Assembly: GCF_030165005.1 (NCBI RefSeq)
Contig: NZ_JASNNW010000013.1
Coordinates: 1-64,000, forward strand
Direction: 5' to 3'
From: Blastococcus capsensis
GTDB lineage: Bacteria; Actinomycetota; Actinomycetes; Mycobacteriales; Geodermatophilaceae
Length of the DNA: 64,000 nucleotides
The position numbers and the translations under genes are program-made. Shown here one piece after another: positions 1 to 64,000 of the stretch (position 1 is its first letter; the number at the start of each line of letters is the position of its first letter). The notes below the pieces were generated by a model. The model was not told the origin of the DNA, searched no databases, and saw only the letters and a program-made list of their open reading frames with translations.

Positions 1-17
1 ACGGCGGCACCTGCGGG

Positions 18-557
18 TCAGAGGGCCGGGGCCGCCGGCAGGTCCAGGTCGGTCTGGACCAGGTGGTTGAAGTAGTTGGTGAACAGGTTCAGCGCGACGT
101 GCGCCGACGTCTCGGTGAGCTCGGCATCGGTCCAGCCGGCGTCGAGCGCCGCCTGCCACGTGCTGTCCTGGACGTGACCGACCTCGCTGGTCTGCTCGCG
201 CACGAGGGCCAGGAGCGCACCCAGCTTCGGGTCCTCGACCTGGCCGCGGCGGATGTCGATCGTCTCCTGCTCGCTGAGGCCGGCCGCCTTGCCGCCGGCG
301 GTGTGCGCGGCCTGGCAGTAGGAGCACTCGTCGACGTTGGCCACGGCGAGCGCGATTGCCTCGCGGGTCCGGCCGTCGAACGTGCCGGTGTCCTGCATGA
401 CCTGCTGGACGGCGACGTAGGTCTGCAGCACGGCGGGGGAGTGCGCCATCGCGCCGTGGATGTTGAGGACCTTGCCGAACTTCGCCTCGAGCGCCTTGAG
501 CGCGTCACGGCTGCCCTCGGGGGCGGAGTCGACGGCGTGGACGGGGATGCGGGTCAT
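18..557 (-). CDS. AhpD-fold carboxymuconolactone decarboxylase family protein
   Basis: This 179-residue protein has the AhpD/CMD signature: E77, then C78-x-x-C81 and H85 (ECSYCQAAH), the redox site of alkylhydroperoxidase AhpD-like proteins. Members of the family act as peroxidase or disulfide reductase partners in the cytoplasm, but many have no known substrate. The length is normal for a single-domain member. The ATG start follows an AAAGGCGAC Shine-Dalgarno-like stretch. The gene stands alone; the 156-bp gap to the glycosidase gene holds a short GC hairpin (GCACAGC/GCTGTGC) near 605-633. Family assignment is firm, function is open. Confidence 0.88.
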   Translation of the reverse strand: MTRIPVHAVDSAPEGSRDALKALEAKFGKVLNIHGAMAHSPAVLQTYVAVQQVMQDTGTFDGRTREAIALAVANVDECSYCQAAHTAGGKAAGLSEQETIDIRRGQVEDPKLGALLALVREQTSEVGHVQDSTWQAALDAGWTDAELTETSAHVALNLFTNYFNHLVQTDLDLPAAPAL

Positions 558-713
558 GGTGTCGCCTTTCGTCAGCGGTTGGGAAGTGGCCCGGAGGCCT
601 CGGTGGCACAGCGCCGCCGGTTGCGCGGCTGTGCCCGGTTGGTCACCTGGGTTGCCGTGTCAGGGCTGTCGTGTCACGCCGTGCGCGAGCGGGAAGGCGT
701 TGGGTCGGCGCGC

Positions 714-2894
714 TCATCGGGACACCAGACTCTCCACGGCCCGCGCCGTGCGTGCCTGGGGGGTGCGCAGGGACGGGCGCTGCCGGACCAGCAGCCGCCC
801 CGTTCGCAGCTGCGCGCGCCACCGGGTCCGGTCGCCGTGCCGCCAGACGTGCAGGTCCACGACGGCGTCTCCGACGCGGAGCCGGCGCAGGTTCAGTTCC
901 GGCAGCCAGTCGGGCAGCCGCGGATCGACGAGTAGCAGCCGTGCCGGGGCGAACGGCCGGATGCCCAGCAGCGCCTGGATCATCAGGACCGTCCCGCTGG
1001 CCGACCAGGACTGCGGGGCGTTGGCCTGCGGGTAGACGCCCGGGTGCGGGTGGTCCGGGTCACGCTGGAGGCCACCGAGTGCCTCCGGGATGCGGTTGGC
1101 GGTGAAGAGCTCGGCCGTGTCGAACAGCCCCCGCGCCAGGCGGTGGAGCTCCTCCCAGCAGCCGTAGCGGCCGAACCCGGCGGCGATGCTGCCCTGCTCG
1201 ACGGCCCAGACGCTGCCCAGGTGGTAGCTGAAGGGGTTGTAGGCGGGGTTCTCGGTGGACAGGGTGCGGACGCCCCAGCCGGAGAACATGTCCGGCTGCA
1301 TGAGCCGGGCGGCCACCCGCCGGCCCTGCTCGGGGGTGGCGACGCCGGTGAGCAGCATGTGCCCGGCGTTGCTGGTCACCGGGGTGAGCGGCCGCCCGCC
1401 GGAGTCCAGGCCCAGGGCGTAGACGCCCTCGTCGTCCAGCCAGAGCCGGTCGTTGATCCGCCGGCGCAGCCGTCCGGCCTGCGCCAGGAGCCGGCGAGCG
1501 TGCAGCCGGTCGCCGGCGGAGGCGAGGACGGGGGCGATGTTGCGCAGCGCCGAGTACCAGTAGCCCTGCAGCTCGCAGGTGACCAGGGGGTCGGTCCGGA
1601 CGTGCCCGTCGGCGTCGACGATCGCGTTCTTCGCGTCCTTCCAGCCCTGGTTGCGCACCCCCTTCTCCGAGCGGCGGCGGTACTCCAGCAGCCCGTCGCG
1701 GTCCAGGTCGCCGTAGCGGTCGAGCCAGGTCAGCGCCCGGCGGGCGGCCGGCAGCAGCTCGAGGGCGGTGTCGCGGTCGCCGGTCCAAGCGTAGTACTGG
1801 CCGAGCATGGCGACGTAGTCGACCGGGGTGGCGTAGTCGCCGTAGTAGCGGTCGAAGGGGTTGTCGCCGCGCGCGGAGGCCGGGGCGTCGCCGGCCTGGT
1901 GGATCATCGCGCCGGGTTCCTCATCGCGCCAGTCGTCGATCCGGTCGCCCTGCAGAGCGGCGTTGACCCGCAGGGCGTCGCGCAGCGGGGTGCGCAGCGC
2001 GAGAAGTGCCTGCCAGCCGGTGGTGAGGGTGTCGCGGCCGAAGAACTGGTCGTAGAGCGGCACGCCGGCGATGAGCGCGTGCGGCCCGGCCTCGATCCCG
2101 AGCGGCAGGCTGGCCAGGTCGGCCAGAGCGGTGTCCCAGGTGCGCTGGACCGTGCTGTCGGGGACCTCCAGCAGCGGGGGTTCCTCGCCGAGGCGCCGGC
2201 CGACCAGGGTGGCGGTGGAGCCGACGGTGAAGGAGCCCGGGCCCGGACGGTGTTCCCGGCCGTCGACGACGGGGCAGACGGCCACCTCGATCCGGCGCCG
2301 GCCGCGGGCCGGCACCGCCAGCGAGATCGTCAGCGTGCCGTCGTCCCAGCCGGCGTCCAGGTCGCCGAGGACGTGGACCCGCACGGCCCGGTCGAGCCGG
2401 TCGCTGTCCAGCCGGAGCTCCAGCCGGCGCTCCGCGGCGTTCCAGGTGGTGAGGACCGGGCCGGTCGGTTCCGGCTTGCCCGAGTCGGCCTCGGCGGTGC
2501 CGCTGAAGTCCGCGGCCAGATGCAGACCGAGGACCAGTCGTCGTTCCTGATGGGTGTAGTTGGCGATCTCGGCGCGCAGCCGCAGCCCGTCGCCGACGAA
2601 GGCCGCGAGCTCCAGGTGAGCACCGGTGACCTCGCTGAACGCTTCGGCCTCGTGCAGCTCCTGCGGCTCCGGCACCTCGGCGTAGCCGAGCAGCGCGTCA
2701 TGGGCCACGTCGCTCCAGGCGAACGGGGTCACCTGCTGCCCGTCGATGGACCAGGTCAGTCGGGAGAGCATCCGGGTGTTGTGGAAGTAGAAGCCTTCGG
2801 CGCCCTCCCCGGTGCAGAGGCCGAGCGGGCTGGTGACCAGCAGCGCGCGGTCCCGGTAGGCGAAACGCTGGTGCGGGCGGGTGCGCAGCTCCAC
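714..2894 (-). CDS. Glycogen-debranching-type amylo-alpha-1,6-glucosidase family protein
   Basis: The 726-residue protein has an N-terminal beta-rich domain typical of the glycogen debranching N-terminal family (FYFHNTRMLSRL near residue 35) and a C-terminal (alpha/alpha)6 barrel resembling amylo-alpha-1,6-glucosidases (YDQFFGRDTLTTGWQ, QGWKDAKNAIVDADG, NPFSYHLGSVWAVEQG). Such proteins hydrolyse alpha-glucosidic linkages in glycogen- or trehalose-type glucans, but actinobacterial members of this subgroup are poorly characterised. The likely start is GTG at 2892-2894, 3 bp after the stop of the short-chain dehydrogenase gene, so the two are probably co-transcribed. It appears full length. Exact substrate is not predictable from sequence. 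Confidence 0.85.
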   Translation of the reverse strand: MELRTRPHQRFAYRDRALLVTSPLGLCTGEGAEGFYFHNTRMLSRLTWSIDGQQVTPFAWSDVAHDALLGYAEVPEPQELHEAEAFSEVTGAHLELAAFVGDGLRLRAEIANYTHQERRLVLGLHLAADFSGTAEADSGKPEPTGPVLTTWNAAERRLELRLDSDRLDRAVRVHVLGDLDAGWDDGTLTISLAVPARGRRRIEVAVCPVVDGREHRPGPGSFTVGSTATLVGRRLGEEPPLLEVPDSTVQRTWDTALADLASLPLGIEAGPHALIAGVPLYDQFFGRDTLTTGWQALLALRTPLRDALRVNAALQGDRIDDWRDEEPGAMIHQAGDAPASARGDNPFDRYYGDYATPVDYVAMLGQYYAWTGDRDTALELLPAARRALTWLDRYGDLDRDGLLEYRRRSEKGVRNQGWKDAKNAIVDADGHVRTDPLVTCELQGYWYSALRNIAPVLASAGDRLHARRLLAQAGRLRRRINDRLWLDDEGVYALGLDSGGRPLTPVTSNAGHMLLTGVATPEQGRRVAARLMQPDMFSGWGVRTLSTENPAYNPFSYHLGSVWAVEQGSIAAGFGRYGCWEELHRLARGLFDTAELFTANRIPEALGGLQRDPDHPHPGVYPQANAPQSWSASGTVLMIQALLGIRPFAPARLLLVDPRLPDWLPELNLRRLRVGDAVVDLHVWRHGDRTRWRAQLRTGRLLVRQRPSLRTPQARTARAVESLVSR

Positions 2895-2897
2895 CGG

Positions 2898-3905
2898 TCA
2901 CCGCCCCCCGCGCCGCAGCGCGGCGACGCCCAGGACGGCCCCCGCGGCGAGGAGGACCCGGATGCGCTGGGGGTGCTGTTCCAGCGCGGTGGTGTAGATG
3001 CTGGTGGACTTCGCCCGCTGTCCGAAGCTGCCCTCCACCGCCCCCGGCCCGGTGCTCGCGGTGAAGAGGTTGTCGGTACCGACGTCGGGCCTGTCCGTCT
3101 GCTGCTTCTGCACGGTCTTGCCGACGCGCAGCAACAGCGTCGCGGCCGACCGGGGGGCGATCCGGTGCACCAGTTCCAGCACCTTGCCGCCCCCGCCGAC
3201 GGCCATCCGCGGCTGCGGATGGGAGATGGCCCGGAGCACCGCCTCGGCGACCACCCGGGGCTGGTAGATCGGCGGCACCGGCTGGGGGAGGACCCCTAGC
3301 TTCGACCGGGCGTGCTCGAACAACGGCGTGTTGATCGACGACGGCAGCAGCGTGCTGACCGTGACCGGGCTGCCCTCGTGCTCGAGTTCCATCCGCAAGG
3401 ACTCGGCGAACCCGAGGATCCCGTGCTTCGCCGCGACATACGGAGCCTGCAGCGGTACGGCCTGGACGGCGAGTGCGCTGGCCACGTTGACGATGCCGCC
3501 CTGGCCCTGACCGCGCATCTGCTCCAGGGCAGCTTTCATCCCGTGGATCTGGCCCAGGAGGATCACCTGGATGGCGCGGGCGATCTCCTCGATGCTGAGC
3601 CGGTGGACCTCGCCGTAGACCGCGGTCGCCGCGCAGTTCACCCAGCTGTCGATCCGGCCGAACCGGTCGACGGCGTCATGCGCCAGCCCCTCCACCTGCG
3701 CCCACTCCGCCACGTCGGTGGGGCGGACCAGGGCCGTGCCACCGAGCCGGGTCACCTCGGCGTCCAACGTGCGTAGCGCTTCCTCGTTGCGGGCCGCGAG
3801 CACGACCGTGGCGCCCTGTTCGGCCAGCAGCAGCGCGGTCTCGCGGCCGACGCCGGAGGAGGCGCCGGTGATCACGACGACCTGGTCGGGAACGGGACGG
3901 GGCAT
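2898..3905 (-). CDS. SDR family oxidoreductase (paralogue 1)
   Basis: A classical short-chain dehydrogenase of 335 residues. The NAD(P)-binding TGASSGVGRETA motif lies near the N-terminus and the YVAAKHG active-site motif supplies Tyr and Lys. After the catalytic core there is a roughly 80-residue C-terminal extension beginning PVPPIYQPRVVAEAV. The same extension occurs in the SDR at 5501-6508, so the two are paralogues flanking the SRPBCC and Crp/Fnr genes. The frame is open far upstream, but the ATG at 3905 is chosen because it is preceded by AAAGG and starts the Rossmann fold directly. Substrate unknown. Confidence 0.88.
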   Translation of the reverse strand: MPRPVPDQVVVITGASSGVGRETALLLAEQGATVVLAARNEEALRTLDAEVTRLGGTALVRPTDVAEWAQVEGLAHDAVDRFGRIDSWVNCAATAVYGEVHRLSIEEIARAIQVILLGQIHGMKAALEQMRGQGQGGIVNVASALAVQAVPLQAPYVAAKHGILGFAESLRMELEHEGSPVTVSTLLPSSINTPLFEHARSKLGVLPQPVPPIYQPRVVAEAVLRAISHPQPRMAVGGGGKVLELVHRIAPRSAATLLLRVGKTVQKQQTDRPDVGTDNLFTASTGPGAVEGSFGQRAKSTSIYTTALEQHPQRIRVLLAAGAVLGVAALRRGGR

Positions 3906-3951
3906 CGATCGACCTTTCAGCAGTGGTGGGCGGGCGGTGCGGCGTGGCGGG

Positions 3952-4407
3952 TCAGTGCGAGGCACGCCCCTCGACCAGTTCCTTGAGGTTGTGCAGCGAG
4001 TGCTCCAGCTCGCGCTCGTTGCGCCGCTCGGCGTAGGCCGAGTCGACGAGTTCGCCGATGAAGCCGCCGGGAAGTTCGTAGTCCAGCTCGACGTCCACCC
4101 GGCTTCCGCCGTCGGCGTCTTCGACGGTCTGCACCATCCGGAGCAGTCCGCCGCCGGGGGCTTCGGAGGCGTAGGCCACCCGCTGCGGCCGCTGGAGCTG
4201 GGTGACCTCCCAGGTGCTCTCCAGGTGCCGCCCGAGGACCCGCAAGGTCTGGACGAACGTGTCGCCCTCCTCGATCGGCTTGCGAGGGGTTCCGTGGGTC
4301 TCCACGGTGATCGTCGACCACACGGGCAGGAGGTCGAGGTCGGTGAGCGCCTCGAACACCTGCTCCCGGGATGCATTGACCTCGACGCTCTTGTCGATCT
4401 TCGCCAT
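3952..4407 (-). CDS. SRPBCC family (polyketide cyclase/START-like) protein
   Basis: A 151-residue helix-grip protein. It begins MAKIDKSVEVNAS, and then has the EQVFEALTDLDLLPVWS pattern typical of polyketide cyclase/dehydrase and lipid-binding SRPBCC proteins. These bind hydrophobic ligands in a deep pocket; no enzyme activity can be assigned. The ATG at 4407 has a GGAGG ribosome site 7 nt upstream and removes 36 unlikely residues from the longest open frame. It lies 46 bp upstream of the SDR gene in the same direction, so the two probably form one transcript. Confidence 0.85.
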   Translation of the reverse strand: MAKIDKSVEVNASREQVFEALTDLDLLPVWSTITVETHGTPRKPIEEGDTFVQTLRVLGRHLESTWEVTQLQRPQRVAYASEAPGGGLLRMVQTVEDADGGSRVDVELDYELPGGFIGELVDSAYAERRNERELEHSLHNLKELVEGRASH

Positions 4408-4527
4408 CACGGCACCTCCACGGCCGACACTCGTCACTCCCGGTGAACGACGGCTGCGCGGCCCTCCGTGGTGGTCGCCGTGCCCGTACCCGGCACCGCA
4501 GAACGGACATTGCACTCCAGGTGACGA

Positions 4528-5235
4528 TCAGCGGGATGGTTGCGGCAGCAGGTCTCCGCCCAGCAACGCCTCCAGCCCCGGGACGTCGGTCAGCTCCACC
4601 TGGCCGTAGCCGCTCTTGATGAGCCCGGCATCGGTGAGGGTGCGCATGACCCGGCTGACCGACTGCCGCCGCGCGCCGACCAGGTCGGCGATCACCTCGT
4701 GCGTGAGCCGGACGGTGATCCGGCCGGACTCGTCCTCCTGCTGCTCCAGCAGGATGAACGCCACCTGGGCCTCCAGACGGCGAGTCATCATCACGGCCAG
4801 CCGACGGCGGTCGGCATCCAGGCGGCGGGCGATCGAAGCCATCCAGCGCAGGCAGAGCGCGGGGAACTGCTGCAGCAGGTGCATCCACTCCCTGTCGGTG
4901 ATCTCGATGACCCAGGTGCCCCGGGAGGCGACAGCGTCGAAGGGCATCGGCGATCCGAGGAGCACGGGGATGTCGGCGATGACGCCGCCGCGGCGCACGA
5001 GCGCCATGACCACCCGGCCACCACTGGGCAGCCGGGCCAGCAGTTCCAGCTCACCGTCGAGGACCACCAGGACGCGGTGGGTCTCCTGGCCGGCCGCGGC
5101 AACGAGCTGCCCGGCAGGAACCCCCCGCGGAGTGCCGGCCTTGCGCAGGTGGGCCAGCATCTCCCCCTCCAGGAGCGTCAGGTCGTGCCGTGCGGACACT
5201 CCGCTGATCCAGCGACCGGGAGGACCGATCGGCAT
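4528..5235 (-). CDS. Crp/Fnr family transcriptional regulator
   Basis: The 235-residue protein combines an N-terminal cyclic-nucleotide-binding-type beta-roll (LLARLPSGGRVVMALVRRG region) with a C-terminal winged helix whose recognition helix region is VGARRQSVSRVMRTL. There are no Fnr-type cysteine clusters, so iron-sulfur oxygen sensing is unlikely. The start ATG at 5235 follows GGAAGGAG; an in-frame ATG 27 nt upstream is possible but lacks a good ribosome site. It is divergent from the SDR at 5501 and upstream of an SRPBCC and a second SDR, so it may control both. The 265-bp divergent gap holds an imperfect GGCCG/CGGCC dyad near 5323-5340. Confidence 0.88.
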   Translation of the reverse strand: MPIGPPGRWISGVSARHDLTLLEGEMLAHLRKAGTPRGVPAGQLVAAAGQETHRVLVVLDGELELLARLPSGGRVVMALVRRGGVIADIPVLLGSPMPFDAVASRGTWVIEITDREWMHLLQQFPALCLRWMASIARRLDADRRRLAVMMTRRLEAQVAFILLEQQEDESGRITVRLTHEVIADLVGARRQSVSRVMRTLTDAGLIKSGYGQVELTDVPGLEALLGGDLLPQPSR

Positions 5236-5500
5236 GTGGGCTCCTTCCGTCCGGGTGGCCATGATCGTGCCCGTGCCCGCCGGTCCCCGCCGTGCGGAAC
5301 TCACACCGTCACCTCGAGTGCAGTGGCCGTTTCCGATCGGCCGTGCCGAACATGCCCCCCGGGTCGCCTGGTCGGCCGGGCTGAGGAGTGCCGCGCGGTG
5401 ACTGACCCGATGCACATCCGGGCAGGACCGTCGACGACGTCCAGAGACCGCGGGTCGCGACCAGGCGCCATCGGTACCGGCCCCCGACGAGAGGAGAAGC
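5236..5500. other. Divergent intergenic region between Crp/Fnr and SDR genes
   Basis: This 265-bp gap contains the start regions of two divergent genes. A GGCCG-N8-CGGCC dyad lies near 5323-5340, and the SDR gene's GAGGAGAAGC ribosome site is at the right edge. No canonical Crp/Fnr half-sites (TGTGA or TTGAT pairs) are visible. Confidence 0.4.
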
Positions 5501-6508
5501 ATGACCCGATCGGATCGATCCCAGCCGCAGGTCGTCGTCGTCACCGGCGCCAGTGCGGGACTCGGCCGTGCCATCGCGCACGCCTTCGCCGACCGCGGGG
5601 ACCGAGTAGCGCTGCTGGCCCGCAACAGAGCGGCGCTGGAGGCGGCGGCGGAGGAGGTGCGCTCCCGCGGCGGGACACCGCTGGTGGTGGAGGTCGACGT
5701 CGCCGACGACGCCCAGGTCGAGGCGGCGGCCGATCAGGTGGAGCGCGAGCTGGGGCCCATCGACGTCTGGGTCAACAACGCCATGGCCGCGGTATTCGCC
5801 CCCTTCCTGCAGGTCACTGCCGAGGAGTACCGGCGCGGCGTGGAGGTGACCTTCCTCGGTTCGGTCAACGGCGCCCGGGCGGCGCTCTGCCGCATGACGC
5901 AGCGCGACGCCGGCCACCTCATCCAGGTCGGTTCGTCGCTGGCCTTCCGCGGCATCCCGCTGCAGTCGGTGTACTGCGCGTCCAAGCACGCGCTCAACGG
6001 CCTCTACGACTCGCTGCGCGCCGAACTGCTGCACGACGGCAGCCGGGTGCAGATCACCTCCGTGCACATGCCCGCGATGAACACTCCGCAGTTCCGGCTG
6101 GGGCTGGCGAAGATGCCGCGCAAACCGCAGCCGGTACCACCGATCTACCAGCCCGAGGTCGCCGCAGAGGCGGTGGTGTGGGCCAGCGAGCACCGGCGCC
6201 GGGAGGTGTGGGTGGGCGCCTCCACCGTGGCCACGATCCTGGGCAGCCGGCTGGCCGGCGGGCTGCTGGACCACTACCTGGGCCGTACCGGCTACTCGTC
6301 GCAGCAGACCGACGAGCCGGCCGACGCCGACGCGCCGGACTACCTGTTCTCCCCGGTACCCGGCGACCACGGCACCCACGGGCCCTTCGACGACCGGGCG
6401 CACACCCGCAGCGTCCAGCTACCGCTGAGCCTGCACCGCTGTGCCGTCGCCGCCGGCCTGGGCCTGCTGGGCGCCGCCGCCACCGCCGCGCTCGCCCGGC
6501 GGCGGTGA
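5501..6508 (+). CDS. SDR family oxidoreductase (paralogue 2)
   Basis: A 335-residue short-chain dehydrogenase. It has the TGASAGLGRAIA cofactor motif, NNAMAAVF in place of NNAG, a serine in the VGSSLAF strand, and YCASKHA as the catalytic Tyr/Lys motif. The C-terminal extension (PVPPIYQPEVAAEAV) matches that of the SDR at 2898-3905, and the two proteins have the same length. The ATG follows GAGGAGAAGC. A downstream membrane-protein gene begins inside its stop codon (GTGA overlap), which implies translational coupling. Substrate unknown. Confidence 0.9.
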   Translation: MTRSDRSQPQVVVVTGASAGLGRAIAHAFADRGDRVALLARNRAALEAAAEEVRSRGGTPLVVEVDVADDAQVEAAADQVERELGPIDVWVNNAMAAVFAPFLQVTAEEYRRGVEVTFLGSVNGARAALCRMTQRDAGHLIQVGSSLAFRGIPLQSVYCASKHALNGLYDSLRAELLHDGSRVQITSVHMPAMNTPQFRLGLAKMPRKPQPVPPIYQPEVAAEAVVWASEHRRREVWVGASTVATILGSRLAGGLLDHYLGRTGYSSQQTDEPADADAPDYLFSPVPGDHGTHGPFDDRAHTRSVQLPLSLHRCAVAAGLGLLGAAATAALARRR

Positions 6509-6972
6509 TCGGCCACGAGCACGATGACGTCGAGGACCTGTCGGGGGCGCGCGACGTGCCGCGGTCCTCGCCGTCGGCGGTGTGGACACCCGTGTTCTGG
6601 ACGCTGGCAGTAGGACTGGTGTGGGTCACGCTGGCCGCATGGCGACCGACCACCACGTGGCATCTCGCCCCGGCGCTGCTCGCCGGGGTCGCGCCGTGGG
6701 TGGTCGCACAGGACGCGCGAGCCGGTGACCGACGGGCGGTCCGTCGCGTGGTGGGAGCGGCGGTCACCGGGCTCGTCGTCTCGGTGCTGGTCACCTGGGT
6801 CCTGGCGTCGGCCGGACTGCTGCGCGGCCCCACCATCCCGGGTTTCGCCGATCCGCTGGTCGAGTCGTCGATCCTCGCAGGAGCAGGAGCCCTGCTGGCC
6901 GCGGCCTTCGGCGTGCGCCGGGCGATGCGTGCCCCGGCGCGCATCGATCCGCAGGGGTGGGGCGGCACGTGA
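6505..6972 (+). CDS. Small integral membrane protein, unknown function
   Basis: The reading frame starts at GTG 6505 inside the SDR stop (GTGA) and gives 155 residues with three or four hydrophobic spans: WTPVFWTLAVGLVWVTLAAW, APALLAGVAPWVVA, VTGLVVSVLVTWVLASAGLL and ILAGAGALLAAAFGV. No enzymatic motif is visible. The four-base overlap and membrane segments in the predicted frame make it a real gene, although I do not recognise a family. It is probably translated together with the upstream SDR. Confidence 0.65.
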   Translation: MIGHEHDDVEDLSGARDVPRSSPSAVWTPVFWTLAVGLVWVTLAAWRPTTTWHLAPALLAGVAPWVVAQDARAGDRRAVRRVVGAAVTGLVVSVLVTWVLASAGLLRGPTIPGFADPLVESSILAGAGALLAAAFGVRRAMRAPARIDPQGWGGT

Positions 6973-7139
6973 TGGTGCACGGGAACGCGGTGTTCCTCCT
7001 CGCCCGGGCCGGACATCGGTCGGTCCTGACCGGGCCCGCCCATGCGCGGACCGTCGGGGTGGTCGCACCCGTCCCGGTCGGCATCCGCGACCTGCGCGTC
7101 GATCCCGGACTCGCCGGGGACGGGTCCTGGCGGCGATGA
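6972..7139 (+). CDS. Possible small coupled ORF (55 residues)
   Basis: An ATG overlaps the stop of the upstream membrane-protein gene (TGATG at 6970-6974). The 55-codon frame ends in TGA that overlaps the ATG of the downstream TVP38-type gene (ATGA at 7136-7139). Exact coupling at both ends is unlikely to be accidental, but the product is arginine- and glycine-rich with no recognisable fold, so it may be only a translational bridge. Low confidence. Confidence 0.3.
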   Translation: MVHGNAVFLLARAGHRSVLTGPAHARTVGVVAPVPVGIRDLRVDPGLAGDGSWRR

Positions 7140-7873
7140 GCACCCACATCGGTCCGTCACCGGACCGGCCCGTCGAGGACGAGGGGCGACGTCTCGTGTG
7201 GGGCCGGCTGACCCTGCTGGTGCTCGTGGTCACGCTGGGGGCGGTGGTCGCGGCGCTGGTCGGATTGCCCGATGCGGAGCAGTTGCGGGCGGACGTCGCC
7301 GCGATGGGGCGGGCGGCGCCTGCGCTGTTCATCCTGCTGTACGCCGTGGCGACCCTGGCGCCGCTGCCGAAGAACGTGCTCAGCGCGGCGGCCGGTCTGC
7401 TGTTCGGACTCGTCGAGGGGCTCGTGGTCGTCCTGCTGGGCGCGCTGCTGGGTGCGCTGGCCGCCTTCGCGCTGGGACGGGCGCTGGGCCGGGATGCGGT
7501 CGAACGACTCACCGGCGCCCGGGTGGCCCGCGTCGATGCGCTGCTCGGCCGGTATGGACTGCTGGCGGTTCTGGGGGTCCGACTGGTGCCGGTGCTGCCC
7601 TTCACCGCGATCAACTACGCCGCCGGGCTGACCGCCGTCCGTATCCGTGACTACGTGATCGGCACCGCCCTCGGGATCATCCCGGGCACGGTCGCCTACG
7701 TCGCGCTCGGCGCGTACGGCACGTCACCCGGATCATGGCCGTTCGTCGTAGCCGTCCTGGCCCTCGTCGTGCTGACCGCCGGAGGTGCGGTCGCCGCGCG
7801 CCGCTACCGCCGCCGCGGGAGGGTGCCGGAGTCGCGAGGACATCTCCGGCGCCGTGCCGGAGGTCGTCGCTGA
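7136..7873 (+). CDS. TVP38/TMEM64 family membrane protein
   Basis: The 245-residue protein has about six hydrophobic segments. It also has the signature SNARE-associated/DedA-like core: the segment around PLPKNVLSAAAGLLFG, then GRALGRDAVERL, the loop RVDALLGRYGLLAVLGVRLVPVLPF, and AINYAAGLTAV. TVP38/DedA proteins are implicated in lipid scrambling or membrane homeostasis at the cytoplasmic membrane. The ATG at 7136 gives a normal family length. It is probably co-transcribed with the genes upstream. The C-terminus is Arg-rich, which suggests a cytoplasmic tail. Confidence 0.85.
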   Translation: MSTHIGPSPDRPVEDEGRRLVWGRLTLLVLVVTLGAVVAALVGLPDAEQLRADVAAMGRAAPALFILLYAVATLAPLPKNVLSAAAGLLFGLVEGLVVVLLGALLGALAAFALGRALGRDAVERLTGARVARVDALLGRYGLLAVLGVRLVPVLPFTAINYAAGLTAVRIRDYVIGTALGIIPGTVAYVALGAYGTSPGSWPFVVAVLALVVLTAGGAVAARRYRRRGRVPESRGHLRRRAGGRR

Positions 7874-8000
7874 CCGTTCGGCGGGCGGCGAGCTCGGCCC
7901 GCTGCCGCGGCGCGGTAAGCATCGGTTCCATCCGGCCGACACGGGTAACGGGTCGCCGTCCGCCTTTCGGGGACACACCCGTCATGAGCCGGGAGACAGC

Positions 8001-8798
8001 ATGAGCGAATACAGGTACCAGCACTTCCACGCCGGCCTGCTCGTCGAGGACCGTGGCTTCCTGGGCGGGATCGAGCCCGGTGGCCGGTTCCCGGACTTCG
8101 ACCTGCCCACGGTCAACGGTGAACGAGCCACCAGCCGGGAGCTGATCGGCGAGAAGCCCCTGCTGGTCTACTTCGGTTCGGTCACCTAGCCCATGACCGC
8201 CAGCGCCGGTCCGGCGCTGCAGCAGCTCTACGACGAGTTCGGGGACCGGGTCCGCTTCCTGACCCTCTACGTGCGCGAGGCCCATCCGGGTGACCGCTAC
8301 GTCCAACCGGGGGACATGGCGACCAAGATCGCGCACGCGCGGGCCTACGCGGAGCGCGACGGCATCCGCTGGCCGGTGGCCGTCGACGACGTCGACGGGA
8401 CACTGCACCGCCGGCTCGACGACAAGCCCGATGCCGCCTATCTCATCGGCGCCGACGGCAGCGTGCTGTTCCGCGGGCTGTGGGCCAACGAGCACGAACA
8501 CCTGCGGGCGGCCCTCCAAGCCGCGGCCGACGGGCACCCGGGCCCGATCGGGCAGTCCGAGGCCAAGGGCCGGGCCCTGCTGCGCGGCACCGGCATGATG
8601 TGGCAGACGCTGAGCGCGGCCGGCCCGGTCGCGCTGCGGGACGTGGCCCGGCAGGCGCCGCCGATGTGGCTGTCGGCCCGGCTGGCGCATCTCGCACATC
8701 CGCTGCCCCCGCTGGCTCGTGGAGCGATCGGGACCGCACTGCCGATGGTCGCCATGATGGGTGGTGCACTCGCCTGGCGGCGCCGCCGGCGCACGTAG
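8001..8798 (+). CDS. Deiodinase-like thioredoxin-fold protein with in-frame TAG, probable UAG-encoded selenoprotein
   Basis: The frame starts at ATG 8001 after GGGAG and runs to TAG 8796-8798 with one internal TAG at 8187-8189 (codon 63). Reading through it gives 265 residues. The N-terminal part has GGRFPDFDLPTVNG and the strand LLVYFGSVT, then TAG, then PMTASAG. The C-terminal part has RVRFLTLYVREAHPGDRY and DAAYLIGADGSVLFRG. This is the fold of iodothyronine-deiodinase-like redoxins, where the residue after FGSxT is the catalytic Cys or Sec. A GC stem with a GGTC loop follows exactly 18 nt downstream. C-terminally there is a hydrophobic stretch ending in five arginines, suggesting a membrane tail anchor. 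UAG as Sec is reported for this bacterial family. The alternative is a nonsense-broken pseudogene, which the intact downstream frame and the hairpin argue against. The physiological substrate is unknown; deiodination itself is not implied. Confidence 0.8.
8187..8219 (+). promoter_or_regulatory. TAG codon plus SECIS-like hairpin
   Basis: TAG at 8187-8189 is followed by a stem CAGCGCC (8201-8207) pairing with GGCGCTG (8213-8219), with a GGTCC loop at 8208-8212. The GGTC begins after 18 nt, the same spacing and the same loop bases as the E. coli fdhF SECIS as I recall it (TGA, 18 nt, GGTC). Bacterial SelB recognises such a loop placed directly downstream of the Sec codon. Confidence 0.7.
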
Positions 8799-8804
8799 TG
8801 GTCG

Positions 8805-8844
8805 GCGGTGGCCCGGCCGGCCGTGGCGTCGGCCGGGCCACCGC
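8805..8844 (+). terminator. Strong hairpin terminator after the selenoprotein-like gene
   Basis: A perfect 15-bp stem (8805-8819 with 8830-8844) with a 10-nt loop begins 6 nt after the final TAG of the deiodinase-like gene. There is no U-tract. Its position marks the end of the full-length frame, not the internal TAG. Confidence 0.75.
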
Positions 8845-9120
8845 TGTCCGTTCACCGGACGCCGCCGATCAGGTCGTACGTCGATGGCCTCCGCGCCGCC
8901 GGAGGTCCCGGATCTCTCGGTGCTCGTGGCGAGCGGCGCCGGCCGCGGCGGGTTGCTGCCGCCACCATCCTGGGCAGCCGCGTGCTCGGACAATGTCCGC
9001 CAAGTGACGTTCGCCGGTACGGGGCGGGCTGCCAGGGCAGAGGAACCCGGCGTCCTCCTCGTGGGAGGCCGCCGGCTGAAGAGCTGTAGCTGGGGGACCC
9101 GACGACAGCGAGGACACGAG
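8845..9120. other. Intergenic region, promoter side of the 9121 gene
   Basis: No supported gene is seen in these 276 bases after the terminator. They end in GAGGACACGAG, which serves as ribosome site of the membrane-protein gene at 9121. Confidence 0.4.
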
Positions 9121-9678
9121 ATGACCAGGTCCAGGAACGATCGACATGACACGGCGATGACGGCCGGCGGGGTGACGGCCGGCGGGGTGACGGCCGCTCC
9201 CGAGCCGATGGGCCGCCGCTTGCTGCGTGGCGCGATCGGCGGCATCGTCGCCGGCATCCCCTTCGCGGTGATCACGATGTGGTTCACCTCCACGACGGGC
9301 GGTGGCTGGCTGGCGCCGCTCAAGCTCATCTCGACGATCGTGCTGGGCGCCGACGCACTCCAGGCCGGCACCGCGCAGCCATGGGTCGGCGTCGCCGTGC
9401 ACATGGTGCTCTCCGCCCTCCTGGGCATGGCCTTCGCGCTCATCGCGCCGGCGCTGCGGACCAACGGCATCGCCGCGTTGGTCGGCACGGTCTACGGCGC
9501 GCTCCTCTACGTGGTCAACTTCCTGATCATCGGCAACACGATCCTGCCGCAGTTCCAGATGCCCAACCAGCCGTTCGAGGTGCTCACGCACATCGTCTTC
9601 GGCACGCTGCTGAGCTTCTTCTTCTACAGCTCGGGCGTGCGTCGGAACGAGCCCTTCCTCGCCACCGGCCGCCGGTGA
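9121..9678 (+). CDS. Membrane protein of unknown function
   Basis: A 185-residue protein. Its short polar N-terminus contains two copies of a five-residue unit (TAGGV) encoded by a 15-bp direct repeat at 9160-9189. It then has four hydrophobic spans: GAIGGIVAGIPFAVITMWF, HMVLSALLGMAFALIAPAL, IAALVGTVYGALLYVVNFLI and HIVFGTLLSFFFYS. The ATG at 9121 is preceded by GAGGACACGAG. The family resembles uncharacterised actinobacterial membrane proteins; no function can be given. It ends just before a strong terminator, so it is probably monocistronic. Confidence 0.75.
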   Translation: MTRSRNDRHDTAMTAGGVTAGGVTAAPEPMGRRLLRGAIGGIVAGIPFAVITMWFTSTTGGGWLAPLKLISTIVLGADALQAGTAQPWVGVAVHMVLSALLGMAFALIAPALRTNGIAALVGTVYGALLYVVNFLIIGNTILPQFQMPNQPFEVLTHIVFGTLLSFFFYSSGVRRNEPFLATGRR

Positions 9679-9691
9679 CGTCCGGCCGGCG

Positions 9692-9728
9692 GCAGGGAAG
9701 GACGCCGAGTCTCGGCGTCCTTCCCTGC
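9692..9728. terminator. Hairpin terminator
   Basis: A 16-bp perfect stem (9692-9707 with 9713-9728) with a 5-nt loop follows the membrane-protein stop codon by 13 nt. No U-tract. Confidence 0.8.
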
Positions 9729-9796
9729 TGCCCGGTCATCGGGGGAGGCCGCGCCACGGCCGAGCGGATGCCGGCGGCCCCGCCTACGGTCGGGTC

Positions 9797-10591
9797 ATGT
9801 CACTGACTCTCGGCACCGGCCCCCTCGCCCGGCCCTCGGAGGGCCGGCTCAACGCCGACCTCTGGTCCGTGGCGCCGGAGCACGCGCTCTACCTGCACCC
9901 CCTGCAGGAGCGCATCCGTGGCGTACTCGGCGGGCGCACCGTCGTGGACACGACCAGCGCGGTGCTGCTGCACGAGACCGGGCTGCTCCCGCGCTGGTAC
10001 CTCCCGCTGGCCGACGTCGCGCCCGGCGTGCTGCACCCCAGCGACACCCGCACGACGTGCCCGTTCAAGGGTGAGGCCCGCTACTGGCACCTGGAGGTCG
10101 GCGACCACCGGGTGGAGGACGCCGCCTGGTCCTATCCCGAACCGGTGGCCGGGTGCCCACCGCTTGCCGGGCTGGTCTCCTTCTACCTGGAGCGGCTGGA
10201 CGCCTGGTACGTCGAGGAAGAGGAGCTGCTCGGCCATCCCCGGGACCCGTTCCACCGCGTCGACGCCCGGCGCTCCTCCCGCCACGTGGTCGTCAGCGTC
10301 GGCGGGCAGGTGGTCGCCGAGACCCGCAGCCCGGTGGGGATCTTCGAGACCGGCATGCCGGCGCGCTGGTACGTGCCGGAGGCCGACGTGCACGGCGGCG
10401 TGCTGCAGCCGAGCGACACCACGTCGGTCTGCCCGTACAAGGGGGTGGCCAGCTACGAGCACGTGACCGTCGAGGGCCGGCGGTACGACGACGTGGTGTG
10501 GTGCTACCGGGAGCCGCTGCTCGAGGCTCTGCCGGCGGCCGGCTACCGCTCGTTCGACGGGGACGGTGTGGAGGTGCAGGTGAGCACCTGA
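9797..10591 (+). CDS. DUF427 domain-containing protein, two domains
   Basis: The 264-residue protein carries two copies of the DUF427 fold. The first contains LLPRWYLPLADV and PSDTRTTCPFKGEARYWHL; the second contains MPARWYVPEADV and PSDTTSVCPYKGVASYEHV. The repeated CPxKG motif with upstream RWY is diagnostic. The function of DUF427 proteins is unknown; some are proposed to have nucleotidyltransferase- or tautomerase-like roles. Its stop lies only 6 bp from the convergent dehalogenase-like gene. Confidence 0.85.
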   Translation: MSLTLGTGPLARPSEGRLNADLWSVAPEHALYLHPLQERIRGVLGGRTVVDTTSAVLLHETGLLPRWYLPLADVAPGVLHPSDTRTTCPFKGEARYWHLEVGDHRVEDAAWSYPEPVAGCPPLAGLVSFYLERLDAWYVEEEELLGHPRDPFHRVDARRSSRHVVVSVGGQVVAETRSPVGIFETGMPARWYVPEADVHGGVLQPSDTTSVCPYKGVASYEHVTVEGRRYDDVVWCYREPLLEALPAAGYRSFDGDGVEVQVST

Positions 10592-10597
10592 TCCAGC

Positions 10598-11269
10598 TCA
10601 GCCCAGCTGCTCGGCGAGGTCGGTCAGGCCGGTGGCGCGCCGCGACGGCGGGGTGAAGGACTCCGGGTAGGGCGTCCCGGCACGGTCGATCCACGCGGTG
10701 GCCAGCCCGGCTCGGGCGGCGCCGTCGATGTCCCACGGATGGACGGCCACCAAGAGCATCTCGGCCGGGTCGGTGCCGCAGGTGCGAGCGGCGTACTCGT
10801 AGGCGACGCGCGCCGGCTTCCAGGCGCCGGCGTCCTCCACCGACAGCAGCGCCTCGAACTCTCCGCGGATGCCGGCGCCGGTGAGCAGCGCCTCCGACAC
10901 CGAGGTGGAGCCGTTGGTCAGGGTGACCAGGCGCCGTCCCGACGCGCGCAGGGCCCGGACCCCCGCGGGCACGTCGGGGTGCACGGCTAGCTGGCTGAAC
11001 CCGCTCATGACGTGGTCGACGGCCGTGTCCAGGTCCCGGTCGAGATCCACGTCCCGCAGCAGCGTGCGCAGCCCGTCGACCCCGAGCTCGGCGAAGGGAC
11101 GGGAGGCGCCGGCGGCGGTGAGGGCGAACCCGTCGCGCAGCAGCGAGGCGAACCACAGCTTGGACAGATGGGCGGGTGCTCCGATGTCGGCGAACCGCTG
11201 GGCCATCGGGCTCATGTCGGAGAGGGTCTCGTTGACGTCGAAGACGATCACGGACGGCGATGCACTCAA
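10598..11269 (-). CDS. Haloacid dehalogenase type II-like HAD hydrolase
   Basis: The 223-residue protein has the full type II haloacid dehalogenase pattern: nucleophile Asp11 in VIVFDVNETLSD, motif II LTNGSTS, motif III Lys in AWKPARVAYEYA, and the acidic motif VAVHPWDIDGAARAGL. L-2-haloacid dehalogenases convert 2-haloalkanoic acids to 2-hydroxyacids through an aspartyl ester. The best start is TTG at 11269, seven bases after GGAG; a GTG six codons later is the alternative. It is the last gene of a four-gene minus-strand set with three other genes that also resemble dehalogenase or hydrolase families. Confidence 0.82.
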   Translation of the reverse strand: MSASPSVIVFDVNETLSDMSPMAQRFADIGAPAHLSKLWFASLLRDGFALTAAGASRPFAELGVDGLRTLLRDVDLDRDLDTAVDHVMSGFSQLAVHPDVPAGVRALRASGRRLVTLTNGSTSVSEALLTGAGIRGEFEALLSVEDAGAWKPARVAYEYAARTCGTDPAEMLLVAVHPWDIDGAARAGLATAWIDRAGTPYPESFTPPSRRATGLTDLAEQLG

Positions 11270-11333
11270 CGCGGGGCTCCTGGGGGTCGGTGAGGCGAGG
11301 GGCGGACGGCGGATCGGGGTCGCGGGCCGGCGC

Positions 11334-12104
11334 TCATCCGGCGTCCGTGCTGGAGGCCGCCAGCACCAGGACCCGGGGGAGGGTGGCGAGATAGGAGTCC
11401 AGCACCGCAGCCATGCCGGGGCGCGCATCGGTCAGCCCGGCCTGCTCCAGGGCGGCCGGCGTGGCGGCGACCCGCCACGGGAGTCGGCGTGCCGCCTCGG
11501 ACGCCCGCAGCTGCAGGTCGTCGGCGGCCGGCCGGCCGGCGGCGACCTGGGGACGCAGTGCCGCCCAGGCCGGTTCCAGCAGGCCCCGTCCGGCCAGCGT
11601 GCGCCAGATGCTGTTGACGATCGGCGTCTCCAGGGCGGCGCGGATCTCGCCGTAGAGATGGGGGGCCGGGGCGTCCTGCGGCGACGGCGCGGGGCTGCGC
11701 GGCTCCACCGGGCGGGGAGCGGGGGCGTCCCCCGGCGCGGACGGCACGTCCAGCTCGCCGTCCAGTGCCAGCCGCAGACCGGCGGTCAGGAGCAGCATCC
11801 GGCTCAGCGGACCGGCGAACTCCGCGAGCCCGGCCCGGACGTCGGCGTCGGCAGGCGGCTGCGCGAGCTCCCGCACCGCGGAGACCAACTGCTGGGCGGA
11901 GGAGCCGAACGAGGCGTCCGACAGCATTGGCGCGGCCTGCTCGTGGGCCAGCACGAGATATCCGGGGCACAGCGCCAGCGACTTGAACAGGCTCGGCACG
12001 AAGGGCATCCCGTCCAGCAGGTCGGCGTACACCCCGGCGACGACGCCCGTGGCCTCCGCCTCCTCCACCATGGGATAACCCACGAACCCGTCGTCACCGG
12101 CCAT
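11334..12104 (-). CDS. DehI-like halocarboxylic acid dehydrogenase family protein
   Basis: A 256-residue, largely helical protein made of two similar halves: GVVAGVYADLLDGMPFVPSLFKSLALCPGYL and TPIVNSIWRTLAGRGLLEPAWAALRP. The repeated Y/W-x-x-LA-x-x-P pattern resembles group I 2-haloacid dehalogenases (DehI), a pseudo-dimeric fold. The two halves are joined by a Pro/Ala-rich linker. Its ATG lies inside the end of the hydrolase gene (11-bp overlap), so it is translated with it. Family assignment is by pattern memory, so moderate; the catalytic Asp/Asn pair cannot be confirmed here. Confidence 0.6.
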   Translation of the reverse strand: MAGDDGFVGYPMVEEAEATGVVAGVYADLLDGMPFVPSLFKSLALCPGYLVLAHEQAAPMLSDASFGSSAQQLVSAVRELAQPPADADVRAGLAEFAGPLSRMLLLTAGLRLALDGELDVPSAPGDAPAPRPVEPRSPAPSPQDAPAPHLYGEIRAALETPIVNSIWRTLAGRGLLEPAWAALRPQVAAGRPAADDLQLRASEAARRLPWRVAATPAALEQAGLTDARPGMAAVLDSYLATLPRVLVLAASSTDAG

Positions 12105-12960
12105 ACGTCTCGCCCCGTCCCGGCGCGGTGCCCGTCGAGGGTGGCGTGAGCAGCTCGTTGACGGCTGCCGCGATGACCTCGGGATGGTCCTCGGGCGTGA
12201 AGTGCTTGCCCCCGGGGATCGGCTGCAGCGAAGTGCCGAGGTCGGCGGCGAGACGGCGGCCGTACTCGACCTTCTGGAACTGGTCGGCGTCCCCCCACAC
12301 CACGCGGGCAGGGAGGCCGAGGCTGGGCAGCTGGTCGGCGACGGCGATCGTGTCCTCCACGTGTAGCGCGCTGACCTGGCGCATCAGGCTGCGCGCGGCG
12401 CCATGGGCGACGTAGTGCTGCCAGTGCACGCCGATCGACTCCAGCGCCCGTGCCCGGTCGTCGTGACCGCGGTGGATCAGCTGGACGAAGGAGGGGTAGA
12501 GGGCGAGCTCCGGCAGGTACCGCAGGACCGGCGCGGCCTGGCGCATGGCCTTCACGCTGGGGATCGGCCAGGAGTCGTAGCAGACGGCGTTGGTCAGCAC
12601 GAGACCGGAGAACCGGCCGGGGGCCCGGGTGGCGGCGATCTGCGCCACTCCGCCGCCGAGGTCGTGGCCGACGAGGACCGGTGCCTCGACGCCGACCGTG
12701 TCGAGCCAGCGCAGCAGCCGGTCGGCCTGGGCGGTCAGGCCGAGATCGCGGCCTTCGCCGTCGGGGATGGAGCTGCCGTACCCGGCCATCTCCAGCGCGA
12801 GGGAACGGCCGCTGACCAGCGGCATGACGTGGCGCCACAGCCGGGGGGAGGTCGGGATGCCGTGCAGGAGGACGACGGGGGAGCCCTCGCCGTGCTCGAG
12901 CCAACGGATCGGCTCGCCGTCCATGAGGTCCTCGTGCAGGTGCCCGCCGAGCCCGTTCAC
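12094..12960 (-). CDS. Alpha/beta hydrolase, haloalkane dehalogenase/epoxide hydrolase type
   Basis: The 288-residue protein has the oxyanion-hole segment VVLLHGIPTSPRLWRHV and the nucleophile elbow GHDLGGGVAQ with Asp as nucleophile, which places it with haloalkane dehalogenases and epoxide hydrolases. A late GKHF supplies the catalytic His. True haloalkane dehalogenases usually have Trp right after the nucleophile for halide binding; here it is Leu, so dehalogenation is not certain. It starts at GTG 12960, overlapping the upstream VKOR-like stop (GTGA). Confidence 0.8.
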   Translation of the reverse strand: MNGLGGHLHEDLMDGEPIRWLEHGEGSPVVLLHGIPTSPRLWRHVMPLVSGRSLALEMAGYGSSIPDGEGRDLGLTAQADRLLRWLDTVGVEAPVLVGHDLGGGVAQIAATRAPGRFSGLVLTNAVCYDSWPIPSVKAMRQAAPVLRYLPELALYPSFVQLIHRGHDDRARALESIGVHWQHYVAHGAARSLMRQVSALHVEDTIAVADQLPSLGLPARVVWGDADQFQKVEYGRRLAADLGTSLQPIPGGKHFTPEDHPEVIAAAVNELLTPPSTGTAPGRGETYGR

Positions 12961-13550
12961 GACCGGCTCCGCAGGCGACGGAGGGCGGCGCGCGCCTCGG
13001 GCAGGGCCAGCGGGAGAGTGGCGACCTGGGCCGCCGCGGCGACGGTGCACCAGGAGCAGACCTTGCGGTGCTTGGTCACCTGCTCGATGAACAGGTAGAT
13101 GCCGCCGCCGGCGTCCGCCGCGGTCTTCGCGGCCAGCGCCAGCGGTATCCACGGCATCGTCCGGGCGCGGTTGCGGTCGCCCATGCCGGCCAGCGCCAGG
13201 GTGGCTCCGGCGCTCAGCAGGCCGATCGCGGCGTCCGGGGTCTTCAGCCGCTGGTAGGCCTCGCCGGCGGCGTCGACGGCGTCGGCGTCGAGGAACGGCA
13301 GCGACGGCTCGGGCATCCGGCGCAGCAACCCGAACTGGTAGAGACCGACCACACCCAGTGCGGCCGAGGCCAGCGAGGTCAGCCCCGCCACCCGGCGACG
13401 CTGCTCCAGGAAGCTGCCGCTGCCCCGCCGCAGGTCGTCACTCACCTGCTCTGCCGCCGGCGAGCTCGACCGGCCGATCCCTCCTGGCCGGGGGCGTACG
13501 GACGCCGCCGGCGGTCCGGCCGGGTGCCGTCTCACGCTGGTCGTTCGCAT
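12957..13550 (-). CDS. Vitamin K epoxide reductase (VKOR)-like membrane protein
   Basis: A 197-residue protein with several hydrophobic segments and a CxxC in VCSWCTVAAAAQVATLPLAL, the VKOR/DsbB-type redox centre. Upstream are LTSLASAALGVVGLYQFGLL and AAIGLLSAGATLALAGMG. VKOR proteins reoxidise periplasmic disulfide catalysts using quinones; the second, loop cysteine pair of full VKORs is not visible, so only the family fold is claimed. The ATG at 13550 follows AGAGGAGGA. First gene of the minus-strand operon continuing into the hydrolase, DehI-like and HAD genes. Confidence 0.65.
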   Translation of the reverse strand: MRTTSVRRHPAGPPAASVRPRPGGIGRSSSPAAEQVSDDLRRGSGSFLEQRRRVAGLTSLASAALGVVGLYQFGLLRRMPEPSLPFLDADAVDAAGEAYQRLKTPDAAIGLLSAGATLALAGMGDRNRARTMPWIPLALAAKTAADAGGGIYLFIEQVTKHRKVCSWCTVAAAAQVATLPLALPEARAALRRLRSRS

Positions 13551-13749
13551 TGCGGGTCCTCCTCTGGTCGGTGGATCTCCGTGCTGCCATGCCCGGTCGG
13601 CAGCCGGGAAACGCGCCCGACGGCACACTTTCGGCGACCGATCCCGGTGAGGGAGCCGGAGAGGAAGGTCGGTTGCCGACGACCTGCCGACCGGCACCCC
13701 GGGACGCCCCGTGCCTCCGGCGGCGGGGCGTCCCGGGAGCAGCGGCGGG

Positions 13750-14352
13750 TCAGGCCACGAGCTTGGTGGTCACCTCGGCGAGGCGGCGGCCCTGGTAGCG
13801 GGCGGCAGCGAGCTCGGCCTCGGTGGCGGTGGCCGACTGGCCGCCGGAGGCGTTGGAGACGCCGTAGGGATTGCCACCCGCCGCGAACAGCAGGGGGTCG
13901 GTGTACCCGGGCGGCACGATGACCGCGCCGAAGTGGGAGAAGACGTTGAACAGCGTCAGGATCGTCGACTCGTTGCCGCCGTGGACGTTCTGCGCACTGG
14001 TGAAGGCGGTCGCGCCCTTGTTGGCGAGCTTCCCCGTGAACCACAGGCCGCCCAGGGTGTCGATGAACTGCTTCATCTGGGCCGCGGGCGTGCCGAAGCG
14101 GGTCGGCGTACCGAGGGCGTAGCCGTCGGCCCACTCCATGTCGGCCGGCGTGGCCACCTCGACCTCGCCGGCGGTGGCGTCCACGTGGGCTCGCCACAGC
14201 GGGTTGGAGTCGATCGCCTCGTCCGGAGCCAGCTCCGGCACCCGGCGCAGGCGCACCTCGGCGCCGGCCTCGCGGGCGCCGTCGGCCAGCGCGGCGGCCA
14301 GCTGGTGGACGTTCCCGGTGGACGAGTAGTAGATGACAGCGATGTTGGGCAC
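13750..14352 (-). CDS. wrbA: NAD(P)H:quinone oxidoreductase, WrbA type IV flavodoxin family
   Basis: The 200-residue protein starts VPNIAVIYYSSTGNVHQLA, the FMN phosphate-binding loop of flavodoxins. It continues with GYALGTPTRFGTPAAQMKQFID and TAFTSAQNVHGGNE, all characteristic of WrbA, with HFGAVIVPPGY in the second half. WrbA carries out two-electron reduction of quinones with NAD(P)H as protection against oxidative stress. The GTG at 14352 follows AGAGGAGAACC. It stands apart from the merR gene by 139 bp. Confidence 0.92.
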   Translation of the reverse strand: MPNIAVIYYSSTGNVHQLAAALADGAREAGAEVRLRRVPELAPDEAIDSNPLWRAHVDATAGEVEVATPADMEWADGYALGTPTRFGTPAAQMKQFIDTLGGLWFTGKLANKGATAFTSAQNVHGGNESTILTLFNVFSHFGAVIVPPGYTDPLLFAAGGNPYGVSNASGGQSATATEAELAAARYQGRRLAEVTTKLVA

Positions 14353-14491
14353 GGTTCTCCTCTGATCGGGTGGCGCGGTCACGGCGGCTCGGTAGCCGGT
14401 GCGCCTCATTGAGCGCTCAACCGCGAATTCGACCGTAGGTCGCGCCGGTGGGTCCCGCGAGCCGAGAGGAGATGCGTGTCGGCGGCGCTGG

Positions 14492-14965
14492 TCAGCAGTG
14501 GGCGGCGCCGCGCCCCCTCCGCTGCTGTCCGTCCCGGCGTCCGGCAGTCCGCGTGGCGGCAGCGACGGCGTCGGTGGGGATCACCTGGCAGACGGCGGCG
14601 GGGCTGCACGCGGCCGGATCCAGCGTGCGGGCGCGCGAGCGGAGCCGCTGCACCTGTCTCCGTAGTGCGGTGAGTTCGGCGATGCGCCGGTCGAGGTCGG
14701 CGGCGTGCGTGTCCAGCAATGCCACGACGTGCTCGCACGGCGCGCCGCTGCCGTCCCGGACCATGATGACGTCGCGGATCTCGGCCAGGGTGAGCCCGGC
14801 GGCCTGGGCGGCCTTCACGAACGCCAACCGGTCGACGGCGCCCTCTTCGTACTCCCGGTACCCGGATGGGCGCCGAGCCGGTGCGGGGAGTACGCCGGCG
14901 GATTCGTAGAACCGGATCGTCTTCGCCGTCAGCCCGCTCCGGGCGGCGAGCTCGCCGATGCGCAC
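14492..14965 (-). CDS. merR: MerR family heavy-metal (probably mercury) regulator
   Basis: A 157-residue protein with the N-terminal winged HTH (MRIGELAARSGLTAKTIRFYE) and a dimerisation helix. Cysteines C77 (APCEHV), C120 and C126 (ACSPAAVCQVI) match the three-cysteine layout of Hg/Zn/Cd-responsive members; CueR-type copper regulators have Ser at the first position. It is divergent from a merA-like gene. The gap has a canonical MerR-type promoter with long spacer, so mercury-activated transcription of merA is the likely role. GTG start at 14965. Confidence 0.85.
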   Translation of the reverse strand: MRIGELAARSGLTAKTIRFYESAGVLPAPARRPSGYREYEEGAVDRLAFVKAAQAAGLTLAEIRDVIMVRDGSGAPCEHVVALLDTHAADLDRRIAELTALRRQVQRLRSRARTLDPAACSPAAVCQVIPTDAVAAATRTAGRRDGQQRRGRGAAHC

Positions 14966-14981
14966 CGGCGCACTCTACGCC

Positions 14982-15012
14982 TTGACCTTCCAGTGCAGTG
15001 GAAGCCCTACGG
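14982..15012 (+). promoter_or_regulatory. MerR-type promoter/operator upstream of merA
   Basis: A -35 TTGACC (14982-14987), a 19-nt spacer and a -10-like CTACGG (15007-15012) are present. The dyad CTTCCA / TGGAAG sits in the spacer, as in CueR/MerR operators. The 19-nt spacing is characteristic of promoters that MerR proteins activate by untwisting. Confidence 0.8.
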
Positions 15013-15051
15013 TCGGCCGCCAGGTCGTCGAACGGAGCAGAGGAGAGGCAC

Positions 15052-16419
15052 ATGGACGCAGTGGACCTCGTCGTCATCGGAACCGGGGGTGCGGCGATGG
15101 CCGCCGGCATCGAGGCGCGCTCACGCGGCAGGTCCGTAGTGCTGGTCGAGCACGGCCCGCTCGGCGGGACCTGCTTGAACATCGGCTGCGTGCCGAGCAA
15201 GACCCTGCTCGCCGCCGCCGGGCGGCGGCACCGGGCACAGGCCAGCCCGTTCCCGGCGGTACCGACCAGCGCCGACGGCGTGGACATGGCCGCGCTGATC
15301 GAGCAGAAGCAGGAGCTCGTCGACCGGCTGCGGCAGGTCAAGTACGCCGATGTCGCCGACGCACACGGCTTCCCGGTCCGGTACGGGCACGCGCGCTTCG
15401 TCGACGAGCAGACCCTGGAGGTCGACGGACAGCCGCTGATCGCCGGGGCCTACGTGGTGGCCACCGGCGCAGCCCCGCGCATACCTGACCTGCCCGGCCT
15501 GGCCGACGTCGACCATCTGACCTCCACCACGGCGATGGAGCTGATCTCCCTGCCCGAGTCGCTGGTCGTGCTCGGCGCCGGCTACGTCGGGCTGGAGCAG
15601 GCGCAGCTGTTCGCGCACCTGGGCGTGCAGGTCACCATTGTGGGCCGGTTCGCGCCGCGCACGGAACCCGAGATCGCGGCGGTGTTGCGGGAGGTGTTCG
15701 CCGACGACGGCATCACCGTGGTCGAGGAGCGTGGGGTGGCCGTCGCCGGCACCGCCGATGGCGTCGTGGTCACCACGAGCGGCGGCCGGGAGCTGGCGGG
15801 GCAGCGGCTGCTGGTGGCCACCGGCCGGTACGCCGACACCGGGGACCTGGGCCTGGACGCGGCCGGGGTGACGACCGGGGAGCGCGGCTTCATCGCCGTC
15901 GACGCCCACCAGCGCACCACGAACCCGCGCATCTTCGCCGCCGGCGATGTGTCCGGCGCGCCGCAGTACGTCTACGTCGCCGCGCAGACCGGGCACGCGG
16001 CCGGGGCCGGCGCGCTGGGCGAGCCGACGACGGTGGACTACCGCGGGCTGCCCGGGGTGACGTTCACGACCCCGCAGCTGGGCAGCGCCGGCCTCAGCGA
16101 GGATCAGGCCCTGGCCGCCGGACACGCCTGCGACTGCCGGGTCCTCGGCGCGCAGGACATCCCGCGGGCGCTCGCCGACCGGGACACCCGCGGCGCGCTC
16201 AAGCTGGTCGTCGACGCCGACACCGGCACGGTGCTGGGTGTCCACGCCGCTCTCGACGGGGCCGGCGACGTGATGCTGGCCGCCACCTATGCGATCAAGT
16301 ACGGGCTCACCGTCGACGACCTTGCCGACACGTGGGCGCCGTACCTGACGATGAGCGAGGGCCTGCGCATTGCCGCCGGGCTGTTCCGCACCGACAAGCC
16401 GACCAGTTGCTGCGCATGA
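15052..16419 (+). CDS. merA: Mercuric reductase MerA-like flavoprotein
   Basis: The 455-residue pyridine nucleotide-disulfide oxidoreductase has the redox pair C41/C46 in GGTCLNIGCVPSK, the second nucleotide motif VVLGAGYVGLE, and the FAD motif RIFAAGDVSG. It ends in LFRTDKPTSCCA, the vicinal C-terminal cysteines that shuttle Hg(II) into the MerA active site. It lacks the N-terminal HMA domain, as is common in actinobacteria. It reduces Hg(II) to volatile Hg(0) with NADPH in the cytoplasm. The ATG at 15052 has AGGAGAGG upstream. No merT, merP or merB is present nearby. Confidence 0.92.
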   Translation: MDAVDLVVIGTGGAAMAAGIEARSRGRSVVLVEHGPLGGTCLNIGCVPSKTLLAAAGRRHRAQASPFPAVPTSADGVDMAALIEQKQELVDRLRQVKYADVADAHGFPVRYGHARFVDEQTLEVDGQPLIAGAYVVATGAAPRIPDLPGLADVDHLTSTTAMELISLPESLVVLGAGYVGLEQAQLFAHLGVQVTIVGRFAPRTEPEIAAVLREVFADDGITVVEERGVAVAGTADGVVVTTSGGRELAGQRLLVATGRYADTGDLGLDAAGVTTGERGFIAVDAHQRTTNPRIFAAGDVSGAPQYVYVAAQTGHAAGAGALGEPTTVDYRGLPGVTFTTPQLGSAGLSEDQALAAGHACDCRVLGAQDIPRALADRDTRGALKLVVDADTGTVLGVHAALDGAGDVMLAATYAIKYGLTVDDLADTWAPYLTMSEGLRIAAGLFRTDKPTSCCA

Positions 16420-16517
16420 GTGATCCCCTCGGGGTCGCCGCTGCGGTGGCCCGTGCTGCCGAGGCGGCCGGCCCGGCGCCGCCGCGCTTCCGGGCGGGCC
16501 GGTCGACGGCTGAGTGA
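16416..16517 (+). CDS. Possible small ORF coupled to merA (33 residues)
   Basis: An ATG overlaps the merA stop codon (ATGA at 16416-16419) and opens a 33-codon frame, MSDPLGVAAAVARAAEAAG onward, ending in TGA. The overlap hints at translation, but the product is short, Ala-rich and without a known motif. Low confidence. Confidence 0.2.
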   Translation: MSDPLGVAAAVARAAEAAGPAPPRFRAGRSTAE

Positions 16518-16580
16518 GGCGCGGCTCGGACCATCGGGTGGTGCGGTACGCGTGACGACGGGGAGACGGGGGGAGTTGGG

Positions 16581-17819
16581 GTGGTCGACGAGGCGCGACG
16601 GCCGGGTATGCGTGCGGTTCTCTCGCAGCCGGACTTCCGGCGGCTGTGGACGGCGCGCACCGTCAGCCAGTGGGGCGACATCTTCAGCTTCGTCGCGCTG
16701 GCCATCCTGGTCTACCGGCTGACCGGCTCGGGGCTGGGCGTCGCGGGCGTCGTCGTCGCCGAGATCGTTCCGGTGCTGCTGCTCGCCCCGCTGGCCGGCG
16801 TCCTCGTCGACCGGCTGCCCCGCATCCGCGTGATGGTCGCCGCCGACCTGCTCCGCGCCCTCCTCGCCGGCGTGCTCGTGATCCGGCACGACGACCCGCT
16901 GGTCGTCTACGCGGTCGCGTTCGGCCTGTCGGCCGGGGCGGTCTTCTTCAACCCCGCCGCCAACAGCGTGCTGCCGTCGATCGTCGGGGACCGGGAGATC
17001 GTCGCCGCCAACAGCGCCACGTGGACGGCCGCGGTGCTGTCGCAGGTCGTGCTGGCGCCGCTGTCGGGAGGGCTGGTGGCCGTCGTCGGTCCGGGCTGGG
17101 CGTTCGGCCTCAACGCCGCGAGCTTCGTGCTCTCAGCCCTGGTGCTGCGTGGTCTGCGGCTGACCGAGCCGCCGCGCGAGGTCGGCCGCCGCAGGCTGCT
17201 CGCCGAGGCCCGCGACGGAATCACCCTGGTGGCCCGCGACCGCCTGCTGCGTGCCCTGGCCATCGGGCAGCTGCTGGCCGCGGTCTCCGCCGGCGCGACC
17301 AGTGCCCTGCTGGTCGTCCTGGCCGCCGAGCACCTGGGGGCGCCGGCGGACGCCTACGGCGTCCTGGTCGGAGCGATCGGAGTGGGCGCAGCCCTCGGGC
17401 CCACGCTGTTGCTGCGGCTGATCCCCGACCCGCGCCGGCCGCTGTACGTGTTCGGCCCGTACGTGCTGCGCGGCGTGGTCGACCTGGTGCTCGCCTCGGT
17501 CCGCTCGCTGCCGGTCGCTGCCGCCACCCTGGCGGTCTACGGCGTCGGCACGTCCACCGGCGCGGTGACGTTCAACAGCCTGCTGCAGTCGCACGTCACC
17601 GACCGCACCCGCGGGCGGGTCTTCGCTCTGATGGATCTGCTCTGGCAGGGCGGGCGCCTGGCGAGCCTCGGCGTCGGCGGGCTGCTCGCCGACACCGTCG
17701 GCATCCGCGCCGTCTACTACCTCGGCGGCGTCCTGCTGCTGCTCGCCGCGGCCATCGGCTTCACCGCCAGCCGCGCCGGCGACCCCACCGTCCGGCCCGC
17801 CGACGAGGGGCCGGAGTGA
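16581..17819 (+). CDS. MFS transporter
   Basis: A 412-residue membrane protein with about 12 hydrophobic spans. It has the typical MFS opening FRRLWTARTVSQWGDIF and the loop-2/3 signature VLVDRLPRIRVMV. Later comes SHVTDRTRGRVFALMD, typical of the MFS_3/enterobactin-exporter-like subgroup. It would export a small hydrophobic molecule by proton antiport; the substrate cannot be deduced. GTG start at 16581 after a GGGGGAG stretch. Downstream of merA but separated by 161 bp; a link to mercury is not supported. Confidence 0.85.
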   Translation: MVDEARRPGMRAVLSQPDFRRLWTARTVSQWGDIFSFVALAILVYRLTGSGLGVAGVVVAEIVPVLLLAPLAGVLVDRLPRIRVMVAADLLRALLAGVLVIRHDDPLVVYAVAFGLSAGAVFFNPAANSVLPSIVGDREIVAANSATWTAAVLSQVVLAPLSGGLVAVVGPGWAFGLNAASFVLSALVLRGLRLTEPPREVGRRRLLAEARDGITLVARDRLLRALAIGQLLAAVSAGATSALLVVLAAEHLGAPADAYGVLVGAIGVGAALGPTLLLRLIPDPRRPLYVFGPYVLRGVVDLVLASVRSLPVAAATLAVYGVGTSTGAVTFNSLLQSHVTDRTRGRVFALMDLLWQGGRLASLGVGGLLADTVGIRAVYYLGGVLLLLAAAIGFTASRAGDPTVRPADEGPE

Positions 17820-17984
17820 TCCTCGGAAGGAACAGGACGACCGCGGTCGGCGCCCTCCCGTCGAACCCCGCCGCACTGGCGGTCTGCGCGGTCCTCCTCG
17901 TAGCCTCGCTCGTCTGGCTCCTCGAACAGGGAGAACGGCGTCCGCAGACCGCGGGCGCCGCGCCGTCCGCAGGAGGTGCGAGCG

Positions 17985-18758
17985 ATGAGCGTGGCCCCGT
18001 CACCCGACCAGGTCTACGAGCGGGCGACCGCCGAGGGGCGCCGCCGACTGTCGCTCTCGACGCTCGATCAGGTCTCGACCGGGTTCATCGCCGGGGTGAC
18101 GATCATCTTCGGCATCGTCGCCCTCGGTGCCGTCGAGGCCCTGGTGGCCCCCCGGTTCGGGTCGGGCGTCGGCGGTCTGGCCGGCGCACTGGCATTCGCC
18201 ATCGGCGTCGTGTTCCTCGTGGTGGGGCGGTCGGAGCTGTTCACCGAGGACTTCTTCGACCCCGTCGCCGCCGCCATCGAGAAACGCGGACGGCGCACGT
18301 GGGGCCGGCTGATGCGCCTGTGGGGCATCACCCTCGTGATGAACCTGGTCGGTGGGGCGCTCCTCGTCGCCCTGCTGACGGTCGACGGTGCGCTGCCCGA
18401 GGGGGCGGCGCACGCGCTCTCGCGGGTGGCCGAGGAGATCGCGGGCAAGAGCTGGTCCGCGACCCTGGTGCGCGCCGTCCTGGCCGGAGCGCTGATCACC
18501 CTGCTCTCCTACATGTTGAACGCGGTCGACACCGTGGCGGCGCGCATCCTGGTGGCCTACCTGGTCGGCTTCTTCCTGGCCCTCGGACCGTTCGACCACG
18601 TCGTGGTGTCCGCCTTGCACCTGCTCTTCGGGATCTGGCTCGACGGCGCGGTCGGCTACGCCGCGCTCGCCGCCAACCTGGGCCTCTCCACGCTGGGCAA
18701 CCTGCTGGGGGGTCTGCTGCTCGTCACCCTGACGCACACGGCACAGGTCAAGAGCTGA
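17985..18758 (+). CDS. Formate/nitrite transporter (FNT)-like membrane protein
   Basis: The 257-residue protein has six or more spans. The pattern FIAGVTIIFGIVALGAVEAL, then VFLVVGRSELFTEDFFDPVAAAIE and LVMNLVGGALLVALL, resembles the FNT family and its YfdC-like branch; the RSELFTE motif corresponds to the GxxLxTxN region. FNT proteins conduct small monovalent anions. The ATG at 17985 is 8 nt after AGGAGG (17971-17976), which is preferred over an overlapping GTG at 17976. Upstream 17820-17984 has no supported gene. Confidence 0.8.
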   Translation: MSVAPSPDQVYERATAEGRRRLSLSTLDQVSTGFIAGVTIIFGIVALGAVEALVAPRFGSGVGGLAGALAFAIGVVFLVVGRSELFTEDFFDPVAAAIEKRGRRTWGRLMRLWGITLVMNLVGGALLVALLTVDGALPEGAAHALSRVAEEIAGKSWSATLVRAVLAGALITLLSYMLNAVDTVAARILVAYLVGFFLALGPFDHVVVSALHLLFGIWLDGAVGYAALAANLGLSTLGNLLGGLLLVTLTHTAQVKS

Positions 18759-18923
18759 CGCCCGACGGAGGCGTGGATCCGCCGGTCGGTCACTCGCGAG
18801 GTGCACCGGGAGTGCGGCGTCCTGGAGGACTACGCCGGCCTGGTCGAGGGGCCGCCCGGGCCGCCACCGGTCCCGGCGCCGAGCCGTGCGCGAGCCGCCG
18901 TCGCCACCAGGGACACTGAGCCG

Positions 18924-20174
18924 GTGACCGCCGTTGCCGTGCCTCCCGCGACCGACGTCCTCGTGGTCGGTGCCGGGCCCGCAGGGTCGGCCGCGGCCGC
19001 CTGGGCGGCACGCGCCGGCCACGACGTCGTGCTGGCCGACGCCGCGACGTTCCCGCGCGACAAGACCTGCGGCGACGGGCTGACGCCCCGGGCGATCGCC
19101 GAGCTCGACCACCTCGGGCTGGGGGAGTGGGCGCGGTCGAAGGCGCGCAACCGCGGCCTGCGCGCCGCCGGATTCGGCCGCGAGTGGCAGCTGCCCTGGC
19201 CCGGCGGCGCGTTCCCCGACCACGGCAGCGCCGTACCGCGCACCGAGCTCGACGCCCGGATCCGGCAGGCCGCCGTCGACGCGGGGGCACGGGCGGTGGG
19301 CGGCGTCCGGGCCGTCGACGTGGAGCGGGACGGCGACCGGGTCACCGGTGTGGTGTTCGAGCACGCCGACGAGGTCCGTTCGACCGTCGCCTGCCGGAGG
19401 CTCGTCGTCGCCGACGGCGTCCGTTCGCCCCTGGGCCGGGTCCTGGGCCGCGAATGGCACCGCGACACCGCCTACGGGGTCGCCGCCCGCGGGTACGTGT
19501 CCTCCGGCCGCGCTGATGACGAGTGGATCTCCTCGCACCTGGAGCTGCGGGGCGGCGAGGGTGAACTGCTGTCGGGCTACGGCTGGGTGTTCCCGCTCGG
19601 AGCGGAGGCAGGCGAGGTCAACATCGGCGTCGGCACGCTGGCCACCTCCCGTCGTCCGGCGGGAGTGCAGCTCAAGGCGTTGCTGGAGACCTACGCCGCA
19701 GCCCGGCGCGAGGAGTGGCGGCTCGATGGGGACGTCCGGCTCCCCGCCTCGGCACTACTGCCCATGGGTGGCGCGGTGTCCGGCGTGGCCGGCGGGAACT
19801 GGGCGCTGGTCGGGGACGCGGCCGGTTGCGTCAACCCGCTGAACGGCGAGGGCATCGACTACGGCCTGGAGACGGGGCGAACCCTCGCCGGGCTGCTCGA
19901 CGAGGACGACTGGACGGCGGCCTGGCCGGCCACTCTGCGGCGGCACTACGGAGAGGCGTTCTCCATCGCCCGGCGGCTGGCCGGGCTGCTCACCGTGCCC
20001 CGCTTCCTCCCGGCCGCCGGGCCCGTCGGCATGCGCTCCCGGTCCCTGATGACCGTGGCGCTGCGGGTCATGGGCAACCTGGTCACCGACGAGGACCGCG
20101 ACCTCGTCGCCAGGTTGTGGCGAACCGCAGGGCGGTTGTCGGTGCGGTTCGACGACCGCAAACCCTTCACCTGA
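18924..20174 (+). CDS. Geranylgeranyl reductase family FAD-dependent oxidoreductase
   Basis: The 416-residue flavoprotein begins with the FAD motif VLVVGAGPAGSAAAAWAA, then DKTCGDGLTPRAI, typical of geranylgeranyl/menaquinone side-chain reductases. Later it has WALVGDAAGCVNPLNGEGIDYGLETG, the second FAD motif. In mycobacteria the homologue MenJ saturates one isoprene unit of menaquinone. The chosen GTG at 18924 begins two residues before the fold; the longer frame to 18801 has no strong ribosome site. Menaquinone reduction is an inference from family. Confidence 0.85.
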   Translation: MTAVAVPPATDVLVVGAGPAGSAAAAWAARAGHDVVLADAATFPRDKTCGDGLTPRAIAELDHLGLGEWARSKARNRGLRAAGFGREWQLPWPGGAFPDHGSAVPRTELDARIRQAAVDAGARAVGGVRAVDVERDGDRVTGVVFEHADEVRSTVACRRLVVADGVRSPLGRVLGREWHRDTAYGVAARGYVSSGRADDEWISSHLELRGGEGELLSGYGWVFPLGAEAGEVNIGVGTLATSRRPAGVQLKALLETYAAARREEWRLDGDVRLPASALLPMGGAVSGVAGGNWALVGDAAGCVNPLNGEGIDYGLETGRTLAGLLDEDDWTAAWPATLRRHYGEAFSIARRLAGLLTVPRFLPAAGPVGMRSRSLMTVALRVMGNLVTDEDRDLVARLWRTAGRLSVRFDDRKPFT

Positions 20175-20385
20175 CGTTCGCCTGAGCGGGGTCCCGGAGG
20201 GACTCCCGAAGGCGGACGTGACGCGAGGTGCGGAGGAACCCGCGGCGTAGCCGCGGTCCTGAGGAGCGGAGGCCCGGAGGGTCTCCCGAGTCAGGACGGG
20301 AGCGGCTCAGCGCAGTAGGGGATCGGCTCCTGGCCGCGGTGTCGTCCGGAGGACGACGATGTCATGGCCGCGGTGTCTGACGAAG
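20175..20385. repeat. Intergenic region with dyads and repeated GC blocks
   Basis: The 211 bases contain several short palindromes: CCGCGG-CGTAG-CCGCGG near 20249-20265, GTCGTCC-GGA-GGACGAC at 20341-20357, and GTCTGAC-GAA-GTCAGAC at 20375-20391, which runs into the stop of the hemolysin III gene. A CCCGGAGGGNCTCCCGA block occurs twice. Likely convergent terminators made from repetitive extragenic sequence. Confidence 0.45.
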
Positions 20386-21198
20386 TCAGACGAATGGACT
20401 CGAGTACACCGCGAAGTACACCGCGATGTAGTGGCAGATCGCCGCGACGACGGTCATCGCGTGGAAGACCTCGTGGTAGCCGAACGTGCTGGGCCACGGG
20501 TTGGGCTTCTTGACGGCGTAGGCGATCCCCCCGACGGTGTAGAGCGCCCCGCCCACCGCGAGGAGCACCAGCGAGGCGACGCCGGCGATCTGCAGGATGT
20601 CGGTGAGGATGAAGACCGCGACCCAGCCGAGACCGATGTAGAGCGGGACGCCGACCCAGCGCGGCGCCGTCGGCCAGGCCATCTTCAGGGTGACTCCGGC
20701 CAGGGCGCCGGTCCAGACGCCCGCCAGCACCCAGGAGCCCGTCGGTTGGTCGACCGCGAGCAGGGCGAAGGGCGTGTACGTGCCGGCGATGAACAGGAAG
20801 ATCATCGAGTGGTCGAGCCGCTTCATGATCTTCCAGCCTCGCGGTGACCAGCGGCGGCGGTGGTAGAGCGCGCTGATGCCGAACAGGCCGAGGATGGTCA
20901 GGCAGTAGACCGCCACCGGCCAGCCGGCCCGCGCCCCTTGCGCGGCGGCCAGCGGGACGAGGACCGCACCGGCGACGATGGCGCCGAAGAAGGAGAACAG
21001 GTGGATCCAGCCGCGCGCCCGTGGGCGGGTGTCGGGGTGGTCCCAGTCGTCGTCGGCGAAGTCCTCGGCGGTCCACGCGTGCTCGACGTGCTCGCCCTCG
21101 GCGACGACGGTGGACACCGCCTGCGCGGCAGGGGCCTCCAGTTCCGCGCCGTCGGCCTCCACCCGGACGGGCGTGCGGTCGGAGGGAGGGACGCTCAT
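20386..21198 (-). CDS. Hemolysin III/PAQR family protein (TrhA-like)
   Basis: The 270-residue protein has seven transmembrane segments. Conserved residues include [48 protein letters not shown], and the late histidine region [19 protein letters not shown], the metal-binding set of PAQR/hemolysin III proteins. The bacterial homologue TrhA influences membrane energetics and lipid homeostasis; haemolysis is not implied. Divergent from the cis-prenyltransferase gene, the same neighbour arrangement as Rv1085c/Rv1086 in Mycobacterium tuberculosis as I recall. Confidence 0.9.
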
Positions 21199-21336
21199 GT
21201 CCCGAGGCTACGGAGGCGTGGGGAGCGCGTCATCCGCAGCGACCTGTGAGCTTGCTGCCCGCGTCGGCGCGTGGGGCGGCGCGACGGGCCGGGCGGCTCC
21301 CGGCCGACCGGCGGCGCGGGGCCTAGGGTGACCGGC

Positions 21337-22116
21337 GTGGGGGTGCGTCAGCGGGGCCGGGACGCGCTGATCCAGGTCTACGAGCGGCGGCTGGCGCGGG
21401 CGCTGGTCCACGCGGACGTACCGCGGCACGTCGGCGTGATCATGGACGGCAACCGGCGGTGGGCCCGGGCCATCGGGCTCGAGGACGTGGCGCACGGTCA
21501 CCGCCGCGGCGCGGACAAGATCGCCGACCTGCTGAGCTGGTGCGACGACGCCGGCGTGCACGTGGTCACCCTCTTCATGCTGTCCACGGACAACCTGCGC
21601 CGCCCGGAACCCGAGCTGAGTGCGCTGCTGCGGATCATCGAGGACGTCGCGGTCGACCTGTCCCGTCCCGGCCGCCGCTGGCGAGTGCGGCAGATGGGCG
21701 CCCCGGAGCTGCTGCCGTCGGAGACCGTCGCCGTCCTCAAGCAGGCCGAGGAGGACACCCGTGACCGCGCCGGTGCGGCGGTGAACCTCGCCGTCGGCTA
21801 CGGCGGGCGGCGGGAGATCGCCGACGCCGTCCGCTCGCTCCTCGCCGAGCACGCGGAACGGGGCACCTCGCTGGCGGAACTGGTGGAGGTGCTCGACGTC
21901 GAGCACATCGCCGATCACCTCTACACCCGCGGTCAGCCCGACCCGGACCTGGTCATCCGGACCAGCGGCGAGCAGCGCATGTCGGGCTTCCTGCTGTGGC
22001 AGACGGCGAACGCGGAGTTCCACTTCACCGACGTGTACTGGCCGGACTTCCGGCGGGTCGACTTCCTGCGCGCGCTGCGCGACTACTCCGCCCGGCACCG
22101 ACGGTTCGGCGAGTAG
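21337..22116 (+). CDS. Isoprenyl diphosphate synthase, cis-prenyltransferase (UppS family)
   Basis: The 259-residue protein has the cis-prenyltransferase motifs VIMDGNRRWARAIG (catalytic Asp), TLFMLSTDNLRRP and VIRTSGEQRMSGFLLWQ, followed by ANAEFHFTDVYWPDF. It condenses isopentenyl diphosphate in cis; the M. tuberculosis neighbour-equivalent Rv1086 makes Z,E-farnesyl diphosphate, so a short-chain product is plausible. Start is uncertain: GTG 21337 is preferred, GTG 21328 is possible. Divergent from hemolysin III. Confidence 0.9.
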   Translation: MGVRQRGRDALIQVYERRLARALVHADVPRHVGVIMDGNRRWARAIGLEDVAHGHRRGADKIADLLSWCDDAGVHVVTLFMLSTDNLRRPEPELSALLRIIEDVAVDLSRPGRRWRVRQMGAPELLPSETVAVLKQAEEDTRDRAGAAVNLAVGYGGRREIADAVRSLLAEHAERGTSLAELVEVLDVEHIADHLYTRGQPDPDLVIRTSGEQRMSGFLLWQTANAEFHFTDVYWPDFRRVDFLRALRDYSARHRRFGE

Positions 22117-22170
22117 CCGGGCCGCCCCACCCGTGCGTCGCCGGGTGACCCCGGCTGGGAAACTGCCTGC

Positions 22171-23388
22171 ATGACTGCCGGAGCCGTGGACGTCGCCATC
22201 GAGTACGTGCGCCTCGGGCTGCGGTTCGACCGTCTGGAGCCGGGATTCGTCGACGCCTACACCGGCGATCCGCGCATCCGTGCCGCTGTCCTGGACGAGC
22301 CGGCACCGACTTCCCGGCAGCTGCGCGACCGGGCCCGTGAGCTGCTGCGCGAACTCGACTCCGCGGCGTTCGACAGCGACCGTGCGGACTTCCTCCGCGG
22401 CCAGCTCACCGGGCTGGAGTGCAGCGCCCGGAAGATGAGCGGGGAGCCGGTCGGCTTCGTCGAGGAGGTGCGCGGCTACTTCCAGGTCGACGTCGAACTG
22501 GGTTCCGAGGCCGCCTATGCCGCGGCGCACCGGGAGCTGGACGTGCTGCTGCCCGGCGGCGGTTCGCTCGCCGAGCGGTACGCGGCGCACCGCCGCCGCG
22601 AGGAGTGCCCGCCCGACCGGCTGGAGACGGCGGTGCAGGCGCTGTCGAGCGCCCTGCGGGACCGGGTGCGCGGCCAGTACGGCCTCCCCGAGGTGGAGAC
22701 GGTGCGCTACGAGGTGGTCACCGACAAGCCGTGGTCGGGATTCAACTACTACGAGGGCGGTTACCGGTCCCGGGTCGCGATCAACGCCGACCTGCCGCAC
22801 CGGCTGTCGCAGCTTCCGCACCTGGTGGCCCACGAGGCCTACCCCGGGCACCACACCGAGCACTGCCGCAAGGAGACCGGCCTGGTCCAGCGGTCGGGCC
22901 GGGTCGAGCACACCGTATTCCTGGTCAACACCCCGGAGTGCCTGATGGCGGAGGGACTGGCCGATCTCGGCGTCCCGGCCGCGATCGGCGAGGGCTGGGG
23001 TGCGTGGTCGGCGGAGATCCTCGGCGATCTGGGGCTGCGGTTCGACGGGGCACTGGCCGAGCGGATCGCCGAGGCGGCGGCCCCGCTGAACCGGGTCCGC
23101 CAGGACGCCGCCGTCCTGCTGCACGACCGGGGGGCCGATGCCGACGAGGTGAGCGCCTATCTGCAGCGCTGGGCACTGGTCAGCCCGGAGCGGGCTCGTC
23201 AGCAGATCCGGTTCCTCACCGATCCGCTGTGGCGCGCCTACATCTCCACCTACGTGGAGGGTTACGACCTGCTGTCCCGGTGGCTGGCCGGCCGCCCGGC
23301 CGACCAGGCGGTCGCGGACCGCTTCGTCCGCCTGCTGGACGAGCCGCTGACACCGCAGCGGGTCGCCGCCGAGACCCGGGCCGCCTGA
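22171..23388 (+). CDS. DUF885-type putative metalloprotein
   Basis: A 405-residue protein. HEAYPGHHTEH begins at residue 221, the DUF885-style HExxxGH-like zinc motif, and GEGWGAWSAEIL-like acidic residues lie further on. It begins with an N-terminal helical segment (AIEYVRLGLRFDRLEPG) and ends VEGYDLLSRWLAG. DUF885 proteins are considered metallopeptidases, some acting on peptides or peptidoglycan fragments. No signal peptide is visible, so it is probably cytoplasmic. Followed after 3 bp by a small membrane-protein gene. Confidence 0.8.
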   Translation: MTAGAVDVAIEYVRLGLRFDRLEPGFVDAYTGDPRIRAAVLDEPAPTSRQLRDRARELLRELDSAAFDSDRADFLRGQLTGLECSARKMSGEPVGFVEEVRGYFQVDVELGSEAAYAAAHRELDVLLPGGGSLAERYAAHRRREECPPDRLETAVQALSSALRDRVRGQYGLPEVETVRYEVVTDKPWSGFNYYEGGYRSRVAINADLPHRLSQLPHLVAHEAYPGHHTEHCRKETGLVQRSGRVEHTVFLVNTPECLMAEGLADLGVPAAIGEGWGAWSAEILGDLGLRFDGALAERIAEAAAPLNRVRQDAAVLLHDRGADADEVSAYLQRWALVSPERARQQIRFLTDPLWRAYISTYVEGYDLLSRWLAGRPADQAVADRFVRLLDEPLTPQRVAAETRAA

Positions 23389-23391
23389 GCC

Positions 23392-23772
23392 GTGCGCGCC
23401 CGCTCCCCGGCACGGGCCCGGTTCCTGGGTCTGTGGACCGCCGGCTGGCTGGCGCTGCTGCTGGTCCTCGGCATGGTGCGCTTCGGCGATCCCGCCCTGC
23501 AGTGGCCGGTGCTGCTGGTGCCCCTCCTGTGGGCACTCGTGGCGCTGCGTGCCCGGCGGCCGGCCCGGTCACGGCGCCGCGCGACCGAGGACGAGTGGAG
23601 CGACGACGAGTGGAGCGACGACGAGTGGGGTGACGAGGAGTGGCCCGGCGACGAGCCGGTCGAGGGCCGGCGGGTCGCGCCCGAAGTGCCGTGGCCGCCG
23701 CCGGGGGAGCGCACCGACACCGTCGAGCGCCCGGCGCTGCGCCGCCGCTCCGAGGGCCCCGACAAACGCTGA
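23392..23772 (+). CDS. Small membrane protein with acidic EWSDD repeats
   Basis: The 126-residue product starts at GTG 23392, 3 bp after the DUF885-type stop. Two hydrophobic spans (FLGLWTAGWLALLLVLGMV and WPVLLVPLLWALVAL) are followed by an Arg-rich hinge. Then comes a four-fold DDEWS/DEEWP acidic repeat made of a 15-bp unit with EW at 15-base intervals from 23593, and a polar C-terminal tail. No family recognised. The membrane hairpin with a long acidic cytoplasmic tail suggests a scaffold or cation-binding role, but that is guesswork. Confidence 0.55.
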   Translation: MRARSPARARFLGLWTAGWLALLLVLGMVRFGDPALQWPVLLVPLLWALVALRARRPARSRRRATEDEWSDDEWSDDEWGDEEWPGDEPVEGRRVAPEVPWPPPGERTDTVERPALRRRSEGPDKR

Positions 23773-24201
23773 CCCGCCGGCTGTGCCCGACGTCGTCGCG
23801 GAAGCGCCGGCACCCGCCACCGGTCCGGGGCGTCCTGCGTCCCGGGGCTCCGCCCGGAGACGTCCGGGAGGCATGGTGCGGGTGATGCGTCCGGGGGACA
23901 TGCACTCCCTCTTGTGGGGTGCACGTCACGCGGTTGTCACCGTCCGGGCCTAGCGTCCGTGGTGAACGGCGAGCTGCCCTCGCCGTTCACGGGAGGCCCG
24001 GTTGGTGCGACTGCGTTCGTCGACCAGGGGGGCCGGTACCCGGCCCCTGCGCCGGGGCCCGGCCACCTTCGAGCCGGGGCGCGCCTTGTATCCAGGGTGG
24101 CGCTCCACGGGAGCCGACACCATGACCGAGCGTGCGAGGGCATGCAGGAGCACAGTAGTACCGGTACTCACGTGTCCGACGAGCGCCAGCGAGGTGGCCG
24201 C
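23773..24201. other. Long leader region of the PIN-PhoH gene
   Basis: No gene supported in 429 bases. A perfect 12-bp hairpin (see 23962-23990) divides it. The right end (near 24178-24196) carries a GACGAGCGCCAGCGAGG repeat module that supplies the ribosome site of the PhoH gene. I looked for known riboswitch cores and recognised none. Confidence 0.4.
23962..23990. terminator. Hairpin, terminator or leader structure
   Basis: A perfect 12-bp stem (23962-23973 with 23979-23990) with a CTGCC loop lies about 190 nt after the upstream stop and 212 nt before PhoH. It may terminate the DUF885 transcript or be part of a PhoH leader. Confidence 0.5.
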
Positions 24202-25497
24202 GTGAGTACCCGCCGCACGTTCGTCCTCGACACCTCGGTCCTGCTGTCCGACCCCGGGGCGCTGCTGCGCTTCGGCGACGCCGAGGTGGTCCTGCCGCTC
24301 GTCGTCATCGGTGAGCTGGAGGACAAGCGCAACCACCCGGAGCTGGGCTGGTTCGCCCGTCAGGCACTGCGCATCCTGGACGACCTGCGGGTCGCCCACG
24401 GTCGCCTCGACGCACCCGTCCCGGTGGCGGAGGCCGGAGGCACGCTGCACGTCGAGCTGAACCACAGCGACCCCGCGGTGCTGCCGCCCGGATTCCGCCA
24501 CGACAGCAACGACAGCCGCATCATGGTGGTGGCGCTCAACCTGCGGGCCGAGGGCCGCGACGTCTGCCTGGTCACCAAGGACGTGCCCTTGCGGGTCAAG
24601 GCCGCCGCCGTAGGACTGGAGGCCGACGACTACCGGGTGCACGACGCCGTCGACGCCGGCTGGACCGGGATGGCCGAGGTGAGCCTGGACGACGCCGAGC
24701 TCGACGAGCTCTACGAGGCGGGCGAGGCCTTCGTGCCGGCCGCCGCGGAACTCCCCACCCACACCGGCCTGGTGCTGCTGTCCTCCCGCGGGTCGGCGCT
24801 GGGCCGGGTGCTGCCGGACAAGCAGGTCCGGCTGGTGCGGGGGGACCGGGAGGCGTTCGGGCTGCACGGGCGGTCGGCCGAGCAGCGCGTGGCCCTCGAC
24901 CTGCTGCTGGACCCGGCCATCGGCATCGTGTCGCTCGGCGGGCGGGCCGGGACCGGCAAGTCGGCGCTGGCGCTGTGCGCCGGGCTCGAGTCGGTGATGG
25001 AGCGGCGGGCGCACAAAAAGGTGCTCATCTTCCGGCCGCTGTACGCCGTCGGCGGGCAGGAGCTGGGCTACCTCCCCGGCGGTGAGGGCGAGAAGATGTC
25101 GCCCTGGGCCCAGGCGGTCTACGACACCCTGGGCGCCCTGGTGTCCCGCGAGGTGCTGGAGGAGATCGCTTCCCGCGATCTCATCGAGGTGCTGCCGCTC
25201 ACGCACATCCGGGGCCGCTCGCTGCACGACTCCTTCGTGATCGTCGACGAGGCGCAGTCGCTGGAGCGCGGGGTGCTGCTGACCGTGCTCTCCCGGCTGG
25301 GCAGCAACTCGCGGGTGGTCCTCACCCACGACGTCGCGCAGCGGGACAACCTCCGGGTGGGCCGGCACGACGGGATCACCGCGGTGATCGAGAAGCTGAA
25401 GGGCCACCCGCTGTTCGCGCACACCACGCTGGTGCGCTCCGAGCGCTCACCGATCGCCGCGCTGGTCACCGAGATGTTGGAGGACCTGCCGCTCTGA
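24202..25497 (+). CDS. phoH2: PIN domain-PhoH ATPase fusion (PhoH2 type)
   Basis: The 431-residue protein has an N-terminal PIN ribonuclease domain ([35 protein letters not shown], and acidic ND-SR-x8 region around [15 protein letters not shown]). A C-terminal PhoH helicase-type ATPase follows, with Walker [14 protein letters not shown] and Walker [12 protein letters not shown]. PhoH2 proteins unwind and cleave RNA. The GTG at 24202 is preceded by GCGAGGTGG; an in-frame GTG ten codons upstream is also possible. In mycobacteria phoH2 lies downstream of a small antitoxin, which is not seen here. Confidence 0.92.
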
Positions 25498-25593
25498 TCT
25501 GAGGTCGTAACCCCCGCCGTCCACAACGCCGGTCTCCGTCCACCGACTCGGCCAGCACCTGGCCGCACGGGGCGCGCACCGGACGGTCGGGGC

Positions 25594-26529
25594 ATGACCG
25601 AACCACCCGCCGTCCCACCCCTCCTGCTCCGCCGGACCGCCGTCGCCCAGGGGTGGTCCGACGACGAACTGGCGCGAGCCGTCCGCTCCGGCGAGCTGAC
25701 CCGGTTACGCCGAGGCGCCTACGTCGACGCGGTCCTCCCCGCCGAGCCGGCCGCGCGGCACGCCCTGCTGGTGGAGGCCACCCTGGCGGCGCTGCGCCTC
25801 CCGGGGGTGGTGAGCCACCAATCGGCGGCCGTCCTCCTGGGCCTGCCGCTCTGGGACGTCCCGCTCGACCGCGTCCACATCACGCGACCGCCCGGCTCGC
25901 GCAGCGACCGGAGCGGTGTGCTGTGCACCCACGTGGCCCGGATCCGCGACCACGACGTGGTCGACGTCGGCGGCATGCCGGTCACCGACCCGGTCCGCAC
26001 GATGCTCGACCTGGCGCGGTCACTGCCGCACGAGGCGGCCGTGGTGGCTCTGGACGCCGCGCTGCACCGGGGCCTGCTGTCGCATGACGCGCTGCGTGCG
26101 CGGTTGTTCGACATCGTGGGGTCCCCTGGCGCACGCAGCGCGGCTCGCGCGGTGGCGGCGGCGGACGCCCGCAGCGAGAGCGTCGGCGAGAGCCGCAGCC
26201 GGGTCATCCTCCAGCGCTGGAAGCCGGCGCCGTCGGCGGTGCAGTTCCCGATCCGGTCCGGCGGCGGGCAGCTGCTCGCCCGGACGGACTTCGCGTGGGA
26301 GGACGTCCGGCTGGTCGGTGAGTTCGACGGCCGGGTGAAGTACGGCCGGCTGCTCCGGCCGGGGCAGGAGGCCGGCGATGCGGTGTTCGCCGAGAAGCGC
26401 CGGGAGGACGCCGTCCGCGACGAGGGCTGGGACGTCGTGCGCTGGGTGTGGGCGGAGCTGGCCGTGCCGCACCGTCTGGCCGCGAAGGTCCGGCGAGCCC
26501 ACGAACGGGCCGGCCGCCGCAGGAGGTGA
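25594..26529 (+). CDS. AbiEi-like antitoxin-domain/DUF559-type protein
   Basis: A 311-residue protein. Its N-terminus has a winged-helix AbiEi antitoxin-like pattern (RTAVAQGWSDDELARAVRSGELTRLRRGAYVD) and the central region has the conserved LGLPLWDVPLDRVHITRP. The C-terminus resembles DUF559/Vsr-like nuclease folds (LVGEFDGRVKYGR, AEKRREDAVRDEGWDVVRWVW). Orphan copies like this are frequent in actinobacteria and are not a proven toxin-antitoxin pair. No AbiEii toxin gene is adjacent. A GGGTCC-GGCA-GGACCC hairpin follows at 26559-26574. Confidence 0.7.
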   Translation: MTEPPAVPPLLLRRTAVAQGWSDDELARAVRSGELTRLRRGAYVDAVLPAEPAARHALLVEATLAALRLPGVVSHQSAAVLLGLPLWDVPLDRVHITRPPGSRSDRSGVLCTHVARIRDHDVVDVGGMPVTDPVRTMLDLARSLPHEAAVVALDAALHRGLLSHDALRARLFDIVGSPGARSAARAVAAADARSESVGESRSRVILQRWKPAPSAVQFPIRSGGGQLLARTDFAWEDVRLVGEFDGRVKYGRLLRPGQEAGDAVFAEKRREDAVRDEGWDVVRWVWAELAVPHRLAAKVRRAHERAGRRRR

Positions 26530-26614
26530 CGGCTCTGCGGGTCGCACTCGCGCTGTGCGGGTCCGGCAGGACCCGTGGAGGGCGAGTTCGACCGTCAGAG
26601 CAGGGCCGGTCGTC

Positions 26615-26857
26615 TCAGTCGGCGTCCTCGTCCACCGGTCCGGGCCGCGCCGCCGGTCGGCACCCGCGCTCGGGCGCCGGCTTCGGCGGCGCGACCACCG
26701 CGCGCAGCAGCGCGACGGCAGCCCAGCCCGCGGCCAGACACCACGGCAGCCGGCTGACCACCTCCTCGGTGGTGAAGTCCCCCCGCAGTCCGAGCGCGAG
26801 CACCGGTACGGCCAGCACGAAGCCGACCAGCAGCACGTCCCAGCGGAACGGGTTCAT
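26615..26857 (-). CDS. Small membrane protein after flhF
   Basis: The 80-residue product has two hydrophobic spans, VLLVGFVLAVPVLALGL and RLPWCLAAGWAAVALLRAVVAPP, and an Arg/Pro-rich tail. It starts inside the flhF stop (ATGA at 26854-26857), so it is the last gene of the flhA-flhF block. FlhG normally follows flhF; this is not FlhG. Function unknown, linked to motility only by position. Confidence 0.6.
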   Translation of the reverse strand: MNPFRWDVLLVGFVLAVPVLALGLRGDFTTEEVVSRLPWCLAAGWAAVALLRAVVAPPKPAPERGCRPAARPGPVDEDAD

Positions 26858-29742
26858 GCCTGCGGGCTGTCCAGCCGCTCGCAGAGCAGCGACGCCCAGC
26901 GGTGCGGGGTCGCTCGGACGCCGTCGAGGAGGGCCACGGGGACGCTGAGCCGCTGGAGCACGGCGGCCGGATCGGTGCTCAGGTCGGTGTCCTGGACGGC
27001 GAGGGCGTCGACCCGGGCGAGGCCCTCGAGCCACAACTCGACGTCCTCGGGCTTTCGGGTGGCCTCGACCACGGCCCACACCGCGACCGGCGACCAGATG
27101 GCCAGCATCTGGGCCATCCAGTAGACGTCGCTGCGCAGCGGTGCGTCGACGGCGACGATGGTGACCGTGCCAGCCCCCGCGGCCTGCTGACGACGGTCGA
27201 TCGCGGCGTCGATGGTGGTCATCCGGCTGCCCTTGGGAGCCAGCCCGGCCAGGTCGCCCCGGGTCGCCCACTGCACCCGCTCGGGGTCCAGTCGCAGGGA
27301 GGCCGCCAGCGCACGGGCGGTACGCAGCGTCTCGACACCCGGACCGACGATGAACAGCACCTCGCCGGCGCCGCTGGGCAGCTCGGGCGCCCCGGGCAGC
27401 CGGGCCGCCAGCGCAGCGGTGAGCGCTGCGTAGGTTCCCTCGGCGGCGATCCGCTCGGCAGCGTCCTCGCCGAGCAGCGCCCGGGGCACACCGAGCTCGA
27501 CCAGCCGGGCGACGACGTCCCCTGGCGCTGCCGGAGCGTCCGGTGCGGGAGCTGCGGGCGCGGTGGCCACCGGCTCCTCGGACGGCGCGTCCTCCAGCTC
27601 GGGGAACTCCTCGCCGACCATGGGCGGACCCACCGGTAGACGGGTGACGGTCGCCAGCGTGCGCATCACCGGTGCGGCGGCCTCCGGCGCCGGGGCCTCC
27701 GGCGTCGGGTCGGGTCCGACCGCGGTGTGCTGGACGGTGTCCTCGGGAGCGGAGGGGGCACCGGACCGCGACGACGGGACCGCCGGGCGGGACGGGGACG
27801 GCGGGACCGGCGGCAGCCCGCGGCCGCGGGAGCCGCCGATCGAGGGCAGCAGGGAGATTCGCGGCATGACCGTCGTCGCGTCGAGCGACATGTGCATCGG
27901 AGCCGGGTCGCTCGCCGTCCGGGCGAGCAGAGGGGCCATCTCGCTCAGCTCGGCGCCGGCCTCGGCCACCACTTCGGCGACGACCTCGGTGGCGATCCCG
28001 GTCGCCTCCTCGACGACCTCCTGCGCCGGCGCGACCGTCGCGCTCGGGGCCACCGGTTCCTCGACCACGGGCGCCGGGGACTCCACCGGCCCGGCGGGAG
28101 CCGGCGTCTCGGCGACCGAAGGCGCGTGGGTGACCAGGTCCTCGTCCGCGGGGGACGCGAACAGCCTCGGCAGAACCGGCCGGGAGAGGTGGCTCGAGAC
28201 GGCCTCGGCCCAGATGGGGGCGTCCACGGCGACCTCGGGCGCGGCGTCACCGGTGACCGGCTCGCCCCACAGCGGGGACGGCGCGACCGGGGTCAGCCAT
28301 CCCGGATCGGGGCTGGCGGCGGGGGCGTCGAACAGGGGGTAGGCGGGTGCCGTGACCGCGCTGACGACCGCCTCCGGCGCCGCTGCCGCCACCGGCGAGG
28401 CCCAGACGTCGGCTCCGGCCGGCTCGGCGGGGAAGGGCTCGGCGGAGAAGGGCTCGGCGGAGAAGGGCTCGGCGGAGAAGGGTCCGGCGGGGAAGGGCTC
28501 GGCGGAGAAGGGTTCGGCGGAGAGCGCTGCGACGGTGAGCACGTCGGCGCTCGGCTCGGTTACCGGCAGCAATGCGGCGGCCGGCTCGGGCTCAGACAGG
28601 ACCGCGGCTACCGGCTCGGCAACCGGCTCCGTCAGCGCCTCCTGCGGGGAGTCGCCGGCGAGCATCTTGCGGAGGATCCCGGCCAGCGCCTCGTCGGAGT
28701 GCCCCTGGGCGAGGGCCGCCCGCAGCGCCTCGGCGACCTCCTCCTGCCGGGTCGACGGTGCGGGCGCGGCCACCTCGCTGGTGTCGGCCCAGGTGGGCGG
28801 CCCCGGGTCGTGGGATGTGGTCGTGGAGGGCGGCGTGGTGGCCTGGTCTCTCACCGGGGTCTCCTCCTGGTGCACGGCCTTCGACCGCGTCGACGGAACT
28901 GCTGAACGGATGGCCGCGGCCAGGGACGGCCGGTGCGCCGACCCGTCCGGCACCTCGGCGGTGGACTTCGCGGCGGCCGGTTCCGCGCGCAGCGGCTGCG
29001 CGAGCTCGGCCGGCTCCTCCAGCGCGTCGGCGACCGCCTGCCGCACCTCGCGGTCGCTGGAGACCATGCGAGCCAGTGCTGCGGTGAAGGGTGAGGGGGC
29101 GGCAGCGGCTGCCTCGCCACGGGCGCCGGACGGCGGCGTCGCGGTGGCCGGGGCCCCGTCGGCCGGGGACGCGGCGCGGGCCGGCTGCCGGGTGGCCTTG
29201 GGGAAGACCGCACGCGCGAACGAGCCGCCGTCGGAGGAGTCGGTGGCCGGCGCCGAGGGGATGGTGGCCGGCGCGGCGCCGAGCAGGCCGGCGAGTTCGT
29301 CGAGCCGGTCGTCGTCCACCGCGGGTCGGGCCACGGCCGGACGGGCCGGCGCCGTGCGGGCCGGGACGTCCCACTCCGACGGGCTGCGACCGGGCACGCC
29401 GGACGACGGAGCTGCCGAGCCGGCCTGGGCGGCCTCCGCCGCCCAGGCCGCCGCGCCGTTGCGGGCCGGCGCCGCGCTCCGGGCGCGGGCGGGCGAGGCC
29501 GACGCCAGCGGGGAGTCGTAGGACGACGCCGGGGTGGGATCGGACGCCCGGGCCGGGACGCCGGGCCGGACGAACTGGTCGGGCGCCACCTCGGCGATGT
29601 ACCGCTCGGTGGCGAAGAAGCCGAGCACGCCACCCGAGCGGACCCGGCGCACGCCGACGACCCGCGCGTGCGGACCGAACTGCTCGCGTGCGGCCGCGAT
29701 CGCGTCGTCGCGCGTGGCGGCCTCAACGGATCGCAACGGCAC
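26854..29742 (-). CDS. flhF: FlhF-like flagellar protein with degenerate GTPase domain
   Basis: The 962-residue protein keeps the FlhF N-terminal B domain (DDAIAAAREQFGPHARVVGVRR, then GGVLGFFATERYIAEV). It then has about 600 residues of Ala/Pro/Glu-rich low-complexity sequence with a Phe-Pro repeat. The C-terminal SRP-GTPase-like domain has LFIVGPGVETLRTARALAA where FlhF should have GPTGVGKTT, and VDAPL where G3 DTAGR is expected, so nucleotide hydrolysis is unlikely. FlhF places the flagellum and helps FliF assembly. GTG start overlaps the flhA end by 20 bp. It is far longer than typical FlhF (350-450 residues). Confidence 0.78.
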   Translation of the reverse strand: MPLRSVEAATRDDAIAAAREQFGPHARVVGVRRVRSGGVLGFFATERYIAEVAPDQFVRPGVPARASDPTPASSYDSPLASASPARARSAAPARNGAAAWAAEAAQAGSAAPSSGVPGRSPSEWDVPARTAPARPAVARPAVDDDRLDELAGLLGAAPATIPSAPATDSSDGGSFARAVFPKATRQPARAASPADGAPATATPPSGARGEAAAAAPSPFTAALARMVSSDREVRQAVADALEEPAELAQPLRAEPAAAKSTAEVPDGSAHRPSLAAAIRSAVPSTRSKAVHQEETPVRDQATTPPSTTTSHDPGPPTWADTSEVAAPAPSTRQEEVAEALRAALAQGHSDEALAGILRKMLAGDSPQEALTEPVAEPVAAVLSEPEPAAALLPVTEPSADVLTVAALSAEPFSAEPFPAGPFSAEPFSAEPFSAEPFPAEPAGADVWASPVAAAAPEAVVSAVTAPAYPLFDAPAASPDPGWLTPVAPSPLWGEPVTGDAAPEVAVDAPIWAEAVSSHLSRPVLPRLFASPADEDLVTHAPSVAETPAPAGPVESPAPVVEEPVAPSATVAPAQEVVEEATGIATEVVAEVVAEAGAELSEMAPLLARTASDPAPMHMSLDATTVMPRISLLPSIGGSRGRGLPPVPPSPSRPAVPSSRSGAPSAPEDTVQHTAVGPDPTPEAPAPEAAAPVMRTLATVTRLPVGPPMVGEEFPELEDAPSEEPVATAPAAPAPDAPAAPGDVVARLVELGVPRALLGEDAAERIAAEGTYAALTAALAARLPGAPELPSGAGEVLFIVGPGVETLRTARALAASLRLDPERVQWATRGDLAGLAPKGSRMTTIDAAIDRRQQAAGAGTVTIVAVDAPLRSDVYWMAQMLAIWSPVAVWAVVEATRKPEDVELWLEGLARVDALAVQDTDLSTDPAAVLQRLSVPVALLDGVRATPHRWASLLCERLDSPQA
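28421..28525 (-). repeat. 15-bp tandem repeats within flhF
   Basis: About seven imperfect copies of GGCTCGGCGGAGAAG (as written on the plus strand) encode an EPFSA/EPFPA-type Phe-Pro-Ala repeat in the low-complexity middle of FlhF. The copies differ at single bases, which suggests slippage expansion. Confidence 0.85.
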
Positions 29743-31768
29743 CGCTCACCACTCCCAGCGACTCGATCTGGGCTGTCCGGGACACCTCCGAGTAGGAGAT
29801 GACCGGAAGCCGGGGCAGGATCTGGCGCATCAGGCGCGCGAGAGCGGCGCGGACCTGGGGCGAGCAGACGAGGACCGGGGACAGGCCCGCGCGTTCGGCG
29901 TCCTCGAGCATCCCGCTGCAGCCGTGGACGAGGGCGTCGACGGCGCCGGCGTCGAGCGCCAGGACGGCGCCGAGCTCGGTGTGGCGGACGGCCTCCAGGA
30001 GCCGCTGCTCGAAGCCCGGCTCGAGGGTGAACACGTGCAGCCGCTCGTCCGGCGTGACGTAGGGCTGGCTGATCGCCGAGCCGAGTGCCGTGCGGGCCGC
30101 CTCGACGAGACCGTCGAGTTCGGTCGAGTGCTTCGCACGCACAGAGAGTGCCTCGAAGATGCGGACCAGGTCGCGGATCGACACACCCTCGGCGAGCAAC
30201 GCGTGCAACACGCGTTGCACCTCTCCCAGGGTGAGCAGGGTGGGGGTCAGTTCCTCGACGACGACGGGGTGCGAGCGGCGCACCATCTCCACGAGGAGCC
30301 GGACGTCCTCCCGGCCGAGGAGCTCGGCGGCGTTCTGCCGGACGACCTCGGCGAGGTGGGTGGTGATGACCGACGAGCGGTCGACGACGGTGGCGCCGGC
30401 CATCTCGGCGGCGCGCTGCAGCTCGGCGGGCACCCACTTGGCGGCGAGGCCGAAGACCGGCTCACGGGTGGGCCTGCCGGGCAGCCCGTCGAGCGCGTCG
30501 CCGATGGCGAGGACGGTGCCGGCGGGGGAGCTGCCCTTGGCGACCGGGACGCCGTTGAGCCAGATGACGTACTGGGACGAGGGCAGGTCCAGGTTGTCGC
30601 GGGTGCGGACCAGCGGGATGACCAGACCGGTCTCCATGGCGACCTTCCGGCGCAGCGCCTTGACCCGGTCCAGCAGGTCGCCGCCCCGGGCGGCGTCGAC
30701 GAGGTCGACCAGGTCGAACGCGACCTCGAGCTCGAGCGGGTCGACCCGCATCTTCTCCGCGATGGCCTCGGGGGAGTCGGGGGAGGGCTCCAGCTCGGCC
30801 GCCGCCGCCGCGGCCTCCGCCTCCTCGTCCACCTCCGGCTCGTCGGTCATCCGGGTGGAGAGGAAGAGGAAGAGCCCGCCGACGAGCAGGAAGGGCAGCT
30901 TCGGCAACCCGGGGATCAGGCACAGGGCCAGGGCGGCGCCGCCGGCGATGCGCACCGGCTGCTTGAAACGGCCGAGCTGGGCGAGCAGGTCCGTGCCCAT
31001 GTCGCCCTCGGTGGCCGACCGGGTCACGATGATGCCGGTCGCGGTGGACATCAGCAGCGCGGGGATCATCGACACCAGGCCGTCGCCGACGGTCAGCAGC
31101 GAGTACGTGGTGACGGCCTCGGCCGGGGCCAGGCCGCGCTGCATCATCCCGATCGCGAAGCCGCCGATCAGGTTCACCAGCGTCACGATGATGCCGGCGA
31201 TCGCGTCGCCCTTGACGAACTTCGACGCACCGTCCATCGAGCCGTAGAAGTCGGCCTCGGCGGTGACCTCGTGGCGGCGCTTGCGTGCCTGTGCCTCGTT
31301 GATCAGGCCGGCGTTGAGGTCGGCGTCGATGGCCATCTGCTTGCCGGGCATGGCGTCGAGGGTGAAGCGGGCGCCGACCTCGGCGACGCGGCCGGCACCG
31401 TTGGTGATCACGACGAACTGGACGATGACCAGGATCAGGAAGATCACCAGTCCGACGATCAGCGAGCCGCCGATCACGATGTGGCCGAAGGCCTCGATCA
31501 CCTTGCCGGCGTAGCCGTCGGTCAGCACCAGCCGGGTCGACGAGACGTTCAGGGCCAGCCGGAACAGCGTCGCGATCAGCAGCAGCGACGGGAAGACAGC
31601 GAAGTCCAGCGGCTTCCGGATCTGCATCGCGACCAGCAGGATGAGCAGCGAGACCGCGAGGTTCAGCCCGATCAGCAGGTCCATCATCGCTGCCGGCAGC
31701 GGCACCACCAGCATGAGCACGATGGCGACGACGCCGATGGGGACGGCCGCCTTGCCCAGGCCCTTCAC
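29723..31768 (-). CDS. flhA: Flagellar export apparatus protein FlhA
   Basis: The 681-residue protein is full length, with eight N-terminal membrane spans beginning GVVAIVLMLVVPLPAAMMDL. It contains the FHIPEP-type region PSLLLIATLFRLALNVSSTRLVL and the loop RFTLDAMPGKQMAIDADLNAG, and has a complete cytoplasmic C-terminal domain. FlhA forms the export gate ring that docks substrate-chaperone complexes. It heads a transcript with flhF and the small membrane protein. An upstream region holds a GCCGATGA sigma-28-like -10 element. Confidence 0.97.
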   Translation of the reverse strand: MKGLGKAAVPIGVVAIVLMLVVPLPAAMMDLLIGLNLAVSLLILLVAMQIRKPLDFAVFPSLLLIATLFRLALNVSSTRLVLTDGYAGKVIEAFGHIVIGGSLIVGLVIFLILVIVQFVVITNGAGRVAEVGARFTLDAMPGKQMAIDADLNAGLINEAQARKRRHEVTAEADFYGSMDGASKFVKGDAIAGIIVTLVNLIGGFAIGMMQRGLAPAEAVTTYSLLTVGDGLVSMIPALLMSTATGIIVTRSATEGDMGTDLLAQLGRFKQPVRIAGGAALALCLIPGLPKLPFLLVGGLFLFLSTRMTDEPEVDEEAEAAAAAAELEPSPDSPEAIAEKMRVDPLELEVAFDLVDLVDAARGGDLLDRVKALRRKVAMETGLVIPLVRTRDNLDLPSSQYVIWLNGVPVAKGSSPAGTVLAIGDALDGLPGRPTREPVFGLAAKWVPAELQRAAEMAGATVVDRSSVITTHLAEVVRQNAAELLGREDVRLLVEMVRRSHPVVVEELTPTLLTLGEVQRVLHALLAEGVSIRDLVRIFEALSVRAKHSTELDGLVEAARTALGSAISQPYVTPDERLHVFTLEPGFEQRLLEAVRHTELGAVLALDAGAVDALVHGCSGMLEDAERAGLSPVLVCSPQVRAALARLMRQILPRLPVISYSEVSRTAQIESLGVVSGAVAIR

Positions 31769-31813
31769 GAGGTTCCTCCGGGCGCGGACGACGGACGCTG
31801 GCTCACCCCTCCC

Positions 31814-31841
31814 TCATCGGCAGTCGGACGATGGGCCGGTA
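31814..31841 (-). promoter_or_regulatory. Weak sigma-28-like promoter candidate for flhA
   Basis: Read on the minus strand, GCCGATGA (31814-31821) is preceded after 16 nt by TACC. The -10 is identical to that before flbD and fliM; the -35 matches TCAA poorly. It lies 46 nt before the flhA start. Confidence 0.4.
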
Positions 31842-31969
31842 CCTCCCCGGAATTGCCGGTCCTGGTTCACCGTCGGCCCCGTCCAGAGGCTCGCGCCGAG
31901 CCTGCGAGGCGTGAGGAGGACGGGGTCCTTCTACTGATCACCGCGGCGCCCCGGGTCCGGCGGCCCTGT

Positions 31970-33118
31970 TCAAGCGGCCACGGCCGGACGCCGCCGGCCG
32001 GCCTTGGGCAGGTCGGAGGTGTCCGGCGCCTCGAAGCCCGGGCGGTGGAAGCCGCCGCGCACGCCGCGCGCCCCCAGGTGCATGACGAAGGCCAGCACGC
32101 GGGCGACGGCGGTGAACAGCTGCGGTGGCACCTCCTGGCCGAGGTCGCAGGAGGCGTGCAGCGCGCGGGCCAGCGGGATGTCCTGGACGAGCGGCACGCG
32201 GGCCTCCGTGGCCCGCTCGCGCAGCTTCGCCGCCACCTCTCCCGCGCCCTTGGCCACCACCCGGGGTGCGCCCTTGGCGGCGTCGTACTTGAGGGCGACG
32301 GCGACGTGCGTGGGGTTCACGAGCAGGACGTCGGCCTCGGCCACCTCGCTCATCATCCGGTTGCGGGACATGGACATCTGCACCCCGCGGCGGTGCGCCT
32401 TCATGTACGGGTCGCCCTCGGCCTGCTTGTGCTCCTGCTTGATCTCGTACTGGCTCATCTTGAGCTGCTTCATCATCTTGTGGCGCACGACGACGTAGTC
32501 GGCGACGGCGAGGACGAGTCCGGTGACCGCGACGACGCGGAACATGAGGACGGCGGAGTCGGCGAAGGTCGCCGCGACCGCCGACAGGGGCAGCGCGCCC
32601 GCCGACGACACCAGCTCCTGCGCCCGCTCGCTGGTCACGATGACCACCGTGCCCAGGGCAGCTGTCTTGATCAGCGCCTTCGACGTCTCCCACAGACCCT
32701 GGGTGCCGAACATGCGCTTCATGCCGGGGAACGGGTTGAGCTTCTTCAGCGTCGGCTTCATCGGCTTGCCCGTGACGTGCACCCCACCCTGGGCGGCGGA
32801 CGACGCCACCCCGACGAGCATCAGCGCGATCGCGGTCGGCAGCAGCGTGGTCAGGAACGCGATCAGCGCCGTGCCCAGGAGCGCGGTGACGGCGGTGATC
32901 TCCGGGTTCCGGGCCACCGCGGCCACGTGCACGAACAGCTGCTGCACCGCCTCGAAGGCGTTGCCCACCAGCATGGGCAGCAGGAAGCTGGCGGCGGCCA
33001 CGCCCAGCCAGGTGCCCAGCTCCTGGGTCCGCGGGATCTGCCCGTCCTTGCGCGCCTTCTTCAGGCGCTGGGGAGTGGGCTTCTCGGTCTTCTCACCGCC
33101 CGGTCCGTCCTTGGCCAT
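31970..33118 (-). CDS. flhB: Flagellar export switch protein FlhB
   Basis: The 382-residue protein has the basic EKTEKPTPQRLKKARKDGQIPR N-terminal motif in its first residues (read in parts), four membrane spans, and the self-cleavage site NPTH at residues 268-271 (VNPTHVAVALKYD). FlhB cleavage switches export from rod-hook to filament substrates. A roughly 60-residue Gly/Arg tail follows the normal end. It follows fliR by 22 bp and ends 201 bp before flhA, in the same direction. Confidence 0.97.
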   Translation of the reverse strand: MAKDGPGGEKTEKPTPQRLKKARKDGQIPRTQELGTWLGVAAASFLLPMLVGNAFEAVQQLFVHVAAVARNPEITAVTALLGTALIAFLTTLLPTAIALMLVGVASSAAQGGVHVTGKPMKPTLKKLNPFPGMKRMFGTQGLWETSKALIKTAALGTVVIVTSERAQELVSSAGALPLSAVAATFADSAVLMFRVVAVTGLVLAVADYVVVRHKMMKQLKMSQYEIKQEHKQAEGDPYMKAHRRGVQMSMSRNRMMSEVAEADVLLVNPTHVAVALKYDAAKGAPRVVAKGAGEVAAKLRERATEARVPLVQDIPLARALHASCDLGQEVPPQLFTAVARVLAFVMHLGARGVRGGFHRPGFEAPDTSDLPKAGRRRPAVAA

Positions 33119-33140
33119 CAGGCCGCCGTCCGCTCGGCCA

Positions 33141-33905
33141 TCAGCCGCTGCGCAGGGAGATCATGGCCCGGGCGCCGTGCTCGAGCAGGCTGTCCAGGGC
33201 CGGGGGGAGCAGCGGGAAGGTCAGCCCGAGCATCGCCAGGGTGAGCATGATCTTCACCGGGAACCCGAGGGTGAAGACGTTGAGCGCGGGGGCGGCCCGG
33301 CTCAGCAGGGCCAGCGCGACGTCGGCGAGCAGCAGCACGGCGACCATCGGCCCGGCGATCTGCAGCGCGGCCAGGAACATCATGGAGAAGGCGGTGATGA
33401 GCACCGCGGCGAGCTGGTCGGTGGGGACGTCGCCGCCGACGGGCAGCCCCTCGTAGGACGTGGCGAAGCCCTTGACCATGAGCAGGTGCCCGCCGCTGGT
33501 GAACAGCAGGGTGGTGGCCAGCAGGTAGTGCAGCTTGCCCAGCGAGCTGTTCTGGGTCATCGCCATCGGGTCGTAGCCGGGTTGCAGGGAGAAGCCACCG
33601 GCGACGTCGAGGATGTCGCCGGCCATCTGCACCGCGGTGAACAGCACCTGCACGACGAAGCCCAGGCCGGCGCCGATGATCACCTCGGTGATCGCGGTGA
33701 CGAACAGGAAGCCCGCGGTGGGCGTGGGCAGCGTCGGCGCGATCTGGGCGGACAGCAGCACCGCCAGCGCGAGCGCCAGCGCACCCTTGACCGCGCCCGG
33801 GATGACCCGCGAGTTGAACGGCGGGGCGAGCAGGACGAAGCCGGCGGCCCGCGCCGTGCCGAGGAGCAGGGCCGCGAGCGTGACCGCCGGGACCGAGAGG
33901 TCCAT
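33141..33905 (-). CDS. fliR: Flagellar export protein FliR
   Basis: The 254-residue membrane protein has the FliR pattern: early ARAAGFVLLAPPFNSRVIPG, then IIGAGLGFVVQVLFTAVQMAGDIL and LLSRAAPALNVFTLGFPVK. FliR is one of the FliPQR core subunits of the export gate in the membrane. It starts 5 bp after the fliQ stop and is in the fliM-flhB operon. Confidence 0.96.
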   Translation of the reverse strand: MDLSVPAVTLAALLLGTARAAGFVLLAPPFNSRVIPGAVKGALALALAVLLSAQIAPTLPTPTAGFLFVTAITEVIIGAGLGFVVQVLFTAVQMAGDILDVAGGFSLQPGYDPMAMTQNSSLGKLHYLLATTLLFTSGGHLLMVKGFATSYEGLPVGGDVPTDQLAAVLITAFSMMFLAALQIAGPMVAVLLLADVALALLSRAAPALNVFTLGFPVKIMLTLAMLGLTFPLLPPALDSLLEHGARAMISLRSG

Positions 33906-33910
33906 GGCCG

Positions 33911-34186
33911 CTACGTCCGGTCGAGCAGCGCGGGCAGCTGGTCGAACAGGGTGTGGGTGAAGCTGACCAGCTCGGACAGCACCCAGTTCCCGGTGACCAG
34001 CATGGCGATCGAGACGGCGATCATCTTCGGGACGAAGGAGAGCGTGGCCTCCTGGATCTGGGTCGCGGCCTGGAACAACGAGATCAGGAAACCGACCAGC
34101 AGAGCGGTCAGCAGGATGGGTGCCGCGACCTTGGCGGCGACCATCATGGTGTCCGCGGCGATCTGGGTGACGTCGGCGTCGCTCAT
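33911..34186 (-). CDS. fliQ: Flagellar export protein FliQ
   Basis: A 91-residue protein with two membrane helices (KVAAPILLTALLVGFLISLF and MIAVSIAMLVTGNWVLSELV), the expected length of FliQ, with the conserved QAATQIQEATLSFVPK loop. Four copies sit in the FliP5-FliQ4-FliR export core. The ribosome site GGAG sits in the adjacent repetitive spacer, an unusual gap inside this otherwise tightly overlapping operon. Confidence 0.96.
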   Translation of the reverse strand: MSDADVTQIAADTMMVAAKVAAPILLTALLVGFLISLFQAATQIQEATLSFVPKMIAVSIAMLVTGNWVLSELVSFTHTLFDQLPALLDRT

Positions 34187-34349
34187 CGCTCGACTCCGGA
34201 CTCGTTCCGCTCCTCGCTCGACGCTGTCAGTCGCCTCCGCGCTCGCTCCGCTCCTCGCTCGCTGGCGCTCGCTGCGATGCTCGGTCGCTGTCGGCTCCGG
34301 GCATCTCCCTGCGATGCTCGCTCGCCCGTCGTTCTCGCGTCGCTCATCG
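34187..34349. repeat. Repetitive spacer between fliP and fliQ
   Basis: These 163 bases consist of repeated CGCTCCTCGCTCG-, GGCGCTCGCTGCGATGCTCGG- and CGCTCCTCGCTCGA-like segments. The same family of sequence is duplicated within fliH and recurs in shorter form before fliK and flgK. It carries no gene and no clear terminator; it separates two genes that usually overlap. Confidence 0.6.
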
Positions 34350-35192
34350 CTACCCCGTTCCCGCGTACGAGCCCACCAGCGCGGTGGTGATCAGCGCCCA
34401 GCCGTCGACGACGACGAAGAGCAGCAGCTTGAAGGGCAGCGACACGATGGTCGGCGGCACCATCATCATGCCGAGCGCCATGAGCGCGGCGCTGACCAGC
34501 ATGTCGAGCACGAGGAACGGGATGAAGATGACCAGCCCGATGATGAACGCGCTCTTCAGCTCGGACAGGACGAAGGCCGGGATCAGCGTCGTCATGCTCA
34601 CCGCGGCGGCGTCGGCGGGGGCCTCCTCGCCGGAGAGCCCGATCATCAGCTTCAGCTCGTCCTCGCGGGTGTTGGCGAGGAGGAATTCGCGCAGCGGGCC
34701 GACACCGGCGTCGTAGGCCTGCGAGACGCTCATCGTGCCGTCCATGTAGGGCTGGACGGCGAGCTCGTTGATGTCGGAGAGGACCGGCCCCATCACGAAC
34801 AGCGTGAGGAACAGCGCGATCCCGGTGAGCACCTGGTTCGGTGGGGACGTCGCCATGCCCAGCGCGTTCCGGGTGAGTCCGAGCACCACGATGATCTTGG
34901 TGAACGAGGTGGCGAGGAGCAGGACCGACGGCGCCACCGAGAGCACCGTGATCGCCAGGATCAGGGTGATCGAGCTGCTCGGCGAGCCGTCCCCGATCGA
35001 GATGTCCACGGTGCCGTCGACCGCCGGAGCGGTCGGTGCGGTGGGTTCGGTGGGTGGGGTCGGCGCGGCCGACGCCGGGTCGGCCAGCAGGATCGCCGCG
35101 ACCGTGGCCAGCAGGGTCAGCAGCAGGACGACAGCGGCGCGGCGGGGCGCGCGCGGCGCCGGCCGCGGCAGCGGGCGGGAGGCGGCGGTCAT
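34350..35192 (-). CDS. fliP: Flagellar export protein FliP
   Basis: The 280-residue protein has an N-terminal signal-peptide-like segment (VVLLLTLLATVAAILLADPASA). The FliP core follows: TSFTKIIVVLGLTRNALGMATSPPNQVL, FVLSELKSAFIIGLVIFIPF and LDMLVSAALMALGMMMVPP. It forms the central pore of the export gate. ATG overlaps the fliO stop by four bases. Confidence 0.97.
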   Translation of the reverse strand: MTAASRPLPRPAPRAPRRAAVVLLLTLLATVAAILLADPASAAPTPPTEPTAPTAPAVDGTVDISIGDGSPSSSITLILAITVLSVAPSVLLLATSFTKIIVVLGLTRNALGMATSPPNQVLTGIALFLTLFVMGPVLSDINELAVQPYMDGTMSVSQAYDAGVGPLREFLLANTREDELKLMIGLSGEEAPADAAAVSMTTLIPAFVLSELKSAFIIGLVIFIPFLVLDMLVSAALMALGMMMVPPTIVSLPFKLLLFVVVDGWALITTALVGSYAGTG

Positions 35193-35629
35193 GTCCGGCG
35201 GACCGTCCGCTCGCGCAGCTCGTCCACCAGGGTTCCCCAGCCGTGGCGGTCCAGCACCGTCCCGGCGAGCACGCCGTCACCGGAGCGGGCGGCCGGGATG
35301 GCCGCGATCGGGGCGGCGTCGTCGGCCGGCTCCTCGGCGGCACGCAGCCGCGCCGGTGCCCGGCCTTCGCCGAGCACGGCGTCGACCGCGTCGCCGTCGA
35401 CCTCCGCCAGAAGTGTGACCTGCTCCTCGGTGGCGCCGATGACCAGCACGAGATCGGCGATCCGCACCACGTTCACCGAGCTGGTGCGGCCCATGCGCTG
35501 CCGGGCCACGACCTGGATGAGGCCGTTGCCCTGTCCGAGCCCCTTCTTCTTCGCCAGCCGGGCGGCGAACCACAGCACGCCACCGATGAGCGCCAGCGAC
35601 AGGAAGAGCCGGATGATCATCCACGTCAT
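35189..35629 (-). CDS. fliO: Flagellar protein FliO
   Basis: The 146-residue protein has one N-terminal membrane span (MIIRLFLSLALIGGVLWFAARLA) and a soluble part with ARQRMGRTSSVNVVRIADLVLVIGATEEQVTLL, the FliO signature. FliO helps FliP assemble. Start and stop overlap neighbours fliN and fliP by ATGA. It has a longer C-terminal tail than many FliO proteins. Confidence 0.9.
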   Translation of the reverse strand: MTWMIIRLFLSLALIGGVLWFAARLAKKKGLGQGNGLIQVVARQRMGRTSSVNVVRIADLVLVIGATEEQVTLLAEVDGDAVDAVLGEGRAPARLRAAEEPADDAAPIAAIPAARSGDGVLAGTVLDRHGWGTLVDELRERTVRRT

Positions 35630-36366
35630 GAGACCTGCGCTCCGAGCTCGGCGGCGTCGGTGACGATCTCGCTGATCCGCAACCCGAAGTCCTCGTCGAC
35701 GACGACGACCTCCCCGCGGGCGATCAGCGTGCCGTTGACCAGCAGGTCGGCCGGTGCGCTGGCCGCGCGGTCGAGCTCCACGACCTCTCCCGGGTGCAGG
35801 GAGAGCAGTTCCTGCACGGTCATCCGGGTCCGGCCGATCTCGACGGTGACCTCCATGGCCACGTGCCGGAGCAGCTCGAGGCTGCCGCGCTGGTTGCGGG
35901 TGGCGGGCAGGGTGACCTGCAGGGCGAAGGTCGCCTGGTGCTCGCCGTCGGCCAGCAGCGGGACGGCGACGAACATGCCCTTGTCACGCAGACCGTCGAG
36001 GGCGGCCACCGGCTCCTCGGTGCGCTCGGAGGCGACGCGCACCCGGCCCAGGGTCGCGGCGGCGGCCTCCAGGGCGGGCCGCAGCGCAGACGCAACGTCC
36101 AGGTGACCGACGGGGGAGTTCTGCAGGGCGTCGACGACGTCGCCGGAGACGACCAGCACGACGTCGCCGGAGACCTCCCCGGACAGGCCGGCGGTCACCG
36201 CCACGGCGGCGGACGTGGGGAGCGGGACCCTGTCCGGGTCGCTCACCGGGGCGCCCGCCGTCAGCACGGAACTGGAGGGGACCAGGTTCGCGGCCGCGCG
36301 CGCGGCCGCGGCCACGACCTCCGTCACGGTCTGGGAGTCCTGCGAGTCGGTGCGGGGCGCGGTCAT
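35626..36366 (-). CDS. fliN: Flagellar switch protein FliN with CheC-like N-terminal half
   Basis: The last 80 residues of this 246-residue protein are a canonical SpoA/FliN domain (VTVEIGRTRMTVQELLSLHPGEVVELD, then GEVVVVDEDFGLRI). The N-terminal 150 residues resemble the CheC/CheX fold (VTAGLSGEVSGDVVLVVSGDVVDAL, then ALRPALEAAAATLG), as in FliY of Bacillus. The CheC phosphatase pattern (E-x-x-N) appears altered at the second helix, where Asn is replaced by Ala. FliN forms the lower C-ring and docks FliH. Overlaps fliM and fliO by ATGA. Confidence 0.88.
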   Translation of the reverse strand: MTAPRTDSQDSQTVTEVVAAAARAAANLVPSSSVLTAGAPVSDPDRVPLPTSAAVAVTAGLSGEVSGDVVLVVSGDVVDALQNSPVGHLDVASALRPALEAAAATLGRVRVASERTEEPVAALDGLRDKGMFVAVPLLADGEHQATFALQVTLPATRNQRGSLELLRHVAMEVTVEIGRTRMTVQELLSLHPGEVVELDRAASAPADLLVNGTLIARGEVVVVDEDFGLRISEIVTDAAELGAQVS

Positions 36367-37358
36367 GCGGAGTCCTTCGCGGCGTGCGGAGCGTGCGGGG
36401 TGGGAACGATGGAGGCGGCCAGCCGGCGCCGGTGGTTGGTGGCGATCGCGTAGGCGAACGTCACGTCGTTGGTCGTGACCTCCAGCGGGCTGTCGCGGGC
36501 GTGCCGGAGCAGCAGGACGTCGTCGACGGCGAGCGAGAGGAGGTCGGAGGAGGAGACGGTGAGCGGCGCGAAGCGGACGCTCACGTCGACCGGCACGAGG
36601 TTGAGTCGTTCGATCAGCGCCTCACGGGCGCGCTGACGCTTGAGCCGGGCGGATTCCGACAGCTGGGGGGAGGCCGCGTTGTTCAGGGCCTGGGCGAAGG
36701 ACGAGAACGGCAGCACGACCGTCGCCTCGCCCTCCCGGCTGCCGACGGCCATCGCGAAGCTGGCGACCATGACGGTGTCCGAGCCGGCGGCGGCCTGGGC
36801 GAGCTGGGGGTTGTACTCCCGCCCGACGAGCACCGGCTGGATCTCGGTCACCGAGGACAGCGAGCTCGCGAACTCGTCGAGCAGCCGCTCCAGCAGGTGG
36901 TTGGTGATGGTGGTCTCCATCGCCGTCATCGGCCGGTTGGGCTGGGCCGCGACGCCGGAGCCACCCAGCATGTGGTCCACCATCGCCATCGCGATGTCGA
37001 GCGGAAAGGCCAGCAGACCCTTGCCGGCCAGCGGCTCCATGGAGAACGTCGAGATGAACGAGGGGTTCGGCAGCGCCCCGATGTAGTCGTCGTAGGAGAA
37101 CTGCTCGATGCCGTCCAGTTCCAGCCGGGCGCCGGCGCGCAGGAACGTCGTGAGGATGGTGGTCGCCTGGCGGGCGAACGCCTCCTGGGCGATCTGCATG
37201 ACCCGCACGTGCTCCCGGGAGAGCTTCGTCGGCCGGCGGAAGTCGTAGGTCCGCGGCTCCCCGCGCCGACTGCGGGTGCTGTGGCCGGCGGGGGCTGTGG
37301 GAGTCGCGGCCGGGGCCGGGGCGGCGGCCGGGGCCGGTCCGGTCTCGGGGGTGGTCAC
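36363..37358 (-). CDS. fliM: Flagellar motor switch protein FliM
   Basis: The 331-residue protein has the FliM middle domain (RPTKLSREHVRVMQIAQEAFARQ, then FSMEPLAGKGLLAFPLDIAMAMVDHMLGG). The C-terminal SpoA-like domain follows (VPVDVSVRFAPLTVSSSDLLSLAVDDVLLL). The usual N-terminal CheY-binding peptide (EIDALL-like) is missing; instead there is an Ala/Pro/Thr-rich leader. GTG 37358 with GAGGGG upstream is preferred over the ATG 12 nt earlier. A sigma-28-like -10 element sits 8 nt before this GTG, so the message may be nearly leaderless. Confidence 0.94.
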   Translation of the reverse strand: MTTPETGPAPAAAPAPAATPTAPAGHSTRSRRGEPRTYDFRRPTKLSREHVRVMQIAQEAFARQATTILTTFLRAGARLELDGIEQFSYDDYIGALPNPSFISTFSMEPLAGKGLLAFPLDIAMAMVDHMLGGSGVAAQPNRPMTAMETTITNHLLERLLDEFASSLSSVTEIQPVLVGREYNPQLAQAAAGSDTVMVASFAMAVGSREGEATVVLPFSSFAQALNNAASPQLSESARLKRQRAREALIERLNLVPVDVSVRFAPLTVSSSDLLSLAVDDVLLLRHARDSPLEVTTNDVTFAYAIATNHRRRLAASIVPTPHAPHAAKDSA

Positions 37359-37366
37359 GCAACCCC

Positions 37367-37394
37367 TCATCGGCGGGGACCGGGGGCACCCTGA
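37367..37394 (-). promoter_or_regulatory. Sigma-28-like promoter for fliM operon
   Basis: Minus-strand TCAG (37391-37394), 16 nt, GCCGATGA (37367-37374). The -10 begins just after the fliM start region, which would make the fliM transcript almost leaderless. Identical -10 and spacing to the flbD promoter. Confidence 0.6.
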
Positions 37395-37465
37395 CCGGTG
37401 CCCGAGATGCCGCCCACCGGGTGGGGAGCGTGGGGCCGGGGGTGCCGGGTGGTGCGGATGTGACG

Positions 37466-37503
37466 CGGCGGGGCACCCTCCGTGCTCGGAGGGTGCCCCG
37501 CCG
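37466..37503. terminator. Terminator between fliL and fliM
   Basis: A 17-bp perfect GC stem (37466-37482 with 37487-37503) with a TGCT loop follows the fliL stop by 21 nt. It separates the flbD-motAB-fliL transcript from the fliM operon. Confidence 0.85.
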
Positions 37504-37524
37504 TGGTCGTCGCGGTTACTGCTG

Positions 37525-38004
37525 CTAAAGCCGGAAGTACTCCGTGTAGGAGTTTCCCACGACCGGATGGACGCCGTCGTGGTCGGTGTAGGCCTCGATG
37601 ATCTTCTGCTCGAGCGCCTTCTTGAGCGCCTCGCGGGCACCGACGACGTCAGCCGGCTGGGCCTGGGAGAAGGTGGAGATGATCAGGTCGGTGGCCTTGG
37701 AGCCGTCCGGCCCACCACCCCCGTGACCGCCCCCGGCAGCACCCTCCTCGGTCAGCTCGAGGGCGACGCCGATCTTCAGGTAGCCGCCGCCCGCCAGGTT
37801 GACCGCCACCGGGGCGAGCGGGACGAAGGTGTCGCCGGACACCGCCTCGGCCTCCGCCTCGCCGGCGCCGGCGAACAGGAAGAAGTAGGCGGCGCCGGCG
37901 CCGGCCAGCAACGCGACAGCCAGCAGCATGAGGAGCTTCGCCTTGCCGCCCTTCGCCTCGGTCTCGTCCCCTTCGGCGGAGGCGTTCTTGTCCTTCTTGC
38001 TCAT
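37525..38004 (-). CDS. fliL: Flagellar basal body-associated protein FliL
   Basis: A 159-residue protein with a Lys-rich cytoplasmic start (MSKKDKNAS), one membrane span (AKLLMLLAVALLAGAGAAYFF) and a periplasmic-side FliL domain ending GNSYTEYFRL. FliL supports stator function around the motor. Its ATG overlaps the motB stop (ATGA), so translation is coupled. A His/Gly-rich loop (GGGHGGGG) interrupts the domain. A long open frame continues upstream but the overlap and motif decide this start. Confidence 0.9.
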   Translation of the reverse strand: MSKKDKNASAEGDETEAKGGKAKLLMLLAVALLAGAGAAYFFLFAGAGEAEAEAVSGDTFVPLAPVAVNLAGGGYLKIGVALELTEEGAAGGGHGGGGPDGSKATDLIISTFSQAQPADVVGAREALKKALEQKIIEAYTDHDGVHPVVGNSYTEYFRL

Positions 38005-38900
38005 TCGGTCACTCCCTGGTGGGCGGCGTCGATCCCCGGCAGCAGCGCGTTGGCCTCTGCCGAGGCGGTGGACAGGACGACGATGTCGACCCGGCGGTTC
38101 ACCGAGATCGCGTCGGGGTCGGACTCGGGTACCAGCGGCCGGGTCGACGAGTGGCCGTTGGCCGACATGCGGGGCTGCGGGACGCCCTGGTCGCCCAGGT
38201 GACGGACGACGGTCGTGGCGCGGTAGGCCGAGAGCTCCCAGTTCGACGGCCACATCCCGCCGGGGGTCACCGGCAGGTGGTTGGCGTGCCCTTCGACGCC
38301 CAGCTGGTGGGGCAGCCCGATCAGGGTGGGTGCGACGGCGTCGAGGATGGCGGCGCCCTCGGGGCGCAGGACGGCGCGCTCGGCGTCGAACAGCACCTCG
38401 TCGGCCACGATGTGCACGACCAGCCCGCGCTCGTCGATCTCGTAGCGCGCCGCACCGGCGTAGCCGGCGGCGGCCAGCGCCGCCTGGATCGCCTCGCGGG
38501 CAGCCGCCAGGTCGTCGTAGGCCTGCCGCGCCTCGGCGGCGACGCGCTCGGCCCGTTCGATCGCGGCCTGGGCCGCGGCCTGGTCGATCTGCGCCTGCTG
38601 CACCGTGGGGTCCGGCGGGATGGCCGAGGCGATGTCGACGACCCCGGGCAGCCCGTCGAGAACCGACCCCTCGGGGGCGGCCGCCGGCGTCACCGAGATG
38701 GGGGCACCGAAGGTCGCCGAGAGGCCCTTGGCGAGCGCGGAGAACTTCGCCTGGTCCACCTGGCTCATCGCGTAGAGGACGACGAATGTCACGAGCAGCA
38801 GCGTCACCATGTCCGCGTAGGAGACCAGCCACCGCTCGTGGTTCTCGTGCTCCTCCTCCTCGTGCTTCTTCGCCCTCCGGCGGCCGTTCCCGGTGCTCAC
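38001..38900 (-). CDS. motB: Flagellar stator protein MotB
   Basis: The 299-residue protein has a short Lys/Glu-rich N-terminus. One membrane helix carries the proton-binding Asp30 (WLVSYADMVTLLLVTFVVLYAM). A linker and OmpA-type peptidoglycan-binding domain follow (VEGHANHLPVT, NWELSAYRATTVVRHL, GHSSTRP, NRRVDIVVLS). It anchors the stator to peptidoglycan. GTG start 28 bp after motA. Confidence 0.95.
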   Translation of the reverse strand: MSTGNGRRRAKKHEEEEHENHERWLVSYADMVTLLLVTFVVLYAMSQVDQAKFSALAKGLSATFGAPISVTPAAAPEGSVLDGLPGVVDIASAIPPDPTVQQAQIDQAAAQAAIERAERVAAEARQAYDDLAAAREAIQAALAAAGYAGAARYEIDERGLVVHIVADEVLFDAERAVLRPEGAAILDAVAPTLIGLPHQLGVEGHANHLPVTPGGMWPSNWELSAYRATTVVRHLGDQGVPQPRMSANGHSSTRPLVPESDPDAISVNRRVDIVVLSTASAEANALLPGIDAAHQGVTE

Positions 38901-38928
38901 GGCTCACCCACGAGGGTCAGGGCCTCGG

Positions 38929-39699
38929 TCACGCCGCCTGCTTGGCGACGGCGCCCGGCGGGACGAGCGAGGTCAGCTTCAGCCGGACGGCGCGTGGGCT
39001 GGTGCCGGCCTGGATCTCGGTGATGCCTTCGACCAACAGCTCCATCTGGGCCGCCTGGAGCTCGCTGACGCGGAGGATCTTGGCGCCCATGGGGAGGAAC
39101 CAGAAGTTCGCGGCCATGACGCCCCACAGCGTGGCGACGAACGCCGCGGCGATCATCGGACCGAGCGACTCGGGGTTGCTGAGGTTGGCCATCACGTTCA
39201 TCAGGCCGACGATGCAGCCGACGATGCCGATGGTCGGGGCGTAGCCACCCATGGCGTTCATGAACTTGGCGGCGACCTTGTCCTCGGTCTTCTTGGCGGC
39301 GATCTCGCTCTCCAGAACCGCGCGCAGCTCCTCGGGGTCGGTGCCGTCGATGCCCATCTGCAGGCCGCGGCGCAGGAACGGGTCCTCGATCTGCTTGACC
39401 TGGGCCTCGAGTGCGAGCAGCCCTTCCTTGCGGGCCTTCTCGGCGAGGCTGACCAGGATCTGGATCTGGTCCGTCGGCGGCGGCACCTTGGCCGGCATCA
39501 GCGCCATCGTGAACCAGCCGGGCATCTTCTTGAGGTCGTCCATCGTCTGGCTGGACATCGCCGCACCGAAGGTGGCGACGAGGACGAGGATGATCGCCGG
39601 GAGGAAGAGCAGCGAGGTCGGGTCCGATCCCTCCATGACCATGAAGGCCAGGAGGGCGACCATCGAGACGACGAACCCGATCAGGGTGGCCGGATCCAT
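38929..39699 (-). CDS. motA: Flagellar stator protein MotA
   Basis: The 256-residue protein has four membrane spans. The cytoplasmic loop carries basic residues that contact FliG (KARKEGLLALEAQVKQIEDPFLRRGLQMG region), and the proton-channel helix region is APTIGIVGCIVGLMNVMANL. It forms the proton-conducting stator with MotB. Starts 3 bp after flbD. Confidence 0.96.
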   Translation of the reverse strand: MDPATLIGFVVSMVALLAFMVMEGSDPTSLLFLPAIILVLVATFGAAMSSQTMDDLKKMPGWFTMALMPAKVPPPTDQIQILVSLAEKARKEGLLALEAQVKQIEDPFLRRGLQMGIDGTDPEELRAVLESEIAAKKTEDKVAAKFMNAMGGYAPTIGIVGCIVGLMNVMANLSNPESLGPMIAAAFVATLWGVMAANFWFLPMGAKILRVSELQAAQMELLVEGITEIQAGTSPRAVRLKLTSLVPPGAVAKQAA

Positions 39700-39702
39700 G
39701 GG

Positions 39703-39984
39703 TCAGCGCTCCTCTCGGACGGGGAAGGGCACGACCGAGGAGTCGTGGGACGGCTGGTCGGGAACGGACGGGCGGTAGGTGCCCCGGTCCATCTCGTAGG
39801 AGATGGCGAGGATGCCGGCGCGGTACTCGCGGATCTCCTGGAGGACCTCCTCCACGCTCTCCCGCACGACGTACTTGGTGCCGTCCACGAGGAACGCCAC
39901 CGTGTCCGGGTGGCCCTCGACCTTCTCGATCAGGTCGGGGTTGAGTGCGAACTGGTCGCCGTTCAGGCGCGTCACTCGGATCAC
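39703..39984 (-). CDS. flbD: Flagellar FlbD family protein
   Basis: A 93-residue protein. The FlbD (swarming motility protein SwrD-like) motif MIRVTRLNGDQFALNPDLIE starts at residue 1, and TVAFLVDGTKYVVRESVEEV follows. In Bacillus SwrD increases motor power and lies directly upstream of motAB/fliL, as here. A sigma-28-like promoter lies 55 nt upstream; it heads the flbD-motA-motB-fliL transcript. Confidence 0.92.
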   Translation of the reverse strand: MIRVTRLNGDQFALNPDLIEKVEGHPDTVAFLVDGTKYVVRESVEEVLQEIREYRAGILAISYEMDRGTYRPSVPDQPSHDSSVVPFPVREER

Positions 39985-40038
39985 GGGTCGGTCCTCTTGC
40001 TCGGTGGGGCCCGGGATCGGGCGGGAACGGCACTGTTC

Positions 40039-40066
40039 TCATCGGCCCCGGGACGGAGTTCCTTGA
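40039..40066 (-). promoter_or_regulatory. Sigma-28-like promoter for flbD-motA-motB-fliL
   Basis: Minus strand TCAA (40063-40066), 16 nt, GCCGATGA (40039-40046). It is the clearest copy of the window's shared flagellar promoter and lies between the flgE terminator and flbD. Confidence 0.72.
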
Positions 40067-40099
40067 GCCGAAGCGCCCTGTCCGGGCGCGTGGAACGGA

Positions 40100-40131
40100 C
40101 GGCCCGGTCACCCCTTCGGGTGACCGGGCCG
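40100..40131. terminator. Terminator after flgE
   Basis: A 14-bp perfect stem (40100-40113 with 40118-40131) with a CTTC loop, ending the long flgB-to-flgE transcript 139 nt after flgE. Confidence 0.82.
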
Positions 40132-40269
40132 CCGTCGGTGACGTGCTGGAACGGCCTCTCTGCAGGGGGCACTGCGCTGAGCTTGCGAAGCGTGGGGGGC
40201 AGCTGGAGGACCCGCCTGCCCCCGTCCCTCGCAAGCCCGCGCCGGGGCCCTGCAGGCGGGCCGGACGAA

Positions 40270-41502
40270 CTATCGCTTGAGGTTGACCAGGTCCTGGAGC
40301 AGCTCGTCGGAGGCGGTGATCACCCGGCTGTTCGCCTGGAAGCCGCGCTGGGCGACGATCAGCCCGGTGAACTCCTCGCTGAGGTCCACGTTCGACATCT
40401 CCAGCGCACCGGAGCTCAGCTCGCCACGCCCGCCGAGGCCGGCCAGGCCGATGTTCGCCAGGCCGGAGTTCACGCCCACCCGGAAGGACGAGTTGCCGGC
40501 CTTCTCCAGGCCGCTGGGGTTGTCGAAGGCCGCGAGTGCGAGCTGGCCCAGCGGCTGGCGCAGCCCGTTCGAGTAGACGCCCATGATCGTGCCGTCGTTG
40601 CCCAGGGAGAACGACTGCAGCGAGCCGAGCGGGTAGCCGTCGGGCTTCGGCGCGGCGAGGGTGTTCGCGCCGCCGAACTGGCTGAGCCCGGCCAGGCTCA
40701 TGGTCACCGGGTTGGTCCAGCTGGGGTAGCCGACCGGCGTGAAGGGGGCCAGCTCGTGGTCGGGGCCGGCGGGGGTGGTCAGCTCGCCGGTCGCGTCGAA
40801 CACGATCCCGGTGGGTGCCATCAGCGTGGTGCCGTCGGCGTGGACGACGCTGACGTCCCAGGTGTTGGCGCCGGTCTTGACGACGTTGTAGGCCACCTTC
40901 TGCAGCACGCCCTGGCTGTCGTACATGTCCGCGCCGAGCTGGAACGCCGTGCCGTCGGCGACGTCGGAGGGCAGGTTCCCGACCATGCTGCCGGCCGTCG
41001 TGGCCGTCGGGTTCACGATCTGCCCGTAGGGCACCCGCAGGCTCTCGACCGGACCGTTGGAGTTCACCGTGCCGTCCGGGCCGGCCACCCAGCCCTGCAG
41101 GACCGAGCCGTCCGGGGTGACCAGCTGGCCGTTGGCGTCGAAGTCGAACGAGCCGGCCCGGGTGAACAGCTGCTGGCCGCCCGCGCCCTCGACGACGAAG
41201 AAGCCGTCGCCCTCGATCATGAAGTCGGTCGACCGCCCGGTCGACTGCGCCGCACCGTTGGTCCAGTTGGTGGTGATGCCGGCCAGCTTCACGCCGAGGC
41301 CGATCTGGGCCGGGTTCGTGCCGCCCCGGTCCGCCGCGGGCTGGCCGCCGGCGCGCACGACCTGGGAGAGGGTGTCCTGGAAGACGGTGTTGCTGCTCTT
41401 GAAGCCGACGGTGTTGACGTTGGCGATGTTGTTGCCGGTGACGTCCATCTTGGTCTGGTGCGCGCGCAGACCGGAGATGGCGGAGAACATGGAGCGGAGC
41501 AT
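40270..41502 (-). CDS. flgE: Flagellar hook protein FlgE
   Basis: The 410-residue protein has the rod/hook N-terminal motif MLRSMFSAISGLRAHQTKMD followed by VTGNNIANVNTVGFKSS, and the C-terminal motif EFTGLIVAQRGFQANSRVITASDE, both diagnostic. The middle has GDGFFVVEGAGGQQLFTRAG. It polymerises into the hook. Its start follows flgD by 68 bp; last gene before a terminator. Confidence 0.95.
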   Translation of the reverse strand: MLRSMFSAISGLRAHQTKMDVTGNNIANVNTVGFKSSNTVFQDTLSQVVRAGGQPAADRGGTNPAQIGLGVKLAGITTNWTNGAAQSTGRSTDFMIEGDGFFVVEGAGGQQLFTRAGSFDFDANGQLVTPDGSVLQGWVAGPDGTVNSNGPVESLRVPYGQIVNPTATTAGSMVGNLPSDVADGTAFQLGADMYDSQGVLQKVAYNVVKTGANTWDVSVVHADGTTLMAPTGIVFDATGELTTPAGPDHELAPFTPVGYPSWTNPVTMSLAGLSQFGGANTLAAPKPDGYPLGSLQSFSLGNDGTIMGVYSNGLRQPLGQLALAAFDNPSGLEKAGNSSFRVGVNSGLANIGLAGLGGRGELSSGALEMSNVDLSEEFTGLIVAQRGFQANSRVITASDELLQDLVNLKR

Positions 41503-41570
41503 CGGGGATCTCCTCCGGGTGGGGGGGTGGCTAGGGGGTCGCGGGGGTCGGCGAAAGGACGCGCGGACGG

Positions 41571-41993
41571 TCAGCGGCGGCCGACGTCGGTGATCCGGCC
41601 GAGGGGCACCGCGATGCCGCCGACGGTGGCGACCGCCTCGGTCTTGTCCGTGCCCAGGCGGACGGAGCTGACGACGCCGGTCTTCGCAGCACCCGTGTCG
41701 TCGGTGTAGGTGACGGTCTGGCCCACCATGGCGCCGGCGCTGCTCGAGCGCTGCAGGGCCAGGAGCGAGGCGTTCTGCTTGGTCAGCTCCTCGAGCTTCT
41801 CCACCTGGCTGAAGGTGGCGGTCTGGGCCATCAGCTGGTTGGTGTCCGCGGGGCTGCCCGGGTCCTGGTACTTCATCTGGGCGACCAGGAGCTTGAGGAA
41901 CATGTCCTTGCCCATCTGGTTCCCGCGTTCCACGGCGGCAGTGGCGGCGTGGGGGACGGTGGTGCCGACGGCACCGCTGACTGCGTCCGGCAT
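41571..41993 (-). CDS. flgD: Hook assembly scaffold FlgD (short form)
   Basis: The 140-residue protein contains the conserved FlgD N-terminal region MGKDMFLKLLVAQMKYQDPGSPADTNQL and the helix QTATFSQVEKLEELT, then a short beta region. Many FlgD proteins are about 220 residues; this lacks most of the Ig-like domain, as in short Gram-positive forms. It acts as the temporary cap for hook growth. Confidence 0.93.
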   Translation of the reverse strand: MPDAVSGAVGTTVPHAATAAVERGNQMGKDMFLKLLVAQMKYQDPGSPADTNQLMAQTATFSQVEKLEELTKQNASLLALQRSSSAGAMVGQTVTYTDDTGAAKTGVVSSVRLGTDKTEAVATVGGIAVPLGRITDVGRR

Positions 41994-42008
41994 CGGTGGT
42001 GCCTCCTC

Positions 42009-43472
42009 TCAGACGTGGACGTCCACGCCGGAGGACGTGGATCGGGTGGTGGGCGCGTTCGGTCGCCCTTCCCCGCTATCGGCAGGCCGCCCCCATGACC
42101 GTGACCGTTCGCCGGCCTGGTCCTGCCGCGGTCCCCGGTCGCCGGAGCCCTGCTGGGTCTGCTGCTCGGCGGCGTGCTTGGCCAGCCACGAACCACCGGC
42201 GTCGGCGTCGACCTCCACCTTCGAGGGGCTGAGGCCGGCGGACTCCAGGTCCCGGCGGAGCTCGGGCAGCGCGTCCATCAGGGCTACGCGTCCCAGCTCG
42301 TGCGCTCCGCGCAGGGTGAGGTCCAGCCCGCTCTCGCCGACCGTCACCCGCACCTCGACCGGACCGAGGTTCTCCGGGGTGAGGACGAGCGTCATGGTGT
42401 GCGTGCCGGTGCCGGTCCCGCTGAGCACCGCGACTTGGCGGGCGACCTGGCCGGAGACCGGCAGCGACGCCGCCGTCCCGGTGGCCGCGTCGGTCGTGCC
42501 GACGGCGGCCGCCGGGCCCGTGGCCGGGACGGCCGGTGCCGTCGCCGCCGCGGTGGGGGCCACGTCGGGGACGTCGGTCGGGGCATCCACGGGCGCCTGG
42601 ACGGCGGGCGTGGACGTGGCGCGCGGGTCGGCCTCGGCTCCGGGTCCGCCGTCGCCCGGCTGCCCGGAGCCGGCGAGGACGGTTCCGAGGCCGGCGGCGG
42701 GCGCCGCGGCGCCGGGTGTGCCGGTGGTGGTCGCCGCACCGGCCGGCGGCGGCGGCGCGGGTGCGGCGGCGGCAGCGCCGGACGCGGGCCCCGGGACGGC
42801 GGGCGCGGGCACGACCGTCGCCGGTACCGGACCGGCCGAGGATGTGCCGGGTGCGGGTGCGGGTGCGGGTGCGGGTGCGGGTGCGGGTGCCGCTGCCGGT
42901 GCCGCGCTGATGGGCTGCGCGGCCACGTCGGCCGGCACGGCAGCCGGCGTCGCAGCGCCGGGGACCGGTGTGGGCGGGATGGTCACCGCACCGGGAACGG
43001 CCGGGGTGGCCGCGGTCACCTGGCCCGGGACCGCGGCGGGGCCGAGAGCGCCCCCGGCCTGCCGTACGGCGGACGCGGCGGTCGCCGGCAGCACCGGTCC
43101 GCCGGCGGCGGGGACGGCCCCCGGTCCGGACGTGGCGAGGGCGGCGGTGGCCTGACCCGTGGTGGCCGCGGTACCCGGGGACGTCCCCCCGACGGCGAGC
43201 GCCCACAGCGCGGCGGCCACGCTCGCCGCCGTGGTGTCGACGACGGCGGGCGCCTCGTCGCCGGTCTCGGCGTTCCCCGTGCCGGTCTCCCCGGACGCCT
43301 GCCGGCCGCCGCCCCCGCCACGGGTGGCATCGCCGACCGGGCCACGGCCGTCGGCGAGTGCGCCGTCCAGCGCGGCGGCGAACGGCGCGGCGCTGTCGGC
43401 CCGCCCGCCGTCGGAGGATGCGGTCGACGCGGGACGCGCAACCGGAGCGGTGGCGGTCATGGGAGCGGTCAC
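42009..43472 (-). CDS. fliK: Flagellar hook-length control protein FliK
   Basis: A 487-residue protein, mostly Ala/Pro/Thr/Gly low-complexity sequence. The FliK C-terminal domain is at the end (HTMTLVLTPENLGPVEVRVTV, then LRRDLESAGLSPSKVEVD). It measures hook length and triggers FlhB switching. The start GTG at 43472 is preceded by GCGAGGAGAGATC from the repetitive ribosome-site module. Middle contains PAPAPAPA-type hexamer repeats. Confidence 0.9.
   Translation of the reverse strand: MTAPMTATAPVARPASTASSDGGRADSAAPFAAALDGALADGRGPVGDATRGGGGGRQASGETGTGNAETGDEAPAVVDTTAASVAAALWALAVGGTSPGTAATTGQATAALATSGPGAVPAAGGPVLPATAASAVRQAGGALGPAAVPGQVTAATPAVPGAVTIPPTPVPGAATPAAVPADVAAQPISAAPAAAPAPAPAPAPAPAPGTSSAGPVPATVVPAPAVPGPASGAAAAAPAPPPPAGAATTTGTPGAAAPAAGLGTVLAGSGQPGDGGPGAEADPRATSTPAVQAPVDAPTDVPDVAPTAAATAPAVPATGPAAAVGTTDAATGTAASLPVSGQVARQVAVLSGTGTGTHTMTLVLTPENLGPVEVRVTVGESGLDLTLRGAHELGRVALMDALPELRRDLESAGLSPSKVEVDADAGGSWLAKHAAEQQTQQGSGDRGPRQDQAGERSRSWGRPADSGEGRPNAPTTRSTSSGVDVHV
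42849..42890 (-). repeat. 6-bp tandem repeat in fliK
   Basis: Seven copies of GGGTGC on the plus strand encode a Pro-Ala run in the disordered FliK middle. Confidence 0.9.
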
Positions 43473-43545
43473 GATCTCTCCTCGCTGGCACTCGTCGGTC
43501 CCGTGACCGACGGTGCTCTGTCTCTCGCTGACCTCGCGAGCTCGG
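43473..43545. repeat. RBS-bearing repeat module upstream of fliK
   Basis: Read toward fliK, the spacer contains GACGAGTGCCAGCGAGGAG, a near-copy of the module found before flgK and phoH, and also CGCGAGCTCGG. It supplies the GAGGAG ribosome site of fliK. Confidence 0.55.
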
Positions 43546-44502
43546 TCATCTGTAGGCCTCTGCCTTGCTCATCACGGAACGGACGTAGTTCTGGGTCTCG
43601 GGGTAGGGCGGGATGCCCCCGTAGCGGCTGACCGTTCCGGGCCCGGCGTTGTAGGCCGCCAGTGCCAGCTCGGTCGAGCCGAACTGCTTGGTCAGGCTGC
43701 TGAGGTACTTCGCCGCGCCGTCGATCGCCGCCCCCGGGTCGAGCGCGTTGACGCCCAGGCCCTTCGCGGTGGCCGGCATGAACTGCATGAGGCCCTGCGC
43801 GCCGGCCGGGGAGACCGCCGAGGAGTCGAAGCCGGACTCCTGCTCGGCGACCGCGGCGAGCAGCGAGGGGTCCATCCCGTGCTTGGAGGCGGAGCGGGTG
43901 AACAGGTCCGCGTACGGCACCCCGGCCAGGCGACCGCCCCCGACCGCGGGGGCGGTCGTCGCGGCGGTCGCCTCGGGGAGGACCCGGCGGATCAGCGTCG
44001 GGCTGCCCACCGCCTGCACCTTCACCGACTCGCCGGCCTGCGGAGCGGCGACCATCTGGCCGTTGCCGATGTAGATGCCGACGTGATCGATGCCCGCGCG
44101 CGAGGAGGAGTGGTCGAAGAAGACCAGGTCACCGGGGCGGGCGGTGGCGAGGGAGGCCACGGCCGTGCCGGCGGTGGCCTGCTGCGAGGAGGTGCGGGGC
44201 AGCTCGATGCCCAGGTTTCCGTAGACCAGCTTCGTGAAGCCGGAGCAGTCCAGGCCCTTGCTGGGATCGGTACCGCCCCACAGGTAGGGGACGCCGAGGT
44301 ACTTCTGCGCCTCGCTGACCACCGCGCTCTCCGACGCGCTGCCACCGGCGGCCGACCAGGTGTCCACCGAGGCGCTGCCCGTCAGACCGGCGGCGCGGGC
44401 GGCCGAGGCCCAGCCCGCCGAACTGGTGGACGCCGCGGCCACCGGCTGGAAGCGGGCCTGGATCTCGGTGATCCGGGCCTGCACCGCGCTCAGTCCGTCC
44501 AC
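43546..44502 (-). CDS. NlpC/P60-lytic transglycosylase bifunctional flagellar protein
   Basis: The 318-residue protein combines two cell wall-degrading domains. An NlpC/P60 endopeptidase comes first (KYLGVPYLWGGTDPSKGLDCSGF with catalytic Cys, DHVGIYIGNG with His). An SLT transglycosylase follows (LLAAVAEQESGFDSSAVSPAG with Glu, AQGLMQFMPATA, ALAAYNAGPG). It sits between fliJ and fliK, so it probably makes local holes for the rod. Start GTG 44502 overlaps the fliJ stop region. The predicted protein has no clear signal peptide. Confidence 0.85.
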   Translation of the reverse strand: MDGLSAVQARITEIQARFQPVAAASTSSAGWASAARAAGLTGSASVDTWSAAGGSASESAVVSEAQKYLGVPYLWGGTDPSKGLDCSGFTKLVYGNLGIELPRTSSQQATAGTAVASLATARPGDLVFFDHSSSRAGIDHVGIYIGNGQMVAAPQAGESVKVQAVGSPTLIRRVLPEATAATTAPAVGGGRLAGVPYADLFTRSASKHGMDPSLLAAVAEQESGFDSSAVSPAGAQGLMQFMPATAKGLGVNALDPGAAIDGAAKYLSSLTKQFGSTELALAAYNAGPGTVSRYGGIPPYPETQNYVRSVMSKAEAYR

Positions 44503-44942
44503 GCCGGCCCCCTGAGGCCGGCGGCCCGGACGGCCCGGCCGGTCACGAGGTCGTCGGCCGCCCGCTCCTCGGCGACGTCGGCGGCCTGCTGCAGTGCATG
44601 CCGGTGCCGCTCGGCGAGCCGCTCGAGTCCCTTGGTGCGCTGGGCGGCCGCAGTCCACTCCGCCCGCACGGCCTCGGCCTGCTCGGCCGACGCGATGGCC
44701 ATCGCCCGCGCGTCGGCGGCGTCGGTGGCGGCGGTGCGCAGCAGCACCATCGCCGCCACGAACGAGCCCGCGGGCAGCGACGGCGGCAGCACCGCGCCGG
44801 CCAGCGCCGCCTCCTGCTCGGCGGCCCGCCGGCCGGCGTCGGCGGCGGCGTTCGCGGCCGCGGCGGCCGCGGCGGCCGCGGCGCGCTCCTCGGTGCGGCG
44901 CAGCTCGAGGACCGGCTGCAGCCGGAAGGCCGCGCGCTTCAC
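44490..44942 (-). CDS. fliJ: Flagellar protein FliJ
   Basis: The 150-residue coiled-coil protein begins VKRAAFRLQPVLELRRTEE, the FliJ start, and is composed of long Ala/Glu/Arg helices. FliJ is the ATPase stalk and escorts chaperones. It overlaps fliI by GTGA at 44939-44942 and has no other motif, so the call rests on position, start motif and helix content. Confidence 0.8.
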   Translation of the reverse strand: MKRAAFRLQPVLELRRTEERAAAAAAAAAANAAADAGRRAAEQEAALAGAVLPPSLPAGSFVAAMVLLRTAATDAADARAMAIASAEQAEAVRAEWTAAAQRTKGLERLAERHRHALQQAADVAEERAADDLVTGRAVRAAGLRGPAWTD

Positions 44943-46249
44943 GCGGCCCTCACGATCCGCTGCAGCCACGCCCACGCCTCGGGAGCGGACGTCGACTCAC
45001 CCATCGGCTGCTGCAGGAACGCGTCGATCTGCGGGGCCAGTAGGCGCGCGCGGTCCACCAGCGGGTCGCTGCCGGCCTGGTAGGCGCCGATCTCGATCAG
45101 CTCCCGGACGTCGCGCAGCGCACCCATGAGCCGGCGGATCTCGCGCGCGTCGGCCATCTGCGCCGGCGGCACGACCGCGCCGGCGACGCGGGAGATGGAC
45201 TCCAGCACGTCGATGGCCGGGAAGTGGCCGGTCGTGGCGAGCTTGCGGGTGAGCACGACGTGCCCGTCGAGGATCGAGCGGGCGGTGTCGGCGATCGGCT
45301 CGTTGTGGTCGTCGCCCTCCACCAGCACGGTGTACAGGCCGGTGATGGAGCCGGTGACGCCGGTCCCGGCCTTCTCCAGCAGCTGCGGCATCATCGCGAA
45401 GACGCTCGGCGGGTAGCCGCGTGTCGCCGGCGGCTCGCCCGCCGACAGGCCGACCTCGCGCTGGGCCATCGCGGTGCGGGTGATCGAGTCCATGAGCAGC
45501 AGGACGTCGCGGCCCTCGTCGCGGAACGACTCGGCGATGCGGGTGGCCACGAAGGCCGCCTTCAGCCGCACCAGCGGCGGCTCGTCGGACGTGGCGACGA
45601 CGACGACGGTGCGCGCCATCCCCTCCGCGCCGAGATTCTCCTCGAGGAACTCGCGCACCTCGCGACCACGCTCGCCGATCAGCCCGATGACCCGCACGTC
45701 GGCGTCGGTGCCGCGGGTGATCTGGGCGAGCAGGCTGGACTTGCCGACGCCGGATCCGGCGAAGATGCCCAGGCGCTGCCCCTTGCCGCAGGGCACCAGG
45801 GTGTCCAGCGCGCGGACCCCGAAGGTCAGCGGCTCGGCCACCCGGGCGCGCGAGAGGGCGTGCGGCGTCCGTGTCTCCAGGTCCACCCAGGAGGCCAGGC
45901 CGCCCAGCGGCGGTCCGCCGTCGACCGGACGGCCGAGCCCGTCGAGCACGCGGCCCAGCAGTGCCTCGCCCACGGGGACCTGCAGCGGGCGCCCCGTCGC
46001 GCGGACCGGTGCGCCGGCGTGCACGCCGGACAGGCCGCCGAGCGGCATGCAGGTGAGCCGGTCCCGGCCCACCGCGACGACCTCGGCCAGCAGCGGCTTC
46101 CCGGTGGGGTTGACCTCCACCAGGTCACCGACGGCGGCGCTCACGCCGTCGACGCTCAGCGTCAGGCCCATGGCGCCGGTGACGACGCCGGTCACCTGGG
46201 GACGCGCGGCGGCGCGGGCGCGCTCGAGGACGGTGGCGGGAACGGTCAT
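44939..46249 (-). CDS. fliI: Flagellum-specific ATPase FliI
   Basis: The 436-residue protein has a Walker A FAGSGVGKSSLLAQI near residue 160, GLIGERGREVREFLEENLG, Walker B VLLLMDSITR, and the GYPPSVFAMMPQLLEKAG motif of rotary export ATPases. It powers unfolding of export substrates. ATG overlaps fliH (ATGA) and its stop overlaps fliJ. Confidence 0.97.
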   Translation of the reverse strand: MTVPATVLERARAAARPQVTGVVTGAMGLTLSVDGVSAAVGDLVEVNPTGKPLLAEVVAVGRDRLTCMPLGGLSGVHAGAPVRATGRPLQVPVGEALLGRVLDGLGRPVDGGPPLGGLASWVDLETRTPHALSRARVAEPLTFGVRALDTLVPCGKGQRLGIFAGSGVGKSSLLAQITRGTDADVRVIGLIGERGREVREFLEENLGAEGMARTVVVVATSDEPPLVRLKAAFVATRIAESFRDEGRDVLLLMDSITRTAMAQREVGLSAGEPPATRGYPPSVFAMMPQLLEKAGTGVTGSITGLYTVLVEGDDHNEPIADTARSILDGHVVLTRKLATTGHFPAIDVLESISRVAGAVVPPAQMADAREIRRLMGALRDVRELIEIGAYQAGSDPLVDRARLLAPQIDAFLQQPMGESTSAPEAWAWLQRIVRAA

Positions 46250-47271
46250 GAACCCAGCACCGCCTGGACGCGCTCGAGGGCGGTGCCGAGCTGGGCGTCG
46301 ATGCGGCGCGGCCCGGACTCGGCGATCGCGCCGGCCCGCTCCACCGACGGGTCGCCGATGACGCGCACGGTGTCGGGCAGCTCGGCGAGCGCCTCGGCGG
46401 GCACCTCCGCCAGGTCGTCGGGGTGCAGCCGGACGAGGGCCGGAGCGTCGGCGGGGCAGAAGGTCAGCGCCCGCCGGACGGCGTCCATGGCCGGGTCGTC
46501 GGCGAGCGCGAGCTCGCGGCCGAGGATGTCCTCCACCAGGGTGACGACGGTGCCGACGATCGACTCGCGGATGTCGTCGGCGACCGGTCGGGCGGTCTCC
46601 TCGAGCTGCCGCGCGGCCGCGCCCAGGGCAGCGGTGGCCGAGACCAGCCGGCGCTCCCAGCGGGCCTGCACCTCGGCGAGCCGCTGCTGCGCGTCCCGCT
46701 CGGCCTCGGCGACGACGGCCTCGGCGGCGAGCAGACCTTCGGCGTGGCCGGTGGCGAAGCCCTCGGCGCGGGCCTGCGCACGGAGCCGCGCCAGCTCCTC
46801 GGCGTAGACGTCGCCGAGCCGGAACGAGGGCTTGCCCCCGGCGATCGGACGGTCCTCGGCGCGCCGCACCGAGGTGCGTCGCTCCACGGGGGAGGGCTGC
46901 GCCGGGACGGGTGCCGACGCCGCCGGAGACGGGGCGGCGCGATCCGCCGCGACCGGCAGCTCCTCGACGGCCCCGCGGGCCACCGGTACCGCGGCGGCCG
47001 GCGTCAGCGCGCGCTCGGCCATGACCTCCCGGTACGGCCGGGCCTGCGCGGCCGAGCCGCCGCGCAGGACGGCTCCTTCCCGCGGCGCCCACTGGCGCGA
47101 CTCCGCGCCTCGGTCCGCTCCTCGCTCGTTCCTCGCTGCGATGCTCCCGAGGCTGTCGTCGCGCGGCGCCCACTGGCGCGACTCCGCGCCTCGGTCCGCT
47201 CCTCGCTCGTTCCTCGCTGCGATGCTCCCGAGGCTGTCGTCGCGCGGCGACCGCTCAGGAGACGAAGTCAT
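46246..47271 (-). CDS. fliH: Flagellar assembly protein FliH with tandem-duplicated N-terminus
   Basis: The 341-residue protein has a helical FliH core (ARLRAQARAEGFATGHAEGLLAA, then ARWERRLVSATAALGA) and a globular C-terminal part. The N-terminal first 65 residues are unusual: a 27-residue unit starting PRDDSLGSIAARNERGADRG is present twice in frame, encoded by an 81-bp duplication. FliH inhibits and recruits FliI to the C-ring. Start ATG 47271 with GGTGGGG upstream is favoured over GTG 47280. It overlaps the fliG stop. Confidence 0.88.
   Translation of the reverse strand: MTSSPERSPRDDSLGSIAARNERGADRGAESRQWAPRDDSLGSIAARNERGADRGAESRQWAPREGAVLRGGSAAQARPYREVMAERALTPAAAVPVARGAVEELPVAADRAAPSPAASAPVPAQPSPVERRTSVRRAEDRPIAGGKPSFRLGDVYAEELARLRAQARAEGFATGHAEGLLAAEAVVAEAERDAQQRLAEVQARWERRLVSATAALGAAARQLEETARPVADDIRESIVGTVVTLVEDILGRELALADDPAMDAVRRALTFCPADAPALVRLHPDDLAEVPAEALAELPDTVRVIGDPSVERAGAIAESGPRRIDAQLGTALERVQAVLGS
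47081..47249. repeat. 81-bp tandem duplication inside fliH
   Basis: Copy 1 is 47081-47161, copy 2 47162-47242, and a 7-bp start of a third copy follows. The unit contains CGCTCCTCGCTCGTTCC and GCTGCGATGCTCCCGAGG, the same repeat family as the spacer 34187-34349. The copies are identical and the period of 81 bp keeps the frame. Confidence 0.9.
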
Positions 47272-48313
47272 CGTCCCCACCTCGGTTGATGGTCAGCACA
47301 CCCTGCTCCTCGAGGGTGCGGATGACCGCGACCACCTTCGCCTGCGCCTCCTCGACGGTGCGGGTGCGCACCGGGCCGAGCAGCTCGATCTCCTCGGTGA
47401 GGTTCTCGGCGGCGCGCTCGGAGAGGTTGCGGCGGATCTTGTCCTGCACGTCGGGGCGCACACCCTTGAGCGCGGTGGCCAGGTCGTTGGCCTCCACCTC
47501 GCGCAGCACGAGCTGCAGCGAACGGTCGTCGATGGTGACGATGTCCTCGAAGACGAACATCTGCGAACGGACCTGGTCGGCCAGCTCGGGGTCGGTGCTG
47601 TCCAGCCACTCGAGGATCGAGCGCTCCGTCGGCCGGGGGGAGCGGTTGATGATCTCGACGAGGGTCTCGACACCGCCGACGGTGGTCATGTCCTGGTGAG
47701 CCAGGATCGAGCCCATCCGGCGGCCGAGCTCCTCCTCGACGAGGCGCACCATCTCCGGGGACGTGCGATCCATGGTGGCGATGCGGTGCGCGACCTCGGC
47801 CTGCTGCTCGGGCGCGAAGCCCGACAGCACCTCGGCGGACTGGGCCGCCGTCAGGTGGGCGAGCACGAGCGCGATGACCTGCGGGTGCTCGTCCTTGAGG
47901 AAGGTGACCAGCTGGCGGACGTCGGCGTTGCGCAGCGAGGCGAACGGCACCTCGGTGTAGACGACGTTGAGCCGGGACAGGATGCCCTCGGCCTTGTCCT
48001 GGCCGAGGCCGGCGGCGAGGATCTCGCGGGCGAAGTCGACGCCGCCGCGGCCGACGAACTGCTGGGCGGTCATCAGGCCGTGGAACTCGCGCATGACGTG
48101 GTCGACGTCGCCGAGCTCCACCGAACCGAGCTTCATCAGCTCGCGGGTGATCGCCTCGACCTCGCGCGGCCGCAGCTGGGCCAGCAGCACGCCGGCCTCC
48201 TCCTTGCTCATCTGGGCGAGGAAGACGGCTGCCTTTCGCAGGCCGGGCAGCTCGGGCTTCGCGGGAGTGGCGACGACCGCGCCGGGCATGGTCGGGATGC
48301 TCGCGAGAGTCAT
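47255..48313 (-). CDS. fliG: Flagellar motor switch protein FliG
   Basis: The 352-residue protein has the three FliG armadillo-like domains. It starts LPGLRKAAVFLAQMSKEEAGVLL, has the EHPQVIALVLAHLTAAQSAEVL repeat, and the C-terminal torque helix region IDDRSLQLVLREVEANDLATAL. FliG contacts the stator. Ends DDDFVS. ATG overlaps fliF stop (ATGA). Confidence 0.97.
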   Translation of the reverse strand: MTLASIPTMPGAVVATPAKPELPGLRKAAVFLAQMSKEEAGVLLAQLRPREVEAITRELMKLGSVELGDVDHVMREFHGLMTAQQFVGRGGVDFAREILAAGLGQDKAEGILSRLNVVYTEVPFASLRNADVRQLVTFLKDEHPQVIALVLAHLTAAQSAEVLSGFAPEQQAEVAHRIATMDRTSPEMVRLVEEELGRRMGSILAHQDMTTVGGVETLVEIINRSPRPTERSILEWLDSTDPELADQVRSQMFVFEDIVTIDDRSLQLVLREVEANDLATALKGVRPDVQDKIRRNLSERAAENLTEEIELLGPVRTRTVEEAQAKVVAVIRTLEEQGVLTINRGGDDDFVS

Positions 48314-49902
48314 GATCTCGTCTCGCTCAGCCAGCCGCGCAGCATGGCCGCGACCTCGTCGGGACGCTCGCTGACCATCGTCGAGATCTCCCCCCGGACC
48401 TTGGCCCTCTCGGCGGCTTCGAGCTCGAGCTCCGATGGGGTGAGCGGGACCTCCTGCCGGACGCTGGCCACCCGCAGGCGGTCCAGCTCGGCGAGCATGT
48501 CGTCGTCGAGCTCGAGCGGCTCGTAGTCCTCCTCGACGTCCTCCCGGCGGCGCGAGCGCAGCCAGACGATCAGGACGACCAGCGCGATGCCCGCGGCGAT
48601 GCCGCCGGTGCGGATCATCGACCACATCTGCTCGGCGGCCTCGGCCTCGCGCGCCGCCTCCATCGCCGCGGCGGCGTTCTCGGCCGCGGCGTCGTCGAAC
48701 GGCATCGCGGCGACGGTGATCTCGTCACCCCGCGCCTGGTCCAGGCCGACGGCGTTGGTCATGAGGTCGGTCATCTGCTGCTGGTTGAGGTTGCCGGCGA
48801 CGGCGTCGTCCATGACGACCGAGACGGTGAGTCGTCGCAGCGCCCCCGGGGCCCCCTCGGTCACCTCGACGGTCTTCCCGACGGCGTTGTTGGCCGTCGT
48901 GGACTCCTTCTCGTAGTTCGACTCCCCGCCACCGGCGTTCTCGGCGGCGTCGGGCATGTTCTCCGGGCCGAGGATCCCGCCGACCGGAGCGCCGCCACCC
49001 TCGTAGGTCTCGGTGGTCGTCTGCTCCGAGATGGGCGGCGTGCCCTCCTGGAAGTCGTAGGTCTCGGTGGTGGTGTTGCGCTGGTTGAGGTCGACGTCGG
49101 CACGGACCGACACGACGGCGTTCCCGGTGCCGACGACCTGGTCGAGGATCTTCTGGGCGTTGGCGGCGAGCCGGTTCTCGTACTCCTGCTCCACCTGCGA
49201 GCGGGCGTCGCCGGCCGCGGCGGTGATGCCCTGCCCGGGGGAGGAGAGCACCTGGCCGGTGGCGTCCGCGACGGTGACCTGGTCGGGGTCCATGTCCTGG
49301 ATGCTGGACGAGACCAGGTTGGTGACCGCCTGGATCTGCTCGCCGGACAGCGCCGTGCCGGGAGTCAGGTCGAGCAGCACCGATGCGGTGGGTTCGGCCT
49401 TGTCGGTCACGAACACCTCGTCCTCGGGCAGCGCCACGTGCACGACGGCGGAGTTGACGCCCGCCAGCGACTCGAGCGTGTTGGCCAGCTCGCCCTCCAG
49501 CGCCCGCTGGTAGGTCACCTGCTGCTGGAACTCGCTGGTGGTGATGCCCTGCTTGTCGAGGAGGGCGTAGCCGGTGTCCTGGCCGGCCGGCAGACCCTTG
49601 CCGCTCATGGCCAGCCTCAGGTCGTACACCTTGTCCTTGGCCACCATGATCGTGCTGCCGCCGTCGGCGAGCTCGTAGGAGACGCCCTGGGCGTTCAGCT
49701 CCTCGACGATCGCGGAGGCGTCGGAGGCGGCCAGGTTGGAGAACAGCGGGGCCTGGGTCGGCGTGGTGATCCAGCTGTAGAAGAAGAACCCGCCGAGGGT
49801 CAGCCCGGCCAGCAGGAGGCCGATGACGACCTTCTGCCCCAGGCTGATCGTGTCGAACGTGGAGCGGGCCCGCTCCAGCGTCCCGGCGAGTGCCGACGTC
49901 AT
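48310..49902 (-). CDS. fliF: Flagellar MS-ring protein FliF
   Basis: The 530-residue protein has an N-terminal span (VVIGLLLAGLTLGGFFFYSWI). The ring-building YscJ/FliF domain follows (DASAIVEELNAQGVSYELADGGSTIMVAKDKVYDLRLAM) with VQQ-type core motifs, a second C-terminal span (AAGIALVVLIVWLRSRR), and the FliG-binding tail. It forms the first ring of the basal body. Start overlaps the fliE stop. Confidence 0.97.
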   Translation of the reverse strand: MTSALAGTLERARSTFDTISLGQKVVIGLLLAGLTLGGFFFYSWITTPTQAPLFSNLAASDASAIVEELNAQGVSYELADGGSTIMVAKDKVYDLRLAMSGKGLPAGQDTGYALLDKQGITTSEFQQQVTYQRALEGELANTLESLAGVNSAVVHVALPEDEVFVTDKAEPTASVLLDLTPGTALSGEQIQAVTNLVSSSIQDMDPDQVTVADATGQVLSSPGQGITAAAGDARSQVEQEYENRLAANAQKILDQVVGTGNAVVSVRADVDLNQRNTTTETYDFQEGTPPISEQTTTETYEGGGAPVGGILGPENMPDAAENAGGGESNYEKESTTANNAVGKTVEVTEGAPGALRRLTVSVVMDDAVAGNLNQQQMTDLMTNAVGLDQARGDEITVAAMPFDDAAAENAAAAMEAAREAEAAEQMWSMIRTGGIAAGIALVVLIVWLRSRRREDVEEDYEPLELDDDMLAELDRLRVASVRQEVPLTPSELELEAAERAKVRGEISTMVSERPDEVAAMLRGWLSETRS

Positions 49903-50216
49903 CAGATCTGCATCCTCATGATCTCGTTGAAGGCCGCGACGGCCTGGTTCTTGATCGTCACGACCATCTCGGTCGCCAGGCCGGACTCAGCGCTGGCGAT
50001 CATGTAGTCGTGCACGTCCTTCAGGTCACCGGTGGCGGCCTGGACGGCCAGGTCCGAGGTCGCCGACTGGGTGGCCTGGAGCTTGTCGAAGGTGGCGGCG
50101 AGGACGGCGGCGAAGCCGTCGGCTCCCTCGGTGGCCGGAGTGCCGCGGGTGCTGCCGGCGACTCCGGTGACCGCACCGATGCCGACCGGCGGGATGCCGC
50201 CGAGCGGGATGGTCAT
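49902..50216 (-). CDS. fliE: Flagellar hook-basal body protein FliE
   Basis: The 104-residue protein ends in the FliE signature: LKDVHDYMIASAESGLATEMVVTIKNQAVAAFNEIMRMQI (read in parts), and begins with a short Gly-rich stretch. FliE connects MS ring and rod. Its ATG overlaps the flgC stop and its stop overlaps the fliF start, so translation is coupled. Confidence 0.95.
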   Translation of the reverse strand: MTIPLGGIPPVGIGAVTGVAGSTRGTPATEGADGFAAVLAATFDKLQATQSATSDLAVQAATGDLKDVHDYMIASAESGLATEMVVTIKNQAVAAFNEIMRMQI

Positions 50217-50620
50217 CAGCGCTTCCCGAGCTGCAGCGCGGCCTGGTAGGCGCTGGTGGCCCGCTCGACGACGGCGAGGTTCGCCTGGTAGCCGCGCTGC
50301 GCCATCATCATGTGGGTCATCTGGTCGCCGAGGTCGATGTCGGGGTACTTCACGTAGCCCTCGTCGTCGGCCAGCGGGTGGTTCGGCTCGTAGACCAGCC
50401 GGCCCTCGGGGTCGCCGAACTCCGCCCGGGCGACGCGGACGCCGCCCTCGCCGGTGCCGTAGTCGACCGCCTGGGCGACGACCAGCCGCGCCTGGAAGGC
50501 GTCCTCGTCGGTGCGCCGCACCGTGTTGATGTTCGCGATGTTGTCGGCAGCGGCGTCGAGCCACTTCCGGTGCGTCATCAGCCCGGACTGGGAGATGCTC
50601 AGGGCCTGGAACACGCTCAT
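50216..50620 (-). CDS. flgC: Flagellar proximal rod protein FlgC
   Basis: The 134-residue protein has the rod N-terminus MSVFQALSISQSGLMTHRK, then DAAADNIANINTVRR, and the FlgC C-terminal MMMAQRGYQANLAVVERATSA. It forms the proximal rod with FlgB. 2 bp downstream of flgB. Confidence 0.96.
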   Translation of the reverse strand: MSVFQALSISQSGLMTHRKWLDAAADNIANINTVRRTDEDAFQARLVVAQAVDYGTGEGGVRVARAEFGDPEGRLVYEPNHPLADDEGYVKYPDIDLGDQMTHMMMAQRGYQANLAVVERATSAYQAALQLGKR

Positions 50621-50622
50621 GG

Positions 50623-50970
50623 TCAGGACGTCCTCAGGGCCGTGCGCATCGAGTTGTACTTGCCGTCGAGCGCGTTGAGTGCCAGCTGGTAGCGGAGGCC
50701 GGTCTCGGTGGCGATGACCGTCTCCGCGTCCAGGTTGACGTTGTTGCCATTGGTGTTGGTCGGCTCGAGCGAGCGGACGGTGGTGCCGCCGGTAATCGCC
50801 GGCGTCGACCCGCTTCTGACGGCCCCGCGCAGCGACGTCTCGAAGTCCGTCCGCCCGGCCAGGAAGCCGGGAGTGTTGACGTTGGCGATGTTGTCGGCGG
50901 TGACCCGCTGCCGCTGCGCGAGCCCGGCGAGAGCCGAGTGCAGGACCGTCATGGTGGTGTCGCTGATCAT
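50623..50970 (-). CDS. flgB: Flagellar proximal rod protein FlgB
   Basis: The 115-residue protein starts MISDTTMTVLHSALAGLAQRQ and has VTADNIANVNTPGFLAGRTDFE, the rod protein motif. The length is normal for FlgB. It is the first gene of the large class-type operon running to flgE; a sigma-28-like promoter lies 123 nt upstream. The ribosome site is weak (GAGCCGCCCC). Confidence 0.94.
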   Translation of the reverse strand: MISDTTMTVLHSALAGLAQRQRVTADNIANVNTPGFLAGRTDFETSLRGAVRSGSTPAITGGTTVRSLEPTNTNGNNVNLDAETVIATETGLRYQLALNALDGKYNSMRTALRTS

Positions 50971-51092
50971 GGGGCGGCTCGCCGACAGGTGGAGCAGGAC
51001 ACGTTCGACCTCCGGATAGGCGGAAGAAGCACTCGCGAGCGAGTGCGGGGTCGCCGATCCGTGGCGATGGTGGTGCTCTCCGTGCACGTATT

Positions 51093-51120
51093 CCATCGGC
51101 ACCGGGCGATCGTCGGTTGA
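51093..51120 (-). promoter_or_regulatory. Sigma-28-like promoter for flgB operon
   Basis: Minus strand TCAA (51117-51120), 16 nt, GCCGATGG (51093-51100). Same -35, same spacing and nearly the same -10 as the flbD promoter. Confidence 0.7.
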
Positions 51121-51381
51121 CCGTCGGTCCGTCACACGGGTGACGTCTGGGACGGGAGGAGCATCCCGGTGCCCGATGGGCCTTCTGTGACTCGTGTGGC
51201 TCCACGGGCGGTGGCCCACGCTGCGCCCTGTGGGTGGGGCGGCCGGCACCGGCCCGCCGTCCGCCGTCCGCCGTCCGCACCGTCGGGTCGCCGCCCTCGC
51301 CCTGCACCATGAGGACGGCGACCCCGGGGCGAAGGTGGCGGCTCGGTCGGAGCACCGAGGTCCTGCCGGCCGGAAACGACA

Positions 51382-51419
51382 GCGCTCCCGGTCCCTCCGT
51401 GACGGAGGGCCGGGAGCGC
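51382..51419. terminator. Terminator after the fliD-fliS-fliT-like block
   Basis: An 18-bp stem with one bulged base (51382-51400 with 51402-51419), ending 18 nt past the fliT-like stop. Confidence 0.78.
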
Positions 51420-51436
51420 ACGAGCCGGGGACGTCT

Positions 51437-51856
51437 CTACAGGGCTCGGTCGACGAAGGAGGCGACGGGCCGGCTGGGCGCGTAGGACATGCGGGCGGCG
51501 ACATCGCGCTGGCGTTGCGACTGCAGGATCCGCTCGACCAGTTGCTCTGCGACGGCCAGCTGGTGCTGCAGCAGCTGGGCGGCGCGCTCCCGCAGGTCCG
51601 CCGGGATCGGACCGAGGTCCGCCGGCGGCACCCAGTCCCCGGTGCGTCGACCCCACACGGCGATCTCTTCGGCGCGGCCACGCGCGAGGGCGGTCTGGGC
51701 CTCCAGCACGTCGCCCTCGAGCTCGTCGAGGGTCGTCTGCCAGCGCGCCGCCGTCCGCCGGCGGTCGTGTCCGTCGGCAGCCGTGCCGCTGTCCGGGTGG
51801 GGGTTGTGGCCGAAGCCCGCGGTGGCCGAGCCGGCCACCGGCGGGATGCCGCTCAC
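51437..51856 (-). CDS. FliT-like hypothetical protein after fliS
   Basis: The 139-residue helical protein (TTLDELEGDVLEAQTALARGR, then AQLLQHQLAVAEQLVERILQ) begins at GTG 51856 overlapping the fliS stop (GTGA). Position and helical size fit a FliT-type chaperone for FliD, but the sequence is too divergent to prove it. N-terminal 40 residues look disordered. Confidence 0.6.
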   Translation of the reverse strand: MSGIPPVAGSATAGFGHNPHPDSGTAADGHDRRRTAARWQTTLDELEGDVLEAQTALARGRAEEIAVWGRRTGDWVPPADLGPIPADLRERAAQLLQHQLAVAEQLVERILQSQRQRDVAARMSYAPSRPVASFVDRAL

Positions 51857-52239
51857 GAGACAGAGCCGGCCAGGGAGGTGGTCGCCTGGCGCCACGCGTC
51901 GCGCAGCGGCTCCACCACCTGGCGGCAGGAGGAGATGCGATTGCCGTCCAGCTTGACGTTGGCCTGCACCAGCTCGCTGATCAGCCAGTTGTAGAGGGAG
52001 GCGAGCCGGGGGCCGCCCTCCCAGGCGTCGACCCGCAGGCTGGCGAGCAGCTCGTAGACGATCGCCTGGGCGTGCTGCAGCTGCTCGCTGACTTCTTGCC
52101 GGTCGCCCGTTGCCACGGCGTGCTGAGCCCGCTCCAGGTCGAGGGCCAGCCGGTCGTAGAGCATGACCAGCACCTGCTGCGGCGAGCTCGTCGCGACGGC
52201 GTCGCCGAGGTAGCGGGCGCGGAGGGATGCGGCACTCAT
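51853..52239 (-). CDS. fliS: Flagellar chaperone FliS
   Basis: The 128-residue protein has the FliS pattern: early RARYLGDAVATSSPQQVLVMLYDRLALDLERA, then LQHAQAIVYELLASLRVD and the end region YNWLISELVQANVKLD. It binds the flagellin C-terminus until export. ATG follows AGGAGACC. Confidence 0.93.
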   Translation of the reverse strand: MSAASLRARYLGDAVATSSPQQVLVMLYDRLALDLERAQHAVATGDRQEVSEQLQHAQAIVYELLASLRVDAWEGGPRLASLYNWLISELVQANVKLDGNRISSCRQVVEPLRDAWRQATTSLAGSVS

Positions 52240-52283
52240 CGAGAGGTCTCCTGGAGCGGGAAGGGGTTCTGTGGAGCGGGGGG

Positions 52284-53648
52284 TCAGGAGTAGGACGGCA
52301 GCGAGGCGATCTGCCCGGCCAGCCAGGAGGACTGCTGCTGCAGCGAGCTCAGCGCGGTCTCCATGGCGGTGAACTGACGGGTGAGGATCTCCCTGCGCTT
52401 GACCAGGCGCAGGTCCCAGGCCTCGATCTTGTCCTGGATGTCCTCGGCCTGGCTGTCGCGGCCCTTGGCGAGCAGGACGAGCGAGCCGGTGGTGGTGTCG
52501 GAGGCCGTCGTGGCGATGTCGAGCAGCCGCTGGGCGACACCCGGCACGACGTCGTCGGCGTTTCCGCTGATGCCGTCGGCGCCGGGCCCGGCGGCACCGC
52601 CGGCACCCAGCCGCTGCGCCAGCGCCGGCTGGTCGGCCAGCGCAGCGGTGAACTTCGCCGCATCGAACGCGATGGTGCCGTCCTTGTTCAGCTGGAGCCC
52701 GATCGTGGCCGGCGAGCCGTCGGCGCCCACGGCGAAGGACACCGCGTCGAGGACCCGGCCGCTGAGGGCCCGGAGCGCGCTGTCGCCCTTGAGCGTCGAG
52801 GTGGTGCCACCCTTGGGGTCGGTGTTCGCCTTGATGCCGCTCAGCGCGCGGTTGGCGGCGTCGACGAGCGACTGCATCGCTTTCCCGGCCGCGCCGGGGT
52901 CGGCGGCGACCTGCACGGTGACCGCGGTCTCCGGCTTGCTGACGGTGATCGTCACGCCGCTCATCACGTCGGCGAAGGTGTTGGTCGAGGAGACGACGTC
53001 GTAGGCGGTGGTGCCGCTGCCGATCGTCAGCTTGGCGTCGAGTCCCTGGGTGGACACCGCGAACGTGCCGGCGGTCCCCAGGTCGAACCCGGCGGCCGCG
53101 CCGGTGGTCTTGGCGGTGACCTGCAGGCGGTACTTGCCGTCGGATCCCTTGACGGCGGTGGCGCCGAGCCCGAACTCGCTGGCGTTGATGGCGGTGACCG
53201 CGTCGGCCAGGGTGCCGTCCCCGCCTACGGTGATCGTGCCCTTCACGGTGCCGTCGGTGGCGCGGACCTCGATCGGTGAGGTCATCCCGTAGAGGTCGGT
53301 CGTCGCCGTCCAGTTGCCACCGGAGACGATGGAGTGCGTCGTCGCGGTGTTCGTGACGTCGAAGGTGAGCGAGCCCGTCGGAGCGCCGGCGGTGGCGGAG
53401 GCGGCGACGTTCGTGGCGGTGCTGGTTGCCTTCACCGCGGTCCACGTCTCCGGCTTCAGCACGGCCTCCGCCGCGGTGCGGAGGGCGTCGAACCGGGAGT
53501 TGACCGAGCGGTAGGCCGACGCGGCGGCTTCGGCGAGGGACAGCCGGGTCTTCAGCGCCGCCTGGGGGGCGGCCTCGGCCTGGATCAGCTGGCTGATCAG
53601 GGACGCGGTGTCCATCCCGGAGACCAGGCCGCCGATGCTCATCGTCAT
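52284..53648 (-). CDS. fliD: Flagellar filament cap protein FliD
   Basis: The 454-residue protein begins MSIGGLVSGMDTASLISQLIQAEAAPQ, the FliD N-terminus, and ends with the coiled-coil RREILTRQFTAMETALSSLQQQSSWLAGQI, typical of FliD. It caps the filament and helps flagellin fold. It lies downstream of fliC, separated by a terminator; expression may use readthrough. Confidence 0.95.
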   Translation of the reverse strand: MTMSIGGLVSGMDTASLISQLIQAEAAPQAALKTRLSLAEAAASAYRSVNSRFDALRTAAEAVLKPETWTAVKATSTATNVAASATAGAPTGSLTFDVTNTATTHSIVSGGNWTATTDLYGMTSPIEVRATDGTVKGTITVGGDGTLADAVTAINASEFGLGATAVKGSDGKYRLQVTAKTTGAAAGFDLGTAGTFAVSTQGLDAKLTIGSGTTAYDVVSSTNTFADVMSGVTITVSKPETAVTVQVAADPGAAGKAMQSLVDAANRALSGIKANTDPKGGTTSTLKGDSALRALSGRVLDAVSFAVGADGSPATIGLQLNKDGTIAFDAAKFTAALADQPALAQRLGAGGAAGPGADGISGNADDVVPGVAQRLLDIATTASDTTTGSLVLLAKGRDSQAEDIQDKIEAWDLRLVKRREILTRQFTAMETALSSLQQQSSWLAGQIASLPSYS

Positions 53649-53696
53649 GTTCCGTGCCTCCGGGCTCTGGGTCTGGGTGGGATGGTCCGGGTGCCA

Positions 53697-53730
53697 GTGA
53701 GGGGGGAGGCCGGGTGGCCTCCCCCCTCAC
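53697..53730. terminator. Terminator after fliC
   Basis: A perfect 15-bp stem (53697-53711 with 53716-53730) with a GGGT loop, ending the flagellin transcript. Confidence 0.85.
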
Positions 53731-53773
53731 CGGGTGGTGCTGAGGTGCTACTTCCTCAGCTGCTCGCCAGGGA

Positions 53774-54922
53774 TCAGCGGAGCAGGGAGAGGACGCCCTG
53801 CGAGGCCTGGTTGGCCTGCGCGAGCATCGCGGTGCCGGCCTGCGACAGGATCTGGTTGCGGGTGAACTGCACCATCTCCTGGGCCATGTCGGCGTCGCGG
53901 ATCCGGCTCTCCGAGGCAGACAGGTTCTCCACGGCCACCGACAGGTTGTTGATGGTGTGGTCGAACCGGTTCTGGATGGCACCCAGGTCGGCGCGGGTGG
54001 TGGAGATGGACTTGATCGCCTTGTCCAGCGAGACGATCGCCTTCTCCGCGCCGGTCTGCGCGGTGAACGCCGTGTTCTTGTTGGCGAAGTCACCCGCGGC
54101 CGAGGAGACCGCCAGGGTGCCTGCCGCCGTGGCGCTGCCCGCGGTGTAGGTCACCTGGGCGGCGTCCAGGCCGAGGGCGTCGGCCACCTTCTCCTTGATG
54201 GCGGTGACCTTGGCGGCGTCGGTCTCGGTCTGGCTGATGCCGGTCAGGTCGACCGTCTTGCCCTCCCAGGTGATCTTGCCGTTGAACGTCCCGGCACCGA
54301 TCTCGCCGGTCGCGGTGACCGACTCGAGCACCGCGGCGCCGTCACCGTTGACGACGGCGCCGGTGGTGCCGCCGGTCGGGTCCGCGACGGTCACGTCGAG
54401 GGCGTTGACGCCCAGGCCGCGGGCGCTGGTGCTGGTGCCCACGACCACCGAGATCGACTCGCCGGCGTTGGCGCCGACCTGGAAGTTGCCCTTGTAGGAA
54501 CCGTCCAGGAGCTTCGTGCCGTTGAAGGTCGTCGTCTCGGCGATGCGGGTCAGCTCCGACTGCAGCTGCCCGATCTCCGACTGGATGTTCTTCTTCGCGT
54601 CGTCGTTCAGGCTGCCCCCGCTGGAGGCCTGCACCGACAGGTCGCGCATGCGCTGGAGGATGCTGTGCGTCTCGGTGAGCGCACCTTCAGCGGTCTGCAC
54701 GACGGAGATGCCGTCCTGGGTGTTGCGGACGGCGACCTTCAGGCCACCGATCTGCGAGCGCAGGCCCTCCGAGATGGCGAGCCCGGCCGCGTCGTCGGCG
54801 GCGCGGTTGATGCGGAAGCCGGAGGAGAGCTTCTCCAGCGACTTGCTCATCTGGCCGTCGGTGACGGACAGGTTGCGGTGCGCGTTGAGAGCCGCGATGT
54901 TCTGGTTGATGCGCAGACCCAT
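53774..54922 (-). CDS. fliC: Flagellin
   Basis: The 382-residue protein has the N-terminal motif INQNIAALNAHRNLSVTDGQMSKSLEKL, SSGFRINRAADDAAGLAISEG, and the C-terminal motif VAVENLSASESRIRDADMAQEMVQFTRNQIL. The middle variable domain is about 120 residues, giving a moderate-length flagellin. It has a clear sigma-28-like promoter and a GC-poor T-run near 55045. The leader contains AAGGAGGA overlapping the ribosome site, a possible CsrA target, in line with the nearby csrA-fliW. Confidence 0.97.
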   Translation of the reverse strand: MGLRINQNIAALNAHRNLSVTDGQMSKSLEKLSSGFRINRAADDAAGLAISEGLRSQIGGLKVAVRNTQDGISVVQTAEGALTETHSILQRMRDLSVQASSGGSLNDDAKKNIQSEIGQLQSELTRIAETTTFNGTKLLDGSYKGNFQVGANAGESISVVVGTSTSARGLGVNALDVTVADPTGGTTGAVVNGDGAAVLESVTATGEIGAGTFNGKITWEGKTVDLTGISQTETDAAKVTAIKEKVADALGLDAAQVTYTAGSATAAGTLAVSSAAGDFANKNTAFTAQTGAEKAIVSLDKAIKSISTTRADLGAIQNRFDHTINNLSVAVENLSASESRIRDADMAQEMVQFTRNQILSQAGTAMLAQANQASQGVLSLLR

Positions 54923-55002
54923 GGTGTTCCTCCTTGGACGGGGTCGTACTGGGGGGTTCCCGCTGCATCCGTGCTGCGGGCCGTGCTGGTGTCGCAGAGT
55001 TG

Positions 55003-55030
55003 ATTACGGCCTGACGCCGCCGTGACTTGA
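55003..55030 (-). promoter_or_regulatory. Sigma-28-like promoter for fliC
   Basis: Minus strand TCAA (55027-55030), 16 nt, GCCGTAAT (55003-55010), 80 nt before the start codon. Same -35 and spacing as flgB and flbD; a few bases differ in the -10. Confidence 0.7.
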
Positions 55031-55063
55031 GGCGAAGCGGAGTCTTTTTTCCTGGGCGCTCGT

Positions 55064-56050
55064 TCAGGCCGGCCGGGCAGCGGTCGCGCGGTCAGGCGTG
55101 ACCCACATGCCGGCTCGCGACGGCGGACACGGGGGAGCGGCCGGCGCCCCCGACGTCGTCCGCCCGGTGAGCCGCTCCAGGTAGCTTCGCTGCTGGTTGC
55201 GGGCCCGGACACCTCCGGTTACCGGTACCGACGTGCCTTCCCAGGTCTCACCCATCGCGGCGTGCAGCAGGGTCAGTGCCCGCGCACGCATCTGCGACAC
55301 ACGGGAGAGGGTGACCCCGAGGTCCTCCGCGATGTCGGTCAGTGATTCATCACCGAAGAAATTGCGCTCGATGACCTCGTCCATCCGGTCGGGCAGCGCC
55401 CGGATCGCCTCGTGCAGGTGCCGGGCCCGCTCGCCGCGGAGCATCGCGCGCTCGGGTGACTCGCCGGTGTCCGGCAGGTCGAGGGAGGTGCCGTCGGGTC
55501 CGGCCTCCGCATCGATGCTCACCATGACCGCGCGGTGGACGTCCACCTGGAGGTGGTCGAGCTCGCTGCGGGCGATGCCCAGGCTCGTGGCCAGCTCCTC
55601 GCGCGTGGGCGGCCGGCCCAGGCTGATGGTCAGCGCGTCGGCGGCGGCGTCGGTGCGCCGGGCAGCGGCCCGCACCGAACGGCTCGCCCAGTCACCGGAG
55701 CGCAGTTCGTCGAGGACCGCGCCCTGCAGCCGGGCCAGGGCGTAGGTGGCGAAGGATGCTCCGGCGGTCGGATCGAATCGCCGGGCCACCTCCACCAGCG
55801 CCACGTGGGCGCAGGACAGCAGGTCTTCCCGGCTGACGTGGCTCGGCAGCGAGATGCGCGAGGCCACGGCGTTCACGGCGAAGGCGGCGAGCGGCAGGTG
55901 CTCGGTCACCAGCGCGTCGACCTCCTGCTGGGAACGGCCCTTGACCGGATGCGGTACCCGGCCGCTCCGGGGGCGTTCGTGCAACGGCCGGTCATGCGCG
56001 GACCGGTTCGGCAGGGGTCGCTCGGTCGCGAGGGCACGGACTGGGGTCAC
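55064..56050 (-). CDS. fliA: Sigma-70 family RNA polymerase sigma factor, FliA type
   Basis: The 328-residue protein has region 2 (LSCAHVALVEVARRFDPTAGASFATYALARLQGAVLDELR, read in parts), region 3 (PTREELATSLGIARSELDHLQ) and region 4 (LPDRMDEVIERNFFGDESLTDIAEDLGVTLSRVSQMRARAL). The architecture is group 3 FliA/SigD-like. It sits between fliC and the flgN operon, so it is the likely reader of the shared GCCGATGA promoters. No FlgM anti-sigma gene was found in the window. GTG start at 56050 is uncertain. Confidence 0.92.
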   Translation of the reverse strand: MTPVRALATERPLPNRSAHDRPLHERPRSGRVPHPVKGRSQQEVDALVTEHLPLAAFAVNAVASRISLPSHVSREDLLSCAHVALVEVARRFDPTAGASFATYALARLQGAVLDELRSGDWASRSVRAAARRTDAAADALTISLGRPPTREELATSLGIARSELDHLQVDVHRAVMVSIDAEAGPDGTSLDLPDTGESPERAMLRGERARHLHEAIRALPDRMDEVIERNFFGDESLTDIAEDLGVTLSRVSQMRARALTLLHAAMGETWEGTSVPVTGGVRARNQQRSYLERLTGRTTSGAPAAPPCPPSRAGMWVTPDRATAARPA

Positions 56051-56139
56051 GTCCGTATCTCTCGGCGGGCGACGGGGAAGTCGGCACCACCGGTCGGCAG
56101 GAATCCTCCCGCACTTGAGTGCCAGTTCCGCGCTTCGGC

Positions 56140-56167
56140 TTGATCCCCCTCGATCGAGTGCCGATGG
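56140..56167 (+). promoter_or_regulatory. Possible sigma-28-like promoter for flgN operon
   Basis: TTGA (56140-56143), 16 nt, GCCGATGG (56160-56167). The -10 equals that of flgB, the -35 matches TCAA poorly. Confidence 0.45.
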
Positions 56168-56266
56168 CAGCCCTCGACGGCGGTCGTCCGGGGCACCCGG
56201 CCCGGCCCGACCGGGAGCCTGATGACGAGCCCACGGACGAGCGAGACGACGGAAGGCGGTGGACAC

Positions 56267-56752
56267 GTGGACTACCAGCACCTGTCGACGTTGCTGTGGC
56301 GGGAGCAGGAGCTCCTCGACCTGCTCCTGTTCAAGGCCGAGGAGAAGCAGTACCTGATCCTCACCGGGAAGACCCGCTGGCTGCAGCGGATCGCCCATGA
56401 GATCGAGGTGGTCCTCGACCAGCTGCGCACCCTGGAGGTGGAACGGGCGGCGGCGACCGAGATGCTGGCCCAGGGGCTGGGCATCGAATCCGACCCCTCG
56501 CTGCGGCAGGTGGCCGAAGCCGCCCCCGCTCCGTGGAACGACCTCTACGCCAAGCACCACGAGTCCCTGCTCGTGCTGGTCACCGAGCTGCGCAGCCTCT
56601 CCGACGCCAACCGGGAGCTGATCGAGGGCGGCCTGGCCGCCATCGGCGACGCCCTGCTGCAGGTGCGCACCCCGTCGGCCGGCACCTACGGCTCGACCGG
56701 CCGCCACTCCGACGGCAGCCACCGCGCCGTCACCCTGGACGGTGCACTGTGA
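56267..56752 (+). CDS. flgN: FlgN-type flagellar chaperone
   Basis: A 161-residue helical protein. The conserved FlgN segment LSTLLWREQELLDLLLFKAEEKQYLILTGKTRWL is followed by a second helix pair. FlgN chaperones FlgK and FlgL, the next genes. GTG 56267 begins the conserved fold; ATG 56222 gives 15 extra residues and is possible. Confidence 0.85.
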   Translation: MDYQHLSTLLWREQELLDLLLFKAEEKQYLILTGKTRWLQRIAHEIEVVLDQLRTLEVERAAATEMLAQGLGIESDPSLRQVAEAAPAPWNDLYAKHHESLLVLVTELRSLSDANRELIEGGLAAIGDALLQVRTPSAGTYGSTGRHSDGSHRAVTLDGAL

Positions 56753-56754
56753 GC

Positions 56755-56825
56755 GAGCTCGCGAGCTCACCGATGTGCAACGGAGCCCTGCGAACGCAGA
56801 CGACGAGCGCCAGCGAGGAGTCCAA
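56755..56825. repeat. RBS-bearing repeat module between flgN and flgK
   Basis: The 70-base spacer contains GAGCTCGCGAGCTC and GACGAGCGCCAGCGAGGAG, the latter immediately before the flgK GTG and supplying its ribosome site. Related modules precede fliK and phoH2. Confidence 0.55.
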
Positions 56826-58226
56826 GTGAGTACTTTTTCCGGCCTGAACACGGCGACGACCGCCCTGTGGGCGCAGCGCCGCGGACTCGACGTCACCGGC
56901 CAGAACATCGCCAACGCCAACACCGACGGCTACTCCCGACAGCGGGTCGACCTCGCGGCCATCAGCGGCAGCACCGTGCCGGCCTTCTTCTCGACGAGCT
57001 CGGGCATCGGCCAGGGCGTCAGCGCCGACGACGTCATGCGCATCCGCGACTCGTTCCTCGAGGGACGCGGGCACACGGAACACGCCAACAACGCCCAGCT
57101 GGTCGCCGAGACCGACGCGCTCGAGCTGGTCGAGCAGGCCTTCCGGGAGCCGGGCGACACCGGCATCCAGAAGATGCTCTCGGAGGTGTGGAGCGGCTGG
57201 CAGGAGGTCGCCAACTCGCCCGATGACCCCGCCGCCCGGGGCCAGGTGCTCAAGCGGCTGGAGACCCTCGTCGGGGGCCTGCACTTCAGCCAGGACCAGC
57301 TCGGCGGCCAGTGGGCCCAGACGCGGGAGAACCTCGCCGTCCTGGTCGATGACGTCAACGCCGCCGCCGAGAACATCGCCTCGCTGAACGTGGCCATCCA
57401 GCGGGCCACCCAGAGCGACCTGCCGAGCAACGACCTCGCCGACCAGCGCGACCTGCTGATCATGAAGCTGGCCGACCAGGTGGGCGCCACCGTCCGGCAC
57501 GGCAAGGACGGCGTCCTCGACGTCGTCGTCGGCGGGATGTCGCTGGTCTCCGCCGGCTCGGCGACGAAGTTCGCCCTAGCCGGCTCCACCGACCCCGACA
57601 CCGCGGCCGGTGACCCGCTGCGCATCGTGACCGCGGTCGGTGCGTTCACCGTGCGCCCCGGCGGGACGGCGGCCGGGCAGCTCAACGCCCTGAACACGAT
57701 CATCCCGGGGTACCGCGGTCAGCTCGACGGCATCGCCACGAGCCTGGCGACGGCGCTCAACGACACGCACGCCGGGGGCTTCGACCTGTACGGCGACCCG
57801 GGGACGGCGATCCTCGGCTCGTCGGGCGGTCCGATCACCGCTTCGACGATCTCGGTCCTGACCACCGACACCAAGCGCATCGCCGCGTCGTCGATCGGGC
57901 CGGGCGCCCCCAACCTCGACCGCGGGAACGCCGACAAGATCGCCCAGCTGGCGAACTCGGCCACCGGCGTCGATGCGACGTACCGCACGATGATCGTCGA
58001 GCTCGGCGTCCAGTCGGCGGTGTCCCAGCGCAATCTCGACATCCAGACCAGCATCACGACCACGGTGGACGCGGCGCGCGACTCGGTCGCCGGCGTCAAC
58101 CTCGACGAGGAACTCACCAACATGCTCTCGTACCAGCACGCCTACGCGGCCGCCGGCCGCATGATCACCGCGATCGACGAGGCGCTCGACGTGCTGATCA
58201 ACCGCACCGGCCTGGTCGGGCGCTGA
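56826..58226 (+). CDS. flgK: Flagellar hook-associated protein FlgK
   Basis: The 466-residue protein begins STFSGLNTATTALWAQRRGLDVTGQNIANANTDGYSRQ and ends with VNLDEELTNMLSYQHAYAAAGRMITAIDEALDVLINRTG, both classic FlgK ends. It forms the first hook-filament junction ring. GTG start with GAGGAG upstream. Confidence 0.95.
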   Translation: MSTFSGLNTATTALWAQRRGLDVTGQNIANANTDGYSRQRVDLAAISGSTVPAFFSTSSGIGQGVSADDVMRIRDSFLEGRGHTEHANNAQLVAETDALELVEQAFREPGDTGIQKMLSEVWSGWQEVANSPDDPAARGQVLKRLETLVGGLHFSQDQLGGQWAQTRENLAVLVDDVNAAAENIASLNVAIQRATQSDLPSNDLADQRDLLIMKLADQVGATVRHGKDGVLDVVVGGMSLVSAGSATKFALAGSTDPDTAAGDPLRIVTAVGAFTVRPGGTAAGQLNALNTIIPGYRGQLDGIATSLATALNDTHAGGFDLYGDPGTAILGSSGGPITASTISVLTTDTKRIAASSIGPGAPNLDRGNADKIAQLANSATGVDATYRTMIVELGVQSAVSQRNLDIQTSITTTVDAARDSVAGVNLDEELTNMLSYQHAYAAAGRMITAIDEALDVLINRTGLVGR

Positions 58227-58231
58227 TCGCC

Positions 58232-59119
58232 ATGCGGATCACCCAGCGCGCCGTCGCGCTCACCAGCCTCCAGGGGCTCAACCAGAACCTGGACGCCCTG
58301 GGCAAGTTGCAGCAGCAGCTCACGTCCGGGCGGATGCTCAGCGCCCCGTCGGACTCGCCGACCGGCACCAACCGCGCCATGCAGACGCGGGCGGACCAGG
58401 AGGCGGTCGCGCAGTACGCGCGCAACATCTCCGACGGGCAGAGCTGGCTGAACCAGACCGACTCCACCCTGCAGCAGATGATGGACGTGACCCGCAAGGT
58501 CCGGGACCTCACGGTGCAGGGCTCCAACACCGGTGCCATGTCCGCCACCGCCCGTCAGGCGCTGGCCACCGAGACCGCCTCGCTGCGGGAGAGCCTGCTC
58601 GGGCTGGCGAACACCACGATCGGCGGCCGCCCCCTGTTCGGTGGGATCACCACCGGCCAGCGGGCCTACGACTCCACCACCGGCGCGTACCTCGGCACCA
58701 CGGGGACGGACGTGCTCCGGCGGGTGTCGCAGACCGAGGAGGTCCGGGTCGACATCAGCGGGCCCGAAGCCTTCGGTAATCCGGCCGACGGCGATCTGTT
58801 CGCACTCGTCGGTCAGATCGCCGGCAACCTGACGGCCGACCCGGCGGCGCTCGAGCAGGATCTCGCCAAGCTGGACGGGATCATGCAGTCGATGGTGTCG
58901 GCCGTCGCCGACGTCGGCGCCCGCTCGGCGCGGATCGACCGCGAGAGCCAGATCACCACCGACCAGGGGATCAGCCTGCAGACACGGCTGGCCGAGGTCG
59001 AGGACATCGACCTGCCGAACACGATCATGCGACTGCAGATGCAGCAGACGGCCTACGAGTCGGCGCTGGCGGCGACCGCCAAGGCCATCACACCGACGCT
59101 GCTCGACTACCTGCGCTGA
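58232..59119 (+). CDS. flgL: Flagellar hook-associated protein FlgL
   Basis: The 295-residue protein starts MRITQRAVALTSLQGLNQNLDAL and has flagellin-like ends, SGRMLSAPSDSPTGTNRAMQTR and IMRLQMQQTAYESALAATAKAI. It forms the second junction ring. 5 bp after flgK; its stop overlaps the fliW ATG. Confidence 0.94.
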   Translation: MRITQRAVALTSLQGLNQNLDALGKLQQQLTSGRMLSAPSDSPTGTNRAMQTRADQEAVAQYARNISDGQSWLNQTDSTLQQMMDVTRKVRDLTVQGSNTGAMSATARQALATETASLRESLLGLANTTIGGRPLFGGITTGQRAYDSTTGAYLGTTGTDVLRRVSQTEEVRVDISGPEAFGNPADGDLFALVGQIAGNLTADPAALEQDLAKLDGIMQSMVSAVADVGARSARIDRESQITTDQGISLQTRLAEVEDIDLPNTIMRLQMQQTAYESALAATAKAITPTLLDYLR

Positions 59120-59562
59120 TGGCCACCCTCACCGCAGGCCCGGCGCCGGCCTCGACGCCGACGGCACCGGCTCCACCCCCGGTCCAGGTGCTGTCCTTCG
59201 CCGAGCCACTGCCGGGCTTCCCCGGCCACCGGGACTACGTCCTGGTCGCCGGGGACACCGCCGGGCTGCTGTTCTGGCTCCAGTCGGTCGCCCTCGACGG
59301 GCCGCGGTTCCTCGCGGTGCCGGCCCGGGCGTTCTTCCCCGGGTACGCGCCCGTGGTCCCGGCGGCGGTGCGCGTCGAGCTCGGACTGGTCGACGTGGCC
59401 GACGCCCGGGTGTTCTGCCTGGTCAGCGTGCCCGACGGCGACGTCGCCGAGGCGACGGCCAACCTGCGCGCGCCGGTCGTGGTCGCCCCCGCGACGGGAC
59501 GCGCCCGGCAGGTCGTCCAGAGCGACGGAGCTCATCCCCTTCGGCGGCGTCTGCGCCGATAA
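59119..59562 (+). CDS. fliW: Flagellar assembly factor FliW
   Basis: The 147-residue protein has the FliW strands VQVLSFAEPLPGFPGHRDYVLV and the core FWLQSVALDGPRFLAVPARAFFPGYAP, then GLVDVADARVFCLVSV. FliW binds CsrA and free flagellin, linking flagellin level to translation. Its N-terminal Pro/Ala/Thr-rich stretch is longer than usual. ATG overlaps the flgL stop by one base. Confidence 0.92.
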   Translation: MATLTAGPAPASTPTAPAPPPVQVLSFAEPLPGFPGHRDYVLVAGDTAGLLFWLQSVALDGPRFLAVPARAFFPGYAPVVPAAVRVELGLVDVADARVFCLVSVPDGDVAEATANLRAPVVVAPATGRARQVVQSDGAHPLRRRLRR

Positions 59563-59652
59563 CCTCAGGGGCCGCGTCGGTACGCGGCTGCCGACGCCCG
59601 CCTTCCGGCGGGCATGCCAGGACGGCCATCACACACCCATGGAGGGGTATCC

Positions 59653-59970
59653 GTGCTCACACTCACGCGCAGCGTCGGCGAGACGATCCGCATCGGCGAC
59701 GACATCGAGATCCATGTCGTCGAGGTTCGCGGCGGCACCGTCCGGCTGGGCTTCAAGGCCCCTCGCGAGGTCGCCATTCACCGCGAGGAGGTCTACCGGC
59801 AGATCGCGGAGGCCAACCTCCTCGCCGCTCAGGTCACGGCCGACACGCTCGGGGCGCTGGCGGCGTTCGCGCCGACCGCGGTGTCCGGGTCCGAGGCGGT
59901 CGGGGCCGGCGTCGAGGGCCCGGGAGCTCCCGAGGACGGCACCGTGCCGGCGGCGCGCCCGGGAGACTGA
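59653..59970 (+). CDS. csrA: Carbon storage/flagellin translation regulator CsrA
   Basis: The 105-residue protein begins VLTLTRSVGETIRIGDDIEIHVVEVRGGTVRLGFKAPREVAIHREEVYRQI (read in parts), the RNA-binding fold; it is full and conserved. A C-terminal tail of about 45 Ala/Gly/Pro residues is unusual (CsrA is commonly 60-75 residues). It is expected to block flagellin translation and be countered by FliW next to it. GTG start after GGAGGGG. Confidence 0.95.
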   Translation: MLTLTRSVGETIRIGDDIEIHVVEVRGGTVRLGFKAPREVAIHREEVYRQIAEANLLAAQVTADTLGALAAFAPTAVSGSEAVGAGVEGPGAPEDGTVPAARPGD

Positions 59971-60170
59971 CAGAACTCTACGGTGACAAGGGGGGTGCGC
60001 TCGGCAGACGGTGCCAATCTGACGGCTCCGAGGGGCAGGCAGGGCGCAACACAGGCAACTGTTGCCGAACATTTCCTCTGACAACTGCGCGGACACGGCG
60101 AGTTGTGTCCCGCGTTCGCTGCGTGCATGCGGCAGATTTCTCCCCAAGCAAGTGACAGGGGGCGATCAAG

Positions 60171-60677
60171 ATGGCACGCAACGCATTCACCACTTCGGTG
60201 GCCGGCGACCAGGCCGGCGAGTCGGAGTCCGTGGTGGTCCACGTGCAGCTGCGGCCGCGCCGCGGCGCGACCCGCAAGTGCCTCGCGGCGCTCGCGACGC
60301 TGGCCGCCGAGCACGACGAGGTGGTCTTCGCCGTCACGGGGCTGAGCAAGGACGACCGCGTGGTCCGGGTGACCGTCGGTGTCGACCTCGGTCCCCGCAC
60401 GGCCGTCGCCAAGTTCTCGTCGCAGGCGCAGGCCGCCTACGCGTTCGTGTCGGCGATCTTCACCTCGCTCTACGACCACATGCCGGTCTACACGGCCGAG
60501 CCCGGCGGCGCCGAGCGCGCCGCCGCCACCACGCTGCTGGAGCACGCCGCCGCGGGCACCGCCCGGGCCGATGCCCTGGCGGCCGACCTCCTGGACGCGC
60601 TTCCCGGCTCCCCGGCGCCGGCCTGGCCCGTCCCGTCCCCCCGGCTGCCCGGTCCCGGGGAGCGCATCCCGGCCTGA
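60171..60677 (+). CDS. Hypothetical protein at flagellar edge
   Basis: The 168-residue protein begins MARNAFTTSVAGDQAGESES and has a beta-alpha fold region (VVVHVQLRPRRGATRKCLAALATLAAEHD, then DRVVRVTVGVDLGPRTAVAKF). A Pro-rich tail ends it. The ATG follows AGGGGGC. No family recognised; the position suggests flagellar or sigma-28 control, which is unproven. The gap 59971-60170 carries a GCCGAACA that resembles only weakly the flagellar -10. Confidence 0.6.
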   Translation: MARNAFTTSVAGDQAGESESVVVHVQLRPRRGATRKCLAALATLAAEHDEVVFAVTGLSKDDRVVRVTVGVDLGPRTAVAKFSSQAQAAYAFVSAIFTSLYDHMPVYTAEPGGAERAAATTLLEHAAAGTARADALAADLLDALPGSPAPAWPVPSPRLPGPGERIPA

Positions 60678-60750
60678 CGGCGTCGGCGAGTGGTACGCCG
60701 GTGCCGGCCCGATCGGCACCTCTTCTTCCCCGTAGTGCCCTGGAGTACCG

Positions 60751-61854
60751 ATGCCCGACCGCAGTTCGTCCCCGACTCCTCCGACCGCCGACGACCGGAT
60801 CCGCAGCCGAGAGCCCCTGGTGTTCGGCGGGATCCCCGAAGCCGAGGGATGGGCGTTGGCGCCCATCACCCCCCGCGACCGGGTGCACTTCCGAGTCGAC
60901 CGGGAACTTCCGCTCGACCACTTCCGCCGGGCGCTGCCCGACGGCGTCACCGTCAGCTACGACCAGGGTGACGGCCTCTACCGGGTGGACGGTGCCTGCG
61001 GCTCTGCGGCGGTGCTCGCGGACTGGGTCAAGGCGTGGTGCACCGGCCAGGGGATCACCACCGTGGGGCTGCGCGCCGAGACCGAGGTCCGGCGGCGCGC
61101 CCCGCGCGACCTGCCGCCGGATTTCCTCGCCGACCTCTGCCGGCACTACGGGCCGGTCAGCCTCAAGCGGCTGCAGCGGAACATGAGCACGATCCGGCTG
61201 CACCTGCCCGACCCCGACGACCTCGGCCAGCAGGTCTTCGAATGGGTGCTCAAGGCCGTGGCGCAGTACGACGAGACCAAGTCGGTCCCCTTCGGTGCCT
61301 TCCTGGCCACCCAGCTGTCCAAGTGGGTGCACGACCTGGGCCGCAACGCGCACGGCCGCACCGCAGCGGACACCGAGCACAGGCAGCAGAAGGCGATCGC
61401 CTCCTTCATGGCCGAGCACCAGCGCCGGCCCAGCGAGAAGGAGCTGGCCGCCTACATGGGCCAGAGCGTCGCCACGCTGCGCCGCAACTCCCAGACGGTC
61501 GCCACCCTCAACGGCCTGCGCAACCTGCAGTCGCTCGACGGCGCGCCCGACGTCACCGAGATCCTCCTGCCGGACTCCTCCGAGGCGCCCGACGAGATCA
61601 TGGGGGAGGCGGAGCAGACCCTGCTCTCCCACGCGCTCACCGCGGCCTGCGCCCCGGACCCGGCGGCGCGGCCCGACCAGCGCGCCGGCCAGCCGAACGT
61701 GCTCGGCTGGGCCACCTGGTACCTGACCACCTGGGGTGGGCAGACCAAGACCCAGCTGTCCAGCGATCTCAACACCTCGGTGCGGAACATGAACGTCTAC
61801 GCCGACCGGGTGGAGAAGGCGCTCAAGCACCGCCTGGCCGAGCTCGCCGAGTAG
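60751..61854 (+). CDS. Divergent sigma-70-like regulator, unknown family
   Basis: The 367-residue protein has a sigma region 2-like block around residues 150-200 (LPDPDDLGQQVFEWVLKAVAQYDETKSVPFGAFLATQLSKWVHDL, read in parts). It continues with a region 3-like helix (RRPSEKELAAYMGQSVATLRR) and ends in a helix-turn-helix-like part (QTKTQLSSDLNTSVRNMN). The first 130 residues do not match any sigma factor I know. Position next to the flagellar locus suggests a motility or stress regulator. Function not proven. Confidence 0.6.
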   Translation: MPDRSSSPTPPTADDRIRSREPLVFGGIPEAEGWALAPITPRDRVHFRVDRELPLDHFRRALPDGVTVSYDQGDGLYRVDGACGSAAVLADWVKAWCTGQGITTVGLRAETEVRRRAPRDLPPDFLADLCRHYGPVSLKRLQRNMSTIRLHLPDPDDLGQQVFEWVLKAVAQYDETKSVPFGAFLATQLSKWVHDLGRNAHGRTAADTEHRQQKAIASFMAEHQRRPSEKELAAYMGQSVATLRRNSQTVATLNGLRNLQSLDGAPDVTEILLPDSSEAPDEIMGEAEQTLLSHALTAACAPDPAARPDQRAGQPNVLGWATWYLTTWGGQTKTQLSSDLNTSVRNMNVYADRVEKALKHRLAELAE

Positions 61855-62252
61855 CGGGGGACCGCAGCCCCCGGTCCATCCCGTGCGGTCTTTCCCCGCT
61901 CCGGCGGTGGGGCGCTGCCGCAAGCGCGGCGGCGACACCGCAAGAGCTGACCCCATGGAGTACCTCTCCGAAATCGGCGTGGTCCCGCTCGTCCCCCCAC
62001 CCGGGGCCTGCGGAACCACGCCGTTCCCGGCCGTCCGCATGCCCGCCCCCGGTCCGGTGGCGCGGAGGGCACGATGCCCTCACCAGGGCGGACACGCGCG
62101 GATCGCGGGTCGATCTCGGAAAAGACGGCGCTGACGGGTCGATCGGCATCCGCGCCTGCCGATATCCACCTCGTGACGCCACGTCCGAGCATCCGCAGCC
62201 ACGCCCATCAGGCGTGGCCGGTGACCGGACCGTGGTACCGGGGTGAGGCCCA
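61855..62252. other. Intergenic region before hypothetical genes
   Basis: 398 bases with a sigma-28-like promoter candidate (62139-62165) and a GTCGATC direct repeat near 62110 and 62138. No convincing gene; short ATG frames inside lack ribosome sites and known motifs. Confidence 0.4.
62139..62165 (+). promoter_or_regulatory. Possible sigma-28-like promoter
   Basis: TCGA (62139-62142), 15 nt, GCCGATAT (62158-62165). The -10 is the textbook sigma-28 form, the -35 is off. It would drive the two hypothetical genes at 62253-63364. Confidence 0.4.
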
Positions 62253-62600
62253 GTGACCGCACTGCCCACCGGTGACGCCGGCGCCCCGACGCTGGTCCCG
62301 CACTGGCTCGACGCGCCCGCCCGCGATCTCCTCGCCACCACGGTGCGAACCGCTCTGGAGGACCGCTCGATGCACCCGGTGACCGCCGTCCACCTGGAGG
62401 ACGTGCTCACCGAGCTGCACGTCGCGGCCGCTCGTGAAGCGGTCTGGCCGGCGTCGACGGCCCGGGTCCGCCTGGCGACCGGCTGGGACGACGACGTCCT
62501 CCCGGTCCGGCTCAGCCCGGCCGAACTGGCCGCCGTCCACACCCTTCCGGGCCTGCCCACCCCGCTGCGGACGCTGCTCGGTGCGGGGGGCCACCGGTGA
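62253..62600 (+). CDS. Hypothetical protein
   Basis: A 115-residue protein (MTALPTGDAGAPTLVPHWL, then EDVLTELHVAAAREAVWPASTARVRLATGWDDD) with no recognised fold. It ends with GTGA overlap into the next gene, so the two form an operon. No signal peptide; probably cytoplasmic. Confidence 0.55.
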   Translation: MTALPTGDAGAPTLVPHWLDAPARDLLATTVRTALEDRSMHPVTAVHLEDVLTELHVAAAREAVWPASTARVRLATGWDDDVLPVRLSPAELAAVHTLPGLPTPLRTLLGAGGHR

Positions 62601-63364
62601 CCACCACCCTCTTCGGCACCGCACCGTCCGGCCGCTTCCTGCACCGGCGCCGGGCCGCCGCGGTCGACGTCGCCGATCTGCACGAGGTCGCCGCCGAGCT
62701 GCTGCCCCGGCTGGCCACGCCCGGACTGCACCTGCGCCTGGTGCGTCGCCCCGGCGCGGGCACCGTGCTCCACGTCGAGGAGGACGAACGCACCCTGCGC
62801 GTCCCGCTCACCGACCTCGCCGACGACATGAGCCGGGCCGGGGTACCCGGCACGGACGCCGGCATCGCCGCCGCCCTGCGCAGCTGGGTGGCCCGGCGAC
62901 CGGTCACCGACGCCGCCGCAGCCGGCACCGGCATCGCCGTCCTCGACTGGTCCGATGCGGCGCAGACCGCGATCGGCTGGGGCGTGGTGGTCGTACGCGG
63001 TGAGATCCCGGTCCCGTGGGCGCCGTCCCCGTCCGCGCGCACCGTCGAGCTGCACCGGACCCGCTCCGCGGCGACCGGGCGGGCCCACGACGTGTCCATG
63101 GACCTGCGCGTGCAGGGGCCGCTGGCGCTGTGGTCGCACCCCCGGGTGCCGGTTCTGGCGTCGTCCGCGCTGGTCGCCCCGGACCTGATGCTGCACCGCA
63201 TCGCCGCCGTCGGGCTGTCGTTGTCCGACATGCACGTGGTCGTGACGCCGCACCGGCCGGTGGCCTGTGCCGGTCCTGGTGTGGCTCGCCGGCTGGCCGG
63301 TCAGGCCAGCGAAGCGAGCGTGACGCTGCCCTGGCGTCGCGTCGTCGACCTGCCCTGGCTCTGA
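62597..63364 (+). CDS. Hypothetical protein, operon partner
   Basis: A 255-residue protein (MTTTLFGTAPSGRFLHRRR, LHLRLVRRPGAGTVLHVEE, WGVVVVRGEIPVPWAPSPS) with alternating beta strands and no known motif. Starts at GTG 62597 within the upstream stop. A palindromic terminator follows. Function unknown. Confidence 0.6.
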   Translation: MTTTLFGTAPSGRFLHRRRAAAVDVADLHEVAAELLPRLATPGLHLRLVRRPGAGTVLHVEEDERTLRVPLTDLADDMSRAGVPGTDAGIAAALRSWVARRPVTDAAAAGTGIAVLDWSDAAQTAIGWGVVVVRGEIPVPWAPSPSARTVELHRTRSAATGRAHDVSMDLRVQGPLALWSHPRVPVLASSALVAPDLMLHRIAAVGLSLSDMHVVVTPHRPVACAGPGVARRLAGQASEASVTLPWRRVVDLPWL

Positions 63365-63389
63365 TCCCGCCCGAGGCGACGTGAATTGA

Positions 63390-63417
63390 CCTCAGGCATA
63401 GGAACCTATGCCTGAGG
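63390..63417. terminator. Palindromic terminator
   Basis: A perfect 13-bp stem (63390-63402 with 63405-63417) followed by TTT, between convergent genes. It contains GCATAGG-AA-CCTATGC. Confidence 0.75.
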
Positions 63418-63437
63418 TTTCGGGCCGCCTTCCGTAT

Positions 63438-63453
63438 GCATAGCTTCCTATGC
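63438..63453. repeat. Second CATAG palindrome
   Basis: GCATAG-CTTC-CTATGC, sharing both arms with the palindrome at 63390-63417. It could terminate the convergent M15 gene. Confidence 0.6.
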
Positions 63454-63472
63454 CCGGGCCGCGATCCTTTCC

Positions 63473-64000
63473 TCAGCTGATGTAGCCGTACTCCCAGTGC
63501 CACGGCTCCGGCTTCTCACCGCCGGGTCCGGCCCAGTCGGGCTGCACGAACCCGAAGCGCGCGGCGTTGGCCGACATCCAGGTCCACTGCGGGCTGCCGG
63601 CGACGTTGACGCCGCCGCCCAGGTCGATCGCCAGCGCCCAGCCGTGGTTGGACGTTCCGGGCACGGCGGCCAGCGCCGGCTTGCGGTAGTACGCCGCCAC
63701 CTGGGCGCCGAACGGACGGTAGGAGTCGGTGATCCGCAGCGGGGTGCCGAATTCCGCGGCGTAGGCCACGTCCAGCTGGGCGTAGGACGCCGCGGCGTCG
63801 CAGCGCAGCGCGTGCCCGGCGACCGCCAGCTTGCACAGTGCCCCGGCCGGGATGTGGCCGTTGGCCCAGCCGCCCCACTCCGGCCGCACCGGGCCCGGCT
63901 CGGGCAAGGGCGCGCCGCAGGGGCCGGTGGCCGCGGCGGTCGGCGGGGCCGGGTTGGGCGCGGCGGACGCCCCGAGGGGGACCCGCACGGCGACGGCGTC
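63473..64000 (-). CDS. M15 family D-alanyl-D-alanine carboxypeptidase-like protein (partial at window edge)
   Basis: The visible part carries the M15/VanY pattern: ITDSYRPFGAQVAAYYRKP, NHGWALAIDLGGGVNVAG (metal-binding His and Asp), and a late EPWHWEYGYIS with catalytic His. It trims peptidoglycan stem peptides outside the cell. The frame is open to the right edge, so the true start and signal peptide are probably beyond the window; GTG 63988 is an internal candidate. Ends near the convergent terminator. Confidence 0.85.
   Translation of the reverse strand, partial: DAVAVRVPLGASAAPNPAPPTAAATGPCGAPLPEPGPVRPEWGGWANGHIPAGALCKLAVAGHALRCDAAASYAQLDVAYAAEFGTPLRITDSYRPFGAQVAAYYRKPALAAVPGTSNHGWALAIDLGGGVNVAGSPQWTWMSANAARFGFVQPDWAGPGGEKPEPWHWEYGYIS

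Follow-up and report, generated by a model that had tools for sequence, protein, structure and literature searches.

The window, namely the whole 64,000-nucleotide stretch of Blastococcus capsensis DNA that was analysed, contains what sequence-based analyses confirmed as one deiodinase-like gene with a TAG at its predicted catalytic codon. The gene and the features associated with it are:

7136–7873, + strand: VTT-domain (TVP38/DedA-like) membrane protein, upstream neighbour (PF09335, 101.1 bits)
7991–7996, + strand: GGGAGA, possible ribosome-binding site (by eye)
8001–8798, + strand: predicted deiodinase-like selenoprotein gene, 265 residues, selenocysteine (Sec) at 63 (read-through frame; PF00837, 46.6 bits, cut-off 27)
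8187–8189, + strand: catalytic-position TAG, predicted to be read as Sec (codon survey, 79 aligned relatives)
8201–8219, + strand: bSECIS-like hairpin CAGCGCCG-GTC-CGGCGCTG with its loop at +20 relative to the codon (local stem test)
8277–8291, + strand: EAHPG motif, residues 93–97, with EAHP in common with deiodinases (sequence alignment)
8718–8777 (approximate limits), + strand: hydrophobic C-terminal stretch, then RRRRR; may anchor the protein in the membrane (by eye)
8796–8798, + strand: TAG as ordinary stop of the same deiodinase-like gene (also in both orthologues)

The window gene starts with ATG at 8001, and its codon 63 is an in-frame TAG flanked by FGSVT and PMT (FGSVT[TAG]PMT), after which 202 sense codons follow up to the terminal TAG. 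Frame and motifs were found again as the first-pass annotation had described them, with the TAG after FGSVT and before PM and with YVREAHPGDR and LIGADGSVLFRG both in the read-through protein; that the terminal codon is also TAG was a point absent from that annotation. The read-through protein reaches the gathering score of Pfam T4_deiodinase (PF00837, E 3.5e-12), possesses the catalytic C/U followed by P and the EAHP motif by which membership of this family is recognized, and also matches AhpC-TSA of Pfam (26.3 bits, cut-off 26). The best sequence matches in PDB of a 44-sequence profile are the animal deiodinases DIO3 (4tr3, E 6.5e-19) and DIO2 (9h48, E 1.2e-15), with which the GSxTCP and EAHP stretches are aligned, a likeness at the sequence level only. 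The score for NCBIfam deiodinase_rel (NF038285) is 70.5 bits against a whole-protein curated cut-off of 250, so that the protein is not placed in that family. Judged from the T4_deiodinase, DIO3 and DIO2 matches and from the NF038285 score under the cut-off, the predicted protein is deiodinase-like rather than a proven deiodinase, and what its sequence predicts is a thioredoxin-fold enzyme with one selenolate. Animal iodothyronine deiodinases have a hydrophobic stretch at the N-terminus, whereas that of the bacterial window protein is C-terminal and is a possible membrane anchor; by eye, the C-terminus of a paralogue in the same genome resembles it, with a hydrophobic stretch and a basic tail.

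Relatives of the window gene were obtained by a genome scan, and the codon at the Sec site was surveyed in the best 80 of 184, one of which (L068) is half a gene. Among the 79 that could be aligned, the codon is TGC in 35, TGT in 23, TGA in 18, and TAG, GAT and TGG in one each; TAA is found in none of these 79. Cys is thus encoded in 58 and Cys or TGA in 76 of the 79, two others have GAT or TGG, and the single TAG belongs to the orthologue of Modestobacter caceresii. The alignment of homologues that the first-pass annotation had proposed therefore agrees with its statement that relatives have the catalytic Cys or Sec at codon 63. A search for tRNA-Sec in the genomes of the relatives, which covered 23 of the 80 loci, revealed agreement between codon and anticodon: genomes with TGA copies possess UCA tRNA-Sec in 16 of 17 cases, no tRNA-Sec being found in that of L144, and the two TAG-copy genomes searched both possess CUA tRNA-Sec. 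No tRNA-Sec was found in the genomes of L084 (Cys) and L089 (GAT). UCA tRNA-Sec is also present in the genomes of L069 (Streptomyces, Cys copy) and L137 (TGG), so Cys copies do not depend on loss of the Sec system. The TGG of L137 (L137:4044) stands opposite a TGA in L126, the gene closest to it in the tree; L137 retains a stem of 7 bp and, as noted, its genome has UCA tRNA-Sec, and the TGG is either an error or a sign that Sec was lost recently.

The B. capsensis genome (4.39 Mb, 99.95% complete) gives six matches to the tRNA-Sec model, of which one is a true tRNA-Sec with the anticodon CUA (C48:129165-129256, 65.3 bits), while the remaining five, one of them barely above the model cut-off, are Ser, Tyr or Leu tRNAs according to ARAGORN. 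The CUA tRNA-Sec gene is followed by selA and selB, with selD divergent, and all three genes score above their cut-offs. The first-pass annotation had asked for a CUA tRNA-Sec together with selA, selB and selD in the same genome, and had regarded missing selenium machinery, or a UCA tRNA-Sec alone, as evidence against its reading; all of the machinery is present, and the single tRNA-Sec is CUA. ARAGORN labels this CUA tRNA gene as tRNA-Pyl, and UAG might accordingly be read as pyrrolysine, or as a standard amino acid via a suppressor tRNA. This is highly improbable: no PylS is found over the cut-off in the genome (best 22.7 bits, cut-off 178), the CUA tRNA matches the tRNA-Sec model and adjoins selA-selB, and the relatives have Cys or TGA at the position in the proportion given above. 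In Geodermatophilaceae, tRNA-Sec is found in 108 of 112 genomes (E 1e-9), and the anticodons of all 110 tRNA-Sec genes of the family are CUA in 102 and UCA in 8. CUA tRNA-Sec is present in 101 of the 108 genomes; the seven with UCA only belong to three genera and are fragmented drafts. One genome of the family (G070) possesses UCA tRNA-Sec and a TGA copy of the deiodinase-like gene.

The M. caceresii orthologue is 85–86% identical to the window gene and has TAG at the same codon. Upstream of the TAG, dN/dS is 0.14 against M. caceresii and 0.26 against the copy of Blastococcus sp. DSM 46786; downstream, over the first 185 of the 202 codons, it is 0.13 and 0.19, respectively. These low values on both sides of the TAG argue against two separate proteins, the first ending at the TAG and the second beginning at ATG 8193. 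An ATG does lie one codon past the TAG, and 8193–8798 is listed as an ORF, but that Met is part of the TCPMT motif in one-piece Cys homologues and a split would divide the fold at the catalytic residue, which together with the purifying selection on both halves leaves this arrangement very little credence. Nor is it at all likely that the TAG is a nonsense mutation in a recent pseudogene, or a sequencing error. The gene is patchy, being found in 4 of 112 Geodermatophilaceae genomes including that of B. capsensis; one copy, that of DSM 46786, is split by inserted DNA, and M. caceresii has an apparent decayed second copy, all of which would suit a gene under decay. Against this stand the TAG kept in M. 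caceresii with its downstream part conserved, a TAG at the same codon of the paralogue and the Cys or TGA at this site in the relatives. A sporadic nonsense mutation with downstream decay in close relatives, which the first-pass annotation had named as counter-evidence, was looked for: the nearest intact relative retains TAG, and the DSM 46786 copy is broken at the Sec codon by inserted DNA, with no nonsense change. The two parts of the DSM 46786 orthologue (G004) lie on different contigs (L020, L023), the break being precisely at the Sec-codon CTAG, and the sequence joined to it there looks transposase-like by eye. The apparent second copy of M. caceresii (C79:51398, L024) lies about 16 kb away and is without the Sec region.

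The hairpin of the window gene has an 8-bp stem and a GUC loop and lies 12–30 nt after the TAG, i.e., just 3' of the Sec codon as is expected of a bSECIS, with SelB binding predicted. Because minimum-energy folding after the codon often favoured long chance hairpins, a local stem test was used instead; Rfam, at gathering scores, gave no match within the window. DSM 46786 has the same 8-bp stem and GTC loop, as does Pseudonocardia nigra, where the codon is TGA, and in M. caceresii the outer pair has changed from C-G to G-C via two synonymous changes. In three comparisons, 1, 0 and 1 of the 6 hairpin codons differ, and 75, 57 and 75 of the 179 codons elsewhere. Contiguous stems are 8, 8 and 8 bp in three TAG genes, 6.7 bp on average in the 18 TGA genes, two of which (L083 and L095) have stems of just 3 bp, and 3.5 bp on average with a maximum of 6 bp in 57 of the 58 Cys genes (TAG and TGA vs. 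Cys, Mann-Whitney p 1.5e-9, uncorrected for kinship). The comparison was made without L123 (the 58th Cys gene), L089 (GAT) and L137 (TGG), whose stems are 3, 4 and 7 bp, respectively. Compared with synonymous recodings, the hairpin gives p 0.05 for the window gene and p 0.22 for the paralogue; that of the window gene is marginal alone because the peptide SAGPAL favours a hairpin, and the weight therefore rests on the contrast of TAG and TGA genes with Cys genes. The other UAG genes of this genome have similar stems: 8 bp with loop GTC at +20 in two formate dehydrogenase (FDH) genes, and 7 bp with loop GTC at +22 in an AhpC gene. A scan for coding-like frames that are broken by TAG and have a stem of at least 6 bp behind it was run on the window and on three further stretches of this genome, one of them chosen for carrying the paralogue; it gave two matches, the window gene and the paralogue. 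The arrangement of TAG and stem in the window gene is not due to chance, because the scan found these two genes only, the TAG is kept in M. caceresii and dN/dS is low.

The paralogue (C14:413045-413584) is 37–39% identical to the window gene, and no orthologue of it was found among the other 111 family genomes, in which the matches are orthologues of the window gene. A tree of 80 rows, from which L068 and L123 were left out and in which the Sec column was masked, groups the window and M. caceresii genes with the TGA gene of P. nigra (100/99), and the paralogue with TGA genes of one Chloroflexota and one Armatimonadota genome (100/99). Its well-supported branches cannot be reconciled with fewer than two changes for TAG. 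The pseudogene, two-ORF and pyrrolysine readings were rejected on the codon survey, dN/dS, the tree and the PylS score. Each of the two TAG genes thus has TGA genes as neighbours in a clade of its own, so that a UGA gene was apparently converted to UAG on two occasions, by two base changes each, the direction being suggested by the tree neighbours. We lean slightly toward a scenario in which UAG-Sec bacteria acquire UGA-coded genes for selenoproteins from distantly related lineages, change the Sec codon to UAG and keep the hairpin, as would have happened here twice in one protein family from two UGA clades; a genome with both CUA and UCA tRNA-Sec, in which a gene broken by TGA lies close to the UCA tRNA, would then be an intermediate with both Sec codes. 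One genome (G058), the sole such case among the 108, has both anticodons. Its UCA tRNA-Sec (L061:1173-1263) is on a contig with many transposase-like frames by eye, and about 600 bases from it lies a CMD-like gene with TGA (1870–1872) and a hairpin; the genome also possesses CUA tRNA-Sec with selA-selB and a TAG FDH gene (L210; L323). As judged from these genes, G058 possibly harbours two Sec codes within one genome.

Genes encoding VTT-domain proteins adjoin both B. capsensis copies of the deiodinase-like gene. A general linkage to VTT genes was rejected, since VTT relatives were found at these two copies and at L086 among the 80 best loci of 184, with flanks of up to 4 kb, and five others. 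A CMD (AhpD-like) gene is found at 7 of the 80 loci (best 80 of 184), where it directly adjoins the deiodinase-like gene on the same strand in L091, L094, L097 and L101 and is on the opposite strand in L067, L068 and L077; on an M. vanbaalenii plasmid, the two genes overlap. From the CMD genes beside the deiodinase-like gene in these relatives, our guess is that the reductant is an AhpD-like protein. Within the window, an open frame at 21–659 (−), 7 kb upstream, is similar to the CMD protein of M. vanbaalenii (2e-18). A CMD/AhpD-like gene has TAG in place of its second Cys (CFY[TAG]L.AH) in all six carriers among 112 Geodermatophilaceae genomes (L239-L244; for example L056:11131-11793 (−), TAG at 11463), with a 7-bp hairpin at +25. 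In M. caceresii and DSM 46786 this gene and the deiodinase-like gene are only a few kb apart; it was not found in the B. capsensis genome and probably represents another UAG-Sec family. Downstream of the window gene, a membrane-protein-like frame without a Pfam match (9121–9678, +) has relatives that flank the deiodinase-like gene in L067, L070, L071 and L090. At 10598–12104 (−), also downstream, are a gene for a HAD hydrolase and one for a protein with a weak likeness to DehI (21.9 bits, cut-off 28.9), possibly a dehalogenation neighbourhood.

TAG also serves as an ordinary stop codon in this genome. With a crude filter, about 10 of 66 coding-like ORFs in the B. capsensis stretches end in TAG; none of the ten TAG stops is a Sec codon, and at least one of these ORFs is a frame antisense to selB. 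As both orthologues of the window gene, like the window gene itself, end in TAG too, UAG is recoded by context and not reassigned, so RF1 must compete for it. We propose that SelD would make selenophosphate, that SelA would convert Ser-tRNA to Sec-tRNA(CUA) and that SelB would carry the latter to the UAG when also bound to the hairpin just downstream, while the terminal UAG, presumably without the hairpin context, would be taken as a stop. The resulting selenolate would serve a deiodinase/peroxiredoxin-like enzyme as redox nucleophile, and the enzyme may be tethered to the membrane via its C-terminus; the AhpD-like CMD protein encoded next to it in some relatives would, if our guess is right, reduce it. 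Based on the codon with the Cys or TGA of relatives at its site, the CUA tRNA-Sec, the sel genes, the hairpin, the low dN/dS and the agreement between codon and anticodon, we estimate at roughly 94% the probability that UAG encodes the catalytic Sec of a deiodinase-like, thioredoxin-fold selenoprotein, as the first-pass annotation had suggested.

The use of UAG for Sec in Geodermatophilaceae is already published, and the deiodinase-like family is an addition to the known UAG set. One report describes CUA tRNA-Sec in this family and UAG in FDH, UGSC and the AhpC of B. saxobsidens DD2 (PMC5330540), and attributes the FDH and UGSC cases to Mukai et al. (2016), which fits the mention of UAG as Sec in Geodermatophilus and Blastococcus in the first-pass annotation. 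Non-UGA Sec codons or anticodons in nature are also mentioned in two other papers (PMC10778597, PMC7609411). The window gene resembles the UAG genes for FDH, UGSC and AhpC in its CUA tRNA-Sec, UAG Sec codon and downstream hairpin, and two FDH genes and one AhpC gene with UAG occur in its own genome as well. It differs from them in protein family, and from AhpC in its motif, FGSVTUPMT in the window protein vs. DWUPYCC in AhpC. A TAG AhpC gene with DWUPYCC is found in B. capsensis and in G008, which we take to be B. saxobsidens DD2 (codon context obtained for 4 of the 6 genomes with AhpC TAG hits), and the window gene has no match in G008 at E 1e-10. Its identity with the published DD2 AhpC was thus rejected on that assumption, as it is a separate gene with a different motif. 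Bacterial deiodinase-like selenoproteins are known from a Sargasso Sea survey (PMC1088965) and a review (PMC13188914), and, as described in these sources, share with the window protein the Pfam family PF00837, a catalytic-position Sec and a bacterial SECIS; they are described there as UGA-coded, whereas the window gene has UAG, and the UxxC motif given in the review differs from the PMT that follows U in the window protein. No report of a UAG-coded deiodinase-like protein was found in the literature searched by title and start of abstract, most subscription journals being outside its coverage.

The window gene would bring one more family into the known set of UAG-encoded selenoproteins and suggests a way in which foreign selenoprotein genes are taken up by a lineage whose Sec codon has changed. 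With UAG as Sec and UAG as stop in the same gene, it would offer a small natural system in which recoding that depends on a hairpin can be tested against RF1. Genes of this kind would be cut short or divided by gene callers that take UAG for a stop, and selenoprotein counts in Geodermatophilaceae, where 101 of the 108 genomes with a tRNA-Sec have the CUA form, are for this reason probably too low.
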